Below are positions 1 to 47,637 of a stretch of DNA of 47,637 nucleotides, piece after piece (the first letter of the stretch is position 1; each line of letters starts with the position of its first letter). The position numbers and the translations under genes were made by a program. Where the stretch lies: NCBI GenBank assembly GCA_016783555.1, contig JADHWH010000006.1, positions 1 to 47,637 of the forward strand, given 5' to 3'. The notes beneath the pieces were generated by a model. That model worked only from the letters and a program-made list of their open reading frames with translations, was not told the DNA's origin and did no database searches. The stretch is from Candidatus Omnitrophota bacterium (GTDB taxonomy: Bacteria; Omnitrophota; Gorgyraeia; JABMRJ01).

Positions 1-2
1 AC

Positions 3-53
3 CCTTATCAGGCGTTCTTTGAAGTCCCGGAAAAAGCGGCTGTTTTAGTTTAA
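3..53 (+). CDS. Possible C-terminal end of a CDS truncated by the window edge (...PYQAFFEVPEKAAVLV*)
   Basis: Open frame from the left edge to taa at 51-53; too short to assign. Confidence 0.25.
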   Translation, partial: PYQAFFEVPEKAAVLV

Positions 54-275
54 AAATAGCATTCTTCTTGCAAAATTAATGCTTTTTTGGTAGGGTGGGG
101 TCTGCGTGGTTGGGTTTACTCATTAGGGGAAGGGGACAGGATTCTGTTGGCGGGTTTTTTTTCGAAATAATACGAATATATTCTTTCGATCTTAAGCTGC
201 GTGGATAGCGAGATTTAATCCTTCAGCTATATTCTTAGGAATACCAAACGTCTTTATACCTAAAGAATGACGAGT

Positions 276-455
276 CTACTTTTCTCCCTCATGCCCTATG
301 TCCATCCAGACACCGCTGCTGGCAACCCAGGTAGCGCCGGTCCAGCGGTCGAGCTTCACAACTAAGGGACTATTCACTGTGATGTCGTAGCGAAACAAAT
401 ATAATAATGCAGCCATAACTACTATGCCTATTGCAAGTAAGATGATATTCTTCAT
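276..455 (-). CDS. Small single-TM protein (59 aa, MKNIILLAIGIVVMAALLYLFRYDITVNSPLVVKLDRWTGATWVASSGVWMDIGHEGEK), absent from the ORF track
   Basis: ATG preceded by AAAAGGAGCG SD; hydrophobic N-terminus; stop at 276-278. Confidence 0.7.
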   Translation of the reverse strand: MKNIILLAIGIVVMAALLYLFRYDITVNSPLVVKLDRWTGATWVASSGVWMDIGHEGEK

Positions 456-482
456 ATTATCGCTCCTTTTATAAAAATACTG

Positions 483-1082
483 CTAATCAATCGGGATTAT
501 CTCTTCGTATATTAAATTACCGTTTTCGTCGTATTTCCTTATCACCTTGCTCTTCGGCTCCTTAACCTCTTTATAGCGGCGGTATTTCCGTCCTTTTCTT
601 TCGCTGCCGGTCTTAGTTATCGAATCCAGCAACGCGTTTCCGATAACACCGGTCCCGGCCCCTATCAGGGCGCCCTGTCCCGCCTTTCCACCGGTAGCCC
701 CTGCCGCTATCGCGCCCGTGCCGGCGCCTACCAAGCCGGTCTTAAGGACCTTTGAAGTGGCGTCTTCCTGGGGTTCCTCATAGTAGTCATCGAGATCTTC
801 GCGCGCCTCGTAATCGCCTTCATAACGACGCTGTTTGGCCCCGCTTCCCGTAATCGCGTCAAGCAATACGCTGCCAATAACCCCTGTGCCCGCGCCTATA
901 AGAGCGCCTTTGCCCGCTTTTCCGCCGCTCATGCCTGCCGCAATAGCGCCCGTTCCCGCACCTACAAGGCCGGATTTTAAGATCTTGGTCGTTGGGTCAT
1001 CTTGCGCCAAAGCCGAATTTGTCAGAATTAGAAAGAATGAACAAATCAAAATTATTATAAACAATACTCTCATCTGTGTCAC
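483..1082 (-). CDS. Secreted glycine-zipper protein with tandem duplication of a ~50-aa glycine-zipper unit
   Basis: Signal peptide; two near-identical units GLVGAGTGAIAAGxxGGKAGxGALIGAGTGVIGxxLLDxIT. Confidence 0.8.
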   Translation of the reverse strand: MTQMRVLFIIILICSFFLILTNSALAQDDPTTKILKSGLVGAGTGAIAAGMSGGKAGKGALIGAGTGVIGSVLLDAITGSGAKQRRYEGDYEAREDLDDYYEEPQEDATSKVLKTGLVGAGTGAIAAGATGGKAGQGALIGAGTGVIGNALLDSITKTGSERKGRKYRRYKEVKEPKSKVIRKYDENGNLIYEEIIPID

Positions 1083-1163
1083 CTCCTTTTAAGCTTCTTG
1101 CATTATTATTATACACTAAAAACAATACTAAATCAAGATAATGAAATTAAGAAAAAAGTGGGC

Positions 1164-1240
1164 AAAAAAATACCGCCAATTACCATTATCTCTTAAGGTT
1201 TATAGGGTATCCCTCTATATAGAGGAATACATTGGCGGTA
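1164..1240 (-). terminator. Nested stem-loop followed by T tract, 3' of the 55-aa ORF
   Basis: Outer arms TACCGCCAAT (1171-1180)/ATTGGCGGTA (1231-1240); inner GTATcCCTCTATATAGAGGaATAC 1207-1230; minus strand continues TTTTTTT. Confidence 0.75.
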
Positions 1241-1241
1241 C

Positions 1242-1409
1242 TTAATATTCGGATTTTTTCCTTTTTGGCAGAATAAACGCCTCCATCTTGACCTTATAAA
1301 AACCGTCGGCCATTTCGCTCAATGTTACCCTGCGGCAGAAATCAAAATTTGCGCCCTCATGGATTATCTCCAAGGTCCTTCTTGAGGGTGTATTATCCTT
1401 ATTTATCAT
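1242..1409 (-). CDS. 55-aa riboswitch-controlled small protein (MINKDNTPSRRTLEIIHEGANFDFCRRVTLSEMADGFYKVKMEAFILPKRKKSEY), absent from the ORF track
   Basis: ATG with upstream GGGAGATAAGGCA; lies between a GEMM riboswitch/terminator and a 3' terminator. Confidence 0.7.
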   Translation of the reverse strand: MINKDNTPSRRTLEIIHEGANFDFCRRVTLSEMADGFYKVKMEAFILPKRKKSEY

Positions 1410-1426
1410 TGCCTTATCTCCCGTTT

Positions 1427-1461
1427 ACAAAAATAAAAAATGCCAGACAAATTGCCTGGCA
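1427..1461 (-). terminator. Intrinsic terminator in the riboswitch expression platform
   Basis: Minus strand TGCCAGGCAATTTGTCTGGCA followed by TTTTTTATTTTT, directly 3' of the aptamer. Confidence 0.8.
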
Positions 1462-1557
1462 TGGCGACGGTGTTATCCGCTAGTTGGTAGCCCAGCCTCC
1501 CTGGATACTTCCGAGGGACTGTGGCTTTGCGTCCCACCCTTTCGAGCAGTTTGCCCC
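1461..1557 (-). ncRNA. Cyclic-di-GMP-I (GEMM) riboswitch aptamer
   Basis: Minus strand GGGGCAAACTGCTCGAAAGGGTGGGACGCAAAGCCACAG...GGGAGGCTGGGCTACC; core GCAAAC-stem-GAAA-stem-GGGACGCAAAGCC is diagnostic of the class. Confidence 0.85.
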
Positions 1558-1604
1558 GTTAGAGATTTACTCCAACGTGACAGACCCCGTAATCTCTAAC
1601 GGGG
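1554..1604 (-). repeat. Dispersed palindrome copy A (CCCCGTTAGAGATT...AATCTCTAACGGGG)
   Basis: 14-bp perfect arms 1554-1567 and 1591-1604; one arm abuts the riboswitch 5' end. Confidence 0.9.
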
Positions 1605-1662
1605 TTTGCCTTTTTCAACTCTAAAAAACGTGCTTATATAAAGAGCAACCTTTTCTACAACG

Positions 1663-1690
1663 AGTATATATCAGATATATGAATTGTCAA
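1663..1690 (-). promoter_or_regulatory. Sigma70-type promoter for the riboswitch transcript
   Basis: Minus strand TTGACA (1685-1690), 16-bp spacer, TATACT (1663-1668). Confidence 0.6.
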
Positions 1691-1719
1691 GTAGCGAAAT
1701 CTAAGTTTTTTTTTATTTA

Positions 1720-1768
1720 CCCCGTTAGAAATTCATAAAAGTTAATTTTATCAGTATTTCTAACGGGG
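1720..1768 (-). repeat. Dispersed palindrome copy B (CCCCGTTAGAAAT...ATTTCTAACGGGG)
   Basis: 13-bp perfect arms 1720-1732/1756-1768 with inner ATAAAA/TTTTAT stem; starts 1 bp after the ttcA-like stop. Confidence 0.9.
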
Positions 1769-1769
1769 T

Positions 1770-2558
1770 TTACATCTCTTTAGCGCAAAGATAGTCTGAT
1801 TTAATCCTCGTGGGGGCATTAAATATGTTGGATTTGATCTGGCTTGACCCCTTCTCTAGATCAGATATGACCCGCTTCATGAGGGCGCGTTTTGATAGCG
1901 CATTATTGGGGCATCTGCAGGCCTGTTTTGGAAGGCCGGATTCCCGCGCATACGCGCGTATCTCCCTCTCCTCTATATAGACCAGGGGTCTTATTATTGT
2001 TACCTTTCCGTTAAATAGGGGTTGTCTTGCGTTTATGGCGGATATCTCGCCGTTATAAAAGAGGTTTAGAAGAATGGTCTCTATTACGTCGTCTTTGTGG
2101 TGGCCAAGCGCTATCTTATTATAGCCAATCTCTGACGCAAGCTTGAAAAGCGCTTTTCTCCTATTCCAGGAACACCAGAAACAAGAGATATCGCCGGCGT
2201 CTCTCTTTAACTGCTTACCCTTAGCGGCTCGAGCTGCAGCGGGTATTTTAGTCTGCGCCTTAAGCCTTATTTCGATAAATCTATAAGGGCAGTTATTATC
2301 CTCAAAAAACTTTTCCAGATAGGACCGGGCTGCGCAGCCGGCGCAATGGTAATCCGTTATCACGTGCACCGCCAAAATATCATACGATACCGGCGCCCAC
2401 CGCCTCCTCTCAAGAAGCATCTTAAGCATGGTTAACGAATCCTTGCCTCCCGAGACAGCAACGATAATCTTATCCTTATCCTCAATGAGCCGATAGTCCG
2501 CTACCGCCTTGCCGATCTTATTTGAAATAAAAAAGCCTCTTTTGCTTAAATTCCGCAT
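1770..2558 (-). CDS. ttcA: tRNA 2-thiocytidine biosynthesis protein TtcA-like (PP-loop ATPase)
   Basis: PP-loop SGGKDS; CAGC and CFWC Cys motifs; GHHKDD motif. Confidence 0.85.
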   Translation of the reverse strand: MRNLSKRGFFISNKIGKAVADYRLIEDKDKIIVAVSGGKDSLTMLKMLLERRRWAPVSYDILAVHVITDYHCAGCAARSYLEKFFEDNNCPYRFIEIRLKAQTKIPAAARAAKGKQLKRDAGDISCFWCSWNRRKALFKLASEIGYNKIALGHHKDDVIETILLNLFYNGEISAINARQPLFNGKVTIIRPLVYIEEREIRAYARESGLPKQACRCPNNALSKRALMKRVISDLEKGSSQIKSNIFNAPTRIKSDYLCAKEM

Positions 2559-2577
2559 GGTATATTTACAGCGAGCC

Positions 2578-2799
2578 CTACAAGATATTTACGCTTATGT
2601 TCTTATCTTTTAAATATCCCAGAAGCCTCTCTAACTCTTCCTTCTCACCTTCAAAAGTCAATATGGCCCAGCCTGTCGATGTCGAGAATGATGCCTCGAT
2701 AATATTCGGGATAATCTCAAACTCGCGGCCCATCGTATAGATCAGAGGCTCATCCTTTAGTTCATTCGGAATTGACAACTCGACTTTAATCTTTGTCAT
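2578..2799 (-). CDS. NIL-domain (ferredoxin-like fold) protein, 73 aa; start corrected from the track ORF 2578-2940
   Basis: MTKIKVELSIPNELKDEPLIYTMGREFEIIPNIIEASF... with SD TAAAGGAGGGGAAG; upstream extension is repeat translation. Confidence 0.8.
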   Translation of the reverse strand: MTKIKVELSIPNELKDEPLIYTMGREFEIIPNIIEASFSTSTGWAILTFEGEKEELERLLGYLKDKNISVNIL

Positions 2800-2823
2800 C
2801 TTCCCCTCCTTTAATTTAAGCAC

Positions 2824-2932
2824 CGTCATTGCGAGCGAAGCGAAGCAATCTCTTAAGATTGCTTCGTCGGCCTTTGGCCTCCTCGCAATAAATTCGACCA
2901 TAGACTTACGTCGCTTACGCTCCGTAAGTCTA
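2824..2932. repeat. Nested palindromic dispersed repeat (GTCATTGCGAGCGAAGCGAAGCAATCT... plus TAGACTTACG...CGTAAGTCTA)
   Basis: ATTGCGAG/CTCGCAAT, GAAGCAATCT/AGATTGCTTC and TAGACTTACG 2901-2910/CGTAAGTCTA 2923-2932; encodes the RRPKADEAILRDCFASLAMT peptide. Confidence 0.8.
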
Positions 2933-3016
2933 GGTCTCATTTATTTTAAATACTTGCTTTACAAATTTTCTTATCGTGCTATAATACACCGCATAACTTA
3001 AGGAGATAATACAAAT

Positions 3017-3238
3017 ATGGATAAGACGGTTAAGACCATACCAAAAAACAAATTTCAGGAAATAAAGTTTGAGCTTAAGGAGTTCAAAGGGCACAACATT
3101 ATAGATATCAGGATCTGGAACAATGTGCCGGATTCTGATGAAAAGCGCCCCACGACAAAGGGTGTAACGATGAATGTTGAGCTCCTGCCGCAGCTTAAAG
3201 AAGCGGTTGAGCTTCTTGAAAAAGAGCTCACGAAGTAA
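3017..3238 (+). CDS. PC4/p15-like transcriptional coactivator family protein
   Basis: 73 aa; FELKEFKGHNIIDIRIW...KRPTTKGVTMNVELLPQLKEAV; SD AAGGAG and TATAAT upstream. Confidence 0.75.
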   Translation: MDKTVKTIPKNKFQEIKFELKEFKGHNIIDIRIWNNVPDSDEKRPTTKGVTMNVELLPQLKEAVELLEKELTK

Positions 3239-3303
3239 TCCTTACCTAAAATAATAATATACTAAAATTTCTGATTCGGCAAGAAATTTCTGAATTTTTA
3301 TGG

Positions 3304-3309
3304 TATAAT
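3304..3309 (+). promoter_or_regulatory. TATAAT -10 element 10 bp before the ATG at 3319
   Basis: Exact -10 consensus; no SD between it and the ATG. Confidence 0.5.
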
Positions 3310-3318
3310 ATTACTGTT

Positions 3319-5970
3319 ATGAGAACGACGATCCTGCTTGTCATGACAGTTCTTCTCTTAAGTTCCCCCACATCCGCCGCTATATCTACCGGCAACAACT
3401 TCATCGACCAGGCATTCAATGGTGCGGCAGTCCTATATCCTGTCGATCTGGACAAAGACGGAGATATGGATGTTGTCGGTGTCACAGGTGTTGGAACTGA
3501 AATAGCATGGTGGGAAAATAATGGTTCCGAAACATTCACAAAATGGAGTATCGATGGAGTAGGCTTCAACGGCGCTACTGGCGTTGTCGTTATAGATCTA
3601 AATAATGACGGAGATGTTGATATACTCTTTGTTGATGGGAATAACGTCTTCTGGTACGAAAATCCCGGCCCCCCTTATACGCAAACCCCCTGGCCTGTCG
3701 CAAATCGGCGAAATATAAGCGCGGCCTTTGTCGGGGCCAATTCTATATTTGCGATAGACATAAACAAAGACGGAGATATAGACGTCCTCGCTACCGATGG
3801 TAATACCGTTACCTGGTGGGAAAACCCCGGCGCGCCCTATACGCAGAATCCTTGGCCCGCCGCAAATCAGCGAAACATAGATGCGGCTTTTGCCGGGGCC
3901 AATTCTGTTTTCGCAATTGACATGAACAAAGACGGAGATATAGACGTCCTCTCTACCGATGGTACTAATGTTACTTGGTGGGAAAACCCCGGCGCGCCCT
4001 ATACGCAGAACCCATGGCCTAACCAAAACCAATGGAATATCGATATCGCCTTCAATGGCGCTAATTTTGTTTTTGCTATAGATATGGACAAAGACGGAGA
4101 TATAGATGTGCTGTCGACCGCCGGTACCGGCGCGGGCGTCCTTAATGACGTATCTTGGTGGGAAAATAGCGGCTCCCCGAACGCAAATACGTGGACAGAA
4201 TACATAATAGACGATAACTTTAACGGCGCCGAGTCTATATTCGCGATAGACCTTGATTTTGACGGCGATATCGATGTCGCGGGCTGTGGCGGCGCGGGCA
4301 ATACCGTCTCCTGGTGGGAGAATGACGGCAGCCCCAGACAGAGTTCGTGGACCGAGAATATCGTAAATTTAAATTTCACAGGCGCAAGCTTCGTATACGC
4401 CTGCGACATAGATAGCGACGGAGATATAGATTTATTGGGTACCGCGGATATCGATAATGATATTGCATGGTGGGCAAACGATGCCAACCTTGCATCCGGC
4501 AACGTCGGCTTCTTAGCCGAGCAAAAGATAGATGACTTCTTAAACGGGGCGTCTTCCGTCTCCTCGTCTGATATTGACACTGACGGCGATAACGACGTGG
4601 TCGGAACGGCCAGGCTGGCGGATGACCTTATATGGTGGGAGTCCGACGGCTCCCCTGCAAACGGCGGCTGGACCGAACATGTTCTGGATACTAATTTTGA
4701 CGGGGCGAAAGATAACACCACCGCAGACCTTGATAGAGATGGCGATATTGATATTGTAGCTGTCTCATCAAACGACGATGAGCTCGCATGGTGGGAAAAT
4801 AACGGGTCTGAGAGTTTCACAAAGAGAAGTATCGATACCGGTTTTGACGGCGCGAATTCGGTATTCATAATCGACCTCGACACAGACGGCGATCTTGATA
4901 TAGCGGCAACGGCGGGTCAGGGGGATGACGTCGCATGGTGGGCAAATGACGGTTCTCCCGCTAACGGAGGATGGGTCAAATCGACCGTTGACGGCAACTT
5001 CAACGGCGCGACAGACGTCCATTGCGTAGATCTGGACAGAGACGGTGACATAGACATACTCGCGACAGCCGATATTGACGATGACGTTGCCTGGTGGGAT
5101 AATAACGGTTCTGAATCTTTCACAAAAAGGCTGATTGACAGCGACTTTAACGGCGCCAATTCTGTAAAAACGGGTGACCTGGACCAGGACGGCGACATAG
5201 ATGTAATCGCCTGCGCCTCAAGCGGCAGCGTTATAAGCTGGTGGTCAAATGACGGGAGCCCTGCCAACGGCGGCTGGACCGAATATACAATCGAGGGCAC
5301 CCTCTCAGGCGCAAGTGAAATATACGTTATAGATATCGATTTAGACGGAGATCTAGACGTTGGAGCCGCCGCGAAATCAGCGGATAAGATAGGCTGGTGG
5401 GAAAACGACGGCTCACCGGCGGACGGCTGGACAGAGCACGTCATAAATTCATCCTTTAACGGCGCCGTATCAGTATTTTTGTTAGATCTGGACAGGGATG
5501 CCTATATCGATATCCTGGGCGCGGCAGAGGATGATGACGATATATGCTGGTGGGAAAACGGGGGCGCTTCAGTGGTTACTACCCCCTCTTCCACAGAGGC
5601 GGCTACTGCAAGCCTTCAGGTCGACTTTACCGTGATAAGTTCTGAGGATGGGGATTCCGCGACATCATCGGGCACTCCTTCTGCGCCGGGTTCAGGCGAA
5701 AGCTCAATAGAGACTGATGCCGACCTTCAGGAGATTGACGTAAAGTGCTTTATCGCGACCGCCGCCTTCGGCACTGCGAATAAGAGTGAAATAGAAAGAC
5801 TTCGCCAATTCAGAGATAAGTATCTAATGGAGAATCCCCTCGGGAGAAGCTTTGTATACACATATTATAAAATAAGTCCGCCTCTGGCAAGAGCTATATC
5901 CAGGAATGCGGTACTTAAAGATATTGTAAAAATATTTATAAAAATACTGCTTGAGGTGCTGCCGGTATGA
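3319..5970 (+). CDS. Secreted FG-GAP/VCBS repeat protein (14 repeats) with CFI-box C-terminal domain
   Basis: Signal peptide; repeated DxDxDGDxDIL...WWENxG units; C-terminal CFIATAAFG...LRQFRDKYL...YYKISPPLARAI. Confidence 0.9.
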   Translation: MRTTILLVMTVLLLSSPTSAAISTGNNFIDQAFNGAAVLYPVDLDKDGDMDVVGVTGVGTEIAWWENNGSETFTKWSIDGVGFNGATGVVVIDLNNDGDVDILFVDGNNVFWYENPGPPYTQTPWPVANRRNISAAFVGANSIFAIDINKDGDIDVLATDGNTVTWWENPGAPYTQNPWPAANQRNIDAAFAGANSVFAIDMNKDGDIDVLSTDGTNVTWWENPGAPYTQNPWPNQNQWNIDIAFNGANFVFAIDMDKDGDIDVLSTAGTGAGVLNDVSWWENSGSPNANTWTEYIIDDNFNGAESIFAIDLDFDGDIDVAGCGGAGNTVSWWENDGSPRQSSWTENIVNLNFTGASFVYACDIDSDGDIDLLGTADIDNDIAWWANDANLASGNVGFLAEQKIDDFLNGASSVSSSDIDTDGDNDVVGTARLADDLIWWESDGSPANGGWTEHVLDTNFDGAKDNTTADLDRDGDIDIVAVSSNDDELAWWENNGSESFTKRSIDTGFDGANSVFIIDLDTDGDLDIAATAGQGDDVAWWANDGSPANGGWVKSTVDGNFNGATDVHCVDLDRDGDIDILATADIDDDVAWWDNNGSESFTKRLIDSDFNGANSVKTGDLDQDGDIDVIACASSGSVISWWSNDGSPANGGWTEYTIEGTLSGASEIYVIDIDLDGDLDVGAAAKSADKIGWWENDGSPADGWTEHVINSSFNGAVSVFLLDLDRDAYIDILGAAEDDDDICWWENGGASVVTTPSSTEAATASLQVDFTVISSEDGDSATSSGTPSAPGSGESSIETDADLQEIDVKCFIATAAFGTANKSEIERLRQFRDKYLMENPLGRSFVYTYYKISPPLARAISRNAVLKDIVKIFIKILLEVLPV

Positions 5971-6902
5971 AAATCTTAACGCCCTATACGCGGATATACT
6001 ACCTTGCGGTTATCCTAAGCGTTATAGCCGTCTCTGCTGTGGTTGCCGCCCTTGAAGAGAAACCACGAGAAGGAATATCAAATGAATTCGTCGTAGGCAG
6101 CATTACAATCTCGCCTCCCGAAGAGTACGTGATAATAGAAGATGTGAAGTCAAAAAAGAAGAGGCTGTACGAGAAGGCCCAATATGAAAAGATAAAAGAA
6201 GACAAAAACGTCAAGTTCGTTCAGACTATCCTGATCGATACCATCGAATACAGGTATAATCCGATTGAAGGTAAAGTAAAATTTGCTTCAAATCTTTTTG
6301 AATTTGTGGAATTGGACGAAAAGAAGGCAATATTAAAAAGAGACTATGCTAAAGAGAGTGAATTGCCAATCACGGATGAGCCAGAGCCGTTAATGGAAGA
6401 AGAATTAACAGAAGAGATGCCGGAAATAGAAGAAGAGGCAATCAAGGAAACAGAGAAGGCCAAAACGGGCGCAAAGAGGCTGATTGCCTCGTTATTCTAT
6501 AAAATAGAATCGAAAGAGATATCGGATACCGAATGGGAGATAAGCCTTCCCAGCATATTAGACTCAGCCGGCAACTTTGCCCACGTCTTAGGTCTTATTA
6601 CAAAAAAGGTGGCTGATGTTATAGAACCGGAAAAGACCGCTAAGTTATACATTAGCACATCGATAGGAAAAGGAGCCCTCGGTCCTGAAGGGCTCCTTAT
6701 AGAATCCCTAAGCACCAGGCTTAAGGCTAAATGCGGAATAAAAGATGACGACCTTATAACATCCGTGAACGGAAAGACCCTCTCCGCCCTGCAGGATGTA
6801 TCCGCTATATTTTCATCCTTAGATCCAGCCACACCTCATACTATAGTTATAAGACTAGTTAGAGATGACTCAGAGCTGACCCATACTTACTATATAAAGT
6901 AG
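5967..6902 (+). CDS. Inner-membrane protein with C-terminal PDZ, type II secretion GspC-like
   Basis: N-terminal TM; C-terminal CGIKDDDLITSVNGKTLSALQDVSAIFSSLDPATPHTIVIRLVRDDSELTHTYYIK; 4-bp overlap with upstream gene. Confidence 0.65.
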   Translation: MKILTPYTRIYYLAVILSVIAVSAVVAALEEKPREGISNEFVVGSITISPPEEYVIIEDVKSKKKRLYEKAQYEKIKEDKNVKFVQTILIDTIEYRYNPIEGKVKFASNLFEFVELDEKKAILKRDYAKESELPITDEPEPLMEEELTEEMPEIEEEAIKETEKAKTGAKRLIASLFYKIESKEISDTEWEISLPSILDSAGNFAHVLGLITKKVADVIEPEKTAKLYISTSIGKGALGPEGLLIESLSTRLKAKCGIKDDDLITSVNGKTLSALQDVSAIFSSLDPATPHTIVIRLVRDDSELTHTYYIK

Positions 6903-6932
6903 GGGCTCTTTTTTGCCGGTCTTTTATATACC

Positions 6933-7175
6933 TTACCTGCCGGCAGCCGCCTTAGCCCTCAGGTGGTCTTCCTGCATCTCCTCTTCTATGGTCTTGTGAA
7001 ACCGCTCTTCGTAATCAGCCGGAGGTGTCAGCGCTTTATCGATTAGATAGAACGGTAAAAATACGAATGTGTCTATAGGGTCTTTCGCGCCTTCGCTCTT
7101 TCTATTAGCTGCATAAGCCGCATTTACAGAAAGAACAAAAACTATAATTAGTAATAACGCAGTTATCCTTCTCAC
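6933..7175 (-). CDS. Small secreted protein of unknown function
   Basis: Signal peptide MRRITALLLIIVFVLSVNAAYA; SD upstream. Confidence 0.6.
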   Translation of the reverse strand: MRRITALLLIIVFVLSVNAAYAANRKSEGAKDPIDTFVFLPFYLIDKALTPPADYEERFHKTIEEEMQEDHLRAKAAAGR

Positions 7176-7267
7176 TCTAAATCACCTCCTTTTAGCTGTT
7201 TTATTAAATTATACTCTATTTATCCGAAAAAATCAACCCACACCGCTTAAATAATGTAAATATATGC

Positions 7268-7594
7268 CTAGAGGGGGGCGCCGGGGCTCTTGCCCCATAT
7301 CTTCATCTCCTCATAGATATTATCTACTACCTTCCAGTTTTCAACCTCTCCTTTATAAAAAAAGACCACCACCCCGTCAGTCGGGTATGGAGTATTTTCG
7401 TATAGGTAAAACCAGGTGTCTTTTTTTCTTTTGGTCTCTCTCTTTGCCGGGTAACCCCAGTTATCTATGAGATGGGCCCTCTTCATGCCTATCGATATGC
7501 CCTTAAGCTCCTGTATGGACAGATCTTCGGCAGAAGCCGATACTGCGCCCAGAACAAAGATAGATATAAAAAAAGCTGTAACAGTTTTCAGCAT
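7268..7594 (-). CDS. Small secreted SmpA/BamE-like protein
   Basis: Signal peptide; GISIGMKRAHLIDNWGYPAKRE...WFYLYENTPY pattern. Confidence 0.55.
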   Translation of the reverse strand: MLKTVTAFFISIFVLGAVSASAEDLSIQELKGISIGMKRAHLIDNWGYPAKRETKRKKDTWFYLYENTPYPTDGVVVFFYKGEVENWKVVDNIYEEMKIWGKSPGAPL

Positions 7595-7647
7595 CTTGTA
7601 ACCTTTTTTAGTATATACCCCCGTATTGGCAATGTCAACTCACTTCG

Positions 7648-9189
7648 TCAGGGTTTGTTAGAGATGAGTAAAACCTCGTTCTTGAGAAGCCGGGCGATTT
7701 CATCTTTATCGTTCTTTAATATCGCCTTGAATAACGCGTTGTCGAAGTTAAGCTGATTGGGCTTCTTCCAGTACATGGCCTCGTCTAAAATATAGATCCT
7801 TTTTCTAAGGTGGGTTGGTATATACTCTTCGCAATCTTCGCGGGTTATAACGCAGAATACCCTCTTCTCTCTCTTTAAAAATTCGGCCAAGATCGTCCTG
7901 GATGTCTCAAATTGTTCTTTTGGGTCGTATAGATCGACGTTTACCTTCTTCACGTTTATGCCTAAGTAGGCGTCGAGGCGGTTATGGCTGATAAAATGGG
8001 AGCCGACACCTATCATCTCGCCTTCCTTTCTTACGGTGAGTATCTTCTCTGCGAGCTTCATCAATCCGTCGTCTATGCATATCGTGGGGATAATATATCC
8101 ATACAAGGATATATAGACTATAAGAGAGACGGCTACAAAAGCATTTATTGCCTTAGGTATAAATCCTCTTTTGCTCAGTCCCGAAATAAGAGTGCCGATA
8201 AGAAGGCATAATGGCGGGGCGCATAGAAGCATGTAGTGAACCTTCTTCGTGCCGAATAAGCTAAAAAATAGAACGACCGTTATCATCCAGAGGATCAAAA
8301 AGGAGTCTTCCTTCTCTATCTTTCTTGCTCTGACGATCTTGATTACGGCTATCGGAAGAAAAAAAGATGCAGGCATAAGGGCAACAAACGCCGTTGTCAA
8401 GTATCGAAGGAGGTCTTTTATATCCCCGATACGGCTTGCCCTGTTTACCGTCTCAACCTGCCAGATATGGTTTATATATGCATAGCCATGTATCTTTGAC
8501 ATTGAAATAAACCACGGAAGGACCAATAATAAAAATATAAAGAGCCCCAAGGGTATATTAAATCCCTTTATAAGCCCTTCTTTTTTATACAAATAGGCAT
8601 ACGCAACTATTACTACAAACGGTATAAGGAGCCCCACAAGGCCTTTCGTCAGCACTGCAAACGCCAGCGCGGCAAAGAATAACGGCGAAATCGCCTTTGA
8701 GGCCTTGTCAAAATAGACTCTTAAAAATAAATAAATAGAAAGCGTGATAAAAAAGAGCGTTGTGATATCCGGCGTCGCCAGCCGCGAATACGTGAAGAAT
8801 ATCCACGATATAGCAAGAAAAGACGCGGATAAGAAGCCTGCGCGCCTGTTATAAAGATTTATCCCTATAAGATAAGTCAAAAGAACGGCCCCCGCGCCGA
8901 ATATAACTGAAGGAAGACGCGCCCCGGCCCATCTATCCTTAAGAAGCGATATTCCCGATGCCGCAAACCAGTAAAAGAGTATAGGCTTCTGAAATCTGGG
9001 CCGCCCATGATAGCGCGGCGTAATCCAGTCGCCGCTCTCTGTCATCTCCTCTGCGCTCTGGACGTACCTTTTCTCATCAGGGCTGGAGAAGCTGGCACTT
9101 TTTATATTTACGCTCAAAAAAAGCAGGGCGAGAATAAAGACGGCTGCCCCGATAAAAATCCCTTTTTTATCTTTTCTTCGCATCATCAC
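7648..9189 (-). CDS. Glycosyltransferase family 39 / ArnT-like membrane protein
   Basis: SSPDEKRYVQSAEEMTESGDWITPRYHGRPRFQKPILFYWFAASG N-terminal signature; many TM helices. Confidence 0.85.
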   Translation of the reverse strand: MMMRRKDKKGIFIGAAVFILALLFLSVNIKSASFSSPDEKRYVQSAEEMTESGDWITPRYHGRPRFQKPILFYWFAASGISLLKDRWAGARLPSVIFGAGAVLLTYLIGINLYNRRAGFLSASFLAISWIFFTYSRLATPDITTLFFITLSIYLFLRVYFDKASKAISPLFFAALAFAVLTKGLVGLLIPFVVIVAYAYLYKKEGLIKGFNIPLGLFIFLLLVLPWFISMSKIHGYAYINHIWQVETVNRASRIGDIKDLLRYLTTAFVALMPASFFLPIAVIKIVRARKIEKEDSFLILWMITVVLFFSLFGTKKVHYMLLCAPPLCLLIGTLISGLSKRGFIPKAINAFVAVSLIVYISLYGYIIPTICIDDGLMKLAEKILTVRKEGEMIGVGSHFISHNRLDAYLGINVKKVNVDLYDPKEQFETSRTILAEFLKREKRVFCVITREDCEEYIPTHLRKRIYILDEAMYWKKPNQLNFDNALFKAILKNDKDEIARLLKNEVLLISNKP

Positions 9190-9281
9190 ATTTTATTATA
9201 ATCTCCACCGCCTCTTTTTGCAAGAAATATATCAGTAGACGGAATTTCAATATGGTAATATAATGTTGTATGAGGTTTCCC

Positions 9282-9755
9282 ATGCGTAATACTACAAAAA
9301 TATTGCTAATTACATTGTTGATAACCTTAACCTGGAACCCTCTATCCTATTCAGAGGTTGAATTCGAGAAGGCGGCTATAAGGGTCGGCGGCGTTGAGTT
9401 GTTGGTTGAGGTCGCCATAAGCACCAGGGCTCGGGAGAGAGGCCTTATGGATAGGGATGAGGTGCCTGAAGGAACGGGTATGCTCTTTGTCTATCCAAGA
9501 AGAATGAGGTGCAGATTATGGATGAAGGATACCCTCGTTCCGCTTTCGGTAGCATTTATCAAGGCGGACGGTCAGATAACCAAGATAGTTAGAATGGAAA
9601 AGATAAAATCCACAAAGATTTACAGATCAAAAGAAAAGGTAAAATATGCCTTAGAGGTGCCCTTGGGCTGGTTTGAGAAGAACGGTATTGAGGCCGGGGG
9701 CTACTGCGCCATACCGGATACCCTGCCCCGGCGTAACCAAACTAAGAGAAAATGA
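9282..9755 (+). CDS. DUF192 (COG1430) secreted protein; start moved from 9270 to 9282
   Basis: RERGLMDRDEVPEGTGMLFVYPRRMRCRLWMKDTLVPLSVAFI; TATAAT at 9259-9264 is too close to the ATG at 9270. Confidence 0.85.
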   Translation: MRNTTKILLITLLITLTWNPLSYSEVEFEKAAIRVGGVELLVEVAISTRARERGLMDRDEVPEGTGMLFVYPRRMRCRLWMKDTLVPLSVAFIKADGQITKIVRMEKIKSTKIYRSKEKVKYALEVPLGWFEKNGIEAGGYCAIPDTLPRRNQTKRK

Positions 9756-9760
9756 TATAT

Positions 9761-10855
9761 CTACGGGCGGTTCTCTTGATGCGAAGAGGATTCGGCGCGC
9801 GCCAGCTTGTCTAAATCGTCAAAGAATTTCTTTATCGGAATGATGTCATTAACCCTGCTCAGGTCATAACCGGTCATGAATAATCCCTTGTCGATATTTC
9901 CTTTCCAGGCATATAACAGGGCACGCGCGATACAGAAGAGCACCTTATTTTTATCACAGGACCTAAGGCACTTATACGGACAGGCAAAAGGTTCCTTCTT
10001 GCCTGACAATACCCTTTCAACCAGCGGTGACTTAATCACCCTGACCGGCATACCGACGGGGCTCGATATAGTTACTGTGTCATTAGAGCCGCTCGAAACA
10101 TAAAGTTTCTTTCCTTCTTCCGACATTCCGCTCTCCTCGGTACATATAAACCTTGTGCCTATCTGGACTCCCTGATAACCCCACTCGATTGCCTTCAACA
10201 CGTCCTCAGGAACGGATATCGCTCCCGCGGCAATCAGGGGAACGCCGCCTAATGAATATCTGTCGAGCACATCCTTTGTCTCTCTATACAGAATTTCTAA
10301 TGAGTACTCTTTAGGATTATCAAGCTGCTCATTTGTGAAGGCCAGGTGCCCGCCGCATAAAGGGCCCTCAATTATGGCTGCGTCAGGGGCTTTCTTATAT
10401 TTTCTCTGCCAGGTCCTGACTATAAGCTCTAACGCCCTCGCGGAAGAGACTACGGGCACAAGCGCGACTCTATCTTTAGCGAACTCAGGCAGCCTTAAAG
10501 GCAGGCCTGCCCCGGATATTATAAAGTCTATGCCCTCGTTGACGGCCGTCTTTATCATCGATTCATAATTTGTCAAGACAACCATTATATTAACGCCCAG
10601 CGGGCCCTTGCCCCCCGTGAGCTCTCGCGCTTTTCGAATCTCTTTCGAGAGATTCTTCTCAGACTCAATTTCGTAGTCCTTGAGCGACCTATGAAAGTCT
10701 TCTCCGAGACCGACACTCGAGATTACCCCCATACCGCCGCATTCTATAGCTGCTGCGGTAAGGGCGGCGTTTCCCACGCGGACACCCATTCCGGCCTGAA
10801 TGACCGGGTAGCGCGATTCGTACTTTCCGATTTTTAACTTCGGCATCTCCTTCAT
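9761..10855 (-). CDS. Nitronate monooxygenase / enoyl-ACP reductase FabK-like FMN protein
   Basis: PVIQAGMGVRVGN; GPLCGGHLAF; IAAGAISVPEDVLKAIEWGYQGVQIGTRF. Confidence 0.85.
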   Translation of the reverse strand: MKEMPKLKIGKYESRYPVIQAGMGVRVGNAALTAAAIECGGMGVISSVGLGEDFHRSLKDYEIESEKNLSKEIRKARELTGGKGPLGVNIMVVLTNYESMIKTAVNEGIDFIISGAGLPLRLPEFAKDRVALVPVVSSARALELIVRTWQRKYKKAPDAAIIEGPLCGGHLAFTNEQLDNPKEYSLEILYRETKDVLDRYSLGGVPLIAAGAISVPEDVLKAIEWGYQGVQIGTRFICTEESGMSEEGKKLYVSSGSNDTVTISSPVGMPVRVIKSPLVERVLSGKKEPFACPYKCLRSCDKNKVLFCIARALLYAWKGNIDKGLFMTGYDLSRVNDIIPIKKFFDDLDKLARAESSSHQENRP

Positions 10856-11337
10856 AATATCCTGAATGTCGTCAATGTGAAGGCCTCCTTGTCGGAATTC
10901 TCATCTCTTATGGTCATCTCAACCTTGTACTCGCCTTCTTTCAGGTACGAGGTCTCGATCTTGGTCCATATATAACCTTCGTGTCTCTTATTGTTAAACT
11001 GAACATCGGAGAAATTAGTATCCTCAACGCTGTAAATCTTCAGTCCGTCTTCGTAATATATATCGACGTCCATTGTCAGTCTTGTATAGTAATACCGCGT
11101 CTCTCGTTCCGACACGCAATTGGCGACCTCTATGTATATAAATACATCCTCAGCCTTTTTGAAATTGTCGCCGTCTCTTAACTGGAATCTACCGTACCCC
11201 TTAGGTTTGCCGCTTAAAAACTCAACCCTCTCTATCTTAAGGGGGGCCGCCGCATCATACTCACCGTAACAAAGCGCGGATGCCATCGCGTAAATAAATA
11301 TAATCGCCGTCAAAAGAAAGCTCTTTTTCATCGTCAA
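10852..11337 (-). CDS. Secreted protein of unknown function (beta-rich)
   Basis: Signal peptide; overlaps the nitronate monooxygenase start by 4 bp. Confidence 0.55.
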   Translation of the reverse strand: MTMKKSFLLTAIIFIYAMASALCYGEYDAAAPLKIERVEFLSGKPKGYGRFQLRDGDNFKKAEDVFIYIEVANCVSERETRYYYTRLTMDVDIYYEDGLKIYSVEDTNFSDVQFNNKRHEGYIWTKIETSYLKEGEYKVEMTIRDENSDKEAFTLTTFRIL

Positions 11338-11383
11338 TCCTGTTTTTTACTCGCCCAAGTCTCTCTCTTTATAACCATAACTC

Positions 11384-11788
11384 TTAAAAGTCCCTGATTA
11401 ATTTGTTTGTCGCTTCAACCTCACCTATAAGATGATCCAGTTTTTTGTTGATATATGACGTAACATGGACAAATTCCACGCCTATCTGCATCTCTTCTTT
11501 TCCCTTCTTAACCCTATTAAGCTTCTTCAACCACTGGATCCTACCCTTAACGAGAACCGGTTTAATGGCAAGCGGCTTATCTAAGAGCAGGATTAATTCG
11601 TCGCCGACCCGAATCTTCCTGGGGACTATAAGCTTTATACCTTTGGGGCTTATATCTTGCGCATAGCATTTAAACTCATGCTTATTGGCCAAGCTACTGC
11701 ACGGCAAATAGCACGTTATAACAAGCTCGACTTGCCTCCTTGGGAATCTCCTTCTCTCTTTCTTATTAAATAGATTAAATAGACCCAT
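11384..11788 (-). CDS. PilZ-domain c-di-GMP binding protein
   Basis: ERRRFPRRQVELVITCY...AQDISPKGIKLIVPRKIRVGDELIL. Confidence 0.8.
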   Translation of the reverse strand: MGLFNLFNKKERRRFPRRQVELVITCYLPCSSLANKHEFKCYAQDISPKGIKLIVPRKIRVGDELILLLDKPLAIKPVLVKGRIQWLKKLNRVKKGKEEMQIGVEFVHVTSYINKKLDHLIGEVEATNKLIRDF

Positions 11789-11883
11789 CTTCTCACCACC
11801 TCCGACTCCGAAGAATCAAACTTCGTTCAAATCGTAATATTATATCATAATATAACATCATTTGCTAAATATTTTATTACAAA

Positions 11884-13089
11884 TCAGCACGGTAGAGATA
11901 TTTCAAAGGTAGTACCTTTGCCTAACTCTGAATCTACCTTTATCGAACCGTTGTGTTCCTCGACTACTTTCTTCGTGATGGCCAGCCCAAGCCCCGTCCC
12001 TTCCCTTTTTGCCTTTGTGTAGAAAGGCTGGAAGATCCTCTTTAAATCTTCCTTGGACATGCCCTTTCCGTTGTCTGATATGCTTATTTTTATAAGGCCG
12101 GTCTCTTGGGCAAAAACCGCTTTAAGATTTATTAATGAATTTTTTTTATCGCACGCGTCAGCGGCGTTTGAGAGCAGATTCAGGATAGACCTGTGTATCC
12201 CCTTTTCGTTCGCACATATATAAGAGGGCAGGTTCTTTACGGATACATTGAGCTTTATATTCTTTTTCTCCGCCTTGGGGCGAATAAGCTGGGCGACGTC
12301 TTCTATCAGCGCCTTCGGTTCACAATCCTGCATCTTTGGTTTTTTCTCGCGAGAGTAATAAAGCATGTCCATAACGAGGTCTGATATTCTGTCGGTATTT
12401 TTACTCACTACTTCCCATGCTTCCTTAACCGTGCTTATCTCCTTCTCTTTGATCCCGATATTTATTAAATATGAACCTGTAGATATACCCTGAAGGATAT
12501 TCTTTACATAATGCGATATCCCTGCGATCGTCTGGCCGATAGCGGCCATCCTTTCTGTGTTGAGCTTCTCTTTAAAGAGGTTTATGTTTTCGACTACTAT
12601 GGCTGCCTCCCGGCACATAATCGAGAAGTTTTTCTGGTCAATTTTTTTAAAATCGGCTTTTGACTTTTTATTTACGGCTATCGCGATGTCCAAAAAGCGC
12701 CCCTTCTTCTCTATAGGGCACAACAAAATATCTCTTACGCCTTTTCCGAGGGACCCTTTGAATATCTTTTTTGTATCATCTTTCATCCAGAGGTCTTCGG
12801 TTAAAACCGCATTGTAGCCCCTGGCGTCGACAAGGGTCTTTATTTTTTTATCTAAAAGAGACGACATCTCTGACTTTTTTTTGTCGCTTAAGACCTTGGT
12901 AACCTGGATATCGTCCAGAGAGAGGGCGCTGTCATAAGATATTATAACCCCCCATTCGGCCTCCGTGAGCAGCACGCACTTTTCGATTAAGAGACTTAAG
13001 ATAAGGCCTGGGTTCTCGACAAAGTTGGTGAAATTGCTTATATCGAGAAGGGACTTCAATATTCTTTTTTCGGGAGATCTCTTTCTCAT
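11884..13089 (-). CDS. GAF-type sensor histidine kinase
   Basis: TIAGISHYVKNILQG H-box; NLLSNAADAC N-box; DNGKGMSKEDLKRIFQPF; GTGLGLAI. Confidence 0.9.
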   Translation of the reverse strand: MRKRSPEKRILKSLLDISNFTNFVENPGLILSLLIEKCVLLTEAEWGVIISYDSALSLDDIQVTKVLSDKKKSEMSSLLDKKIKTLVDARGYNAVLTEDLWMKDDTKKIFKGSLGKGVRDILLCPIEKKGRFLDIAIAVNKKSKADFKKIDQKNFSIMCREAAIVVENINLFKEKLNTERMAAIGQTIAGISHYVKNILQGISTGSYLINIGIKEKEISTVKEAWEVVSKNTDRISDLVMDMLYYSREKKPKMQDCEPKALIEDVAQLIRPKAEKKNIKLNVSVKNLPSYICANEKGIHRSILNLLSNAADACDKKNSLINLKAVFAQETGLIKISISDNGKGMSKEDLKRIFQPFYTKAKREGTGLGLAITKKVVEEHNGSIKVDSELGKGTTFEISLPC

Positions 13090-13412
13090 TTCAAGGCCTC
13101 ATCTATATCTTTTCGAATCTCAAAGACCTCCAGGAGTTTTGAGACCTTGAAGACTTCTAATGCCTTCTCTTTCAAGGCAACCAATATAAGCCTTCCGCCC
13201 TCTTGCGATAATTGACTCCGTATGGAAAGAAGGACCCTCAACCCGCTGCTTGATATGTACTTCAACTTTTCAAAATCTATTATCAGGCGTTTTTCGCCTT
13301 TCTTTATAACCTTTAGGATATCGCCTTCAAAATTTTCGGCTTCATAAGTATCCATCTCACCCGCAAGGCGTACTGTCAAAAATGAGTCTATTCTCTTTTT
13401 TTTCACTTGCAT
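13086..13412 (-). CDS. STAS-domain anti-anti-sigma-type protein
   Basis: LIIDFEKLKYISSSGLRVLLSIRSQLSQEGG; 4-bp overlap with the kinase. Confidence 0.85.
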   Translation of the reverse strand: MQVKKKRIDSFLTVRLAGEMDTYEAENFEGDILKVIKKGEKRLIIDFEKLKYISSSGLRVLLSIRSQLSQEGGRLILVALKEKALEVFKVSKLLEVFEIRKDIDEALK

Positions 13413-13462
13413 ATTCTTTCCCCCTTATTTCTTATATTTATGATATAATATTATAACAAAAG

Positions 13463-14392
13463 ATGAAAAATATCAAGTATTATAGTGCGCCGGATATAAA
13501 AGCGCCTCTTATGGTCGCCTGCTGGCCCGGCATGGGGAATGTCGGTATGGGGGCCTTTGACTACCTGCGGCTGAAACTGAAAGCAAGGCTTTTTGCGGAA
13601 ATCGACATAAGCGACTATGCCAAACCGGATACAGTTGTAGTCAGGAAAGGCATAACGTCCTTACCAAAAATACCGAATCTATCCCTCTATTATACAGATA
13701 ATCCGCCGCTTATCATATCACTGGGTAGTGAGCAGTATTACGGGCAAGCCGGCGCAGTAGTCATGGACCGCCTGCTCTGTGTCGCAGAGAAGTTCAACGT
13801 TAAAAGAATCATCACCGGCGCCGCCTTCCCCACGAATGCCGCCCATCAAGATGAATCTGTGGTATATGCCGCCGCAAATACCAAGGATGCGCTGGGGTGG
13901 CTGAATAAAGATAATGGCCTGCCTATAATGCCGGAGGGCCAGATATCAGGCCTGAATGGGCTGCTATTAGAGGCCGCCCGCAGGAAGGGAATCGCGGCCG
14001 CATGCCTTTTGGCTACCCTGCCCCTCTATGCCATAGGACTGCCAAACCCCAAGGCCTCCAAGGCAATAATAGAAACGCTTCAAAATATGACGGGCATAGA
14101 GATAGACATGACTGACCTCGATCTATCCATACAGGAGATAAATAAGATGCTGGAAAATGTCGAGGAGCAGCTGACGAAATTAGGCATAGACGAGCACAGA
14201 AAGGAGTACCCTCCTTTCAAGGCCGGCAAAGAGGAGCTTCCCAAGAAGGTCTTGGATAACATAGAAAAGCTCTTCGAGGAAGCCAAAAGAGATAAGAGGG
14301 TAGTCCATAAATTAAAAGAGGAACTTGACCGGTGGGACCTTTTTAAAGCCTATGAAGACCGCTTTCTGGACCTCTTCCGGGAAAGTCACTAG
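13463..14392 (+). CDS. PAC2 family (proteasome assembly chaperone-like) protein
   Basis: ACWPGMGNVGMGAFDYLRLKLKARLFAEIDISDY...IITGAAFPTN...GLNGLLLEAARRKGI. Confidence 0.8.
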   Translation: MKNIKYYSAPDIKAPLMVACWPGMGNVGMGAFDYLRLKLKARLFAEIDISDYAKPDTVVVRKGITSLPKIPNLSLYYTDNPPLIISLGSEQYYGQAGAVVMDRLLCVAEKFNVKRIITGAAFPTNAAHQDESVVYAAANTKDALGWLNKDNGLPIMPEGQISGLNGLLLEAARRKGIAAACLLATLPLYAIGLPNPKASKAIIETLQNMTGIEIDMTDLDLSIQEINKMLENVEEQLTKLGIDEHRKEYPPFKAGKEELPKKVLDNIEKLFEEAKRDKRVVHKLKEELDRWDLFKAYEDRFLDLFRESH

Positions 14393-14407
14393 GGCGAGAT
14401 AACCGCG

Positions 14408-14758
14408 CTACTCACCTACTATATCAATAGTCGTAAGCCCGCTGCCTAAATCAACCAGCCTCGCGTTGTAGCCCTTGCGCCTTATGGTATCCAATATTCT
14501 GCCGTAGATCCTCTCCTTGCGGTCCTTGTCATTTATAAGTTCGCCCTCAAAAAGAGATAGGTCCTGGTTCATAAAACCCGGGTGCATACTCTTCATCTCT
14601 TTGGCCCATAACTCCATAGCATTTGGATTGCCTTTTAAACCATGTAGAGTTATTATGGAATCAGCGGCGAATTGGATATAGCCATCTTCATCTATGGCTA
14701 AAAGCGGGCTTCCGGATAAAAAGATAAAAACAAGCAGACTCAAGATAACCTTTTTCAT
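14408..14758 (-). CDS. Small secreted protein of unknown function, controlled by palindrome copy C
   Basis: Signal peptide MKKVILSLLVFIFLSGSPLLA; SD GGAGG lies in the palindrome arm GGAGGTCTAACGGG-ATG. Confidence 0.6.
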   Translation of the reverse strand: MKKVILSLLVFIFLSGSPLLAIDEDGYIQFAADSIITLHGLKGNPNAMELWAKEMKSMHPGFMNQDLSLFEGELINDKDRKERIYGRILDTIRRKGYNARLVDLGSGLTTIDIVGE

Positions 14759-14804
14759 CCCGTTAGACCTCCTTTGTAAAACCCCGCTAGAAAGGTCTAA
14801 CGGG
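14759..14804 (-). repeat. Dispersed palindrome copy C, overlapping the SD of the 14408-14758 gene
   Basis: CCCGTTAGACC 14759-14769 / GGTCTAACGGG 14794-14804; middle copy CCCCGCTAGA 14782-14791. Confidence 0.9.
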
Positions 14805-14810
14805 ATTCAT
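14787..14810 (-). CDS. Candidate leader peptide MNPVRPF*
   Basis: ATG AAT CCC GTT AGA CCT TTC TAG with SD AAGGAGG-TAAGAA-ATG; stop lies inside the middle repeat copy. Confidence 0.45.
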   Translation of the reverse strand: MNPVRPF

Positions 14811-14813
14811 TTC

Positions 14814-15935
14814 TTACCTCCTTAACTTCCTTATCTGCTGAAGCATGTTGCCCAATTCCTCAATCACCACTCTGCCCATCGCAAATTTCACGCGCGGCCC
14901 GGCTCCTATCTTAGGCCTATCCATGGGGCCTTTTATGACAAAGTCGAATACTATATCTCCCCTGCCTGATCTAAGATACGGGGCCAGTTTGTTCACTGAG
15001 ACTTCTAAAAACCGGGCGTTCTCCATGCCGCGATCTATAACAAGGTTCAACCTGTGAAAAAAAATCGTTGTCAGAGAATCCGCGTAATTATCCCTGACGG
15101 AAAATCTGGTCTCGGAACTAAAAACGCCCTCGTTAAAGGAGAACGGCGTATAGCTGTTAAAGTACGGAAGGAATTGCATAAGGTCGATATCTCTTGTGTT
15201 AATGTTTAGGTCCGCATCAATTTTATTCTCCAAAACAGACGCTTCGGCATCAAGCTTGAAATACCCCCTCCCGAGCCTTGTAGGCATTCCAAACGTTATC
15301 TCGCATCTCAATGGAATGGCGCCGTAACGCGGCTCCTTCTCCGGCTCGGCCGCAAAAGCGACATTAAGCTCATCGCACTTTATAGAAAACGGCCCCTCGG
15401 CAACGAAATAATCCTCGAAATTAATCACCGAATCGCGTATATAGAGGGCCTTGACATTCTTTACAAAATTATAAAATTCGGCGGCCCCTCCTTCTGCCGA
15501 CGCGGCATAGGCGACTCCTCTTTCTTGTATCACCGGGTTAATGCAATTAGACAGATTAAAAAGACCGTCACGGTTTCTTACTATATTCAAAGACCCTCTC
15601 TCTATAATAATCCTCTCTACGACTACCTTACCCTCTTTTTGAAACCTCTCTTCGTTTAATTCGACGCTAAACCTTTCGGCATTAAAGACGTTCTCCTCGC
15701 CGAAACCTACTTCGGCCGGTATGGTAAAACCTTTAAAATTAATCGCATATTGATCGGGGCTTACAGAAATGGCCTCGAAGCTGACCTTTCTTTTAATAAG
15801 CGCGCTAAGCACATCTTGCAGCACATCCTTTCCGTAATACTTCATATAGAGCACTATGCCGCCTATTATAACGGCCATTAGAAGCGCGCAGATAACCAGA
15901 ATTTTAAACAGAAGTTTTATCAGTTTCATGCTCAT
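14814..15935 (-). CDS. DUF748/AsmA-like membrane-anchored protein
   Basis: N-terminal TM; DLNINTRDIDLMQFLPYFNSYTPFSFNEGVFSSETRFSV; GDIVFDFVIKGPMDRPKIG. Confidence 0.7.
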   Translation of the reverse strand: MSMKLIKLLFKILVICALLMAVIIGGIVLYMKYYGKDVLQDVLSALIKRKVSFEAISVSPDQYAINFKGFTIPAEVGFGEENVFNAERFSVELNEERFQKEGKVVVERIIIERGSLNIVRNRDGLFNLSNCINPVIQERGVAYAASAEGGAAEFYNFVKNVKALYIRDSVINFEDYFVAEGPFSIKCDELNVAFAAEPEKEPRYGAIPLRCEITFGMPTRLGRGYFKLDAEASVLENKIDADLNINTRDIDLMQFLPYFNSYTPFSFNEGVFSSETRFSVRDNYADSLTTIFFHRLNLVIDRGMENARFLEVSVNKLAPYLRSGRGDIVFDFVIKGPMDRPKIGAGPRVKFAMGRVVIEELGNMLQQIRKLRR

Positions 15936-15999
15936 AAAAAAAGAGCATCTCTCAATACTTATCAGCTCTTCGCAATAAGCAAATGAGAGGTGCCCTCAT
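15934..15999 (-). terminator. Intrinsic terminator/attenuator directly before the DUF748 gene start
   Basis: Minus strand GAGGGCACCTCTCA...TGAGAGATGCTCTTTTTTT, inner CTTAT/ATAAG stem; T tract abuts the ATG. Confidence 0.65.
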
Positions 16000-16002
16000 C
16001 TC

Positions 16003-16467
16003 TTATTTAATCTCTTCAGTTCCCCTTACTCTCTTTTGTATCCTATCTGCTTCCGTGCCCACGTATTGACCGACATCCTTGATGAGTCCGGTCAGCGTTC
16101 GGCCTGATTTAGGCTTTGTGTCATCCTTCGGCAGGTCGATCCGTCCCGGCGAGAAATTAGCCGCGTAGCCCTCAAAGAAGTCTTTCTTCTCGCCTCTTCT
16201 CCTCCACGGCATGAGGCTGCCGCTCAGAGTAGTCGCGGGCTCTTTAATCCCCATGGCCTTTCTCTCTTCGGCCGTCCTCTTCCACTTCAAAAACTTACAG
16301 TCCAGATTAGACAAGCGCTTGATCTTCTTTGCCTTCTCGGAATTTGCATCAAGCGTCTTCTTGGAATACTTAGTCCTGTAATTCTCTTTCCAGCCGGCGT
16401 ATGCTGGACCAGGCACAAGCGAAATCAGAAAAATCGCGATAATCATAAATACTAAAACCTTCTTCAT
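16003..16467 (-). CDS. Secreted protein of unknown function
   Basis: Signal peptide MKKVLVFMIIAIFLISLVPGPAYA; charged remainder; AGGAG upstream. Confidence 0.6.
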   Translation of the reverse strand: MKKVLVFMIIAIFLISLVPGPAYAGWKENYRTKYSKKTLDANSEKAKKIKRLSNLDCKFLKWKRTAEERKAMGIKEPATTLSGSLMPWRRRGEKKDFFEGYAANFSPGRIDLPKDDTKPKSGRTLTGLIKDVGQYVGTEADRIQKRVRGTEEIK

Positions 16468-16626
16468 ATGCCAGGCTCCTTTTTTTACCCGTACTTATAT
16501 ATTAGTACGCAGGTTTATATAAGTATAACATATGGTTTCAATATATGCAATATCAAAGGCAGCGGGCAAATATTTAGTTGCAATTACGCTTGAATATATA
16601 TAATATAGAACGAGATGAGGTTGTAA

Positions 16627-17457
16627 ATGGGCGATATTATATCCAAAGAATCTTCGTTTAAGGGGTATGACGGCATAGAACTTTTTTACCAGGCATGGCT
16701 CCCTAAAAGAGAAAGAGGGTCTATTGTAATAGTCCACGGGGCAGGTGAGCACTCCTCGAGGTATGCCCATGTGGGAGATTATTTCGCAAATCTGGGCTAT
16801 GCGGTATACGCATATGACCAGCGCGGACACGGCCGTTCCCGCGGCAGGCGCGGCTGCGTAAAGAATTTTAATGAATATATCCTGGATCTAAAAAGATTCG
16901 CTAGTCGACTTTCAGCAAAAGAGAATATCTTTATACTCGGCCATAGCCTCGGCGGTCTTATAGCCATACGCTTCACAATGGATTATCCGGAAGGCATTAC
17001 CGGTCTCATCGCAACCTCGCCTGTCTTAGGCCTTAACATGCGCGTCCCCGCCTGGAAAAAATTTCTCGCGTATGCGCTGCATTTAATATACCCGACTTTT
17101 ACATTGATTGACGATGCTATCCCTTCGCGCTATTTATCGCATGATACTAATGTCTGTGAGTCATGCGACAATGATCCGCTTGTTCATAAGTTGCGCAGCG
17201 TTCGTTTCTTCACTGAATACTTAAAGACAAGCATCCGCACAACCGGTGAACCCGGGAAATTAAAGACGCCCTGCCTCATCCTTCAGGCCGGAGACGATAA
17301 GATAGCGTCTGTGGAAGCTGTTAAGAGATTCTATCAGAAAATATCCTCTGAGAAAAAAACCTTAAAGATATATCCTCACTTTTACCACGAGATATTAAAT
17401 GAAACAGATAAGGAGAAGGTCCTTAGGGATATCAGGGAGTTTCTTGAATCTTTCTAG
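16627..17457 (+). CDS. Alpha/beta hydrolase, monoacylglycerol lipase/lysophospholipase-like
   Basis: IVHGAGEHSSRY; YDQRGHGRSRG; GHSLGG; catalytic D/H near LQAGDDK and YPHFYHEILNE. Confidence 0.9.
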   Translation: MGDIISKESSFKGYDGIELFYQAWLPKRERGSIVIVHGAGEHSSRYAHVGDYFANLGYAVYAYDQRGHGRSRGRRGCVKNFNEYILDLKRFASRLSAKENIFILGHSLGGLIAIRFTMDYPEGITGLIATSPVLGLNMRVPAWKKFLAYALHLIYPTFTLIDDAIPSRYLSHDTNVCESCDNDPLVHKLRSVRFFTEYLKTSIRTTGEPGKLKTPCLILQAGDDKIASVEAVKRFYQKISSEKKTLKIYPHFYHEILNETDKEKVLRDIREFLESF

Positions 17458-18517
17458 GCGGCAATTCTTTAAAATGCCTCGTCAGGTGTTTGGCCAGATT
17501 AAAGATCCTCTTTCTGGGAAAGCCGGGGAATACGTTTATATCAAGGACGTAAATATTTTTCATATCCTCATCTATTATAATATCGACTCCGGCAAAATTC
17601 AACCCGGCGCTTTTTGCGGCCGCGATCGCCTCTCTTTCCGCGCGCCTTATAAGAGATTTCGGCAGGGGGCGTAAAAACGCGGCGTACTCTCCGGCACCAC
17701 TCTGCGAGATGTTTGTCGTTATATCGTCAGGGTCGCTAGACTTCGGATATATAAAAAGGGCCTTTCCGAAGAAGACGTATATCCTTAAATCAAACTTCTT
17801 TCCTTTTAATGTTAAAAAATCGACCGCATCCTCCATATAAAAATCGCCATTAAATAACTTTTCGATGAACCTATCTTTTCCCGTTATATCTCTAAATCTC
17901 CAGCCGTAATCCGACTTACGGCTGAGGACTCTATTATTTCTAAAGAGAAAATTCGTCTTCCACTGCCGAGGACTTATATAGGTAATCCCTTTGCCCATAG
18001 AGCCGTATCGGGGTTTAAGAAAAAACGAGCGCCCCTTTGACAGATGATTATAAAGCGCGCGAAGCCCCTTAACGTTGTAGAGTCTGGGGGTAGGAACCTT
18101 CTTCTTCAGCATGAGCCTCTTGACAGCAAGTTTATCGCGATATCCCGCTGAGAGGCGCGGTGAATTTATATAATGAATCCTCTTTCCTTTAAAACTCTTT
18201 CTTACGGTCGATTCGACCCTTTTAAAAAAGTTGTCGAATTTTTTATAGAACTTCTTATTTCCGTATATACCTTTATAGCGGGCGGGCTCTATGTATCTAT
18301 TCCAGTAATCAAAAGGAAAGAAGAGGAAAAAAAGTATATCTTTAGTCTTAACCTTAGGCGTGTTGCCCTCAAGAAGTCTTTTATAGCTTATGGCGTAGTA
18401 TGCCACGCGGGAATTGGAAAAACGTTTTTTCTCTTTGTGCAGTTTTCTTAAAGCGTCGAAGTCGGCTCTGTCTCCAACAGCTACCAGGCTGTAATCCTGC
18501 CCTGCTCTTTTCTTCAT
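17432..18517 (-). CDS. ATP-grasp ligase (YheC/YheD- or RimK-like)
   Basis: FFLKPRYGSMGKGITYI; FDLRIYVFFGKALFIYPKSS; AGVDIIIDEDMKNIYVLDINVFPGF. Confidence 0.8.
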   Translation of the reverse strand: MKKRAGQDYSLVAVGDRADFDALRKLHKEKKRFSNSRVAYYAISYKRLLEGNTPKVKTKDILFFLFFPFDYWNRYIEPARYKGIYGNKKFYKKFDNFFKRVESTVRKSFKGKRIHYINSPRLSAGYRDKLAVKRLMLKKKVPTPRLYNVKGLRALYNHLSKGRSFFLKPRYGSMGKGITYISPRQWKTNFLFRNNRVLSRKSDYGWRFRDITGKDRFIEKLFNGDFYMEDAVDFLTLKGKKFDLRIYVFFGKALFIYPKSSDPDDITTNISQSGAGEYAAFLRPLPKSLIRRAEREAIAAAKSAGLNFAGVDIIIDEDMKNIYVLDINVFPGFPRKRIFNLAKHLTRHFKELPPRKIQETP

Positions 18518-19830
18518 AAGGCCTTGCTGCGCAAGATGCTTCTTAAATGCCTGTAGGGCGGGGTCAGCTTTTTCTGCTGGACTATGACGGCTCTTCTTAC
18601 TTCGGCAGGTATCGCGACATGGTTTGCTATATCCTTAACGCCGTGCGCGGCGACTTGATATACATACTCCCGCACAAGCAGGCTAAAATCCCTGGAGGCG
18701 TCTTTAGGCAATTCTGTCGGCAGGTTATCTCTTGAGAGTATAGCTATTCCGTCGGTCTTGTAGCCGTCCGCGTATTCATCTTTCTTGGGATTATAGGTAT
18801 ATGTAGGATTGAAAAAAGTCGTGGCCTTATAAGTTAATTCTACAGACCCCGCTATATCACAGGAGATATCGCCTATAAACTCGAGTCTGAATCTCTTGCC
18901 ATAAAGCCTTCTTATCATGCTCTTGGTAACCAGTCTTGGGAATTTTTTATCCCAGTAGCTTCCGTTAATCAATATATTTAAATGCGGCAGGTACCTGTCC
19001 ATGTTTGATTCAAACTTTTGAGGATGCCTTAGGTACTCCTCAAAATAGAACCCCTTCTTGTCTTTGGACCGGAGTTTCTCTTCGCGCAAAAAGACAATCT
19101 TGTAGATTTTGTTCCGCACCTTGCCCTGGTGGCGCACAAATCTTTCCATATCCCTCGGGTGTATCTCTATCGGATCAAGGGGCCCCAGTATCTCGCTTGC
19201 CCCCTGGCTGACATGACCGTGGCCGGTAATGCCGATGATAAACGGGGATATTCTTCTATCGAACCCATCCTTGCGTATTTTATTCGAAAGCCTTGACATA
19301 GCATTCTTTAATTCCCTAAATGAAGAGTACTCGCTTGCCGGCCGAATCGCGGTAAAAGGATTTCTTATCCCTTTGTGTTTCAACCTCTTCCCCAGATAAT
19401 ATAAAGAATCTACGGTGCCGCAGATCCCAGCCATCCTTCCGAAATAGCAAAGACGGTTTCCCGCGCCGTCGGTAATCTTCTCATAGTCTACGAGGGTAAT
19501 ATTTCTATTTACCGATTCCTTGATTATCGACAAGTTTTTAGAATTGCCCTTTGTGGTGTGTGAAAATACCATATAGACGCTGTTTCTATACAGGCTGTGC
19601 GCGTCGGGTTCTTTAATCCCCAATAAGAGAGAGGCATTCTTAAACTTATCTACAATCTTGGCGCCGGAGGCTTTATATTCGGCGTCCCTAAAGGCCCTTG
19701 CCGGGCTCGATTCGACCTCTATATCTATCTTACGTTTTTTTAGCCACAAAACATCCGGCGGGCTTAAGGGCGCCCTGAACTCATCAGGCCTTCTCTCTCT
19801 CAAAACGCCTATGGTAAGACCCTTTCTCAT
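18514..19830 (-). CDS. Lysine-ketoglutarate reductase / saccharopine dehydrogenase-like (AlaDH/PNT N-terminal superfamily); start corrected
   Basis: GVLRERRPDEFRAPLSP; LLLGIKEPDAHSLYRNSVYMVFSHTTKGNSKN; DYEKITDGAGNRLCYFGRMAGICGTVDSL; ITGHGHVSQGASEIL. Confidence 0.75.
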   Translation of the reverse strand: MRKGLTIGVLRERRPDEFRAPLSPPDVLWLKKRKIDIEVESSPARAFRDAEYKASGAKIVDKFKNASLLLGIKEPDAHSLYRNSVYMVFSHTTKGNSKNLSIIKESVNRNITLVDYEKITDGAGNRLCYFGRMAGICGTVDSLYYLGKRLKHKGIRNPFTAIRPASEYSSFRELKNAMSRLSNKIRKDGFDRRISPFIIGITGHGHVSQGASEILGPLDPIEIHPRDMERFVRHQGKVRNKIYKIVFLREEKLRSKDKKGFYFEEYLRHPQKFESNMDRYLPHLNILINGSYWDKKFPRLVTKSMIRRLYGKRFRLEFIGDISCDIAGSVELTYKATTFFNPTYTYNPKKDEYADGYKTDGIAILSRDNLPTELPKDASRDFSLLVREYVYQVAAHGVKDIANHVAIPAEVRRAVIVQQKKLTPPYRHLRSILRSKAL

Positions 19831-19831
19831 A

Positions 19832-20890
19832 TTAGCCTGCCTTCTCCTGGTCATAATTAATAGCCTTTATCGGGAACGGTATTATAATGCCTTCTTTCGC
19901 GTATCTCTTATGCAGCCTCTTTATGAATTCATGCTTGACGAGGTAGTTATCCACAAACTCCTTTGCGCGCAGGATAACCGTAAAATTTATGCTGAAATCC
20001 GCGAATGTATGGTACCGTATAAAAGGCTTGAAGTCCGGGACGCCGCCCTTGACGGCCTTCATTACCTCTTCTCCCACTTCTATCGTAACCTTCTCAACAT
20101 AGACCAAATCTGAATTGTAATGAACGCCGACCTGAACGAGCACGGCAAGGTCTTGCTGGGGATAATAATAATTCAGGACCTTTGAATTAGTCAGCACCTT
20201 ATTGGGTATCACTACCACATTATTGGGCAGCATCCTTACCCAGGTCGACCTCCAGCCTATCTTATGTACGTATCCCTCTTCGCCCGAATCAAGCTTCACA
20301 AACTGGCCGACTTTTACCGGCTTGTCGATGACCAGCTGTATCCCGGCGAAGAAATTCTCAAGCGTCGGCTGCAGGGCAAGCGCAACCGCCAAAGAGCCGA
20401 CACCTAAGGAAGCTATTATGGGCGTTATAGAGATTCCAAAGCTATCCAGTAGTATAAGAACGCCCAATCCCAGCACAACTATCCTGACAATACCCTGGGC
20501 AACATTTCCTGAGGTCTTTAAGATATCGACCTTCTCGGAATATGTCTTTATAAGACTTCTTAAGAGCCTGTCAAAAAACATGATAATTGCAAGAACCGTA
20601 GTTACCCTTAAACCCACGAAGAAGTACCTGGTAAGTTCGCCGTCAACACCAAAAGGGCCTATCTTCTCTAAAACGACTGCGCCGGTTACGAAGATTAAAA
20701 GGGTAAGCGGCAAGTCCGCCGAATCAAGCACGATATTATCTATCTCCGTCTTTGTCCTATCGGCCAGCCTGCGTATCTGGCCATAAATCACCTTTTTGAT
20801 TATAAGCAATACGCTGACCCACAGAAAATAGACAACAGGCGCCCAGATCCAGGGCGGTATCTCTATACCTAATATTGTTAACGCTTTCAT
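19832..20890 (-). CDS. MscS family mechanosensitive channel
   Basis: ITPIIASLGVGSLAVALALQPTLENFFAGIQLVIDKPVKVGQFVKLDSGEEGYVHKIGWRSTWVRMLPNNVVVIPNK. Confidence 0.95.
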   Translation of the reverse strand: MKALTILGIEIPPWIWAPVVYFLWVSVLLIIKKVIYGQIRRLADRTKTEIDNIVLDSADLPLTLLIFVTGAVVLEKIGPFGVDGELTRYFFVGLRVTTVLAIIMFFDRLLRSLIKTYSEKVDILKTSGNVAQGIVRIVVLGLGVLILLDSFGISITPIIASLGVGSLAVALALQPTLENFFAGIQLVIDKPVKVGQFVKLDSGEEGYVHKIGWRSTWVRMLPNNVVVIPNKVLTNSKVLNYYYPQQDLAVLVQVGVHYNSDLVYVEKVTIEVGEEVMKAVKGGVPDFKPFIRYHTFADFSINFTVILRAKEFVDNYLVKHEFIKRLHKRYAKEGIIIPFPIKAINYDQEKAG

Positions 20891-20916
20891 ATTTCACCCC
20901 TATTTTGCATGTATGT

Positions 20917-20944
20917 ATTATACACAAGGCATATTATAAATCAA
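20917..20944 (-). promoter_or_regulatory. Sigma70-type promoter for the mscS operon
   Basis: Minus strand TTGATT (20939-20944), 16-bp spacer, TATAAT (20917-20922). Confidence 0.6.
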
Positions 20945-20960
20945 GTCCTCTATGCTCTTT

Positions 20961-22142
20961 TTACTCTTCCTTAAAAACAAACTTGAAGTCCTGTATAAAA
21001 GCTGTATCGGGATTATCCCTTATAAATTTCAGGAAGTGCCTTGCGCTCTCTGCATGTTTGCTGCCAGAGTCTATCTCTACGACCTTTTCGAGTTCGCTTT
21101 TGGCGCGGGAGGGGTTATTGTAGTAATTAAAAAACCACACAGCCAGATTATAGTGGGCAATCTGATCTGCCGGCTTCAAATTGACAATCTTCTCGTATTG
21201 TTTTGCCATAATATCGAAACGCTTTAAATCCAAATATTTACTGCAGAGGTTATGCAGGGCAAATATATAGTAGTCGACCAAATCCTCTTCAATCTCCGGC
21301 ATCTCTTCCACCGCTTCTTTGAAGACCTCAAACTCTGCCATGGCCTCTTCTTTTTTTTCTTGAAAGAGGTATGACCTGGCTAAGAAAAAATGGCCAGGGG
21401 GATAATCCGGTGCGTCTTCTACGGCTTTCTCAAACAGCTTAGTCGCTGCGTTCTTGGCATCGAGGTTCCAGTATATGTCGCCGAGGCGGACAATGACCGT
21501 ATAGTCGGTGGGGTCTTTTTCAACGGCATCCTTAAAACCCTTCTCTGCTTCTTTATAAAACCCTGCCGCATAATAGACTTCTCCTTTTAGCCTGTCAAGG
21601 TCGGGATACTCTGCCTTATTATCTTTCAGCCATACGATATGAGTGGCGGCGACAATCGGACTATGCGCTCCGTCTTCCAGAAGACTATTTAAAACCGCAA
21701 AATGGCCGAATGCCATCTTCTCCTTTATGGTATCGCGGTTGGCATCTTCATCTTCTCGGAGCAAACTATAAAGATCTTCTATCTCCTGGAGCATCCGCCG
21801 ATTATCGTCTATGGCGGTCATCGCGGATGAAATCTGCCTGGCGGTTATGCCCTGCGGGTTGGCATCCTTCGCCATTTTAAAGAATTCATATGACTTTTCG
21901 TATTCCATATTGCCGTAGTGTGAAGCCCCAAGGTCCAGATAGAGGCGGGGATTGTTCGGATGGTCTTTTAAAAGGAGCGTCAAATCATCTATCAAGCGCG
22001 CATAGTCACCGCTTAATATTATCTTACGTTCTATCTGGGCGATCTTACCATCTAAATCTTCTGCCCTGCAAATATCCTCATTTCTGATGAAGCCAAGCAA
22101 TATGAGGATTATTAAAGCAAATAAGACCTGCCTACTTTTCAT
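20961..22142 (-). CDS. Secreted TPR repeat protein
   Basis: Signal peptide; DHPNNPRLYLDLGASHYGNMEYEKSYEFF; DYTVIVRLGDIYWNLDAKNAATKLFEKAVEDAPDYP. Confidence 0.85.
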   Translation of the reverse strand: MKSRQVLFALIILILLGFIRNEDICRAEDLDGKIAQIERKIILSGDYARLIDDLTLLLKDHPNNPRLYLDLGASHYGNMEYEKSYEFFKMAKDANPQGITARQISSAMTAIDDNRRMLQEIEDLYSLLREDEDANRDTIKEKMAFGHFAVLNSLLEDGAHSPIVAATHIVWLKDNKAEYPDLDRLKGEVYYAAGFYKEAEKGFKDAVEKDPTDYTVIVRLGDIYWNLDAKNAATKLFEKAVEDAPDYPPGHFFLARSYLFQEKKEEAMAEFEVFKEAVEEMPEIEEDLVDYYIFALHNLCSKYLDLKRFDIMAKQYEKIVNLKPADQIAHYNLAVWFFNYYNNPSRAKSELEKVVEIDSGSKHAESARHFLKFIRDNPDTAFIQDFKFVFKEE

Positions 22143-22473
22143 ATTCGGTACCCTTTGAATCTTTTTTCAACATCTCATCGATTAAGTCCATCTTTCGTTC
22201 GTAATTTTCGAGCAGCTTGATGCTCTTAGACGTTGATCGCGGAATTTCCTTTACCGCATCCCAAAACAGAGAAAGCTCTTGCCCGAAAGCGCGCATCTTA
22301 ACCTTAAATTGCCTTAACTGCGCGGGGTGGGTCTTTGAGTATATTACAAGCGAAAGAATAATAATAAGAAATATTATACGGCGAAACCAGATACCCCTTA
22401 CCTTCTTATGGCAATATCTGCAGACCAGGGCATCGTCCTGAATCGTCTCCGCGCAGTACGGGCATTTCTTCAC
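22132..22473 (-). CDS. Zinc-ribbon membrane protein; start corrected to GTG (M/VKKCPYC...)
   Basis: KKCPYCAETIQDDALVCRYCHKK plus TM; SD GGAGGTCTAACGG-GTG in the palindrome arm; track start MRRSNG is repeat-derived. Confidence 0.75.
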   Translation of the reverse strand: MKKCPYCAETIQDDALVCRYCHKKVRGIWFRRIIFLIIILSLVIYSKTHPAQLRQFKVKMRAFGQELSLFWDAVKEIPRSTSKSIKLLENYERKMDLIDEMLKKDSKGTEYEK

Positions 22474-22533
22474 CCCGTTAGACCTCCTCATACCCGCTAG
22501 ATCTCTTCGTCGACCTTCAGAGGTCTAACGGGG
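22473..22533 (-). repeat. Dispersed palindrome copy D, overlapping the SD/start of the zinc-ribbon gene
   Basis: CCCCGTTAGACCTC 22473-22486 / GAGGTCTAACGGGG 22520-22533; middle copy CCCGCTAGATCTCT 22493-22506. Confidence 0.9.
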
Positions 22534-22538
22534 TTCAT
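22497..22538 (-). CDS. Candidate leader peptide MNPVRPLKVDEEI*
   Basis: SD GGAGG 8 nt before ATG; same MNPVRP start and TAG in the middle repeat copy as 14787-14810. Confidence 0.45.
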   Translation of the reverse strand: MNPVRPLKVDEEI

Positions 22539-22542
22539 CGGT

Positions 22543-22935
22543 TCATCCTCCAAGAGACGCGGATACGTCTTTCGGCATTACTACAGGTTTAAAGTTTGTG
22601 TCTATCAAAACAAGCCTTGTCCTGCATTCAGTAAGAAGGGTCTCGTCTCTTTTAATCTCTTGATAAAAGTATAGCGATGCGGGTTTAACCTTCTCTATTC
22701 TGGAGGAGATTATAATCTCCTCTCCGTATTTAGCCGGGGCTCTGTATTTTATCTGGACATCTCCCACCGCAAATAATATACCCTTTTTTGCCAACTCGTT
22801 TAAATCTACGCCCTTCGAGCGCAGATGCTCGGTCCTGGCCTCTTCGCAGAACTTAAGATAGTTTGAGTAGTATACCACGCCGCCGCAGTCGGTATCGTGA
22901 TAGTATATCCGTTTTTTTAGTTCAAAGTTATCCAT
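22543..22935 (-). CDS. ybgC: YbgC/FadM-type acyl-CoA thioesterase
   Basis: RIYYHDTDCGGVVYYSNYLKFCEEARTEHLR. Confidence 0.9.
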   Translation of the reverse strand: MDNFELKKRIYYHDTDCGGVVYYSNYLKFCEEARTEHLRSKGVDLNELAKKGILFAVGDVQIKYRAPAKYGEEIIISSRIEKVKPASLYFYQEIKRDETLLTECRTRLVLIDTNFKPVVMPKDVSASLGG

Positions 22936-23061
22936 ATCTCATAACCTCGCCATATGATTATACCTTCTATAACCAAATTTAGCAAGAGCTCCTATTTTTA
23001 CCAAGTTTTTATTTGCATTATTGAGATTATTAGTATATAATTGTTCGAAAAGGAGCAAGCA

Positions 23062-23442
23062 TTGGAACAAAAGACGACAAAAGGCAAGATTCTATATATT
23101 GAGGATGAGGTCGATGCATGCCGCACCATGATCGAGTTTCTGAACCCGAGGGGATTTGCCGTTATAATATCATTCACGGCTGAAGAGGCGTACGGACTTC
23201 TTAAAAAATGGAATCCCGATCTCGTACTACTCGATTTAAAGCTTATAGGCGCAAGCGGCATAGATTTCGTGCATAAGATACAAAACGAAGGCATCAAGAT
23301 ACCTGTCGTAATCATAACGGCATATCCTAAGAAGATCTCGGAAATAGAAATAAGGGGATTAAATATACGCGGCTATTATGAAAAGCCGTATAGCTATGCA
23401 GAGCTCTATAAAACCATAAAACAAATCCTGGAGGTGCGTTAA
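23062..23442 (+). CDS. Stand-alone response regulator receiver protein; TTG start corrected
   Basis: ILYIEDEVDACRTMIEFL; PDLVLLDLKL; VVIITAYPKK; YEKPYSYAEL; SD AAAAGGAG before TTG 23062. Confidence 0.85.
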   Translation: MEQKTTKGKILYIEDEVDACRTMIEFLNPRGFAVIISFTAEEAYGLLKKWNPDLVLLDLKLIGASGIDFVHKIQNEGIKIPVVIITAYPKKISEIEIRGLNIRGYYEKPYSYAELYKTIKQILEVR

Positions 23443-23443
23443 C

Positions 23444-23818
23444 GTGGCAAAACGAGATACGGATAAAGTACCCAGGCGCGCGGAAAAGAGAATCAAAAAA
23501 AGGATAGGCGTCAATATCGTATGCTACAATAAGAAGGTGACAAAGCCGAAACTTGATGAAGAGGTAGGCTTGAATATCGCCCTGGGGGGAGTGCTTGTAG
23601 AATGCTCAAAGAGACTTGCCAGGGGAAGCCTGCTTACGCTTAAACTGATGCTCACCTATGACTCCAAATATAAAATAATCCTGACGCCGGCGCGGGTGGT
23701 CTGGAATAAAAAATCCTCCCGCAATACTTATTATATCGGCTGCAAATTCACAAGGTTAAAGGCTAAGGATAAGGAAACCCTGACACAGCATCTTAAGAAG
23801 ACCGGGCGAAAAAAATAG
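23444..23818 (+). CDS. PilZ-domain protein (GTG start)
   Basis: RRAEKRIKKRIGVNIVCYN...EVGLNIALGGVLVECSKRLARGSLLTLKL...ARVVWNKK. Confidence 0.7.
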   Translation: MAKRDTDKVPRRAEKRIKKRIGVNIVCYNKKVTKPKLDEEVGLNIALGGVLVECSKRLARGSLLTLKLMLTYDSKYKIILTPARVVWNKKSSRNTYYIGCKFTRLKAKDKETLTQHLKKTGRKK

Positions 23819-23843
23819 GGGCGCATTTTCGCACTTCTTGCCT

Positions 23844-24815
23844 CTATCTTTCTATGCGCTCGATATCTCCCTTCTCTATCAAGAAAGTCCCGCCGCTTAT
23901 CTCAAAGACCACAACCTCTTCTGTCTCGCGCGCTATCATTGCCTCGAAGTACCTACCGTTTTTTAGATAGACCTTCACGTAATCTGATCTCTCTTGCGCC
24001 GGTTCGGGTTCATCCAAATTCTTTATACTCTCCGGACGTTTAGTTACAGAACCGCTAAAACGAACTCTCGGCTCACCGCCGGCAGCAGGCGCAGTGCTCG
24101 ACGGCGCGGATATCGATATTACATGATCATCCTCAAACCATTCCGTATCGTTATATCCTATGCTGCATGCGGGGGACGCGTCTATATCTCCTAAGGAATA
24201 AGTCCCGCCCGAAGGGCATACCGGCATGGCGGATAGATATTGCGGAACCAAATCCTGCCAAGTTGGGTTTGTGCTCTTTCCGCCTGTTTCAATAAACCAC
24301 ATCCTCTTTGCCTTTGCGCTCTGGTTTAAATTCGAGATGCAGAGTCTCGCCATCGCCGTATCGCGCGCCCTTACAAAATTGGGAATCGCTATAGCGGCCA
24401 AGAGCCCCAGAACGGCCACGGAGAAAAATAATATTACGATACCTACGACAAGCGCGATTACACATCCCGGCCTCGCTTTCGCTGTAATCTTCCCCGCGTT
24501 TATCTTCTTGGCGGTCGCATACGCATCGAATATGCCGTATATCCACGGCAAGACTAACCAGCTGGTAAAGAGGATTAGAAGGCCCTTTCCTATCTGCCCG
24601 TTATAGATCTGCCCCGCGCCGCCTATTATAAAACTTAAGATGGCGGCCAAAACCGGTGAGCGCTCGCCCTTAGACGTCTCTTCGACTTTCTTACTAAGGC
24701 AGTTCTTGCAATAGTCTTCCCCTTTCGATGTAACGCGGCACTCTTCGCATATCGAGCTGCCGCACGATACGCACTTTGTAACAGCATCGGCTTCAGTGTG
24801 GTTTACGCACTTCAT
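23844..24815 (-). CDS. B-box-like zinc finger / TM2-like / type IV pilin-like fusion protein
   Basis: CVNHTEADAVTKCVSCGSSICEECRV...YCKNC; SFIIGGAGQIYNGQIGKG; LGLLAAIAIPNFVRARDTAMARLCISNLNQ. Confidence 0.75.
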   Translation of the reverse strand: MKCVNHTEADAVTKCVSCGSSICEECRVTSKGEDYCKNCLSKKVEETSKGERSPVLAAILSFIIGGAGQIYNGQIGKGLLILFTSWLVLPWIYGIFDAYATAKKINAGKITAKARPGCVIALVVGIVILFFSVAVLGLLAAIAIPNFVRARDTAMARLCISNLNQSAKAKRMWFIETGGKSTNPTWQDLVPQYLSAMPVCPSGGTYSLGDIDASPACSIGYNDTEWFEDDHVISISAPSSTAPAAGGEPRVRFSGSVTKRPESIKNLDEPEPAQERSDYVKVYLKNGRYFEAMIARETEEVVVFEISGGTFLIEKGDIERIER

Positions 24816-24853
24816 CCTGCCCTCCTTTCTGCTTCGCCGAGCTTTAGAAAGAT

Positions 24854-25030
24854 GTTCTGCTTCGCTAAAATGCTTTCGCTTTTAGCTTCGCAGAACTTCA
24901 AATTCTACGAAGCTCAAACGTGAAAACGTTTGAGCGAAGTAGGATGCAAGCTTGGCTTCGCAGAATTGTCTAAGCAGAAAGTTCCTACGAAGCCCAAAAC
25001 TTCTACGAAACTCTAATATGGGCGAAGTAG
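24854..25030. repeat. Intergenic array of three imperfect hairpins with symmetric GAA/GAA internal loops
   Basis: 24854-24896, 24905-24942 and 24985-25030; stems interrupted at the same kind of 3x3 non-complementary core. Confidence 0.75.
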
Positions 25031-25043
25031 AACACAATCTACC

Positions 25044-26108
25044 TTATGTCAGTTTGAACAAATTGTATTTATCGCTGATCCTGGATATAAATTTTAAATT
25101 AAAGGTCCTGTGAAAAACTGAAAGCGGAAGAAAGACCATATTCATAAAAACCAAGAGCGCCGCTATGAGAGGCACTCCCGCGATAGACATTATTATGATA
25201 TACGCGGGCTGCGCGGGAACAGGTATGATTTTATATATTATCACAAATATCGCTGCCAACAGGATGCCCGGTATAAAGAGTGTTATAAGAAGGCAGAGAG
25301 CTATTACCGAACCCATTATAGAAGTGACTATCCTTAATCCCAGCTTTACAAAAATATATTTTACGAAAGAAGCAATATCTGAAGTAACGAGCCCCAGGGA
25401 TACGGGCAGGGCATTCAGTATAGAAAGCCTATCCTTATACATGACAATCAAAACATAATTTGAGATAAAAAATGACAAGAGAAGACTGAAGATAGAAAAG
25501 CATATTCCTGCTGTTAAATAGACAAGGATCGCCTTAACCGCCATCCCGAAGGAGAATTCGATTCCCTCTTTGAATACCCCCAATCGAGCCAGCGAATCAT
25601 AACCCCCTTTTGCCAAAAGCGCATATACGCCGAAAACCATAATGAGGTATGCGATATTCCACGCAAAATAAGAGTTGCCCAAGGGCCTATTCCTTACAAA
25701 AGGCCCTCTTATCGAGGCCTCGTTTTTAGCTACCGCCTCAATAAACAGAAATGAGAAATTTGAGTAGATCCATTCCAGCAACAATAAGAGTAGAACAATC
25801 AAGACGCCTATAAATACTGTGAGAAGCGCTACCTTTGTTCTTCCATACCTCTGGGCCGCATTATCATAAACCCCGCCCGCCTTATCAAAAGAAAAGGCAT
25901 CATCAGGTTTTTGGGGAACTCTTTTCGCTTCCTGCGCGTCTTTTTTGGCGGGTAGATCAAAATTAAAGTTGCAGCCGCCCTGCAGCTCAAAGGCGAAGAG
26001 CGCTATTATAAATAAGGCAAGCCATTTCTTAAAACTGAATGGCTTAAAGAGCAGTACCTTGGTCCATTCGATAGAACCTGATATTATACTGCCGAAACCG
26101 TCCTTCAT
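25044..26108 (-). CDS. Polytopic membrane protein of unknown function
   Basis: Multiple TM segments; FKPFSFKKWLALFIIALFAFELQGGCNFNF. Confidence 0.6.
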   Translation of the reverse strand: MKDGFGSIISGSIEWTKVLLFKPFSFKKWLALFIIALFAFELQGGCNFNFDLPAKKDAQEAKRVPQKPDDAFSFDKAGGVYDNAAQRYGRTKVALLTVFIGVLIVLLLLLLEWIYSNFSFLFIEAVAKNEASIRGPFVRNRPLGNSYFAWNIAYLIMVFGVYALLAKGGYDSLARLGVFKEGIEFSFGMAVKAILVYLTAGICFSIFSLLLSFFISNYVLIVMYKDRLSILNALPVSLGLVTSDIASFVKYIFVKLGLRIVTSIMGSVIALCLLITLFIPGILLAAIFVIIYKIIPVPAQPAYIIIMSIAGVPLIAALLVFMNMVFLPLSVFHRTFNLKFISRISDKYNLFKLT

Positions 26109-26713
26109 GCCTCTTTCTCTTTAACGAGAATGTATAAAATGCTCATGAAAAATATAAATAAGAATGCGTAAAGCGTATACCAGAGACCCTGTTCTATAAC
26201 TATAGATACTGACAGGGTTGAGAGATCCGTGTTTTTAAGTTTATAGAGGCCCGTTATAGATATGCCCCCGCTTAAAACGAGTATGGGAAATGCCGCCGGT
26301 TTAAACTTAAGCCCTGCCAGCGCAAGCGCCGCACATAATACGGCGGATAGAGGCAGGAGATAGACAAGATAGCTCTTCTTGTCCAGGTCTTTTGTCTCGT
26401 CAAACAGCATCTCTGCCACAGATATAGCCGTTTTGGATGATTTCTGATTGACCATCCTGGGAATATCGTAACCGCTGACCGCAGTCTTTATCTCTACGTC
26501 ACCGAGTCTATTTATGACGTCGGTGGCCTTCTTCAAACCCTTTATGGCCTTCTTGACTTCCGGAATATCAAAAAGCTTATCCTCGGCAACGCTGGCCACT
26601 TCTTCAGATATCTTTACAACGGAAGTGCTGATCCTTGCCCAAGGCATATAGAATGCCCTTACCACTACCACAGACGCTATTATAATCAAAATCACTAAAA
26701 TCGTTTTTTTCAT
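26105..26713 (-). CDS. Membrane protein of unknown function, coupled to 25044-26108
   Basis: N-terminal TM plus three C-terminal TMs; 4-bp overlap. Confidence 0.6.
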   Translation of the reverse strand: MKKTILVILIIIASVVVVRAFYMPWARISTSVVKISEEVASVAEDKLFDIPEVKKAIKGLKKATDVINRLGDVEIKTAVSGYDIPRMVNQKSSKTAISVAEMLFDETKDLDKKSYLVYLLPLSAVLCAALALAGLKFKPAAFPILVLSGGISITGLYKLKNTDLSTLSVSIVIEQGLWYTLYAFLFIFFMSILYILVKEKEA

Positions 26714-26799
26714 AACCCCTCCCCATCTGTATGGCCTTATTTTTTACTGCGTATATTTTATATAAGTATACACCTAAAAAGAAAAAGATGCAAAACCCT

Positions 26800-28131
26800 T
26801 TACCTGCAAACAGTGTATGTCGCGCCTCCGTGCGGAAAAACATATACGCGCGCGTTTTTTGGCGCGTACCTCTCGGCCTGCCGCAACATCTCCTCAAGAT
26901 CCGCAAACTGACGGAAGAGCCCGATTCGCTTACCGGTATTCCGCGGGAGTTTGTCAGAGTATACAAATATATGGTTCTTCCTTGCGATCTGCATTGAGAA
27001 GTGCATCAAAAAACGCTCCTCTACCCCCGCGCGTTTTTTGAATCTATCTATAAAACCGAGGATCCGCCCTTTGCCCAGCAGTTTCAGTATAAGCCGTAAC
27101 AATGTATACAAATGAGGGATCACAATCTTCGGAATGGCGACATCACCTATGCCGAACTTACACTCAAGCAGGGCCAGGATAATCCCTCCCTCTTTTACGC
27201 TGCCTCCAGCGTTGGCGATGCACTTTGTGCCCTGGCGCAAGTCTGTATTCATAGGATTGGAGACGACCAGAGCGACGTCGGCAAGCTCTCCGATATCTTT
27301 TGCGCACATGGACTCGGATATCTTTACTCCTTCCCTGTGGGCCATTACGGGATCGCCGCAGACAAAACGACAGATCTTAAGCTCTTGATTCAGTATAACA
27401 TTGACTATGAATATATCTTTCCCCAGCATCATGGCCGCCTCTTCAAGGTCAAGCCTCATGGGGCTTTCTCTTTTGCCTATATAATTAAATCTTTCACCGG
27501 ATACGCCCTGCATGTGATTCTCTGCTATCGTCTCCTCATGGGCAAGGCCGGGCAAGAGCATCTTTAGCCCTCCCCCGAAACCGAGCAATGGGTGCGGCTC
27601 AATCAATCCCACGCATATAATTATTCCGGCATCGGCAAGGTGCTTATTGAGCCGGACTGTGGTGCCTCTTTTTGTCCTTCCTACCTCTATATGGCTTCCC
27701 GCATCTTTATAATTATGATTTATCCAGCGAATGCCTTCAACGGCGCCCCTGCCTATTTTCCGGCTCAGGTCTTCGGTTGTCATACTGCGGTGCACCCCGA
27801 GCGCTGTTATAATCAAAATATCCTCTTTCCGGACGCCGCAGCCGTAAAGGTATTTTAAAAGCGACTGAAAAAACTGGTAGGTCGGCGTCGGCCGGCTTAT
27901 ATCGTCTACAACTATCACTATCTTTTTCTCGCTTAGCCGCTTCGAGTCTAACGGGGGAGAGCCGATCGGTCTCTTAAGGCCTTCGATCAGTGAACCTGAA
28001 ATATCGGTTAATGGGGAAATTGCGTTTGGTTTGAGCTCAGATATTACGCTCCAGCTCTCAGGAAGGTTTATGCAGACTCTTTTGCCCCCGAAAGGGATAT
28101 TAATCTGGTTTTCCGGCATAAAATGCGTCAA
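26800..28131 (-). CDS. LarA family (nickel-dependent lactate racemase-like, DUF2088)
   Basis: VVDDISRPTPTYQFF; ITALGVHRSMTTEDL; GLIEPHPLLGFGGGLKMLLPGLA; alternative start at MPENQIN (28119). Confidence 0.85.
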   Translation of the reverse strand: MTHFMPENQINIPFGGKRVCINLPESWSVISELKPNAISPLTDISGSLIEGLKRPIGSPPLDSKRLSEKKIVIVVDDISRPTPTYQFFQSLLKYLYGCGVRKEDILIITALGVHRSMTTEDLSRKIGRGAVEGIRWINHNYKDAGSHIEVGRTKRGTTVRLNKHLADAGIIICVGLIEPHPLLGFGGGLKMLLPGLAHEETIAENHMQGVSGERFNYIGKRESPMRLDLEEAAMMLGKDIFIVNVILNQELKICRFVCGDPVMAHREGVKISESMCAKDIGELADVALVVSNPMNTDLRQGTKCIANAGGSVKEGGIILALLECKFGIGDVAIPKIVIPHLYTLLRLILKLLGKGRILGFIDRFKKRAGVEERFLMHFSMQIARKNHIFVYSDKLPRNTGKRIGLFRQFADLEEMLRQAERYAPKNARVYVFPHGGATYTVCR

Positions 28132-28152
28132 GCAGAACGAAAACTGTAGATA

Positions 28153-28728
28153 TTACTTTAATACAATCTCGTCCAGGGGTCTCTTCGGCACATGGTGCGT
28201 CTCTTTACCATCACGCCAGTATCTTATCTCTTCGGCTGCGCCTTCTATTACCACTTTCTCTTTGGGCCTGCCTAAGGCCAAGCAAAGAAGAATATCATAG
28301 CGCTGGGGTATGTTTAAATCCCTGCGGAGACCATCCCTCTTTATCGAGCCGATCATGCAGCCGCCCAAATCTTTCTCAACAGCGCCGAGAAGGATAGACT
28401 GGGCCGCTATTCCATGATCACAGCCGAAATTATCGGCAACCTCTTTATCGCCGAGTATGATTATGTAAGCGGACGGCCTCTCGCCTTTATCCGGCCCCGG
28501 CCAATCCTTGAGATAGCCGGCCCACGCAAGATGCGGAAAGATCTTTTTGTTCTTTTCGGAATCGCAGGAGAGTATGAACTTTAAAGGCTGGAGGTTGGCG
28601 GCGGATGCCGAGTATCTCGCAAGGCCCACAAGCTCTTTTAAGGTCTCAAAACTTATTGCGGTATCCTCATGAAACCTGCGATAACTTCTGTTTTTTAATA
28701 TTAAGCCCTTTATGCCCGCCCTATTCAT
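28153..28728 (-). CDS. Nitroreductase family protein
   Basis: NRSYRRFHEDTAISFETLKELVGLARYSASAANLQPLKFI; DHGIAAQSILLGAVEKDLGGCMIGS. Confidence 0.9.
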   Translation of the reverse strand: MNRAGIKGLILKNRSYRRFHEDTAISFETLKELVGLARYSASAANLQPLKFILSCDSEKNKKIFPHLAWAGYLKDWPGPDKGERPSAYIIILGDKEVADNFGCDHGIAAQSILLGAVEKDLGGCMIGSIKRDGLRRDLNIPQRYDILLCLALGRPKEKVVIEGAAEEIRYWRDGKETHHVPKRPLDEIVLK

Positions 28729-29554
28729 CGATAGTCGCAGTGAGAAACATTAAGACCTTTTCGCGCTCTTTGGTATCGCCCCTTGAGAGGGGGCTTCCCA
28801 AGAAAGGCAGCCCTTCTTTTCTTGTCTCTCTCTTATCTTTACTGACTCCGCCTATGACCATGGTATTGCCGCTGTCGACTACTACCTGGGTAAGCGCGGT
28901 CTTCTCATGCAGGATCCCGTCTTCCTCGAAGCCTCCGCTTGAGGGCCTGAGCGTCACCGTAATCGTTCCGTCATTATTTACTCTCGGCAATACCTCCAGG
29001 TAATCGCCTGTCTTGGCATATATAGGAAAGATAAAGTCTCTGTCTGTATCTGTGTGCATGGCTATGATATGTCCGAATATTTCATCAACCGTGGCCTGGA
29101 TTACAGCCGGTTTATTGCTTAATGTCCTTATAGTCATCTCCGTGCGGACATGGGAGTTTTTGCCGCTTTTTAACAAATTTAAAACAACGGCGTACTCATT
29201 AGAAGGTATAACCACCTGGCTGGAGCTTATTCCCGCCTCTTCAAGAAAGAGGTCTGTGACTTCCGTGATAACTACATCTATCTTAACCTGTTTCGACTTT
29301 ACATCAAGGCGTTCAATTATTTCCTGTATCCGCTTTATATTTTTTGGATAATCGACTACGATTAAACTGTTGGTATTGGAATCGACGCTCATCCTGCCTT
29401 CCGCGCTCTTTAAATCTTTGACTATCTCATACATAGGATGCGCGTCCCCGCGTTGTATCTCGAAAATCTTAAGCTCCAGTTCGTCGGCCCGTAAGAGGGC
29501 CGCGGCCAAGACGGTGTAAATAAATACGGCTAAAAAGAGTATTCTCTTCATCAT
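28721..29554 (-). CDS. Short secretin-like protein (type II/III secretion secretin domain, 277 aa)
   Basis: Signal peptide; VDSNTNSLIVVDYPKNIKRIQEIIERLDVKSKQVKIDVVITEV; TQVVVDSGNTMVIGGVSKDKRETRKEGLPFLGSPL. Confidence 0.85.
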   Translation of the reverse strand: MMKRILFLAVFIYTVLAAALLRADELELKIFEIQRGDAHPMYEIVKDLKSAEGRMSVDSNTNSLIVVDYPKNIKRIQEIIERLDVKSKQVKIDVVITEVTDLFLEEAGISSSQVVIPSNEYAVVLNLLKSGKNSHVRTEMTIRTLSNKPAVIQATVDEIFGHIIAMHTDTDRDFIFPIYAKTGDYLEVLPRVNNDGTITVTLRPSSGGFEEDGILHEKTALTQVVVDSGNTMVIGGVSKDKRETRKEGLPFLGSPLSRGDTKEREKVLMFLTATIDE

Positions 29555-29633
29555 TCTTCCCTTTATACTAAATTTTCTTTATTATATGGCTATTCAAAAG
29601 TTTTTGCAAGATATATTTATCAGGAGGCCGGTA

Positions 29634-30155
29634 CTACAAATAATAAAAGAAGGAAAGTGTGACGCAAAAAAAGAGTAGCGTAAGCGGCAGGCGCTTATTC
29701 TTGGCTATGGTTAAAGCAAAAAAAAGGCCCGTAAGGACAAAAAGTGGCAGCGGGCTTCTATGCGAATCGGCGCTTTCGGCATATTGCTCTCGGATATTCG
29801 GCGGTCTCTTTGCGGCCTTCTGCCAAAAAGGCACCAGTGAGTTTTTTGCGTTCGTTCCTGAGCGCCTCGCCAGGGTCGGGAATCTGCGCGTTGCCTCAAC
29901 GAGCCTTTGGGGTATGCCGGCCGCTGCGCTGGCCGCTTCTCCCACCCCCTCTGAAACCGGATTGAACGTCTTCGATATACCGTCTGCGACATTTCTGACA
30001 ACCGGTGATTTCATAGCCCATGCCCCCACGGGCGTAAAGGCCTCCTTCGCCATAGCCGCGATCGCCTCATCAATGGTCGTGTTCGGTATGGTAACCGCCC
30101 CGGTCGCTATCAGGCCAAATCCGCCTATCAAAATTAAAGCTATAATCTTCCTCAT
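29634..30155 (-). CDS. Exported/membrane protein of unknown function
   Basis: Signal peptide; C-terminal TM; abuts ABC transporter gene. Confidence 0.55.
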   Translation of the reverse strand: MRKIIALILIGGFGLIATGAVTIPNTTIDEAIAAMAKEAFTPVGAWAMKSPVVRNVADGISKTFNPVSEGVGEAASAAAGIPQRLVEATRRFPTLARRSGTNAKNSLVPFWQKAAKRPPNIREQYAESADSHRSPLPLFVLTGLFFALTIAKNKRLPLTLLFFCVTLSFFYYL

Positions 30156-30156
30156 A

Positions 30157-31893
30157 TCAATCTCCGCAAGAAAAGAGGTCGGAAAATTCCTTATTCTTCT
30201 TTATTAGGTTTGAGGGAATATCGACTATAATCTTTCCTTCTCTATTCAAAAAATAAGCCTGCTCGGCTCCCATCACTGTGGATAATCTATGAGATACGCT
30301 GATCAATGTCGCCTCTTTAAACGAGTCTCTTATATTCCGCATTATCTTCGCTTCGCTTTCTAAATCGATTGAAGAGAAGGCCTCATCAAAGATTAAGACC
30401 TTCGGCTCCTTAACAAGCGCCCTTGCGATAGCTATCCTCTGCTTTTGGCCTTCCGAGAGTTTGCAGGCATTTTCGCCGATAACCGTATCGTAGCCTTGGG
30501 GTAAATTCCTGATAAAGCTATCCGCGCCCGCAAGTTCTGCCGCTTTAATGATATCGCGGGTCTGGGCGCGATCGACGGCATATCTTATATTGTAATCTAT
30601 GCTGTCGTTCCACAAAAAGGGCTCCTGTAAAATAATGCCGATCTGCCTCCTCAAAGACGCGGGTTTAAGCTCCCTTATGTTATACCCGTCTATAAGGATA
30701 TCGCCCTTCCACGGACAATAGAGCCCTAAAAGAAGATGCAATATTGTCGTCTTGCCGCACCCTGACGGCCCGACAAGGGCTATCTGCCTCTTATCTTCTA
30801 CGCTGAAACTGATATCTTTTAAAACGTGCTGATCTTTTTTGTAGCCGAAACTTACATCTTTAAATACGACTTCACCTTTTTTGAAAGATATCTCTCCTTT
30901 TGTCTTAAGGGGTCTTGGCTCTTCTTCCACATCAAGAACCTCTGTTAATCTCTCGCAGGATACAAGCCCGATTACCGTAGTCTGAAAAAAATTAGCAAAC
31001 TGGCCCTGGAGCGCCATCAGCTGAAGCAGGTATACCATTATCGCAGAGAGGCTTCCCAATGACATTTCATCCTTTATGACCATATAGCCCCCATAGAAGG
31101 CCATCAAACCCATCACAGCATTGGTTACGGCCTTAAGGACAAAGGAGCTTGCTATCTCCAATTTTATATTTCTTAACCCTACCCTTATGTTGGCGATCAA
31201 TCTCTTTATATGACCGCGGACGGCCGTCTCTTCTTTTCCGAACGCCTTGATGAGGCCGATGTGAGAAAAAAATTCTCCCAGATACTTAAAGATATCCTGG
31301 AAACCATTAATCAAAACCTCCCATACGCCGCGCATCTTCCGGCTGAAATAATAAGGCGGCAGGTATAAGATCGGCGCAAGAATAATTGAAAAGAGCGCCA
31401 TCTTCCAGTTAAGTATAAATACGATTGCCAATGTAATAATGAGCCTGGGAAATATAGATACCGCCTCAGGCGGCGTTTGGGTTATAAAATCCGCTACCCT
31501 ATCTACATCATTCCCTATCCTATAAAGGTGCTCTCCCGTGGATTTGTCCTTGAAATATAAAAACGGCAGCTTCTTAATGTGTCTGAAGATCTTTCTGTTT
31601 AAGTCTAATTTTACCTTTATGTTTACGGACCTGTCTAAAAAATGCCTTGCGGCGTCAATAAGCCCCCCCAGGATAAAGAGACCTGCGCCTATTATCGCCA
31701 GAAGGATTAAAAGCCTATAGTCCTTATTTTTTATAGCCACATCGACGACTATCTTGGCGAGATAGGGGTTGACCAAAGCAACCAACGATCCCAATGCGCC
31801 CAAGGCGAGTATCGCAAGATATCTCTTTTTATAAGGAAGGAGGATCTTGGAGAACCTTAAGAATAGACTGATCTGCTCTTTAGTCTTCTTCAT
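30157..31893 (-). CDS. ABC transporter, fused permease/ATPase (exporter, MsbA-like)
   Basis: Walker A GPSGCGKTT; KLSEGQKQRIAIARALVKEPKVLIFDEAFSSID. Confidence 0.95.
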   Translation of the reverse strand: MKKTKEQISLFLRFSKILLPYKKRYLAILALGALGSLVALVNPYLAKIVVDVAIKNKDYRLLILLAIIGAGLFILGGLIDAARHFLDRSVNIKVKLDLNRKIFRHIKKLPFLYFKDKSTGEHLYRIGNDVDRVADFITQTPPEAVSIFPRLIITLAIVFILNWKMALFSIILAPILYLPPYYFSRKMRGVWEVLINGFQDIFKYLGEFFSHIGLIKAFGKEETAVRGHIKRLIANIRVGLRNIKLEIASSFVLKAVTNAVMGLMAFYGGYMVIKDEMSLGSLSAIMVYLLQLMALQGQFANFFQTTVIGLVSCERLTEVLDVEEEPRPLKTKGEISFKKGEVVFKDVSFGYKKDQHVLKDISFSVEDKRQIALVGPSGCGKTTILHLLLGLYCPWKGDILIDGYNIRELKPASLRRQIGIILQEPFLWNDSIDYNIRYAVDRAQTRDIIKAAELAGADSFIRNLPQGYDTVIGENACKLSEGQKQRIAIARALVKEPKVLIFDEAFSSIDLESEAKIMRNIRDSFKEATLISVSHRLSTVMGAEQAYFLNREGKIIVDIPSNLIKKNKEFSDLFSCGD

Positions 31894-31926
31894 GCTGGTC
31901 TTTATTTAAGACAAAAATTAACTTGT

Positions 31927-33120
31927 TTAAATTATATCATCTTTTCTTCGAAAGACAAGCCTAAATGGCATGTAGCATAGCCGGTAATTATAGAGAAATT
32001 TTGTCTTTCTGTCATAGGGTTTGAGTCCATAAAATTTCGCGAACTGCTCCTGCGGTATCTTTAAGATATAATCGATCGGCTCCCATAGGCCGTCGTATAA
32101 AAGAAAATGGCTTTCGAGAAAGAGGCCTTTTGCGTTCTTCTCTATGCGCGGCGTCAAGAATGTGTTCTTCTCGATAAAGCTGCGGATCGCTCTTCTCTTC
32201 CAGGGGGGTATGCCGAAGCCCTTTCTCGATAAAGCGGGCGGGACAAATCCCAGAAAAATTTCCGCCTGCGATAATATAAAATATAAGGTTGTAAGCGTCC
32301 CTTTAGCCCTTGCCTCGCTTAAAACGTAATCCCAATCAAAGGCTTCATACTTCTTTAAGAGCATTACCAAATCTACGACATTTTTCAGGCAGAGCGCCTT
32401 GCCGAATCTGCGGTTATGGAGGGCCAGCGAGAAGAGCGCGTCTTCGGGAGAAAGGAGGCGCAGCCTTTGGCCGTTTACCTTTGACTCTCTCAACCTTGAC
32501 CAAAGAGGAAGAGATACATCTCTCTGGCGCTTATAATCCAACGCCCAATGCAGCTCCAGCATAACAGGGAAGCCCGCACGCTTATCTTTAAAAAAAGTAA
32601 TGTGATACTGTCTCTCTTTCCAGTACTGCTCTTTTAGCCCCAAGAATTCTTCTTTGTATCCTAAGCGGGTAAGGATGGTCTCGGATCTCTGCACATCCTT
32701 CTCATGCGTTAAGATATCTATGTCTGTCATGGGCCTCAGCGAAGAATCAGCATAGATATCATTCAAGAATGATATCCCTTTAATAGGCGCCATCGGGACG
32801 CCGTCTCTCTCGAAGGCCTTTGATAAGCATAAAAATTCCCGCAGGAGATGGGTATTTCTATAAGTATTATACGTATATGTATTTTTTAAAAGCTGCATAA
32901 ATTCATGGGGTATTAAATGAGCGTATTTTTTCAGGCCGGCGTAGGCATGAGGGGCGGTTTCGTGATAGCTCATAAGGCCCTTGAATCTCTGCCAATCGAC
33001 GGCATGAGAATTTAATAAGCCTTCGAGGGCATTCTCTTCTTTTGAAAGACCGAGCGCTCTTTTGGTGCTTAACAAGACGAGTCTCTCTTCCCTACCCATA
33101 TACGGATTATCTTTTAGCAT
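31927..33120 (-). CDS. Nucleotidyltransferase family protein (NTP_transf_5-like)
   Basis: PMAPIKGISFLNDIYADSSLRPMTDIDILTHEKDVQRSETIL; ELHWALDY. Confidence 0.8.
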   Translation of the reverse strand: MLKDNPYMGREERLVLLSTKRALGLSKEENALEGLLNSHAVDWQRFKGLMSYHETAPHAYAGLKKYAHLIPHEFMQLLKNTYTYNTYRNTHLLREFLCLSKAFERDGVPMAPIKGISFLNDIYADSSLRPMTDIDILTHEKDVQRSETILTRLGYKEEFLGLKEQYWKERQYHITFFKDKRAGFPVMLELHWALDYKRQRDVSLPLWSRLRESKVNGQRLRLLSPEDALFSLALHNRRFGKALCLKNVVDLVMLLKKYEAFDWDYVLSEARAKGTLTTLYFILSQAEIFLGFVPPALSRKGFGIPPWKRRAIRSFIEKNTFLTPRIEKNAKGLFLESHFLLYDGLWEPIDYILKIPQEQFAKFYGLKPYDRKTKFLYNYRLCYMPFRLVFRRKDDII

Positions 33121-34591
33121 ATCTATATACCCAAACTCCGTCTATCTCTTTGGCAGATTCCAGGGCAAGGTTATTATCCAGCCAGTCTTTTACCACCCGG
33201 GATACCTCATCCAGCTTGCCGTTCCTTGACCAATCTGAAGATATAACCCACAATTTATCAAACTTCAATCCGCCTATATCGTAAAATGGCACGTTGTATC
33301 CCCCAGGCGAATGAAGAAACTTCCAGCTTGAGTCCGGTATTCGGGGGTCAAAAAAGAAGTAGAATGGAGACAGCCCCTCTTGCGCATAAAACAAGACCGA
33401 CGGAATGACGCATTCGTTTGTATAGCCCGCTATATCCCCTGCGCCAATATTGCTGATAAGAAATCGCGTAAGGGGCTTGATGGGCTTCTTTATATATGTG
33501 CCGTTATGGTGCTCAATGGGAGATTCCATAATATCCGCAAAGTAGCCGTAATCAGCCGCAATGAGCATTATCAAAAATGCCGCGATTAAAAACACCCTGA
33601 GCCTTTTATGTAAAGAGACCAACCCAACGGCCAAAAGAATATAAAAATATGGGCTGAAAAGGATCAACCCGCGGTCCAGATAAATAGAAAAAAACCTCTT
33701 TGAGAAGGCAAATACCAGAAGAAGCGGCACTATAGACAAGATGGCGCAGAATTTTACCCGCTGCCTCAAATCGGATTTTCGCATGCTAAAAAAGAGAGAT
33801 AGGAAGACCATGCCGATAATGGCGCTTGAGGCGATATAAAGCGCGGATGAGCCGTTATAGCCCAATAAAAAATTCTCTAATGTAATAAGAAGCGATCTCG
33901 CTGTCGGTTCCGGCACCCAGAACCCATGCCATACTGCATAAAATTTGCGTATGAATTGAGGTATAAAAAAACTAAACCCAAGGATGATCACAGAAAACGA
34001 AAAAACTTCGTTAAAAGCTATAGTCTTCTTTTTGGTAAGAATCACATATAGAAAATGGACGTATAACAACGGTATGTAGAAATAACTAGTGTAAAGGCCC
34101 ATAATAGAAACCAGAATAAAGACCAACCAGTTTCTTATGTGGCCTCTCTTAAGGGCCCTCAAAAGAAGATAAGAAGAGAGCGTCCCCAAAAACAAGGTCA
34201 TGCTGTAATCGCGCGCCTCTTGCGCGTACCAGAGATGAAAGGGAGAGAGCCCTATCAAGAGAGAAGATATAATCCCGACTCTTTTGTCAAAAAGCCTTTT
34301 GGCGATAAGGTATACAAAAACTATGGAAGAAAAGCTGAATAATGCGGACGGCAGACGCAGGCTTATCTCGGAAATGCCGAATAATTTTGTCCAAAAATGC
34401 AGCAATATCCAATAAAGCGGGGCGTTCCAATTGCCCCAAGGCTGCCGGGCATAACTCACCGTAAATATCTCGTCATACCAAAAATCATGGTAGCCCAGGC
34501 GGTAGAGCCTTAAGAAAAGAAAAAGAGATATTAGAATAAAAAACCAAAAAACCTCTTTTTTATTCGCCATTTTATGCTTTAAAGAATCCAT
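33107..34591 (-). CDS. Glycosyltransferase family 39 membrane protein
   Basis: RLGYHDFWYDEIFTVSYARQPWGNWNAPLYWILLHFWTKLFGISEISLRLPSALFS. Confidence 0.85.
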   Translation of the reverse strand: MDSLKHKMANKKEVFWFFILISLFLFLRLYRLGYHDFWYDEIFTVSYARQPWGNWNAPLYWILLHFWTKLFGISEISLRLPSALFSFSSIVFVYLIAKRLFDKRVGIISSLLIGLSPFHLWYAQEARDYSMTLFLGTLSSYLLLRALKRGHIRNWLVFILVSIMGLYTSYFYIPLLYVHFLYVILTKKKTIAFNEVFSFSVIILGFSFFIPQFIRKFYAVWHGFWVPEPTARSLLITLENFLLGYNGSSALYIASSAIIGMVFLSLFFSMRKSDLRQRVKFCAILSIVPLLLVFAFSKRFFSIYLDRGLILFSPYFYILLAVGLVSLHKRLRVFLIAAFLIMLIAADYGYFADIMESPIEHHNGTYIKKPIKPLTRFLISNIGAGDIAGYTNECVIPSVLFYAQEGLSPFYFFFDPRIPDSSWKFLHSPGGYNVPFYDIGGLKFDKLWVISSDWSRNGKLDEVSRVVKDWLDNNLALESAKEIDGVWVYRYAKR

Positions 34592-34596
34592 CTCGG

Positions 34597-35331
34597 TTAT
34601 ATAATTATCTTCTTAAGTTTCCCGCCGGCGGATAACGCCACTACCCTGAAAAACGCCTCTATTGCTATCCCGGGTGACATCTTAGATAGATCATTCTCTC
34701 TCCCCCGGAATATAATAGGGCACTCTCTTATCTTATATCCTTTTACGAAAGCTCGATAGACCATCTCTATGTGGAAGGCGTACCCCTTAGACGCGATTGT
34801 AGAAAAATCTATATCTTCCAGCACCTTTTTTCTTACACACTTAAAGCCGCTTGTCATATCATGCAGGGGGGCCTCAAGCATAGCCCTGGTAAAGATATTG
34901 GCGCCCCTGCTTAAAAGAACCCTGCCTCGCGACCAGTTCCGGATACCGCCGTCTTGCACATACCTGCTTCCGATAACCAAATCGCACTCATCAAGCAGTG
35001 GCAGCATCTCGGCAATATATGAAGGTGGGTGCGACTGATCACCGTCCATAACCAATACCGTGCCATATCCCCGTTCCAAGGCAAAGTTGAAGCCATCGAT
35101 ATACGCGCTTCCGAGGCCATATCTCTTGTTTCGGTTTATTAGATAAAGGTTTTTGTGGGCGCCCTGCAGCCTCTCAGCCTCTCTTTTTGTCCCGTCGGGT
35201 GAGTTGTCATCCACGATAAGCACAGAGAGATTCAATCCGAGAGAAAAAATATCTTTTACAAGCGGCCCTATGTTGCCGGCTTCGTTAAATGTGGGTATTA
35301 TAACTATGGTATTGGCCTCAAGAGAACCCAT
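34597..35331 (-). CDS. Polyprenol-monophosphomannose synthase-like GT2
   Basis: IIPTFNEAGNIGPLVKDIF; VDDNSPDGT; VMDGDQSHPPSYIAEML; IGSRYVQDGGIRNWSRGR. Confidence 0.9.
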   Translation of the reverse strand: MGSLEANTIVIIPTFNEAGNIGPLVKDIFSLGLNLSVLIVDDNSPDGTKREAERLQGAHKNLYLINRNKRYGLGSAYIDGFNFALERGYGTVLVMDGDQSHPPSYIAEMLPLLDECDLVIGSRYVQDGGIRNWSRGRVLLSRGANIFTRAMLEAPLHDMTSGFKCVRKKVLEDIDFSTIASKGYAFHIEMVYRAFVKGYKIRECPIIFRGRENDLSKMSPGIAIEAFFRVVALSAGGKLKKIII

Positions 35332-35382
35332 ATAACTAAATTATATAACAATATAAAGAAAACCCCAAGCAAAAACTATCTG

Positions 35383-35410
35383 TTGGCAAAAAAGCATGAA
35401 GTGATATAAT
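35383..35410 (+). promoter_or_regulatory. Promoter TTGGCA-16 bp-TATAAT for a near-leaderless gene
   Basis: -35 35383-35388, -10 35405-35410, ATG at 35423. Confidence 0.6.
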
Positions 35411-35422
35411 GTTATATACGAT

Positions 35423-36925
35423 ATGCGCACAACAAAATTCTTAAAAGGAATTTTTATCCTTCTTATTCTGGCATCAGCGTCTTTCTTCTTCTTCTCAATC
35501 AATTCAACCGACACCGATCTGTGGGGCCATCTAAAATTCGGAGAAGATATACAAAAGACACAAACGGTGCCGCGTTACGATAGTTATTCTTACTCATTCT
35601 TCGGGAAGAGATGGATAAACCATGAATGGCTCTCCGAGCTTCTTTTCTATACGATATTTAAGTTCACAACAAGCACGGGGCTCATTCTCTTTAAAGTGGG
35701 GCTGGGCTTTATTATAACGCTCCTTATCTTTCTCGCGCTTGAGAACAAGACCAAAAGCGGCATTTTAAAAATAATATTTATTCTCTCTGCCCTCTCTGTT
35801 ATAAACTACGGATTTCTTACAAGGCCTCAGGTCTTTACCTATTTATTCTTTACGCTCTTCGTATTTCTGATAGATAGATATGAAAAGACAGGGAAATATT
35901 ATATGCTTTACCCTCTCCCTTTTATCTCTCTAGCGTGGTGCAATCTGCACGGAGGTTTTATTGCTGGGATGGGGTTTCTCCTCTTATATCTTATATTTAA
36001 AATCTTTGAAAAAAAAGTCACGAAGAGACTTGTGATTATAACATCCCTTGCCGCCTTGCTCACATTGATAAACCCTAACGGTAAAGATCTGTGGCTCTTC
36101 CTTATAAAGAGCCTCTCCTCGCCAAGGCCCTATATATATGAGTGGCAGAAGATTGAGTTTGCATCATTATATCTCGGCTATTTCTTGCTTCTTTTATTCA
36201 CAATAAGCGGGGTCCTCTTTTCAAAAGCTAAAAAGATACCATACGAGTTGGCCGTTCTATTCATAGCGTCTCTCTATTCCTTTATTCATAACAGACACAT
36301 GGTGCTCTTCGCAATATCGGCCGCTATCTACGCGCCCCGCTATGTGGATGCGCTTATCAAAAATCGTCTCACCGGAATTGAAGGAAAGATACCGAAGGGA
36401 GTCTCAACATCTTTAATGCTTCTATTTTGCTCATACTTTCTCCTGATGGCCCCTTATAAGGGTGAGGGAAACCCCCTTAAGATTAAGATACGGGAAGACA
36501 GCTACCCCTTAGATGCAATTCACTTCATGCGGGATAACGGGATCTCCGGCAATATCTTCTCTTTTTTCAACTGGGCCGAGATGTGCATAAGGGAACTGCC
36601 CGATGAAAATAAGGTATTCTTTGACGGCAGATATAGGACGGTTTACAGCGATGATTTCATAGAAGATTATTTCGAGGTCCTTTACGGCAGGAAGGATTAC
36701 AGAGAGCATCTCTCTAAATTTCCTGAGACAGATATAATGCTCTTACACCGGATGAACCCCTTAAGGCTTAAATTGACCAATGACAAAGAGTGGGTGCGAG
36801 TCTACGCCTCTACTACCGCGTGGATTTTTTTAAGGGATAACAAAAAGAACTATCCCATCATAGAAGAGTTTAAAAACAAAAGACTTATATATAGAAAGGG
36901 CCCTCTCCCTAAATATTGGAACTAA
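35423..36925 (+). CDS. Polytopic membrane protein with C-terminal extracytoplasmic domain (unknown, probably glycan-related)
   Basis: DTDLWGHLKFGEDI...WINHEWLSELLFYTIF; ~10 TM segments. Confidence 0.7.
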   Translation: MRTTKFLKGIFILLILASASFFFFSINSTDTDLWGHLKFGEDIQKTQTVPRYDSYSYSFFGKRWINHEWLSELLFYTIFKFTTSTGLILFKVGLGFIITLLIFLALENKTKSGILKIIFILSALSVINYGFLTRPQVFTYLFFTLFVFLIDRYEKTGKYYMLYPLPFISLAWCNLHGGFIAGMGFLLLYLIFKIFEKKVTKRLVIITSLAALLTLINPNGKDLWLFLIKSLSSPRPYIYEWQKIEFASLYLGYFLLLLFTISGVLFSKAKKIPYELAVLFIASLYSFIHNRHMVLFAISAAIYAPRYVDALIKNRLTGIEGKIPKGVSTSLMLLFCSYFLLMAPYKGEGNPLKIKIREDSYPLDAIHFMRDNGISGNIFSFFNWAEMCIRELPDENKVFFDGRYRTVYSDDFIEDYFEVLYGRKDYREHLSKFPETDIMLLHRMNPLRLKLTNDKEWVRVYASTTAWIFLRDNKKNYPIIEEFKNKRLIYRKGPLPKYWN

Positions 36926-36942
36926 AACGCGATGGTTTTTTA

Positions 36943-37932
36943 TCAGACTGCCTCTAACGTTGAAGGCGGTTTTTTAGCGATATTGTAGGTAACGCTGACA
37001 ACGCCGGGCACTTCCCTGGTTATTCTGTCCGCCAGGGCCTCAAGGAGGTCAAAGGAAAGGCGCGTGGGTGTTGCCGTTCTGGCATCTACGCTTTCCCAGC
37101 ACCTGATCTCTATCTGCATGCCGAATTCTCTTTTTTTGTCTCTTATGCCGGTTACCCTGTCATCGTGCAATATCGCCATATACTGAAAGGCCTTGCTCTC
37201 CTTAAGCATATCCTCAACTATGGCCGTAGCCTTTCTTACAATCTCTATCTTCTCCGGCGTCACTCCTCCGATTACTCTCGCGGATAGAGCAGGACCCGGA
37301 AAGGGGATCCTGTTGTATAGAGACTCAGGCAAGCCTAGTTCCTTAGCAACTTTCCTTACCCCGTCTTTTCGCAGCTGCACCAGAGGCTCTAATATCTTAT
37401 AGCCAAAAGCCTTCTGGGGGTCTATCCCCAGCTGCTCAAATACATTATGCTGCCTCTTTATGCCGGCAATAGTTTCATCCACATCAGTCAGGATTGTTCC
37501 CTGCAAAAGGAATTGCGCGCCGCTTTCCTTCACCAGCCTGCCGAAGACCTTTTTGTAAAATGTCTGGGTAATGGCCTCTCTCTTCTGTTCGGGATCGGTC
37601 ACCCCTTCTAAGGCGGCGAAAAATTCTTTCTTAGCGTCAATGATCTCAACGGGGACGCCCAAATCTTTAAAGAGCGAAACAACCCTCTTTGGCTCCCCCT
37701 CTCTCATTATGCCGTTTTCTACAAAATATGTCTTAAGCCTATCTTGCAGTGCCTTATGTCCAAGCATGGTAACCGCAGAAGAATCGACTCCGCCCGAGAG
37801 GGCGTTTATAGCTGTGCCCGCGCCCACGGCAGAGGATATCTCCTCTGTCTTATCTTTGATAAATTCTTTCGTATTCAATTCCGATGCCTTAATCTCTTTA
37901 ACCGCCATCCTTACCTCCATCGTTACCTCCAA
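36943..37932 (-). CDS. guaA: GMP synthase ATP-pyrophosphatase domain, stand-alone (no GATase)
   Basis: ALSGGVDSSAVTML; LLQGTILTDVDE; IKRQHNV; FPGPALSARVIG; EVPGVVSVTYNIAKKPPSTLE. Confidence 0.85.
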   Translation of the reverse strand: MEVTMEVRMAVKEIKASELNTKEFIKDKTEEISSAVGAGTAINALSGGVDSSAVTMLGHKALQDRLKTYFVENGIMREGEPKRVVSLFKDLGVPVEIIDAKKEFFAALEGVTDPEQKREAITQTFYKKVFGRLVKESGAQFLLQGTILTDVDETIAGIKRQHNVFEQLGIDPQKAFGYKILEPLVQLRKDGVRKVAKELGLPESLYNRIPFPGPALSARVIGGVTPEKIEIVRKATAIVEDMLKESKAFQYMAILHDDRVTGIRDKKREFGMQIEIRCWESVDARTATPTRLSFDLLEALADRITREVPGVVSVTYNIAKKPPSTLEAV

Positions 37933-37982
37933 TCAATCGCATTTAGCCTCTTCATCCACCCCTCCTTTATATTCAACTTAAC

Positions 37983-38909
37983 TCATTCTGCAAGACCGAG
38001 GTTATTCATTAAAGATCGAATGCCTGCGTCGATATAGGTCATAGAATTATAGCGGTTAGAACAGATAACATTAAATCTGAAGTGGGAATAATCGAAGAAA
38101 GCGGTTCTGCCCCGTCCGCCCTCATGAATAAAGACGACTACTGGATAACCGCGGTATTCTTTTGTGAAGCAGGCATCGCTATGCTGCAGCACCCTGTTCA
38201 CTATATCATATTTCTCAATCGCCTTTTTGAACCTTTCTGCGGTCATCTCTTCTGTTTCGGGCCCGCTAAAGCTCTCCCTGTTGGCGTGAATCTCAACATA
38301 ACTTCCATATAGGCCGGGCTGGCCGTACATCACCCTCACAGTCCTTGGGCTGGGAACGTCTTCTCTTTTTAAATATACCGCACCTGCCACAGAATTAGGA
38401 AAGAACCTGATCGTCTCATCTAACGACGTGTTGGCAAGCGGGGTTCCAGCTTCTTCATCCTCAAGGTATGATCCCGCTATTCTGGCAAGACCTTTAGCGG
38501 TGGCGGCCACGCCTGTTCCAAGCACAGGGGGTGTTGCCGCGCCCGCAATCGCGCTGGCGGTCTCTGCGCCCGCCTCTGTATAATCACCTTTTGCCGCTTC
38601 AGAGCTGATTGTGTCGGCTGAGCGTATATCACCTAATCCGGGAGTCTGGTCTGCCACAAAAGAACGCGGGCTATCTATGATCTTTTTGGTCTCCTCATAG
38701 TAAGTCTCGTTTAATATCTCACCGGCAGGGACAATATGTCTTTCAAATATCGGCCTAAACTTCTCGGCGCCCCAATCGATTGCTCTCCTGGAAGCGCTTT
38801 GAATCCTTCTTCCCATGCTGGCAAGCCCTTCGCGCCAATCGGCCTGGCAAGTATCAGTAACAACCAGCAGTAAAATTAAGACGATAAGACCTATACTAAT
38901 TTTTTTCAT
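37983..38909 (-). CDS. Secreted protein of unknown function
   Basis: Signal peptide MKKISIGLIVLILLLVVTDTCQA. Confidence 0.6.
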   Translation of the reverse strand: MKKISIGLIVLILLLVVTDTCQADWREGLASMGRRIQSASRRAIDWGAEKFRPIFERHIVPAGEILNETYYEETKKIIDSPRSFVADQTPGLGDIRSADTISSEAAKGDYTEAGAETASAIAGAATPPVLGTGVAATAKGLARIAGSYLEDEEAGTPLANTSLDETIRFFPNSVAGAVYLKREDVPSPRTVRVMYGQPGLYGSYVEIHANRESFSGPETEEMTAERFKKAIEKYDIVNRVLQHSDACFTKEYRGYPVVVFIHEGGRGRTAFFDYSHFRFNVICSNRYNSMTYIDAGIRSLMNNLGLAE

Positions 38910-38916
38910 GCCATCC

Positions 38917-39285
38917 CTATTTTTCCATATCCCTTATCTCTTTTAATATCTTCCCATCGAAAAACAGATATATCTTTGTCCTATCGAAATAGGACGCGTA
39001 CGACGGTTTATAAACCCATCTTTCTAAAGACCCCTCTTTGGAAATCGCCACTACGGGCTTTCCGTACTTTTTTATTATCGTTGCCTGCGACTCTCCTACT
39101 GCTATTTTCTTCTTCTTTACGGCGTCCTTGACACAATTGTAGATATCTGTCTCTTCCTTGAGAATCCTCTCCATCTCTTGCTGCTCCCTTGCGATCTTCA
39201 TCAACACACCCAAGCTAACCGCTTGTGCTTCAGATGAAAAAAACGTTAATAAGATCATTATTAAGAGAACTCTTTTCATCTTCAT
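38917..39285 (-). CDS. Small secreted SmpA/BamE-like protein
   Basis: Signal peptide; AVGESQATIIKKYGKPVVAISKEGSLERWVYKP. Confidence 0.55.
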   Translation of the reverse strand: MKMKRVLLIMILLTFFSSEAQAVSLGVLMKIAREQQEMERILKEETDIYNCVKDAVKKKKIAVGESQATIIKKYGKPVVAISKEGSLERWVYKPSYASYFDRTKIYLFFDGKILKEIRDMEK

Positions 39286-39512
39286 CTTCCTTTGTTAATC
39301 CTTATGACCTTATTCATAGACCTTTCGCCTCTAATAATCTCAAGCCGCGATCTCTTAACATTAAGATATTCGGCGAGGATCTCTAAGAGCGCTTTATTTG
39401 CTTTTCCTTCGACCGGGGGCGCGGTAAGATAGACCCTATAGCCTCCGCTCTGAATCTGTACCTTATTTCTCTTTGCCCGCGGCATAACCCTTATTTGAAG
39501 AATTTCGTTCAC
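39282..39512 (-). CDS. DUF167/YggU family protein
   Basis: IRVMPRAKRNKVQ...YRVYLTAPPVEGKANKALLEILAEYLNVKRSRLEIIRGERSMNKVIRI. Confidence 0.9.
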   Translation of the reverse strand: MNEILQIRVMPRAKRNKVQIQSGGYRVYLTAPPVEGKANKALLEILAEYLNVKRSRLEIIRGERSMNKVIRINKGR

Positions 39513-39533
39513 GTCTTACGCACCTTTCTTCTA

Positions 39534-39728
39534 TTACCTTGTTATTAATAGTATAAAACTCAGCAATACTATTGCCACGGCAATAACTATAATTACCCGC
39601 GGTGTCGGATATTTAATCCTGCCCATGAAGCCAAAACCGCGCTTCAGGCTTTCGCCGCAATAGAGACACCTGAGCGCCTCATCATCATATATGGACCTCT
39701 TGCAATGCGGGCATATATATTCAGACAT
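39534..39728 (-). CDS. Zinc-ribbon single-TM protein
   Basis: YICPHCKRSIYDDEALRCLYCGESLKRG plus C-terminal TM. Confidence 0.65.
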   Translation of the reverse strand: MSEYICPHCKRSIYDDEALRCLYCGESLKRGFGFMGRIKYPTPRVIIVIAVAIVLLSFILLITR

Positions 39729-39773
39729 GGTACAAGTTTACCACCAAACTCACAAGTTTACAACCATCTGCCC

Positions 39774-40724
39774 CTACTGTTTTAGCATGCCGGGTAAATC
39801 AGCGGATGAATGTAAATATTTCTCTTTTTTAATCTCCCTAAGCCACTGCCTTTTAATCGCCTCGTTCGCCTGGATACGCGAATCTCCCCATCCTTCTTCT
39901 CTCCACATCTTCTGTCCGTCCCAGTTCGCATTTATGTAGCAGACGGCCTTGACTTTTCTCTCCGATATAAAATCGAAAAACTCCTGGAACCATCCGGCCC
40001 AGGCCCCAGCGTCCGCCGTCCCTATCCCGTGAGGCGCTGATTCGGCAATCATGAGGGGCTTATTGCGCTCTCTTGCCAACTCCGCCATGTAATCCATATA
40101 TTTGTTTCTCCTGCCGAAAAAAGAGATTCCGAACCAGTCTACATATTCGTCGCCCGGATACCAATCCATAACAGGCCTTTCGGTTTTAAAAGCGTATGAG
40201 TGCCACACATACGCGACATTCTCTATGCCGTTTTTCCTTAGCCTGTCCACAATATACCTATATGCCTCTTTATATCTGCCGGACTCATAGCCGTTGCCCG
40301 GATAATCAAATTCATAGCCGATTCTCAAGTAAACGGGCCGGCCAAACTCTTTCATCCACTTGCCGAGAAAGTCTATGCTTTGATCGCCGTGCCCTTCAAG
40401 AACCCCATCCAGCGCACCGACCATATATAGACCTATCTGAATCACTGTATCAGGATACTTCTTCACCAGATACTCTAAGTGATGGATCCCTGCGCCGTCA
40501 TCAACTGGTTCAGAAATACCCTCCATGCGCTGGATAGAAGTATACGCCATTAAACCAGCGGGAGTAATACCTGTGCTCCCTATATACGCGTCTATCGTAT
40601 CTATGTCCTGCCCCACAAAAAATAGCACCTTCCCTTCAGGCGGCATAAACTTCCCTTCCTGCGCAGCCGCCCGGCAGCAAAAAAGAGAAACCGCCAGAAT
40701 AGTCCCGACTATCTTCATCCGCAT
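39774..40724 (-). CDS. Secreted GH26-like glycoside hydrolase
   Basis: FFVGQDIDTIDAYI; RPVYLRIGYEFDYPGNGY; DWFGISFFG; KPLMIAESAPHG. Confidence 0.7.
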   Translation of the reverse strand: MRMKIVGTILAVSLFCCRAAAQEGKFMPPEGKVLFFVGQDIDTIDAYIGSTGITPAGLMAYTSIQRMEGISEPVDDGAGIHHLEYLVKKYPDTVIQIGLYMVGALDGVLEGHGDQSIDFLGKWMKEFGRPVYLRIGYEFDYPGNGYESGRYKEAYRYIVDRLRKNGIENVAYVWHSYAFKTERPVMDWYPGDEYVDWFGISFFGRRNKYMDYMAELARERNKPLMIAESAPHGIGTADAGAWAGWFQEFFDFISERKVKAVCYINANWDGQKMWREEGWGDSRIQANEAIKRQWLREIKKEKYLHSSADLPGMLKQ

Positions 40725-40767
40725 ACCAATCTCTCCATACCGGCCGACCTCTATCTTAGATAACAGA

Positions 40768-41298
40768 TTATCTTAGCGGGGCCCTTATCAACTTAATGTC
40801 GTCCACCCAAACGGTCCCTTTTCCGGTGAGCACAACGTCAAATTTTATATTATCGGGGTTATCTTTTTTAGTTAGAAAAAATGGTATCTCCTGTGATGTC
40901 CATTCGTTGGTTCCCGATAATGCCGACTGAATCGCCCGGGAGTAATACTCACCTTTGCCGGGAAAGTGGCACCACATTTGAATGTATACCTTGCCCTCGA
41001 CATCTTCAGTGCGGAGTTTGGCCTGATAGATCAGCCGCGCGTTTTTGACATCGATATCTCCGGTCTCATAGAGCCTCACCCTGAAAGGTTTACTCACGGT
41101 AATGCGCAATGACCCGTCTCCGTCAGCCGTTATCTCTTCGTCAAACTCAACACGGGATCTGGTAATAACGCCCTCCATGCTGTTTATAGGATAATGCTTT
41201 AAGACTGTGGTACCCATAGGCTCTTCGGAGCAAGCGCCTAAAAAGACCGTAAATAAGCAGATAAAAAAGAATAATAATGATTTTTTAACAGTAGTCAT
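40768..41298 (-). CDS. Lipoprotein with carbohydrate-binding-like beta-sandwich
   Basis: Lipobox LGAC; DGSLRITVSKPFRVRL...WTSQEIPFFLTKKDNPDNIKFDVVLTGKGTVWVDDIKLI. Confidence 0.65.
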   Translation of the reverse strand: MTTVKKSLLFFFICLFTVFLGACSEEPMGTTVLKHYPINSMEGVITRSRVEFDEEITADGDGSLRITVSKPFRVRLYETGDIDVKNARLIYQAKLRTEDVEGKVYIQMWCHFPGKGEYYSRAIQSALSGTNEWTSQEIPFFLTKKDNPDNIKFDVVLTGKGTVWVDDIKLIRAPLR

Positions 41299-41387
41299 CT
41301 TTACCTCCTTCTGATAAGCTTACCATCAAAACCGCTGATTTACAACCCTGCCGCCGCTTTAGTTAGACTATTACCCCCATTGGTGTC

Positions 41388-42809
41388 TCATCCCGCGCCT
41401 CCGCCTAATATAAAGCCGTCAGATTCCAAAATTTCCCGATGCCTGTGATGGCGCGCCTGCCATTTGCCGCTTTTGAAATATGAAACCATTATCGCCCCCT
41501 GCAATAAATCGGACAGGCCGAAGGCCAGCCATATACCAATAGTCCCCAGTCCGGCAGTGAGCGCCAATATGTAGGCCGCCGGAATTCTTACGCCCAATTG
41601 AACAATGCCCGCCACCCAGGCAGGGGCAACTGTATCCCCTGCGCCGGCGATCCCTCTTCCCAAGATTACTGCCATAGCCAAAAAAGGGAGCGTAAATGCC
41701 GTAACGCGTATAAAGGTAGCGGCGGTATTTATCACTTCGGGCTGGTTATTGAAAAATTTAACGATATTTGGGGCAAATAAAAAGAGTGCCAGCGCCGCGG
41801 GCAGTACCATTGCTTCGTAATACCTAAGCGCCTTCCATCCTGACTCTTCAGCTCTTTGAGAGAGATTTGCCCCCATATTCTGCCCTATCAAGACAGCGGT
41901 TGCGCCGGCCATGCCGAACCCCAACATGATTATGAGCATCCTTACTCTCAATACTATCCCGTATGCCGCCAGCGTCACTATCCCGAAAGAGGCGATAAGC
42001 CTTATAAGTAGAAGGAGCGAAATCTGTCGGAACAAAACCTCAAGTGACGAGAAAAACCCGATTCTTATAACCCTCCCCATGATGGGAAGGTTTACCTTAA
42101 ACATACCCCTATGAAGATGAAGACTCGATTTCCCGGCAAAAAGATGTCTTAAAAGAAGCGCTACCCCAACGGCCCGGCTGATTACGGTAGCTACGGCCGA
42201 GCCCGCGACTCCCAACTTCGGTACAATCCAAAATCCGAAAATAAAGAGAGGGTCAAGCACGATATTCAGGATATTTGCCACAGCCAGCATCTTTAAGGGG
42301 ACAATCGCTTCGCCCGAGCCTCGCAGGGCATGATTGAGCGCAAGAAAAAGGAATATAAAAATAGAAAACGAAAATGAGATCTTCAGATACCGGCTCGCAG
42401 GATCAATTACTTCTTTTGTAGCACCGAATAACCTCAGGATAGGCTCCGTCGCAAAGAGCGCCAGCAACAACATAGCGATCGAACAGACAACGCTTAAAAG
42501 AATTGTCTGAAAGAGCACGTTATCCGCGGCATCATAATCTTTCTTTCCTATGTAATGGGCGATTAAGGCGGTCGTCCCTGTGGAGAGGCCCAAGCCGACC
42601 ATAATTATTATGGCCAGTATTACGCCTGATATTGATAAAGCCGCTACAGCCACATAACCCAGCCGCCCTATAAAGAAGAGATCAACAAGGCTGAATAGAT
42701 TAAGAAAAATGGCGCCGGCCATTGAAGGCAGGGATAACCGCCATAAAGAGAGGCCTACATCACCCTGTGTCACATCCGAATATATCTTACGTTTTCTTTC
42801 TTTTACCAT
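41388..42809 (-). CDS. MATE family efflux transporter
   Basis: LSLPSMAGAIFLNLFSLVDLFFIGRLGYVAVAALSI; NHALRGSGEA; VAGSAVATVISRAVG. Confidence 0.95.
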   Translation of the reverse strand: MVKERKRKIYSDVTQGDVGLSLWRLSLPSMAGAIFLNLFSLVDLFFIGRLGYVAVAALSISGVILAIIIMVGLGLSTGTTALIAHYIGKKDYDAADNVLFQTILLSVVCSIAMLLLALFATEPILRLFGATKEVIDPASRYLKISFSFSIFIFLFLALNHALRGSGEAIVPLKMLAVANILNIVLDPLFIFGFWIVPKLGVAGSAVATVISRAVGVALLLRHLFAGKSSLHLHRGMFKVNLPIMGRVIRIGFFSSLEVLFRQISLLLLIRLIASFGIVTLAAYGIVLRVRMLIIMLGFGMAGATAVLIGQNMGANLSQRAEESGWKALRYYEAMVLPAALALFLFAPNIVKFFNNQPEVINTAATFIRVTAFTLPFLAMAVILGRGIAGAGDTVAPAWVAGIVQLGVRIPAAYILALTAGLGTIGIWLAFGLSDLLQGAIMVSYFKSGKWQARHHRHREILESDGFILGGGAG

Positions 42810-42818
42810 AAAATATTT

Positions 42819-42879
42819 AGGGTCAGGCCTTTACTTTTTAAATTTTGTTTAATTACGTCAACTGTAAAGACCTGACCCT
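42819..42879. repeat. REP-like imperfect palindrome AGGGTCAGGCCTTTAC...GTAAAGACCTGACCCT
   Basis: 15/16-bp inverted arms 42819-42834 and 42864-42879. Confidence 0.8.
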
Positions 42880-42899
42880 TTTATCTCTATTGTCAAAAC

Positions 42900-43703
42900 C
42901 TATACCTTAACCGCAAATTCCTCAGACTCTTCCCCATCTAAGACCTTCGCCTGCCATATATCATAAACTCCGGCAGTCGACCAGATTTTAGTAAAATAAT
43001 CGTCAAACATTTCAAATAGAGGGACATTTTCAGAGCTCGTCTTCTTAAGGTGTATTAAAGGATTGCAATGGCCCCTTAAGATCTCTTTTGAGTCGGATTT
43101 ATCTATAGTGTGCAGATACCACCCCATAGAAAGAAAATAGTCGTCAAGCTTTATTCCTCTAAGAGAAGGCCTGAGGTTATAAATTTTGATCTTAAGCATA
43201 TCCGCGTAATCCTTATTTTTCTCTATGTGTATTCTGATGTTGGACAATGATGAGCCTTGTCTCTCTTTGTGAAAATCGCATTCTTTTTCCGGAAAGAGCG
43301 AACAGTCCGCTAAGAGCAGCCTGATCTTGCACTCTTTTTTCTTAAGCAAAGCTAAAATGACCGGGGTTACGGTAAAGCTTGAATATGCAAATATATCCAC
43401 TCTTTTCGGTGTATAATACTGCAGAAGTTTTTCTACTTCTTTGTTCGATGTATCCTGGTCGGGAAATGCGCTAAGGCAGTCCCCTTTAATTCTTTGACCG
43501 ATAATACCTAACATCCTTATAACATACATGAAAAACGCGATCGCTAATAATGACCACACGTGATGTGTCGTCAGCCATGTGTCTAGGGGTGCGTAGAGTC
43601 TCGCAACGAAAAAAGTAACAGCTATAATTATGGCTGCAGTAACTGTCAGCGCATTTATGTTCATCTCAATTATCCGCTCAAGTTTCAGCATAAAATTTTT
43701 CAT
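42900..43703 (-). CDS. Membrane-anchored cytoplasmic-domain protein of unknown function
   Basis: Two N-terminal TMs then soluble domain (KRVDIFAYSSFTVTPVILALLKKKECKIRLLLADC...). Confidence 0.6.
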   Translation of the reverse strand: MKNFMLKLERIIEMNINALTVTAAIIIAVTFFVARLYAPLDTWLTTHHVWSLLAIAFFMYVIRMLGIIGQRIKGDCLSAFPDQDTSNKEVEKLLQYYTPKRVDIFAYSSFTVTPVILALLKKKECKIRLLLADCSLFPEKECDFHKERQGSSLSNIRIHIEKNKDYADMLKIKIYNLRPSLRGIKLDDYFLSMGWYLHTIDKSDSKEILRGHCNPLIHLKKTSSENVPLFEMFDDYFTKIWSTAGVYDIWQAKVLDGEESEEFAVKV

Positions 43704-43713
43704 CTGCCGCCTC

Positions 43714-44226
43714 CTAAGAAACGTGCTTCTTGACTGTTTCTAACAACTCCTCCATGCTGATCGGCTTCATAATATAATCCACAGCCCCGCCTTCAGACGC
43801 CTCAAATATATCTGTCGTTTCGCGTTTTTGCGTAAACATGATTATCGGGGTCGGTTGTGTCTTGGGGTGAAGTTTCAGCCTGCGCAGCACCTCAAACCCA
43901 TCCATGCCGGGCATCTTAATATCCAGTAATATAAGCGAGGCATCCTCGTTCAAGGCCTTCTCCAATCCTTCTAAGCCGTCAATCGCCGAGATAACGCTGT
44001 ATCCCCGGGACTCCAAGAACTCCTTTAGCATGCTCACCAATTTAACCTCATCGTCGATTATAAGTATCTGCTTGTCTTTTCCGGGTAGAACCTCTTTTAT
44101 TACTGTCCGGATATCTTTAGCGGATACACTATAGGCCTTTGCGACGGCATCTTCCAGCTCTCTTATTAAAGCCTGCTTCTTCACGCTATCCTTAATCGGC
44201 AGGCCTTCTACGGTAATATTCGGCAT
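43714..44226 (-). CDS. 4-oxalocrotonate-tautomerase-like domain fused to a response regulator receiver domain
   Basis: MPNITVEGLPIKDSVKKQALIRELEDAVAKAYSVSAKDIRTVIKEVLP then ILIIDDEVKLVSML...LILLDIKMPGMDGFEVL...PIIMFTQK...YIMKPI; SD AGGAGGGG before ATGCCG. Confidence 0.85.
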   Translation of the reverse strand: MPNITVEGLPIKDSVKKQALIRELEDAVAKAYSVSAKDIRTVIKEVLPGKDKQILIIDDEVKLVSMLKEFLESRGYSVISAIDGLEGLEKALNEDASLILLDIKMPGMDGFEVLRRLKLHPKTQPTPIIMFTQKRETTDIFEASEGGAVDYIMKPISMEELLETVKKHVS

Positions 44227-44245
44227 CTTCCCCTCCTATTCTATT

Positions 44246-44983
44246 TTAAGGCTTAAAATGTTCTTTCACCTTCGGACGCGTAAGATAATATATTATGGCT
44301 AAGACCATACCTGTAATGACGACACCCTGGATCGTAAGCATAACGGGTATGACCTGTTTCATTTCAGCAAACTCCGGAGCTCCTTCTTGAAATGCACCCA
44401 AAAAAGGGGTAAACATAGAACGCATAAATATTATAAAAAGCGGTATGTTGATTAAGTGCAGAAAAATGGCGGCTTTCCTGCTCCACTCTTTCAATTTCAA
44501 AAAACCTACACCTATAACGAGCAAAAGTATACTCATAAGACCCGTGATAATTAACATAAATTTATATTTAGGGCTGTTTATATATTCATTCTGCGCCTCG
44601 AGTACATTTTTTAAAAAGGGGTTTTCTGTAAATTGTTTGAAATTTTCCAATTCTTCGGCGGGTATATCAGGAAATCTCTTCAAGGCCTCTTCCCTGAATC
44701 GCTCAACGGTAATCTCTCCCTGCGGCTGAGGCATTATAAAAGTGAAGAATGATAACGAGCCCATTATGCCTGAAAAGATAAACAAGACCGCCAGTACCTT
44801 AATCCCTACGGGTCTCTTCTCTTTCGCGCCGGCCTGGGGCGTATGAGGCTGCTCTGTTTTTGAATCGGCCTGGCCGAGCTCAACAAGAGGCTCTCTACAG
44901 AGTAAGCAGACCTTCCATGTATCATCGTAAGTCTTATTGCATCCTACGCACTTTTTCATTATGCCTATTCCTTTCTTTCGCAT
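44246..44983 (-). CDS. Zinc-ribbon polytopic membrane protein
   Basis: KKCVGCNKTYDDTWKVCLLCREPL; four TM segments. Confidence 0.65.
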   Translation of the reverse strand: MRKKGIGIMKKCVGCNKTYDDTWKVCLLCREPLVELGQADSKTEQPHTPQAGAKEKRPVGIKVLAVLFIFSGIMGSLSFFTFIMPQPQGEITVERFREEALKRFPDIPAEELENFKQFTENPFLKNVLEAQNEYINSPKYKFMLIITGLMSILLLVIGVGFLKLKEWSRKAAIFLHLINIPLFIIFMRSMFTPFLGAFQEGAPEFAEMKQVIPVMLTIQGVVITGMVLAIIYYLTRPKVKEHFKP

Positions 44984-44986
44984 CTA

Positions 44987-45478
44987 TCAAGGCTGATACT
45001 CGTACCAAAGATGCTTATCGACATATTGGGATAGTATCTCCTGGACCTTGCTTGGCGGTGGTGTCTTGAAATAAACGTCTATCACGGCATGTGATATCTC
45101 ATGCGCCAATATGTTATCGGTTATCCTGTCCGCGTAGACAATTATGGATTTATCCTTTTTGGAATAGAACGCGATATTGCCTTTTTCGTATTTTGGGTGT
45201 ATCTGTATATCAAAATGGAACTTCTCGGGATACATGTCCAGAAGGGCCTGGACCTTCTCGACTATCCTGTCTATCCTGTTCTTGGCCAGGCCCGGATAGG
45301 TATATATATCGATCTCGGCGCCGCTTATACGGCGGAAGAATGTCTTGAGGTTCGTATCATCTTTGTAATGGATATCGGTGTATCTTGTGGGGAAGGCTTT
45401 AAGGTCTTCTTCTGCTACCGCTTGAATAGCCAGAAAGGTGGTAATAAAGAATATAAGAAGAGCATAAAAAAATTTCAT
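44987..45478 (-). CDS. Secreted putative zinc metalloprotease (HEXXH)
   Basis: Signal peptide; IVYADRITDNILAHEISHAVIDVYF. Confidence 0.6.
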   Translation of the reverse strand: MKFFYALLIFFITTFLAIQAVAEEDLKAFPTRYTDIHYKDDTNLKTFFRRISGAEIDIYTYPGLAKNRIDRIVEKVQALLDMYPEKFHFDIQIHPKYEKGNIAFYSKKDKSIIVYADRITDNILAHEISHAVIDVYFKTPPPSKVQEILSQYVDKHLWYEYQP

Positions 45479-45482
45479 AAGG

Positions 45483-46046
45483 TTACGAGGTTTTAAAAAA
45501 ATCCGCCTTGTCTCTCGCCCTGGCTATCGCCTCCTTGGCCGCCGCTGTGTTATTTTTGGTTGCGGAGTCGTCCGCCTCTTCCAAGTCCGCTTTCAGCTCT
45601 TTGAGCCGGCCATCAAGTTTATCGACAGCCTCGTTCATCGCGCTCTCAAGCTCTGCCAGCTGGTCCGTCTTTCTCAGCCTTACCCGGCTTGAGAGATCGC
45701 CTGACTGAAGGCCGCGCAGGGCGCTTTCAAACCTGTAGAGCGGCCCCGCGATGCGGTGCGACAGGAAGATAAAGACAAGGAGCCCCGCTATAAGCACGGT
45801 TATGCCCACTACGGCGCTTAAGATAATGTAGTTACAAAGAAAGAAATTGGATGTCTTATCTACAACAAACCGAGGGCCGCAATAGCCCGTCGTCAGTGTA
45901 TCACCCGCGATGCGCATAAAGAGCGTCCCGATTAGAACCGCCTGGGCAACGAGGAGCAAAAGAAACATTGTAAAGAATCTTGTCTGGAAAGACTTTTTTA
46001 TAAAATAATTCCTTCTTCGCATAAATGTCCTTTTTTCGTCATTCAT
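45483..46046 (-). CDS. HAMP-domain membrane protein without output domain
   Basis: Two TMs; HRIAGPLYRFESALRGLQSGDLSSRVRLRKTDQLAELESAMNEAVDKL. Confidence 0.8.
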   Translation of the reverse strand: MNDEKRTFMRRRNYFIKKSFQTRFFTMFLLLLVAQAVLIGTLFMRIAGDTLTTGYCGPRFVVDKTSNFFLCNYIILSAVVGITVLIAGLLVFIFLSHRIAGPLYRFESALRGLQSGDLSSRVRLRKTDQLAELESAMNEAVDKLDGRLKELKADLEEADDSATKNNTAAAKEAIARARDKADFFKTS

Positions 46047-46630
46047 TTTAACAGCCTTTTTGAGATTGCCTCTTTATATACAACCACGTCCGAATCCTTC
46101 TTCTTCTTATCGAGCCAGTCCGTAAACGCCCGGGCCTTCTTGATAAGCTTAAGCTGTCCCTTGATCTGGCCGCGTATATCATCAAAAGGCGGGGTCTCCA
46201 GATCCTCGCTTTTAATATTGACGTAAAAGTCTTTTATCTCTTCATCGGTAACAGATACATACCCTTCAAACTCTGTGTTCTTATATTCGATAAATTCCCT
46301 TATGAGGGTCTGCTCCCAGAATGTCTTAATGGTATCCACAAACCGGGGCTCCTGGGCCATATTCTTCTTTGCGGCCTCCTGGATAATAATCCGCCTCTTT
46401 ACCAGCGTATCGGTCATCTCGTTAAGGGCGGAATCGTCAAGCTCAAGTGAAGGGTCCTGCCTCAGCCTGATAGCTATCTCCCTTTTAAGGTCTTTTAAGC
46501 ATATCTCCTCGCCGTTTACCTTCGCTATGACCTCAAGTTCGTCTGCTTCTTTTTTAGAAGCGCATCCTACAGTAGATACAAGCGTTAAAACTATCCAAAA
46601 AACGATTGTCCTGTGTAATATTATTCGCAT
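46043..46630 (-). CDS. Lipoprotein with SurA N-terminal-like chaperone domain, no PPIase domain
   Basis: Lipobox VGC; VIAKVNGEEICLKDLKREIAIRL...DTLVKRRIIIQEAAKKN...VTDEEIKDFYV. Confidence 0.75.
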   Translation of the reverse strand: MRIILHRTIVFWIVLTLVSTVGCASKKEADELEVIAKVNGEEICLKDLKREIAIRLRQDPSLELDDSALNEMTDTLVKRRIIIQEAAKKNMAQEPRFVDTIKTFWEQTLIREFIEYKNTEFEGYVSVTDEEIKDFYVNIKSEDLETPPFDDIRGQIKGQLKLIKKARAFTDWLDKKKKDSDVVVYKEAISKRLLK

Positions 46631-47637
46631 GTCCCCGCTCCTATGCCTGTAAATGTTCCTGTACCGGCATCAAAGGTCCCGCCAGCCTCTGAGCCTTCCT
46701 GAAACGTGTAAGAACCCCATGTGCCGCTTACGGCCGCGTGCCATTGATTGGTAAGAGGATCCCATACATCGCCCGCCAACGTTACCTGGTCTGCGCCGTT
46801 TATCCAGTCGACCGTCCATGAAGGGCCGGTAGTGCCGCTGAATAAGCCGTTTATGTCGCCTGTCCATAATAAGTCAAGGGCTGCGTTCTGGTAGACAGTA
46901 AGGTCAAATGTGACACTGGTCAATGTCCCGCCGGCCAAAAAGTCACCCGCGCCGCCGCCCAGTAATTCCGAATGGAGTTCGGTTATGGGGGTCTCAAATA
47001 GAAAATCGCTTATCGTATCGAATGTGGAAGCGTCAAAAAGGTCCGTCACCTCTACCCATTCAGCGACACAGATACCTTCCCAGGTATAGTCCTCTCCGTC
47101 CACATAGTGGCCTATGAACTTTCCGACAGGCTCATTCGGCATGCCGTCGCCTCCTATAAAACCGCCCGTGGTTGTCCATTCTTGAGCTATGTCGTCATAA
47201 CACCTTGTGAAGAACATCCCCTTGAATGTGCCGTCAATCGCGCCTGAATTCCATGTATTTCCCCCGGCATTTCCGAACCATACAGTCGAGGGTGGAGTAT
47301 TAGGCGATAGATCATCGTATCCGTGGCCGCCTAACCACATATTCCAGCCTGTGATAGGAGCTGCCGGTTTCTGGTAATCCCCCCGCATCTTCAAGAAGCA
47401 TAAACCGGTTAAGAGGCCGTCAAGTCCGTCTTCGTAGCCAATGCTCGCCCCAAAAAGCAAGTCCAGGTCTATACTGCCTGCGCTGCCGCCTGCGGTGTCA
47501 AAATCACCGCCCCATCCCCATGCTCCGCCTGCCGGAGGATCGTTGCAAACAAGGATGTCCCTATTGGCAATACCTAATTGAGGGTCATACGTATTCTGAA
47601 AAGTGGGAAAGAAGGCTTCATTGAAATACATGCCCGA
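46621..47637 (-). CDS. C-terminal part of a large Gly/Trp-rich extracellular protein, truncated at the window edge
   Basis: Open frame to the edge; beta-repeat-like WGSYTFQEGSEAGGTFDAGTGTFTGIGAGTCE*; no credible start seen. Confidence 0.65.
   Translation of the reverse strand, partial: SGMYFNEAFFPTFQNTYDPQLGIANRDILVCNDPPAGGAWGWGGDFDTAGGSAGSIDLDLLFGASIGYEDGLDGLLTGLCFLKMRGDYQKPAAPITGWNMWLGGHGYDDLSPNTPPSTVWFGNAGGNTWNSGAIDGTFKGMFFTRCYDDIAQEWTTTGGFIGGDGMPNEPVGKFIGHYVDGEDYTWEGICVAEWVEVTDLFDASTFDTISDFLFETPITELHSELLGGGAGDFLAGGTLTSVTFDLTVYQNAALDLLWTGDINGLFSGTTGPSWTVDWINGADQVTLAGDVWDPLTNQWHAAVSGTWGSYTFQEGSEAGGTFDAGTGTFTGIGAGTCE

Follow-up and report, generated by a model that had tools for sequence, protein, structure and literature searches.

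The palindrome at positions 14758-14805 (minus strand) of the window, that is, of the whole analysed stretch of 47,637 nucleotides of contig JADHWH010000006.1 from a Candidatus Omnitrophota bacterium, is best explained as a miniature, non-autonomous copy of a mobile element nested in start codons, the full-length form of which consists of inverted arms and a GIY-YIG open reading frame (ORF). We assign this reading a probability of nearly four in five.

The minus strand of 14754-14823 reads AAGGAGG-TAAGAA-ATGAA-[TCCCGTTAGACCTTTCTAGCGGGGTTTTACAAAGGAGGTCTAACGGGA]-TGAAAAAG..., the outer bracket enclosing the 48-bp insert (copy C, TCCCGTTAGACC...GGAGGTCTAACGGGA, with arms inverted). The native Shine-Dalgarno (SD) sequence AAGGAGG (14817-14823, minus strand), now serving a leader ORF, is followed by six bases and the ATG at 14810. 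From this native start codon the leader ORF is read as ATG AAT CCC GTT AGA CCT TTC TAG, or MNPVRPF* (14810-14787, minus strand), and its TAG lies within the middle, or third, arm copy TCTAGCGGGG (14791-14782, minus strand). The 3' arm GGAGGTCTAACGGG provides a second SD, AGGAGG (14768-14773, minus strand), and reaches the rebuilt ATG at 14758 which starts the host gene (14408-14758, minus strand). All these elements had been recognized in a preliminary description of the sequence and were found as claimed. The host gene had been called a secreted-protein gene; its 116-aa product does carry a secreted or lipoprotein-like N-terminus resembling a signal peptide (MKKVILSLLVFIFLSGSPLL...), and a Pfam search of the protein gave no match.

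Both edges of the palindrome are marked by exact direct repeats, TTCA/TTCA (TGAA/TGAA on the minus strand), which had been missed before. The upstream TGAA (14806-14809, minus strand) represents bases 2-5 of the native ATGAA, and the downstream TGAA (14754-14757, minus strand), together with the last base A of the element, rebuilds ATG AA. The two ATGAA motifs are therefore two copies of a single duplicated target site, and the flanks of copy C look as they would after an insertion with duplication of four target bases.

A second start-codon copy of 61 bp is located at 22473-22533 (minus strand), with a TGAA target-site duplication (TSD), a rebuilt GTG and a 13-codon leader that stops within the element. 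The GTG starts a gene for a 113-aa protein with a zinc-ribbon-like N-terminus (22132-22473, minus strand). Two related palindromes without SD lie away from start codons, at 1554-1604 (arms CCCCGTTAGAGAT, TSD TTTG/CAAA) and at 1720-1768 (arms CCCCGTTAGAAAT, TSD TTTA/TAAA). When one mismatch is allowed, the window contains 10 matches to the arm sequence CCCCGTTAGA, far above the 2.8 expected. One single match within an ORF at 27947-27956 (minus strand) is without partner and could be a relic or a chance match.

Copies across the genome and their target sites

The genome (G000; 1.77 Mb in 78 contigs) was searched for further copies, and 932 kb (53%), in stretches mostly picked for arm matches, were read base by base, with simple ORFs as gene calls. 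Exact arm pairs were detected 41 times genome-wide, and not once with the reversed control pattern; GGAGGTCTAACGGGRTGA with at most one mismatch was present at 83 places, compared with none for the reversed controls. Within the 932 kb a total of 91 copies were catalogued, and 88 of these carry a perfect 4-bp TSD; the catalogue admitted at most one TSD mismatch, and a second tally without that condition, though preferring TSD pairings, agreed. The TSD sequences include TGAA (60 copies), TGAG (12), TGGA (3) and TGAT (2), and the perfect inverted arm has a median length of 13 bp. A de novo search for inverted arms of at least 9 bp with equal flanking 4-mers gave 140 hits at the true register versus 19-46 at shifted registers.

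Empty sites were identified for two insertions. A 418-aa gene of genome G199 has its start codon interrupted by a 55-bp element; in G218 of the same genus this gene is intact (...GATCG ATGAAATATGACATAAAAG). The adk gene of the present genome reads ATGAG[105 bp]TGAGATTGGTT, and its counterpart in G001 of the same family is ATGAGATTGGTG, without insert. In both comparisons the insertion point follows the first base of the start codon, and the empty site is an intact ATGAA or ATGAG. Near-identical copies are present at unrelated loci, and together with the perfect TSDs and the empty sites they bear out the earlier suggestion of a mobile cassette.

The high frequency of TSDs also bears on the idea of REPIN-like palindromes mobilized by a Y1 (RAYT/TnpA-REP) transposase. 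The genome contains eight Y1_Tnp genes, and the elements are short palindromic pairs. Y1 transposition, however, is not known to leave a TSD, which 88 of the 91 copies here have, and neither arm matches nor nearby hairpins were detected at any of five Y1 loci examined. REPIN/RAYT membership was therefore rejected, its probability being close to nil.

As many as 69 of the 91 copies precede an ORF and split its start codon after the first base ([A/G]|TGAR). GTG or ATG is rebuilt from the element's terminal base (G or A) and the TSD (TGAA or TGAG), and the ORF behind the rebuilt NTG has at least 100 codons in 68 of the 69 cases. As a control, 13280 random TGA[AG] sites were examined: 2026 of them have an NTG with an ORF of at least 100 codons, and 183 also resemble a first start with SD. 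The outermost arm base pair covaries among the 91 copies (C..G in 74, T..A in 15 and G..C in 1), so that some families rebuild GTG and others ATG. A majority of copies lacking an SD or ATG at their flanks had been named beforehand as the outcome adverse to the cassette proposal, and the opposite was found.

The remaining copies with TGAN duplications are mostly the upstream members of tandems. The spacer between tandem copies is exactly one TSD (4 bp), and these copies are re-insertions into rebuilt start codons. Composite insertions of another kind, with an outer TGAA duplication and two elements joined by TGAT, were noted at L036 9934, L041 10250, L070 10448, L070 11698 and L076 3636; the second unit is always of the same type of about 64 bp, as if units had merged by recombination at the arms.

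The genes behind the elements are ordinary, often essential and functionally unrelated. When compared with NCBIfam profiles, the rebuilt starts fit the family N-terminus of Prs, PurA, Adk, DnaE and PurD, for which the profiles begin within the first few residues; RpoC, RpmH, RpoD and IF-2 (infB) were likewise recognized downstream of rebuilt starts. Further targets, assigned by eye from their N-termini, are uvrA, murB, fmt, mnmA, hisG, leuD and the gene for ribosomal protein L18. The genes headed by rebuilt starts must be expressed through the element. At L099 2490-2553 the native start before the element reads ATT (TSD TTAA vs TGAA), which suggests that this start has been degenerating since the handover.

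Among crude-called RTGAR starts in the part read, 60 are occupied versus 140 unoccupied. No sequence specificity beyond RTGAR was detected around the targets, the occupied sites resembling ordinary RTGAR starts. Seven copies are located in or at the edge of an ORF (L039 5659, L042 12804, L044 9894, L052 7299, L065 9569, L073 1894 and L074 15789), all with a length that becomes divisible by 3 when 4 is added, and five are short hairpins of 29-41 bp that lack an SD; a few other copies are intergenic. The non-start copies carry other, YNAR-like TSDs (TAAA, CAAA, CGAG, CTAG and TTAG). The bias for start codons may reflect either targeting by the enzyme or selection sorting the survivors.

The mover could in principle be a DDE transposase with a relaxed YNAR 4-bp preference, the GIY-YIG ORF being a passenger or hyperparasite and start codons prevailing simply because an insertion there does no harm and is difficult to remove. 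DDE insertion sequences typically generate 4-bp TSDs of the YNAR type, and both the non-start TSDs and the lack of a motif beyond ordinary RTGAR gene starts fit such an enzyme. On the other hand, essentially no TGAA copy exists away from starts even though 13280 TGA[AG] sites are on offer, and the full-length forms bounded by these arms, from several arm families, contained a GIY-YIG ORF alone, with no transposase seen. We consider movement by a DDE enzyme unlikely and favor an element with its own GIY-YIG nuclease.

The full-length element and its GIY-YIG nuclease

Full-length copies of 265-307 bp contain only the inverted arms and one GIY-YIG nuclease ORF. The copy of this genome (271 bp, C76:22518-22788) has the same arms, encodes a GIY-YIG protein of 92 aa and is inserted in the start codon of dnaE. 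Full-length GIY-YIG elements are also present in nine related genomes, all at ATGAA or ATGAG except for one decayed copy, the native start of which is now ATA. The element ORFs match Pfam PF01541 with E values of 7.5e-14 and 3.9e-13, and that of a second arm family with 2.6e-11. The nuclease ORF is without its own start: ATG AA is taken from the host gene and is followed by CCC GTT AGA CC, giving PVRP (M-N/S-PVRP...), and the ORF terminates at the TGA within the TSD, overlapping the rebuilt start (GTGA or ATGA). As the full-length ORF begins with MNPVRP, we read MNPVRPF* of copy C as the stump of the nuclease N-terminus, and the short copies in general look, from their sequences, like non-autonomous derivatives of the GIY-YIG element.

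The architecture shared by unrelated genes, including the upstream SD, the MNPVRP start, the position of the stop and the SD within the arm, is thus accounted for by one element inserted inside the start codon and by a nuclease-encoding parent with this N-terminus. The preliminary description had doubted that a single insertion event could readily explain this sharing. That view was right insofar as many separate insertions are involved, but each insertion gives the whole architecture in one step.

At one site shared by two species of a genus the elements are 92.9% identical compared with 65-75% for the flanks, as might be expected either from later arrival or from strong constraint on the element. 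The exact 3' end followed by TGA was found in 22 of 386 genomes phylum-wide. A nuclease search at E 1e-20 gave no match in some genomes having short copies (e.g. G040), and no relatives of the nuclease were found in viral contigs. An SD-less branch (arms CCCCGTTAGAGAT, TSD mostly TAAA), to which the window copies at 1554-1604 and 1720-1768 belong, has its own start codon and takes its stop from the TAA of the TSD. In two Omnitrophota genomes (L168 and L178) SD-less GIY-YIG elements with arms CCCCGTTAGAGAT and TSD TAAA appear to be located at the extreme 3' end of a phosphoglycerate-kinase-like gene and to provide it with a new stop, the end in L168 being ...ALTDK|PR*.

The de novo search also detected start-codon elements with unrelated arms (CCCAGCCCC, CCCAGCCCT and CCCCGCCCC) and TGAA duplications in the same genome, at L111 6742-7069 (G000:C9), L051 1961-2004, L053 8878-8942, L063 5746-5824, L068 13252-13348, L072 18616-18680 and L098 18176-18218. 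Most of them have a GGAGG or GGAAGG end before the rebuilt start, and the genes include metG-, rplX- and coaD-like ones as judged by eye. For the family with arms CCCAGCCCC, the C9 copy precedes an apt-like gene and is a full-length element that encodes a GIY-YIG ORF of its own in the same start-codon layout. That the SD recurs in elements with different arms speaks for its being functional and for an association of GIY-YIG with the arms. The one-gene GIY-YIG element of 265-307 bp may represent a new class, which targets start codons, lacks a start codon and ribosome-binding site of its own, takes the host translation start for its nuclease and returns translation by way of the arm SD and the stop/start overlap rebuilt by the TSD, this architecture having arisen with more than one arm sequence; we regard this wider proposal as evenly balanced between right and wrong.

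At L144 (G000:C46) and L145/L055 (G000:C53) more GIY-YIG genes lie between inverted repeats of other kinds (ATTCCCGC type and CCCTTGACATTTTG type). Small GIY-YIG genes may generally be linked to dispersed palindromes. An unrelated repeat of 131-136 bp (arms TTTGCGGGTGGCATTTGG, TSD AATT) is present in three copies, at L050 3141-3271, L054 317-451 and L064 17780-17915.

From the association of arms and ORF we propose that the GIY-YIG protein, or a relative, would make the staggered cut leading to insertion; to our knowledge, 4-bp TSDs at dispersed sites have not been established for the known GIY-YIG homing enzymes. Start codons would be favored as the only place at which the nuclease ORF is expressed and the host gene is kept alive. 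The need of a start-less nuclease ORF for expression is a natural selective reason for full-length copies to reside at starts.

Proposed translation through the element

The motif GGAGG is present at the gene-side end in 62 of the 69 start-codon copies, compared with 0 of 69 for the opposite end when reversed; in two copies an SD-like motif is absent from the scanned 3' arm. Of the 69 leaders, 40 terminate within the element and 22 at the overlapping TGA, and 7 are fused in frame to the gene; out-of-frame overruns do not occur. The 3' arm GGTCTAACGGGG|TGA reads TAA, TGA or an in-frame fusion in its three frames, and this is the reason why the leader never overruns out of frame. The possibility that leader frames are individually selected against overrun was rejected, the property being built in by the 3' arm and TSD.

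Prediction of the RNA fold indicated sequestration of the new SD, with z from -3.2 to -5.6. The arm stem of 13-15 bp is predicted to pair the new SD almost fully (unpaired probability below 0.11 at every base), and the host gene might therefore be repressed without leader translation. Removing the 5' arm, to mimic a ribosome that has reached the leader stop, is predicted to make the SD partly accessible (unpaired probability 0.15-0.65 per base). The leader thus probably acts as a translational coupler, as far as these models go: ribosomes that enter at the native start would unfold the 5' arm, terminate close to the 3' arm and reinitiate at the rebuilt start, and this translational coupling would keep the host gene expressed.

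The same features could be taken as an exapted regulatory leader, an attenuator-like switch in which two competing hairpins control the downstream SD. Besides the strong SD-sequestering stem and the partial access to the SD once the 5' arm is removed, the conserved leader ORF agrees with such a switch, as does the third arm copy, which is real (38 of 59 start-type copies versus 4.6 expected from shuffles). The same copy is nevertheless missing in the other 21, all short start copies, and the inner sequence and length vary (41 to 153 bp). The hairpin between 5' arm and middle copy, supposed in the preliminary description to compete with the SD-sequestering stem, is predicted at -14.9 kcal/mol against -24.1 kcal/mol for the full arm-to-arm stem; weaker by 9 kcal/mol, it is not the equilibrium fold. 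The TSDs and empty sites point to insertion, and genes such as dnaE, rpoC, infB, adk, purA, rpmH and a uvrA-like gene share no function. A dedicated regulatory switch is thus not supported, and exaptation as a regulatory leader appears improbable. From the earlier term of a mobile or exapted cis-regulatory cassette, "cassette" can be kept for a mobile element, but a cis-regulatory role is not supported, the genes being unrelated housekeeping genes.

Comparison with known systems

The miniature start-codon element proposed here resembles MITEs in being short, nearly or fully non-coding and present in many copies, with terminal inverted repeats, a TSD of fixed length and a longer partner with the same arms. 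The anatomical marks of a MITE family, inverted repeats, constant TSD and an autonomous partner with the same ends, are all present. Unlike MITEs, however, the partner encodes a GIY-YIG nuclease, which may act on the ends, in place of a transposase, insertion takes place mainly at one base position of start codons and the arms carry an SD. A 2024 review of prokaryotic MITEs mentions neither start codons nor GIY-YIG (PMC10969869). The single GIY-YIG domain, the selfish spread and what may be recent arrival at a shared site in two species recall GIY-YIG homing endonucleases, free-standing or intron-borne. These differ in lacking the inverted arms, the 4-bp TSD, the dozens of unrelated targets and the dependence of the ORF on the host start codon, and no intron or intein is involved here. 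The term "inverted repeat" occurs nowhere in the text of a 2006 survey of the GIY-YIG superfamily (PMC1564403).

Rickettsia palindromic elements (RPEs; PMC10969869) are likewise palindromes tolerated within genes of unrelated function, as are the seven frame-keeping copies in this genome. In-frame insertion in coding sequence, the main mode of RPEs, is however restricted to these 7 of 91 copies, compared with 69 at start codons, where SD and start are replaced and no peptide is added. Yeast mitochondrial GC clusters (GC42) also consist of short palindromes with short direct repeats, their units merge and are shuffled, and endonucleases have been proposed to move them (PMC4478555). GC42 clusters differ in being mostly intergenic, with repeats of 2-3 bp and no start-codon or SD logic.

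Integrative elements such as SXT at prfC regenerate the 5' end of the gene they enter, and here, too, the element end provides the new 5' part of the target gene. SXT-type elements use integrases and one site, in contrast to elements of 40-300 bp that enter many genes and supply only SD and start. In synthetic bicistronic designs a short first cistron opens the structure around the second SD, and its stop overlaps the next start. The arrangement of leader and SD is like that of these translational couplers (compare PMC5995908), except that it is natural here and made by insertion. No description matching start-codon insertion, GIY-YIG elements or Omnitrophota repeats of this kind was found in the open-access papers searched.

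A selfish element would thus have a way to live in essential genes without breaking them, by occupying the start codon, borrowing the translation start for its nuclease and supplying a new one. Being small, it lends itself to direct tests of the way in which a GIY-YIG nuclease might mobilize DNA that has inverted arms and duplicates its target. In this Omnitrophota genome a large number of start sites derive from the element, and this affects gene calling, N-terminal annotation and studies of translation.
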